Both the position numbers and the translations under genes were made by a program. Of a stretch of DNA of 11,766 bases, positions 1-11,766 are shown one piece after another. Every line of letters begins with the position of its first letter. Within the stretch, counting starts at the first letter, position 1. A model generated the notes under the pieces. It saw only the letters and a program-made list of their open reading frames with translations, was not told the origin of the DNA and did not search any database. The stretch spans positions 1 through 11,766 of the forward strand of contig JANWHO010000013.1 of NCBI GenBank assembly GCA_025450375.1, written 5' to 3'. Origin of the DNA: Chloroflexota bacterium. GTDB lineage: Bacteria > Chloroflexota > UBA5177 > JANWHV01.

Positions 1-35
1 ACTCCGCGATAAATCGGCGTCCCTCGGCGAGGGTT

Positions 36-63
36 ACCCCCGATAAGTATAGTTATCAGGGGG
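36..63. other. dif-like tyrosine recombinase site (candidate)
   Basis: This 28-bp imperfect palindrome has the 11-6-11 layout of a Xer/dif core site. The left arm is ACCCCCGATAA (36-46), the spacer GTATAG (47-52) and the right arm TTATCAGGGGG (53-63). The right arm reversed and complemented matches the left arm at 9 of 11 positions. The inner ATAA-N6-TTAT motif is the one found at the centre of bacterial dif sites; the outer arms do not resemble classical dif. The site lies 46 bases before the recombinase ATG at 110, an arrangement known for one-recombinase systems such as XerS/difSL. A TATAGT -10-like hexamer (48-53) falls inside it, so recombinase binding could also shut down its own promoter. 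Function is inferred. It could also be an element attachment site or just an operator. Confidence 0.45.
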
Positions 64-109
64 TAGGCGTGGTAAGCTGGACGCGTCGCATGCACATGAA
101 AGGCCGCCG

Positions 110-1087
110 ATGTCCACCACCGCCGCGCCCCTCGCCGTTCCATCAACCGCGCTCCTGCCCGCCGTGGCCGGCGATGCCCTGGGCCAGGCGCGTGCCTGGG
201 CCGACCTGGCCTCCGACGAACGGCGCCGCCGAGCCAGCGCCGCCGCCGTGGCTCACGACGGCAGGGCCCTGGCCGCGTTGGCCGATGCCTACCTCACCTT
301 GCGCGGCAGCGCCGGGGCCACGGTCAGCGCCCATACCCGTCGGGCCTACCGGACCGGCATCCTGGCCCTGGTGGCGGCCTGGCGCGAGGAAAACCTGCTC
401 CACCCTGGGCAGGAGGCGGCCACCATCTGGCTGCGCGCCCTGGAGACCGGCGGGGCCAGTCCCAGCACGGCGCGGGTGCGCCTGGCCGGGGGGCGGCTGC
501 TCTATCGGGCTCTCCGCTGGACACGGGCCACCGCCGCCGACCCCTTTACCGACACGCGGGCGGCGCCCGACCGCACCGCGCCCTGGGATAAACGCAGTCC
601 CTATACTCCCGAGGAGATAGCCCAACTGCTCGGCGCCGCCTCCGTGCGCGACCAGGTGCTCGTCTTGCTGGGCGCCCATGCCGGCCTGCGGGTGGCGGAG
701 GCATGCGCCGTGCGGTGGGAAGCCGTCGACCTCGCGACTGGGCGGCTGGTGGTAGAGGCCGGCAAGGGCGGCAAACGCCGGGTAGTGCCGCTTTCGGGGT
801 CACTTCGGGCGGCCCTCCTCGCCCTCGGGCCTGGCAAGGGAGAGGAGCGAGTGGCGCCGATCACCGCGGACGTGGTCCGGGAACGGATCGAACGGTTGGC
901 GAGGAAAGCTGGGCTGCGCTACCGCGGCTATCATGCCCTGCGCCACGCGGCGGGCACGCGGGCCGCCCGCGAGGGCCTGGGCTTGGAAGGGATTGCCACC
1001 TTCCTCGGGCACAGCAACGTACAGACCAGCCGCATTTATCAGCACTGGGCGGATGAGTCGGTACGGCAGACCGTAAGCGCCTGGTGA
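110..1087 (+). CDS. Tyrosine recombinase/integrase
   Basis: This is a site-specific DNA recombinase of the lambda integrase/Xer family, 325 residues. The N-terminal half (about 55-140, including the SAHTRRAYRTGILAL stretch) is the SAM-like core-binding domain. The C-terminal catalytic domain (about 163-325) keeps the whole active site: Arg194 (GLRVAEA), Lys219 in the beta-hairpin (EAGKGGKRRVVPL), His275 and Arg278 (HALRH), His301 (LGHSNV) and nucleophile Tyr310 (RIYQHW). It looks intact and active. The ATG at 110 has an AAAGG ribosome site about seven bases upstream. Length fits Xer and small phage or element integrases. It stands alone, with a dif-like palindrome immediately upstream and no excisionase or cargo visible, so a one-component Xer-type resolvase, a remnant integrase and a small integrating element are all possible. 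It converges on the dehydratase operon and shows no link to its metabolism. Confidence 0.93.
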   Translation: MSTTAAPLAVPSTALLPAVAGDALGQARAWADLASDERRRRASAAAVAHDGRALAALADAYLTLRGSAGATVSAHTRRAYRTGILALVAAWREENLLHPGQEAATIWLRALETGGASPSTARVRLAGGRLLYRALRWTRATAADPFTDTRAAPDRTAPWDKRSPYTPEEIAQLLGAASVRDQVLVLLGAHAGLRVAEACAVRWEAVDLATGRLVVEAGKGGKRRVVPLSGSLRAALLALGPGKGEERVAPITADVVRERIERLARKAGLRYRGYHALRHAAGTRAAREGLGLEGIATFLGHSNVQTSRIYQHWADESVRQTVSAW

Positions 1088-1162
1088 CGCATCGACCGGC
1101 AATCGAGATACGCGCTCGGCACGCTCCCCGCGATACTGTTATCAGTCTTGGCGCCTGGTGAC
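1077..1162. repeat. 12-bp direct repeat at the recombinase 3' end
   Basis: GCGCCTGGTGAC occurs at 1077-1088, spanning the recombinase stop codon, and again at 1151-1162. Between them, GTTATCAG at 1138-1145 repeats 52-59 of the dif-like site, and the GATA-N4-TATC half-palindrome at 1132-1143 resembles that site's centre. Such copies at an integrase gene end can be attachment-site duplications or arm-type binding sites. That reading is inference; only the repeats are seen. Confidence 0.5.
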
Positions 1163-1165
1163 CGG

Positions 1166-1193
1166 GCGATCCGCCGGCGTCTTGGCGGATCGC
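1166..1193. terminator. Hairpin between convergent genes
   Basis: GCGATCCGCC (1166-1175) and GGCGGATCGC (1184-1193) form a perfect 10-bp stem around an 8-base loop. It sits between the stop of the recombinase gene (1087) and the stop of the dehydratase gene (1202-1204), eight bases past the latter. Neither strand has a T-run after the stem, so it is a likely 3'-end stabiliser or weak bidirectional terminator rather than a textbook intrinsic terminator. Confidence 0.5.
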
Positions 1194-1201
1194 GGCCGGG
1201 A

Positions 1202-2290
1202 TTAGAGAACCCGCAGCCGCGCGATGGCCTCGCGATCCCACGCGATGCCCAGGCCGGGCTCGGAGGGCGCGATGGCATGGCCATCGACGATCGCCACCTC
1301 CCGGGTAGTCACCGCCCGCAATTGCGGAATGTATTCGACGTAAAGAGCGTTTGGGACCGCGGCGGCCAGGCTGACGTGTAGCTCCATCAGAAAGTGCGGC
1401 GCGACCTGCACGTTGAACGCTTCAGCCAGATGGGCGGTTTTCAACCAGGGCGTGATGCCACCGATGCGCGCCGCGTCCGCTTGCACGATCGTTGCCGCCC
1501 CGGCGGCAAGATATTCCCGGAAGTGGCTGAGCGAATAGATGCTCTCACCAACCGCGATCGGCACGCTGGTGGAGGCGGCGAGTTGGACGTGCCCCGTGAG
1601 GTCCTCGGCTGGGAGCGGCTCCTCGAACCAATAGACATCGGCCTGCTCCAACATGCGCGCCCAGCGTCTGGCCCTCGCCACGGTCATCGACTGATTCGCG
1701 TCGACCATAATGTGCATTCGAGGGCCGACCGCCGCGCGCACCGCCGTCAAGCGCTCCGCGTCCTCGGCCAGATGTGGCTTGCCGACCTTGAGCTTGACTC
1801 CTGGCCAGCCTTGCGCCTGGGACCGCAGCGCTCCCGCCACCAATTGTTCGGTCGAAAGATGCAGCCAGCCGCCTTCCGTGTCATAGAGCGGTACGCTCGG
1901 ACGGGCGCCCCCAGCCACCATCCAGAGCGGTTGACCGGCCGAGAGACAGCGGAGATCCCACAAGGCGGTATCTACCGCGGCCAGGGCCAGACTGGTGATC
2001 GCCCCGACCGCCGTGGCATGGGTCGCCCAGAAGAGTTTCCCCCAGAGCGCCTCGACCTGACGGGCGTCCTCACCGAGCAGAAGATCCAGGAGATCGGTGC
2101 GCAGTAAGGCAAGGACGGCCCGCCCGCCGGTCCCGATCGTATAGGAATAGCCCGTCCCCGTGAGGCCAGCCTCGGTTTCAATCTCAACAAAGATCGTTTC
2201 CTGTTTCAGGAATGATTGGATGGCATCGGTACGTTGGGTTTCAACCGGGATGTCGCACAGATAGGCTTCGGCTCGCACGATCCTTGACAT
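1202..2290 (-). CDS. Acid-sugar dehydratase, mandelate racemase subgroup of the enolase superfamily
   Basis: This enzyme of 362 residues should abstract the alpha proton of a sugar acid and eliminate water to give a 2-keto-3-deoxy acid. All mandelate-racemase-subgroup residues are present at nearly the racemase numbering: base pair Lys166-x-Lys168 (GVKLKVGK), Mg ligands Asp197 (VDANQS), Glu223 (FEEPL) and Glu249 (GESIYS), the Asp272/His299 dyad (QADAARIGG, APHFLME) and Glu319. YDTEGGWL (136-143) recalls L-talarate/galactarate dehydratases. L-fuconate dehydratases are usually longer (about 430 residues). The ATG at 2290 is chosen because GGAGGAA precedes it at good spacing; a reading frame extended to 2437 would overlap the mutarotase gene. 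It is the last gene of the lactonase-mutarotase operon, 107 bases after its neighbour. Substrate is inferred from context to be L-rhamnonate, L-fuconate or a similar deoxy-sugar acid. Confidence 0.88.
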   Translation of the reverse strand: MSRIVRAEAYLCDIPVETQRTDAIQSFLKQETIFVEIETEAGLTGTGYSYTIGTGGRAVLALLRTDLLDLLLGEDARQVEALWGKLFWATHATAVGAITSLALAAVDTALWDLRCLSAGQPLWMVAGGARPSVPLYDTEGGWLHLSTEQLVAGALRSQAQGWPGVKLKVGKPHLAEDAERLTAVRAAVGPRMHIMVDANQSMTVARARRWARMLEQADVYWFEEPLPAEDLTGHVQLAASTSVPIAVGESIYSLSHFREYLAAGAATIVQADAARIGGITPWLKTAHLAEAFNVQVAPHFLMELHVSLAAAVPNALYVEYIPQLRAVTTREVAIVDGHAIAPSEPGLGIAWDREAIARLRVL

Positions 2291-2397
2291 GGTGTCTTGT
2301 TCCTCCGTCACGGTCATCCCGCAGGTGGTCCGGTGAATGGCGATTCGTGATTCCGCGTCACGACATGCCCCAACGGCGGGCACTTGATGGCGAGCGA

Positions 2398-2721
2398 TCA
2401 ATCGGTATGAAAGACCTCGGGGACGGACGTCCACCACTCGTCCGGCTTAGCGCCGGCGAGCGGCTGCTGCATCGGCTTGCAAAGCGCCCACCATTCCTGG
2501 GTCTTGGGATCGGCGGCCATTTTCGCCATGTCCGCCGGGTAATCCTGGCCGTGATACTCAAAATAGGCAATCAGCATCGTGTCGTGCCGGTAGATCGAGT
2601 AGTTCCGCATGTTGCAGTCCCGAATGGTGGCCAGCACCTCCGGCCACACCGCCGCGTGAAGCCGCTCGTACTCGGGGATTTGGTCCCCCTTGATCCCGAT
2701 CAGTTGACAATAGCGTTGCAT
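2398..2721 (-). CDS. L-rhamnose mutarotase family protein (DUF718/RhaM-like)
   Basis: The 107-residue protein belongs to the small dimeric ferredoxin-like-fold mutarotases that interconvert alpha and beta anomers of L-rhamnose and related sugars. Recognisable family features are His22 in the YERLHAAVWPE segment, Tyr41 in NYSIY, the tryptophan pair 77-78 (QEWWALC) and the EVFH end at 102-105, all lying where they do in E. coli RhaM, which is of similar length (104). No signal peptide is present, so it is cytoplasmic. Its ATG is preceded by GGAGGGG at close spacing, and only 12 bases separate it from the lactonase stop, so the two are co-transcribed. A mutarotase beside a lactonase and an acid-sugar dehydratase suggests that an imported pyranose is supplied to a sugar dehydrogenase encoded elsewhere. 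L-rhamnose versus L-fucose cannot be decided from this sequence. Confidence 0.88.
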   Translation of the reverse strand: MQRYCQLIGIKGDQIPEYERLHAAVWPEVLATIRDCNMRNYSIYRHDTMLIAYFEYHGQDYPADMAKMAADPKTQEWWALCKPMQQPLAGAKPDEWWTSVPEVFHTD

Positions 2722-2733
2722 GCGCCCCTCCGC

Positions 2734-3576
2734 TTAGATGTGGTAGATACGCTCGGCGGTCCCGCCCAGCACCGCGGCGATCTCTTGATCGGTCCGCCCG
2801 GCCAGGGCGCGATTCGTCTCGGCCCATACCCGCCCGTAGTCGCCAGCTAGCACGCACACCGGCCAGTCGCTCCCGAACATCAGGCGATCAGCGCCAAAGC
2901 AATCAAAGGCATGATCGATAGAGGGCTTGAGGGTCGCCGCCGACCAGTTTTCGGGGTCGGCGGCGGTATTGAGACCGGAAATCTTGGCATGGACGTTCGG
3001 GTACCGGGCGGCCTCGGCCAATTGGCTCGCCCACGGCTCCATCACTCCGGCTTTGATCGGCGGCTTGGCCAGATGATCGATAACCAAGGTGAGCTCGGGG
3101 AAGAGCGACGCCAGGGTGGGCACGTGCTTCAGATGGTGCGGGAAGACGGCAACTACCTCGAAAATGAGCTTGCGGTCCGCCACGGTTTGCAGCCCGCGGA
3201 GCACCTGGCCCTGCACCACCCAATCGGGATCCGGCTCGTCATGGATCAAGTGGCGGATGCCGCGAAACTTCGGGTGTTCCCGGTAACGGTCGAGCGCTTC
3301 CGCCGCCTCAGCTGGTTTCAGGAGCGGTGCCCAGCCGATTACCGCCCCGATCCAGGGGTACTGGTCGGCCTGCCGCAGCATCGCGTCGGTATCCTCGTAG
3401 GAGTTCGCCGCTTGCACGAGGACGGTGGCGTCTATGCCCGCGGCGTGGAGTTGAGGCTCCAACTCAGGTGGCGCATAGGTGCGGAATAGTGGTCCAAATT
3501 CCGAGGTTAACCATGGGTACGTACCGGTTTCCAGATTCCAAAAGTGTTGGTGGGTATCGATCTTCCTGGTGGCCAT
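2734..3576 (-). CDS. Amidohydrolase-superfamily sugar lactonase (L-fuconolactonase/L-rhamnonolactonase-like)
   Basis: The 280-residue protein is a COG3618-type TIM-barrel amidohydrolase. It carries the N-terminal metal motif HQH (IDTHQHFWNLETGTYPWL), the conserved RGIRHL and LVIDHLAKPP segments mid-protein and GSDWPV with the catalytic Asp near residue 243. This family opens L-fucono-, L-rhamnono- and related sugar lactones to their acids. It is the first gene of a minus-strand operon with the mutarotase and dehydratase, an order matching the oxidative non-phosphorylative breakdown of 6-deoxy sugars (lactone to acid to 2-keto-3-deoxy acid). The ATG at 3576 is preferred over the adjoining GTG at 3579 because GGTGGAG lies at good spacing; one residue is at stake. 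A LacI-type operator at 3610-3623 sits in its leader. Other family members hydrolyse unrelated dicarboxylate lactones, so the substrate is inferred. Confidence 0.88.
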   Translation of the reverse strand: MATRKIDTHQHFWNLETGTYPWLTSEFGPLFRTYAPPELEPQLHAAGIDATVLVQAANSYEDTDAMLRQADQYPWIGAVIGWAPLLKPAEAAEALDRYREHPKFRGIRHLIHDEPDPDWVVQGQVLRGLQTVADRKLIFEVVAVFPHHLKHVPTLASLFPELTLVIDHLAKPPIKAGVMEPWASQLAEAARYPNVHAKISGLNTAADPENWSAATLKPSIDHAFDCFGADRLMFGSDWPVCVLAGDYGRVWAETNRALAGRTDQEIAAVLGGTAERIYHI

Positions 3577-3609
3577 CACGCTACTCCACCGGCGCTATGC
3601 CGCTGCTTG

Positions 3610-3623
3610 CGGGAACGATTGCG
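3610..3623 (-). promoter_or_regulatory. LacI-type operator O2, lactonase operon
   Basis: On the minus strand this reads CGCAATCGTTCCCG, sharing 11 of 14 bases with O1 and differing from TGNAANCGNTNNCA only at the two end positions. A -10-like TATTCT (3629-3624, minus strand) abuts it upstream, without a convincing -35, and the lactonase ATG follows 33 bases downstream. The position suits repression of the lactonase-mutarotase-dehydratase operon. Confidence 0.6.
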
Positions 3624-3710
3624 AGAATACAGGGTTGGCGCGCACCCAAGCCTTGCACGCGCTATGAACGAGGAGTCTGGCATGCGTCTCCTTGGGCCTG
3701 TCATCTGTCG

Positions 3711-3739
3711 TTGAGCGCGGAGCCATGGTAACATAGTTT
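3711..3739 (+). promoter_or_regulatory. Putative lacI-family gene promoter
   Basis: TTGAGC (3711-3716) can act as -35. Two overlapping -10 candidates follow: CATAGT (3732-3737, 15-base spacer) and TAGTTT (3734-3739, 17-base spacer). Both are imperfect. The promoter is supported mainly by the operator starting at 3740, the same geometry as at the lyase promoter. Confidence 0.4.
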
Positions 3740-3753
3740 TGCAATCGTTACCA
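3740..3753 (+). promoter_or_regulatory. LacI-type operator O1, repressor autoregulation
   Basis: TGCAATCGTTACCA matches the LacI-family form TGNAANCGNTNNCA at every fixed position, including the central CpG that the hinge-helix leucine of these repressors contacts. It lies between the divergent lactonase and repressor genes, just after the putative repressor -10. The flanking TGGTAAC (3726-3732) and GTTACCA (3747-3753) are also an inverted repeat, with a 14-base gap. Confidence 0.68.
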
Positions 3754-3827
3754 ATAGAATGGTCCGGCGGATCGCGGGCCGGCTACCTGTCGCGACCGCC
3801 AGGCGCGCGGATGATACGGGAGGGTGC

Positions 3828-4871
3828 ATGGGCGTCACGCTGAAGGAGCTTTCGGACAGCCTGGGGCTCTCCACATCCACGGTGTCGCGAGCCCTGAGCG
3901 GTCGGGAGTTCAAGCGGGCGTCCACCCGTGCCCAGGTGACGAGGATTCTGACGCGGGCGGGGGAGCTTGGCTACGAGCCCAATGGCCTTGCCCGGAGCCT
4001 CAAGACGAAGCGCCGCCGGGTAATCGGACTCATCTTACCGGACATCATGAACGACTACTACGCGGCGGCGGCCACCCAGGTTCAGGCGACCCTGGCAGCG
4101 GCCGGCTATCAGGTCATTCTCTGTGTCACGGGCGACGACCCGGCGATCGAAGCGGCGCAGCGGCGCCTCCTGCGAGAGGAGCGCGTGGCGGGGATGGTGG
4201 TGGTGCCGAGCCCCCAACTGGGACCCGCCCATGGCATGCCAGGCCTCCGGTCCGCCATGCCGGTGATCGAGTTGGTTCGCCACGGCGTTAATTCGCGGGA
4301 CGACGCGGTATTGATTGACGATGTGGATGCCGGAAGGCAAGGTACGGAGCACCTGCTCGGTCTCGGGCATCGCCGGATCGCGGTCCTGACCGGACCAAGT
4401 ACGTTCAGTACGTCGCGCCTCCGTCTCGATGGCTATCGCCAGGCGCTCGGGCAAGCGGGAGTCTCGATCGATCCGGCGATCATTCAATCCGGCCCCTATC
4501 GGCGGGATGCGGCGCGCGTGGCGACCAGCGCCCTGCTCGGAGGGCGCGACCGGCCGACCGCCCTCATCGCCACCAGCAACGAATTGGTGATCGGCGCCTT
4601 GCAGGCGCTCGCCGCCCAGAACCTCCGCGTACCGGAGGACATCTCGCTGGTCGGTTTCGGCAACGCCGACTGGTTCGCGTTGCTTCGGCCCGCGCTCACC
4701 ACGCTCGCGTTGCCCATCCAGGAAATGGCCATGGCGGCGGCGCACCTGTTGTTGAAACGGATCCGTCTGCTCGACGGCCCCAATTCCGCCTACGACACGG
4801 CGCCTATCGTCGCGCGCTACCAGGCGCAACTGATCACGCGCGAGTCAACCCGCCCCCTGGCCGTTTCCTGA
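3828..4871 (+). CDS. LacI/GalR-family transcriptional repressor
   Basis: The 347-residue protein starts with a classic LacI helix-turn-helix (residues 3-25, VTLKELSDSLGLSTSTVSRALSG). The hinge helix (YEPNGLARSLKT, about 50-61) has the Leu that wedges into the operator's central CpG. A periplasmic-binding-protein-like effector domain follows from RVIGLILPD onward, with GHRRIAVLTGP, ALIATSNELVIGAL and the late SLVGFGNADW strand. The ATG at 3828 is chosen over the upstream in-frame start at 3759 because GGGAGG sits four bases before it and the helix-turn-helix begins at residue 3. It diverges from the lactonase operon and faces the permease operon. Four matching operators lie before all four transcription units, so it probably represses the whole locus including itself. 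The inducer is unknown; by context it is a sugar, sugar acid or pathway intermediate. Confidence 0.95.
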   Translation: MGVTLKELSDSLGLSTSTVSRALSGREFKRASTRAQVTRILTRAGELGYEPNGLARSLKTKRRRVIGLILPDIMNDYYAAAATQVQATLAAAGYQVILCVTGDDPAIEAAQRRLLREERVAGMVVVPSPQLGPAHGMPGLRSAMPVIELVRHGVNSRDDAVLIDDVDAGRQGTEHLLGLGHRRIAVLTGPSTFSTSRLRLDGYRQALGQAGVSIDPAIIQSGPYRRDAARVATSALLGGRDRPTALIATSNELVIGALQALAAQNLRVPEDISLVGFGNADWFALLRPALTTLALPIQEMAMAAAHLLLKRIRLLDGPNSAYDTAPIVARYQAQLITRESTRPLAVS

Positions 4872-4903
4872 AGTGGGTTGGCGAAGGACCGGCCGCGGCC
4901 TGC
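4872..4903. other. Short convergent intergenic gap with GC palindrome
   Basis: Only 32 bases separate the stop codons of the repressor and the MalG-like permease. The gap contains the perfect palindrome GGCCGCGGCC (4891-4900) but no stem-loop with a T-run, so transcripts from the two sides probably overlap. Confidence 0.4.
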
Positions 4904-5824
4904 CTATTGGCCTTGCAAGCTGCCGCCCAGCAGCCCGGCCGCCCAGTATTTTCTGACCGCGACAAACAGGATGGCCACAGGCAGGGCGATGAGGAAGGCT
5001 CCGGTGATCACGTCCATGATGCTGATCGCCGAGCCGGCCGCTGAACTTGCCTGACTGCCCAGGGCGGTCTGGGCTGCCATGTTGCCCAATCCTACCGGCA
5101 GCGGCATCAGGTCGTCTCGCGCCTCCATCAAGAAAGGGAGGAAGAAGTTGTTCCAGTTGCTGACGAAGGTGAGCATCGCCACCGTGGCCAGCACGCCACG
5201 GGAGGTTGGGAGCGCGATGAAGCCAAAGATCTGGTATTCATTGGCGCCGTCAATGCGCGCCGCCTGCATAATCTCGCCGCTGAACTGGAAACTGAAGAAG
5301 CTATAGCAGAGCCAGACACCGAAGGCGCTGGCGCTGGTCGGCAGGATCACCCCCCAGGGCGTGTTCACGATGCCGAGCTTCGAGCCTTCCAGATAGATCG
5401 GCACCGCCAGGGTGGTAGACGGAATCAACAGGGCGATAATGGTGATGAACAGCAGCGTCGTACGGCCGCGGAAGCGATACTTCGCCAGACCGAAACCGGC
5501 GGCCGCGCTGGTCACGATGACGATCGCGACGCTCGGGATCGTGTAGAGCAGCGAGTTTTTCGTCCAGGTCAGGAAGATCGAGCTGTTGTAGTTCAGCACA
5601 TGGGTCACGTTGTCCCAGAGGCGAAACGACGAACCAAACCACAACGGTGACGAGGCGAATACGTCTTCCTTCGTCTTCATGCTCGCGACGATCAGCCACA
5701 GCACTGGGGCGAGAAAGTAGTAGCACAGGACGGCGAGTACCGCGGTTACCCCGAGATTGGTCAGGCGGCGGCGAAGGCGATAGTTGGTGGCCGTGGCCTG
5801 CTTTGGCGGCATTACGTTTCGCAT
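4904..5824 (-). CDS. ABC sugar transporter permease, MalG/CUT1 type
   Basis: This inner-membrane permease (306 residues) is one half of the channel of a binding-protein-dependent importer. About six hydrophobic segments are visible, from LGVTAVLAVLCYYFLAPVLWL near the N-terminus to AFLIALPVAILFVAV at the C-terminus. The EAA loop that docks to the ATPase is clear: EIMQAARIDGANEYQIFGFIALP. The ATG at 5824 is preferred because GGGGGA lies eight bases upstream; ATG 5830 is too close to that site and 5812 is also in frame. An open frame continues to 6361 but overlaps the other permease and is not coding there. It is the last gene of its operon, 17 bases after the MalF-like gene, and converges on the repressor gene 32 bases away. 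No ATPase follows, so a shared MsmX-type ATPase encoded elsewhere is probably used. Confidence 0.93.
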   Translation of the reverse strand: MRNVMPPKQATATNYRLRRRLTNLGVTAVLAVLCYYFLAPVLWLIVASMKTKEDVFASSPLWFGSSFRLWDNVTHVLNYNSSIFLTWTKNSLLYTIPSVAIVIVTSAAAGFGLAKYRFRGRTTLLFITIIALLIPSTTLAVPIYLEGSKLGIVNTPWGVILPTSASAFGVWLCYSFFSFQFSGEIMQAARIDGANEYQIFGFIALPTSRGVLATVAMLTFVSNWNNFFLPFLMEARDDLMPLPVGLGNMAAQTALGSQASSAAGSAISIMDVITGAFLIALPVAILFVAVRKYWAAGLLGGSLQGQ

Positions 5825-5841
5825 CTCCATCGTCCCCCGTG

Positions 5842-6786
5842 CTAGTCGCGCTCTTGCAACTGATAGATGCCGGAACGCCAGACAAAAAGGATGGCGAAAA
5901 TGGAGGCGATGAAGAGCAGCAGCATCGCCGCCGCCGCCGCCAGGTTGAAAAAGCCGGATTGGAAGCTGATATTGTAGGCCCACATATTGGGCGTGAAGGT
6001 CGCGGATATCGATAAGGTATTCTGTAGTAGGTATGGTTCCGTAATCAAGGTCAAGACATAGCTGGTCACGCTGACCACCATCAGCACCAGGACCGGCAAG
6101 AGAAGCGGAAGCTTGATGTGCCGGACCACGCCCAGTGCCCCTGCTCCCTCGATCCGCGCCATCTCCACCAACTCTTGCGGTATGCCGGCAAGCGATGCGG
6201 TCAGCACGATCACCCACGCCCCCACGTTCTGCCACACCACGATGTTCATGATCGCGTAGGGCAAGGTGGTTGGGGTGGAGAAAAAGAGAAGATCCTGGGC
6301 GCCGATGCGGTGCAGGAGCGGACCGAACACGCTGGAATCGGGCGAGAAGTTGAATGCCCACAAAATGGTCGAGGCGGTGGCGGGAATGGCAAACGGAAGA
6401 AAGATGAGCAGCTTGATCAGGCCCTTGCCCCAGCCGGCCTTGCTATCGAGGATCAGGGCCACGACCGTGGCGATGATGCAAAAGAGCGGCGCCAAGGTGT
6501 AGACACACCGCCAAATTACCCCTGCTGCCGCCTGGAAGTCCGAGTCGTTGATCACCGCGCCGTAGTTGTTGAGGCCGACAAACTGACCGGTCTGATCGGA
6601 TTGCAGGCTGTTGTACAACGAGTACAAAGCCGGGCCGAGGCTGAACGCGAAGAGCAGGATGAAGAAGGGCGCGACAAACACCCAGGGTGCTACACGGACG
6701 CCGGCCAGGGCCGAGCGCCGGTGCCTGGAGCCGGGGCGAGGGATGAGCGTTCCCTGCGTCTGAGCCGATGTGTCCGTGGTCGCCAT
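5842..6786 (-). CDS. ABC sugar transporter permease, MalF/CUT1 type
   Basis: The 314-residue inner-membrane protein has a long polar N-terminus (about 1-33), a first membrane helix (VAPWVFVAPFFILLFAFSLGPALYSLYNSL) and about five more. An EAA loop (ELVEMARIEGAGALGVVRHIKLP, about 207-229) contacts the ATPase. PWVFVAPFFILLFAFSLGPALYSL is typical of MalF/UgpA-type permeases. The ATG at 6786 has GGGGGA seven bases upstream. It pairs with the MalG-like permease to form the heterodimeric channel and follows the binding-protein gene in the same direction, with a hairpin between them. The large periplasmic P2 loop of E. coli MalF is missing, as in most CUT1 importers of about 300 residues. Confidence 0.93.
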   Translation of the reverse strand: MATTDTSAQTQGTLIPRPGSRHRRSALAGVRVAPWVFVAPFFILLFAFSLGPALYSLYNSLQSDQTGQFVGLNNYGAVINDSDFQAAAGVIWRCVYTLAPLFCIIATVVALILDSKAGWGKGLIKLLIFLPFAIPATASTILWAFNFSPDSSVFGPLLHRIGAQDLLFFSTPTTLPYAIMNIVVWQNVGAWVIVLTASLAGIPQELVEMARIEGAGALGVVRHIKLPLLLPVLVLMVVSVTSYVLTLITEPYLLQNTLSISATFTPNMWAYNISFQSGFFNLAAAAAMLLLFIASIFAILFVWRSGIYQLQERD

Positions 6787-6863
6787 GCGGTTGTCCCCCG
6801 TTCGACCAGGTATACCAGAACGAAGCAGCGTGCGCTAGCCGGTGTATGTGATCCCAGGGCAAG

Positions 6864-6895
6864 CGGTCGGCGCCGCGGAATGGCGGCGCCGACCG
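6864..6895 (-). promoter_or_regulatory. Strong intercistronic hairpin after binding-protein gene
   Basis: A perfect 13-bp inverted repeat (6864-6876 with 6883-6895, core GGTCGGCGCCGC) encloses a six-base loop. It begins 15 bases after the binding-protein stop codon and lies before the MalF-like permease gene. No U-run follows on the minus strand, so a partial terminator or RNA-stabilising element is likelier than a full stop. Such hairpins are known to keep binding-protein mRNA in excess over permease mRNA. Confidence 0.65.
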
Positions 6896-6910
6896 GACGA
6901 GCAGGCCGAT

Positions 6911-8173
6911 TTACTTGACCTTTACGCCTTGCAACTTCAGGTTTGAAATCACCTGGCTCTGCAACTGCTGCAAGGTAGAATGCACGTTCGCGCCGTTGAT
7001 CATCTTGCTGGTAGCGGCAGTGACCTGTAGGTCAACATACGCCTGGTTTGGACTGTAAATCCAACCCGTTCCCGTGCGTTGCGCCGAGAGCGCCAACTGC
7101 TTGGCGACTTCGGTTGGATTAGCGAAATACGGGTCGGGCTGGAAAGCGCCCGCGACATTGTACACCCCGGTAAAGGATGGTACGGTAGCCGCCTGGTGCT
7201 GGAAGGTTGGCGAGGTGCTGCAATAGACGGCAAGCTGCTGCGCCAGGGCGAGGTGCTTGCTTTGCGGCGGGACGTAGAAGGCGCCGCCGCCCCACCACCC
7301 GACCGAAGGCAGCGAGGCGGTAAACGCCCACTGACCCTTTTGCTTGGGATAGCTAGGCTTGATCACATAGGCCCCCAGCCAGTTCGGGCCGACCGCGTAT
7401 GGTACCGTGCCCTGGGAGAAAGCCTTACCGGAGACGGGCTTGGTAGGATCGTCGGGAAGGACGCCGCCGCTCCGCACCGCGGTCACGTATTGGGTCGCCA
7501 GCTTCTCGGTCAGGGGCGTGGCGATGTTGACCGTCCAGCTCCCGTCGCTGTTCAGGGCGAACCACTTGGCGTGGTTGGCCCACGCGAGCCCTTCAAGGGC
7601 CCAGTTGTCGGCGCCAAGCCAGCCGATCGCGTATTTCTTGGTCTTCGCCAGGGTCGCGGCGTCGGCATAGACCTGATCGTACGACGTAGGGATCTTGAGG
7701 CCGGCCGCCTTGATGGTGTTGACGTTCGACCAGATGCCCCAGGCGGCCATGTCGTGCGGCACCCCGATCAGCTTGCCGCCCAGGGTGAGCGGCGCCAGGG
7801 TACCGGGCGCGTACTTCGCGCGTACGGCCGCCGGCACCAGAGCGGAGAGATCGGTGGTGAGGCCGAGTTGGTAGTAGTTCGCCGCGTATTCGACGTTGTC
7901 GAACACAACATCCGGGAACCCGCTGCCGCCGCCGGCGCGCTTGAGCACGTTGAGCTTGGGAATAGGGGCGAGCTGGGTTGTATAAACGACTTTAACCCCG
8001 GGGTGAGAGTTTTGAAAGTCCTGCGCGCAGAGGTTCCGATCCGCCCAGGCCCACATGTTGAGCGTGACCGTCCCCTGTGGGTGCGCCGCGTGCGTGGCCG
8101 CCGGAACCCCGGCGATGGTCAGAGCCAGCATCGCGCCTACGGCGGCGCCGCGCATTTTCGTGCGTTTTTCCAT
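6911..8173 (-). CDS. ABC sugar transporter substrate-binding protein
   Basis: This secreted binding protein of the SBP_bac_1/8 carbohydrate family (420 residues) would deliver its ligand to the two permeases. The N-terminus is a Sec signal peptide: basic MEKRTKMR, hydrophobic GAAVGAMLALTIAGVPAA, and a likely cut after AThA around residue 29. There is no lipobox cysteine, so anchoring must be by another means, or the protein is soluble. Family marks are TLNMWAWADRN, FQNSHPGVKVVYT, PDVVFDN and GKLIGVPHD, followed by GNW-type aromatic-rich patches (WGIWSN, GWWGGGAF) usual for stacking against sugar rings. The ATG at 8173 opens the operon; its ribosome site is weak (GGGAC). A leader of about 155 bases separates it from the predicted transcription start. 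The ligand cannot be read from the sequence. Confidence 0.92.
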   Translation of the reverse strand: MEKRTKMRGAAVGAMLALTIAGVPAATHAAHPQGTVTLNMWAWADRNLCAQDFQNSHPGVKVVYTTQLAPIPKLNVLKRAGGGSGFPDVVFDNVEYAANYYQLGLTTDLSALVPAAVRAKYAPGTLAPLTLGGKLIGVPHDMAAWGIWSNVNTIKAAGLKIPTSYDQVYADAATLAKTKKYAIGWLGADNWALEGLAWANHAKWFALNSDGSWTVNIATPLTEKLATQYVTAVRSGGVLPDDPTKPVSGKAFSQGTVPYAVGPNWLGAYVIKPSYPKQKGQWAFTASLPSVGWWGGGAFYVPPQSKHLALAQQLAVYCSTSPTFQHQAATVPSFTGVYNVAGAFQPDPYFANPTEVAKQLALSAQRTGTGWIYSPNQAYVDLQVTAATSKMINGANVHSTLQQLQSQVISNLKLQGVKVK

Positions 8174-8306
8174 GACTGTCCCGGTTCAGAAATAAATTGC
8201 CGCCCACTAGAGAAGGTCAAACCCCGCGGGGAACGCCTCGCCGTCGTGTCCTCCTTCCGCGGTCCCTCACCGTCCGACACCACCTGTCGCGAACCGGCTC
8301 GCATAT

Positions 8307-8320
8307 CGACATCGTTTGCA
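8307..8320 (-). promoter_or_regulatory. LacI-type operator O3, importer operon
   Basis: The minus strand reads TGCAAACGATGTCG. It fits TGNAANCGNTNNCA except at the last base and shares TGCAAACG with O4. It falls about 10-23 bases downstream of the transcription start predicted from the promoter at 8336-8365, where a bound repressor would block the importer operon. Confidence 0.6.
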
Positions 8321-8335
8321 CTTTTGAGTGGTTTC

Positions 8336-8365
8336 ACTGTATGCGGTTGGCCCGACACTCGTCAA
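8336..8365 (-). promoter_or_regulatory. Sigma-70-type promoter of the importer operon
   Basis: On the minus strand TTGACG (8365-8360, five of six to consensus) is followed after 18 bases by TACAGT (8341-8336, four of six). Transcription would start near 8329 and run into operator O3. The resulting leader is about 155 bases; no riboswitch fold was recognised in it. Confidence 0.58.
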
Positions 8366-8545
8366 GTCTTGGACCGCGCCGATCCCTACTCATTCGAGCC
8401 GCGCCGTCATAAACAAACCGTGTTTCCGCCTTGATAAGAGAGAGGGGACAGTTCCGACCTCCTCCGCGACAGGCCAGTCCGAGTGCCATGAGTGTATCGC
8501 CTCTCGCATGAGTACAGGGTGAAGCGGGCGCCAGCCACGGTATGA
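8366..8545. other. Central part of the divergent importer/lyase promoter region
   Basis: The 441 bases between the binding-protein and lyase starts carry the two promoters and operators O3 and O4. The 180 bases between those promoters contain only a repeated CATGAGT (twice, about 20 bases apart) and no supportable gene or RNA element. Confidence 0.4.
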
Positions 8546-8574
8546 TTGACAGCGCCAGCATCACGGCCTACACT
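8546..8574 (+). promoter_or_regulatory. Sigma-70-type promoter of the lyase/E1 operon
   Basis: A perfect -35 TTGACA (8546-8551), an ideal 17-base spacer and -10 TACACT (8569-8574, four of six) predict a start near 8581, on the edge of operator O4. This also shows that the in-frame TTG at 8546 is a promoter element, not a start codon. Confidence 0.7.
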
Positions 8575-8579
8575 CAATC

Positions 8580-8593
8580 TGCAAACGTTACCG
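8580..8593 (+). promoter_or_regulatory. LacI-type operator O4, lyase/E1 operon
   Basis: TGCAAACGTTACCG differs from O1 at two of 14 positions and fits the LacI-family form except at the last base. It covers the predicted transcription start of the lyase operon, five bases after the -10, which mirrors O1 at the repressor gene. Confidence 0.66.
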
Positions 8594-8614
8594 ATTGTGC
8601 CTGGATGGAATCGC

Positions 8615-9997
8615 ATGGGTGTACACCTTATCGACTCGGCCCTGTTCGGCGACCAGTTTGGCACCGAGCCAATGCGCCGGATCTTCGCGGATACCGCGGT
8701 GGTTCGCTCCTGGGTCGCCGCGGAAGCGGCTCTGGCCCGCGCGGAGGCAACAGCTGGGCTCATCCCCAGGGAAGCGGCGGCGGCGATTAGCACGCATGGG
8801 GCCGAGTTCACCTGGGATGCCGCCGAACTGGCGACCGGCATAGCCGAAACCTTTCACCCCCTTGTTCCCGCGATCCGCCTGCTAGCCGCGCAATGCGGCG
8901 CCGCCGGGGCGTACGTCCACTGGGGCGCTACGACCCAGGACATCATGGATACGGGAATCGTGCTGCAACTTCGTGATGCTTGCGCGCTCTTGCGCGGCGA
9001 CATGCTGGCGCTACGCGACGCTTGGGCCGGCCTCGCGGCCCACTACCGCGATACGCCGATGCCTGGCCGCACCCACGGCCAGCACGCTCCCCCCGTCACC
9101 TTTGGCTATAAAGTGGCCGTGTGGGTGGCCGAGCTTGGCCGCCATCTCGACCGGCTGGATGCGTGTTTACCGCGTTTGTTGGTCGGTCAACTGGCCGGCG
9201 CATCCGGAACCCTGGCTTCCTTTGGCCCGCACGGGTTGGAGATCCAGCGGTTGATGCTGGAGGATCTCGGGCTGGGCGTGCCGCCGATTGCCTGGCACAC
9301 GGCGCGGGATGGGTTCGCCGAATTCATCGGGATTCTTGGCATGGTCTGCGCGACTCTTGGCAAGGTCGCCCTGGAAGTGATTCACTTGCAGGCCACCGAG
9401 GTGGGCGAGTTGGAGGAACCGTTCGCCATGGGGAAGGTGGGGAGTTCCACCATGCCCCATAAGCGCAACCCCATGATCTGCGAACTGATCGTGGCGCTCG
9501 CCAAGATTGTGCGGCAGGACGCATCGCTGGCCCTGGATACGATGGTGCAGGAGCATGAGCGCGACATGGGCGCCTGGCAAGCGGAATGGGAATTTATTCC
9601 ACGCGCCTGTTTGTTCACGGCGAGCGCGCTCGCCTATTCGGTACGGGTTGCCCAGGGTCTCAAGGTCAACACCGCGAAAATGCGCGAAAATATTGACATC
9701 ACCGGAGGATTGGCCCTGTCCGAGGTGATCATGCTGGAGCTGGGCCGATTCATCGGCCGCCAGGAGGCGCACGAGGTGGTGTATACCGTGTGCATGGGAG
9801 TGGTCGAGCGCGGCGGCTCGTTCCGCGAGGCCCTGCTGGCGGAGCCGGCGGTCAGCGCGCACCTCAGCCCCGATCAGATCGACGAACTCTTGCGCCCTGA
9901 ACGCTATCTCGGGGCGGCGCCGGTTGGGGTCGACCGGGTACTGGCCGCCATCGATCGCGGCGCCGCCGTGGTTCCCGAGCCATTGGCGCGCCTATGA
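8615..9997 (+). CDS. Aspartase/fumarase-superfamily lyase (adenylosuccinate lyase / carboxymuconate cycloisomerase-like)
   Basis: The 460-residue, mostly helical enzyme belongs to the superfamily that eliminates across a C-N or C-O bond to give a fumarate-like product, or runs the carboxymuconate cycloisomerase reaction. The three conserved regions are HWGATTQDIMDTG (102-114), GRTHGQHAPPVTFG (151-164) and the signature loop GSSTMPHKRNP (276-286) bearing the catalytic serine. The ATG at 8615 is chosen over TTG 8546 because the latter lies on the -35 hexamer and ALFGD close to the start matches family N-termini. The ribosome site is weak (GGATGGA). The gene overlaps the E1-alpha start by four bases (ATGA), implying translational coupling. 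THGQHA recalls PurB, but a purine-pathway role is unlikely: the partner genes encode an oxoacid dehydrogenase and the promoter carries the sugar-locus operator. Substrate unknown. Confidence 0.88.
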   Translation: MGVHLIDSALFGDQFGTEPMRRIFADTAVVRSWVAAEAALARAEATAGLIPREAAAAISTHGAEFTWDAAELATGIAETFHPLVPAIRLLAAQCGAAGAYVHWGATTQDIMDTGIVLQLRDACALLRGDMLALRDAWAGLAAHYRDTPMPGRTHGQHAPPVTFGYKVAVWVAELGRHLDRLDACLPRLLVGQLAGASGTLASFGPHGLEIQRLMLEDLGLGVPPIAWHTARDGFAEFIGILGMVCATLGKVALEVIHLQATEVGELEEPFAMGKVGSSTMPHKRNPMICELIVALAKIVRQDASLALDTMVQEHERDMGAWQAEWEFIPRACLFTASALAYSVRVAQGLKVNTAKMRENIDITGGLALSEVIMLELGRFIGRQEAHEVVYTVCMGVVERGGSFREALLAEPAVSAHLSPDQIDELLRPERYLGAAPVGVDRVLAAIDRGAAVVPEPLARL

Positions 9998-10965
9998 GCG
10001 CGCGATGGTCAGGTGAGCGTCTCCTGGGACTCTATCGCGGGATGTATCTGATCCGGCGCTTCGAGGAGCGATGCCTGGAGCTCAGCCGGAAGGGGCTGAT
10101 TCCTGGTTCGGTTCACCTCTGCGTCGGCCAGGAGGCCGTGGCCGTGGGGGCGGCGGACGCCCTGCGGCCCGACGACCTGACGGTGACCACCTACCGCGGC
10201 CATGGCCACGAATTGGCCCGCGGCATCGATCTCAGGGCCGCGATGGCCGAATTGCTGGGCCGGCGGACGGGCCTCTGCAAGGGGAGGGGAGGCTCGATGC
10301 ACCTGACCGATATCAGCCATGGCGTCCTGCCGCCCAACTCGATCGTCGGCGGCGGCTTGCCAATTGCCACCGGCGCCGCGCTGGCCCAGATGCATCAGGG
10401 CCGCGATCGCGTCGTCCTCTGTACCTTTGGCGAGGGTACGCTCAATCAGGGCGGCGCGCACGAGGCGCTCAATTTGGCCGCCATCTGGAATCTACCGGTC
10501 ATCTTTCTGTGCGAGAACAACCAGTATTCGGAGATGACGCCGGCCTATCAGATGATTAAGGGCGACAGCTTTGCCCCGCGGGTCGCGGCGTACGGGATGC
10601 CTACGCACACGGTGGACGGCATGGATGCACAGGCCGTCGCGGAAGCCGTGGCCCCGGCAGTAGCGCGGGCGCGCGCGGGCGCCGGACCGTCGTACGTGGA
10701 GGCGGACACCTACCGCTTCCTCGGTCACTATCAGGGCGATCCCGGCACGGGGTATCGTCCGGCCGAGGAAATCGCGCGCTGGCGGGAACGCGATCCGTTA
10801 CCCAGGCTGGCCGAGTCGCTTGCCGCCCAGCCTGGATTCGCGCGGCGACTGGAGGCCGAGGAACAGGCGGTCGAGGAGGCGCTGGGCGCGGCGCAACAAG
10901 CGGCGCTTGAGGATCCGTGGCCATCCCGGGACGAGATCGAGGAGGGGCTGTATGCCGCCGGCTAG
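9994..10965 (+). CDS. TPP-dependent 2-oxoacid/acetoin dehydrogenase E1 component, alpha subunit
   Basis: This 323-residue subunit binds thiamine diphosphate and, with the beta subunit, decarboxylates a 2-oxo acid or cleaves acetoin, passing the acyl group to an E2 lipoyl enzyme. Family landmarks in order: RRFEERCLELSRKGLIPGSVHLCVGQEA (21-48), TYRGHGHELARG (66-77) with active-site histidines, GRGGSMHL (97-104) and the TPP/Mg motif GEGTLNQGGAHEALN (146-160) ending at ENN (174-176). The usual GDG is GEG here, a conservative change at a metal ligand. Length and the GRGGSMH loop are closer to acetoin-dehydrogenase or branched type E1-alpha than to longer pyruvate forms. It overlaps the lyase stop by four bases and the beta gene by 14, so the three are one operon. 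E2 and E3 are not in view and the oxoacid is unknown. Confidence 0.93.
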   Translation: MSARWSGERLLGLYRGMYLIRRFEERCLELSRKGLIPGSVHLCVGQEAVAVGAADALRPDDLTVTTYRGHGHELARGIDLRAAMAELLGRRTGLCKGRGGSMHLTDISHGVLPPNSIVGGGLPIATGAALAQMHQGRDRVVLCTFGEGTLNQGGAHEALNLAAIWNLPVIFLCENNQYSEMTPAYQMIKGDSFAPRVAAYGMPTHTVDGMDAQAVAEAVAPAVARARAGAGPSYVEADTYRFLGHYQGDPGTGYRPAEEIARWRERDPLPRLAESLAAQPGFARRLEAEEQAVEEALGAAQQAALEDPWPSRDEIEEGLYAAG

Positions 10966-11766
10966 CGTCTCGAACCCGGTTGATGCCGCGACCCGTGTGT
11001 TAACCTATGCCCAGGCGCTCAATCTGGCGCTGGCGGAGGAACTGGAGCGTGACCCGTCGGTCATCCTGCTGGGCGAGGATATTGGCGCCTACGGGGGCGT
11101 GTTCGGGGTGACGCGCGACCTGCAATCGCGTTTCGGCGCCGGACGGGTGCGGGATACGCCAATCTCTGAGACCGGCTTTCTCGGATGCGCGGTGGGCGCC
11201 GCGATATGCGGACTCCGGCCGGTCGCGGAAATCATGTTCGTCGATTTTACCCTGGTCGCCCTGGATCAAATCGTCAACCAGGCGGCGAAATTGCCGTTCC
11301 TCACCGGAGGGCAAGTGCAAATGCCGCTGGTGTTCCGCACCCAACAGGGCGCGCGCCCCGGCACCGCCGCGCAGCACTCACAGTGCCTGGAGGCGATATT
11401 CGCCCATGTGCCGGGTCTGAGGGTGGTGGCGCCGGCCACGCCGGCGGACGCGCGCGGATTGTTAAAGTCAGCCATTCGCTCCGATGATCCGGTCCTCTTT
11501 TTGGAGCACAAGGGCCTCTATGCCACCAGTGGTCCGATCCCGATCGAGGAGCAGCTCGTACCGCTTGGCAAGGCTAACGTCGTCCGCGCGGGCAGCCAGG
11601 TCACCGCCCTGACCTATTCCGCGATGCTGCCGGTCGTAATGGCCGCCGCCGACGCCCTGGCGGCGGAGGGAGTCTCGGTGGAGGTGATCGACCTGCGAAC
11701 CCTGGCGCCCCAGGACCAGGAGACCATCGTGGCCTCGGTCAAACAGACCAATCGGGTCGTGGTGAT
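10952..11766 (+). CDS. TPP-dependent 2-oxoacid/acetoin dehydrogenase E1 component, beta subunit (partial, runs off the window)
   Basis: This frame starts inside the end of the alpha gene and is open to the last base, giving 271 codons of an expected 325 or so. The ATG at 10952 has GGAGGGG four bases upstream. Clear E1-beta landmarks follow: LTYAQALNLALAEELERDP, LLGEDIGAYGGVFGVTRDL with the TPP-activating Glu, RVRDTPISETGFLGCAVGAA, FVDFTLVALDQIVNQAAKL, QHSQCLEAIFAHVPGLRVVAPATP and PVLFLEHKGLY. From VRAGSQVTALTYSAML onward it is the C-terminal transketolase domain that docks to E2. The active-site His is present in QHSQ. RTQQGARPGTAAQHS departs from the common R(T/M)P(Y/N)GGG loop before that His. 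With the alpha subunit it forms the alpha2beta2 E1 enzyme. The missing end and any E2 gene lie to the right. Confidence 0.92.
   Translation, partial: MPPASVSNPVDAATRVLTYAQALNLALAEELERDPSVILLGEDIGAYGGVFGVTRDLQSRFGAGRVRDTPISETGFLGCAVGAAICGLRPVAEIMFVDFTLVALDQIVNQAAKLPFLTGGQVQMPLVFRTQQGARPGTAAQHSQCLEAIFAHVPGLRVVAPATPADARGLLKSAIRSDDPVLFLEHKGLYATSGPIPIEEQLVPLGKANVVRAGSQVTALTYSAMLPVVMAAADALAAEGVSVEVIDLRTLAPQDQETIVASVKQTNRVVV

Follow-up and report, generated by a model that had tools for sequence, protein, structure and literature searches.

The 11,766-nucleotide stretch of Chloroflexota DNA analyzed here (the window) very probably carries a local, autoregulated regulon of a LacI-family repressor, which would comprise four transcription units: a lactonase-mutarotase-dehydratase set, the repressor gene itself, an ABC importer, and an operon encoding a lyase and the two subunits of a thiamine-diphosphate E1 enzyme. 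This confidence applies to the regulon and not to the pathway that its genes may encode. The features are as follows.

1202..2290 (-), enolase-superfamily acid-sugar dehydratase of the mandelate racemase/muconate lactonizing type (PF13378, 226.5 bits; PF02746, 63 bits)
2398..2721 (-), RhaM-family sugar mutarotase (PF05336, 117.9 bits; cut-off 23.4)
2734..3576 (-), fuconolactonase-like lactonase, amidohydrolase 2 (PF04909, 168.8 bits)
3610..3623 (-), predicted operator of the lactonase unit, CGCAATCGTTCCCG, ATG 33 bases downstream
3740..3753 (+), predicted operator of the repressor gene, TGCAATCGTTACCA, 74 bases upstream of the ATG at 3828
3828..4871 (+), LacI/GalR-family repressor (PF13377 and PF00532 over cut-off)
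4904..5833 (-), MalG/UgpE-like ABC importer permease (PF00528; 84% identity to L001)
5842..6786 (-), MalF/UgpA-like ABC importer permease (PF00528; 80% to L001)
6911..8173 (-), ABC importer solute-binding protein (PF01547, 71.4 bits; 84% to L001)
8307..8320 (-), predicted operator of the importer, TGCAAACGATGTCG, ATG 133 bases downstream
8336..8365 (-), sigma-70-type promoter-like site of the importer, TTGACG-18-TACAGT (consensus scan)
8546..8574 (+), sigma-70-type promoter-like site of the lyase, TTGACA-17-TACACT (consensus scan)
8580..8593 (+), predicted operator of the lyase/E1 operon, TGCAAACGTTACCG, 21 bases upstream of the ATG at 8615
8615..9997 (+), fumarase/adenylosuccinate-lyase superfamily lyase (PF00206, 170.6 bits; PF10397, 72.2 bits)
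9994..10965 (+), thiamine-diphosphate E1 alpha subunit (PF00676, 255.7 bits)
10952..11764 (+), E1 beta subunit, truncated by the window end (NCBIfam NF006667, 330.9 bits; cut-off 321)

A sequence-only reading had proposed that the pattern yGCAAwCGwTnyCr describes one site ahead of each of the four transcription units and none elsewhere. The window indeed holds four exact matches at these places, a count that is circular because the pattern was derived from the same four sites, and it holds no further exact match and none at one mismatch. Seven matches appear at two mismatches, and the resulting total of 11 compares with 5.35 ± 2.39 expected and was reached in 5 of 200 shuffles. When a matrix built from three sites was used to find the fourth, the held-out lactonase, repressor, importer and lyase sites ranked 4th, 4th, 5th and 2nd of 23,506 positions, and only the importer site was outranked by a position that is not one of the four. 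The proposed closeness to the known LacI-family form TGNAANCGNTNNCA is complete at the repressor promoter but partial at the other three sites, which end in G; the lactonase site also starts with C. The symmetry of the sites is imperfect, with 6-10 of 14 positions agreeing with the reverse complement, and they show the even palindromic form with central CG, ahead of both the putatively regulated genes and the repressor gene, that marks local regulons of the LacI/GalR family.

Conservation in relatives, on which the proposal had been made to depend, was assessed in the 13.9 kb locus of the closest relative (L001, in the 4.4 Mb genome G001) and in a Thermogemmatispora locus (L002, in the 5.6 Mb genome G002). 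All four sites are in place in L001, with 13 (lactonase), 14 (repressor), 13 (importer) and 13 (lyase) of 14 bases kept, while over the rest of the two spacers 106 of 215 and 197 of 390 aligned positions are identical (49-51%). The lyase operator lies 21 bases from the ATG in L001 as well. Searching L001 with the window pattern returned exactly four matches, all in orthologous places, and none at one mismatch; the window matrix ranked these sites 1-4 of 27,748, and 200 Markov resamples yielded a mean of 0.005 hits and at most 1. One could regard the four sites as functionless chance matches, given that the first pattern was built from the sites themselves and that degenerate matches are frequent (at two or fewer mismatches, L001 shows no enrichment, with 10 matches vs. 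8.42 expected, and L002 little, with 12 vs. 7.46). We consider this extremely improbable in view of the leave-one-out recovery, the four orthologous L001 sites against 0.005 expected, and conservation well above that of the spacers. In L002, two exact sites lie between the importer-lyase-E1 genes and the divergent repressor gene. The L002 lyase has an upstream site of its own only at two mismatches, which could be due to chance, and is tied to the regulon via the preceding importer genes. Repressor orthologues of at least 60% identity were found in 3 of 400 Chloroflexota genomes; as two of the three are near-copies, the conservation is based on two independent loci.

Random scatter over the genome, the outcome that had been named as unfavorable, was not seen in the two relatives: G001 has seven exact matches, four of them at the locus, and G002 has five, two of them at the locus, with zero and two matches, respectively, for a reversed-pattern control. 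The six off-locus matches, three per genome, may be distant regulon members. In a mechanical ORF list, L010, L016, L018 and L011 fall within ORFs of 345, 805, 482 and 407 codons and L015 within one of 194 codons, while L013 is outside ORFs of at least 120 codons and inside three of 67-105 codons. Allowing one mismatch to the variant TGCAANCGTTNYCR gave 107 matches in G001 (control, 76) and 81 in G002 (control, 74), and we rejected these as further regulon members because the counts are close to those of the reversed-pattern control. Nor did the motif transfer to other lactonase clusters. Nine other lactonase loci (L052-L060) had no exact match, with a single one-mismatch match in each of L052, L056, L057 and L058. 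The best matrix scores in seven of them (L054 and L060 left out) were 10.8-13.3, compared with at least 16.5 at the L001 sites, the matrices being slightly different; the clusters of G319, G305 and G326 were without good matches.

The repressor has the LacI-type DNA-binding and sugar-binding domains of the LacI/GalR family, although its match to PF00356 (23.3 bits, E 5.5e-05) is 3.7 bits short of the cut-off of 27. Nearly its full length (residues 3-313) matches the ribose repressor 9ny7 and CcpA, and its best NCBIfam model is RbsR (178 bits, not reaching the cut-off of 382). It is 71% identical to the L001 and 61% identical to the L002 repressor; the former keeps the recognition-helix stretch STSTVSRA and the hinge ARSLK, and the latter differs from these in one residue (SPSTVSRA). 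The sites might serve another LacI-family regulator, for example a global CcpA-like one, since the central-CG form is common to most LacI-family motifs in the accessible part of PMC4052901. This seems improbable, as the exact matches cluster at the locus in two genomes whereas a global regulator should have sites at numerous promoters, and as the promoter of the repressor gene itself carries a site in all three loci (window, L001, L002).

The geometry of the sites fits repression. The sequence-only reading had placed the importer, lyase and repressor sites at the predicted transcription start or immediately beyond it. A consensus scan gave promoter-like sites for the lyase and the importer, which 5 and 15 bases, respectively, separate from the operator, but returned no hit for the repressor promoter, which was recognized by eye as an extended -10 (TGGTAACAT, 3726-3734) 5 bases ahead of the operator. 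L001 keeps both hexamers of the lyase promoter-like site as well as the extended -10 of the repressor gene, and in Thermogemmatispora a repressor promoter seen by eye, TTGACA-17-TATACT, leads directly into TGCAAACGTTACCA. Without an inducer, the repressor would thus occupy one operator per unit at or just past the transcription start and block the lactonase-mutarotase-dehydratase unit, its own gene, the importer, and the lyase-E1 alpha-E1 beta operon; an imported sugar or sugar acid would release it.

The enzymes could then form an oxidative, non-phosphorylated route, in which mutarotation would come first, a dehydrogenase of the Gfo/Idh or short-chain type (such enzymes were seen in relatives) would then produce a lactone, and lactone opening and dehydration to a 2-keto-3-deoxy acid would follow. 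In the late steps the E1 pair and the lyase, in either order, would stand in place of the hydrolase/aldolase of known routes; no such terminal enzyme for the keto acid was found among the window genes scanned with Pfam and NCBIfam, the window being cut at its end. As the substrate we tentatively guess at a 6-deoxy sugar, for instance L-fucose or a related compound. L-fucono-1,5-lactonase is the sole NCBIfam family that the lactonase matches, the mutarotase belongs to the RhaM family, and both are present in all three repressor-bearing relatives (lactonase 76% and 67% identical in L001 and L002, mutarotase 70% and 66%). The lactonase is read from the ATG at 3576, with a GTG one codon upstream. 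It is also quite conceivable that the regulon is real and the substrate is of another kind, for example a hexose diacid, an anhydro-sugar or a different aldose, with the lactonase and dehydratase acting on the acid derived from it. The lactonase scores 220 bits against an equivalog cut-off of 400, and the mutarotase, which passes PF05336, scores 37.5 against 99.6 for the rhamnose mutarotase equivalog TIGR02625. The dehydratase, whose gene probably stands third in the lactonase unit, has talarate/galactarate dehydratase (TalGalacDh) as its best NCBIfam model, at 310 bits without reaching the cut-off of 500. Its nearest solved chains are 2og9 (243 bits), 2ovl and 2pp0 (talarate/galactarate dehydratase, 241 bits), and the 2og9 and 2pp0 scores, like that against 5xd7 (3,6-anhydro-L-galactonate cycloisomerase, 231 bits), exceed the 127 bits against 1yey (L-fuconate dehydratase). 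With 97 bits against a cut-off of 393 for the L-rhamnonate dehydratase model, it does not qualify as the L-fuconate/L-rhamnonate dehydratase of the oxidative pathway. The dehydratase step is not conserved, because L001 has in the equivalent slot an enzyme of only 34% identity and the L002 stretch yielded no dehydratase.

The sequence-only reading had also tied the lyase and the oxoacid dehydrogenase to the sugar genes, and their own predicted operator in the window and L001, together with gene order in relatives, agrees. We found 21 lactonase places, ten of them below 50% identity, among which only L060 (a 6.6 kb contig) was examined for context. In Thermogemmatispora the order differs, as the lyase and E1 genes follow another importer, divergent from the repressor, which is grouped with the Gfo/Idh, lactonase and mutarotase genes; E1 accompanies the lactonase in G319, and a lyase does so in G305 and G326. 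The latter lyases are 52-53% identical and may represent a separate association, because lyases of 55-59% identity in G284, G202 and G114 stand away from the lactonase. Across several arrangements of the cluster, a fuconolactonase-like lactonase has as recurrent neighbors a fumarase-superfamily lyase and an E1 alpha/beta pair with no E2 gene seen close by.

Lyase and E1 could be ordinary housekeeping or aromatic-pathway enzymes (adenylosuccinate lyase, carboxymuconate cycloisomerase, pyruvate dehydrogenase E1) present here by accident. The lyase narrowly exceeds the cut-off of the purB equivalog TIGR00928 (329 vs. 326.2 bits), and among solved chains E1 alpha is closest to pyruvate dehydrogenase E1 alpha. 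However, the XcbD (474 bits), PRK08937-type (460) and PcaB-type (442) models, each below its own cut-off, outscore purB, and we consider an accident unlikely given the operon's own predicted operator in the window and L001, the E2 result below and the recurrent linkage. The lyase is 85% identical in L001 and 70% in L002, and 26 of 120 listed related proteins, some of these 26 being fragments, reach at least 70% identity; its relatives on plasmids (92 records) are all below 60% identity, and a scan of IMG/VR found none. E1 alpha and E1 beta (the latter 78% and 70% identical in L001 and L002) correspond to the two E1 subunits of a 2-oxoacid dehydrogenase complex. An E2 gene (PF00198) stood beside the sugar-locus E1 in none of four relatives (G001, G002, G060, G319), the search being confined to relatives as the window stops inside E1 beta, and the G001 contig stopping 1.85 kb past E1 alpha; by contrast, 12 of 14 E1 paralogues in G001, G002 and G319 have an E2 within 5 kb. 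The motif EMTP behind ENNxY(S/A) occurs in all four sugar-locus E1 alphas and in none of the 14 paralogues, although two of the latter carry the similar E(Y/F)TP. In an E1 alpha tree the four group together, but the support is 42/27 and the group appears in 46% of bootstrap trees, so that a single clade is suggested and not established.

Because they share a predicted operator and their link is kept in relatives, the lyase/E1 and sugar enzymes probably belong to one unmapped sugar-degradation route. More speculatively, and with considerable doubt, this may be an undescribed Chloroflexota pathway in which a stand-alone E1 alpha/beta cleaves a keto- or diketo-deoxy sugar acid without E2/E3, with the lyase acting on a neighboring intermediate and the known hydrolase/aldolase ending replaced. 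Automatic annotation would name these proteins adenylosuccinate lyase (or carboxymuconate cycloisomerase) and pyruvate dehydrogenase; the shared operator would act as a functional label that places them in one sugar-acid pathway, which becomes testable through a single repressor/effector screen.

A literature search, with most subscription journals outside its reach, did not turn up this combination of genes. Like the window, the Xanthomonas route for oxidative L-fucose breakdown has an enolase-superfamily dehydratase, although the one in the window is closer to other enzymes than to L-fuconate dehydratase. As far as the accessible text of PMC5507952 describes it, the X. campestris route also has a fuconolactonase-type lactonase and, as in our relatives, a short-chain dehydrogenase (COG1028), which with COG0179 accounts for its last two steps; in contrast, we find an E1 pair and a lyase and no COG0179-type hydrolase among the identified genes. 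Chloroflexus, of the same phylum, uses a deoxy sugar and has an oligosaccharide operon under the LacI-family repressor RhmR, but in the accessible portion of PMC3870299 its rhamnose pathway runs via isomerase, kinase and aldolase-dehydrogenase, with the DeoR-family RhaR. Like pyruvate/acetoin dehydrogenase E1 (Pfam E1_dh), the E1 pair has alpha and beta subunits and the cofactor-site pattern G(D/E)G...ENN, but it differs in lacking a nearby E2 in relatives and in the EMTP motif at sugar loci. The even palindrome with central CG, autoregulation, the combination of importer and catabolic enzymes, and sites mostly 30-140 bases ahead of start codons are shared with local LacI-family sugar regulons in PMC4052901, as far as its accessible text goes; Chloroflexi make up ~1-2% of its regulons, the words fucose and rhamnose are absent from its main text, and that text holds no comparable enzyme set. 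The regulatory design is ordinary, and the enzyme set is unusual.

The window carries, with high probability, a real LacI-type regulon of ordinary design. Its value lies in the label placed on a lyase of the fumarase/adenylosuccinate-lyase superfamily and on the subunit pair (E1 alpha and beta) of a thiamine-diphosphate 2-oxoacid dehydrogenase; a literature search found no description of this gene combination. The four operator-like sites were located exactly where the sequence-only reading had placed them, and the 11,766 bases contained no further exact match to their pattern, yGCAAwCGwTnyCr, and none with one mismatch. Pattern scanning and domain annotation also bore out the claim that one site precedes each of four transcription units, whose boundaries are predicted from gene order.

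Predicted operators and the units that they precede
3610-3623, minus strand: unit 1 (-), lactonase-mutarotase-dehydratase; 33 bases from start codon
3740-3753, plus strand: unit 2 (+), repressor; 74 bases from start codon
8307-8320, minus strand: unit 3 (-), solute-binding protein and two permeases (importer); 133 bases from start codon
8580-8593, plus strand: unit 4 (+), lyase-E1 alpha-E1 beta; 21 bases from start codon

Because the pattern was derived from these same sites, chance was assessed by pattern-independent tests. With matrices built from three sites, the left-out site ranked 2nd for the lyase, 4th for both the lactonase and the repressor, and 5th for the importer, among 23,506 positions. 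A single scan of a species-representative genome collection with the repressor as query returned nine loci, two of them close: L001 (Chloroflexi MAG RYN_337, 71%) and L002 (Thermogemmatispora carboxidivorans, 61%), the rest being at 25-35%. The window matrix placed the four orthologous sites of L001 at ranks 1-4 of 27,748 positions, and Markov resamples (n = 200) gave a mean of 0.005 matches at their score. Loose matching was uninformative (10 matches in L001 at up to two mismatches vs 8.42 expected).

Gene order from mutarotase and lactonase through E1 beta is the same in L001 as in the window. Site conservation in orthologous spacers, a check suggested by the sequence-only reading, was found at 13, 14, 13 and 13 of 14 bases in L001; the two spacers minus their sites were identical at 106/215 and 197/390 aligned positions. 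Also conserved there are both lyase promoter hexamers and the distance of 21 bases that separates the operator from the start of the lyase. L002 has two exact sites between the divergent importer and repressor, and by eye its repressor promoter (TTGACA-17-TATACT) abuts the operator directly. Genome G060 has two sites identical to those of L002, but it is not independent evidence: wherever genes of the two were compared, identity was 93-100%. The repressor's STSTVSRA and hinge ARSLK are identical in L001 and almost identical in L002. Its HTH region (3828-3990) scores below the Pfam LacI cut-off and has, just after the recognition helix, three residues more than the 45% relative L030.

A genome scan for scattered matches, run in the relatives, found the exact pattern seven times in the 4.4 Mb of G001 (the genome of L001), four at the sugar locus (reversed control 0), and five times in the 5.6 Mb of G002 (Thermogemmatispora), two at the sugar locus (reversed control 2). 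Four of the six matches elsewhere lie inside mechanical ORFs of >340 codons, one inside a 194-codon ORF, and the last inside only ORFs of 67-105 codons. The variant TGCAANCGTTNYCR, with one mismatch, occurred 107 times in G001 vs 76 for the control, and 81 vs 74 in G002. Two TGTAAACGTT-type one-mismatch sites lie 3.5 kb apart on G001 contig C131 (12786 and 16267), and may serve another LacI-family repressor as operators.

The lyase and E1 genes also adjoin sugar genes in relatives. In Thermogemmatispora, lyase and E1 come after an importer with a Peripla_BP_4-type binding protein, and genes for a short-chain dehydrogenase and for a protein of the glyoxalase fold come next; downstream of the repressor lie a Gfo/Idh dehydrogenase, lactonase and mutarotase. 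In L001 a Gfo/Idh gene (71% identical), cut by the contig end, follows E1 beta. The lactonase (E 1e-70) was found at 21 places in 20/400 Chloroflexota genomes. Twelve places were opened, 11 of them with at least 57% identity and several on stretches cut by contig ends. Among these 11, the lyase is near the lactonase in five (G001, G002, G060, G305, G326) and E1 in four (G001, G002, G060, G319); neither was found in five (G037, G063, G284, G241 and a second G001 place). The twelfth (G222, 47%) had no lyase or E1 in its stretch of 6.6 kb. In G305 and G326 a mutarotase was also found alongside lactonase and lyase; the G319 stretch yielded none. The lyase (E 1e-130) occurs in 8/400 Chloroflexota genomes, adjoining the lactonase in five; the other three lyases (55-59% identity) are not beside one, and those of G305 and G326 (52-53% to the window's) are no closer than these.

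The importer is of MalFG/SBP_bac_1 type in the window (4904-8173) and L001, vs a different, ribose-like type in L002 (5793-9613; permease and ATPase by eye) adjoining the same repressor and lyase/E1 genes. One lactonase-mutarotase cluster (L057 7501-9557) includes a methionine-synthase-like protein (PF01717); in L055 (534-1490) and L057 a neighbour of ~320 residues has no Pfam match, nor, in L057, the only one scanned, an NCBIfam match. A gene of the tyrosine recombinase/phage-integrase family (PF00589, 84.5 bits) lies at the window edge (110-1087, plus strand); it could be a sign of a mobile segment, or it could be unrelated.

By distances from the E1 alpha and PF00198 (E2) gene-match tables, an E2 match lies within 5 kb of 12 of the 14 other E1 alpha genes (E 1e-25) in G001, G002 and G319, and of 5/7 in G060; beside the sugar-locus E1 it was found in none of these four genomes. 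In all four E1 alphas of the sugar loci (window, L001, L002, L052), EMTP stands downstream of the cofactor-site ENN. This motif is present in 0/14 paralogues (two have the near form E(Y/F)TP), and a tree groups the four weakly (support 42/27).

For the lyase, NCBIfam models ranked XcbD, PRK08937-type, PcaB-type and purB in that order, purB alone passing its cut-off, by a narrow margin; the nearest solved chain was 3c8t (fumarate lyase), followed by carboxymuconate cycloisomerases and trans-aconitate decarboxylase. Family models and solved chains place the dehydratase nearer talarate/galactarate dehydratase than L-fuconate dehydratase. The slot after mutarotase (window 1202-2290; L001 2038-3129) holds an enolase-superfamily pair of 34% identity in loci otherwise at 70-85%, possibly a non-orthologous swap. 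Because of the lactonase and mutarotase we lean towards an oxidative deoxy-sugar pathway, at slightly less than even probability.

Promoter-like sites, identified by consensus match only (four found vs 1.5 expected), precede the lyase (TTGACA-17-TACACT) and the importer (TTGACG-18-TACAGT). Judged from these, the operators of both units would lie at or just past the transcription start, as the sequence-only reading had predicted, a geometry that would suit repression. According to PMC4052901, LacI-family motifs are in most cases even palindromes with a central CG, >75% of sites lie 30-140 bases upstream of the start codon, and over three quarters of the local regulators are autoregulated. The window agrees with this pattern, save that the lyase site is only 21 bases from the ATG.
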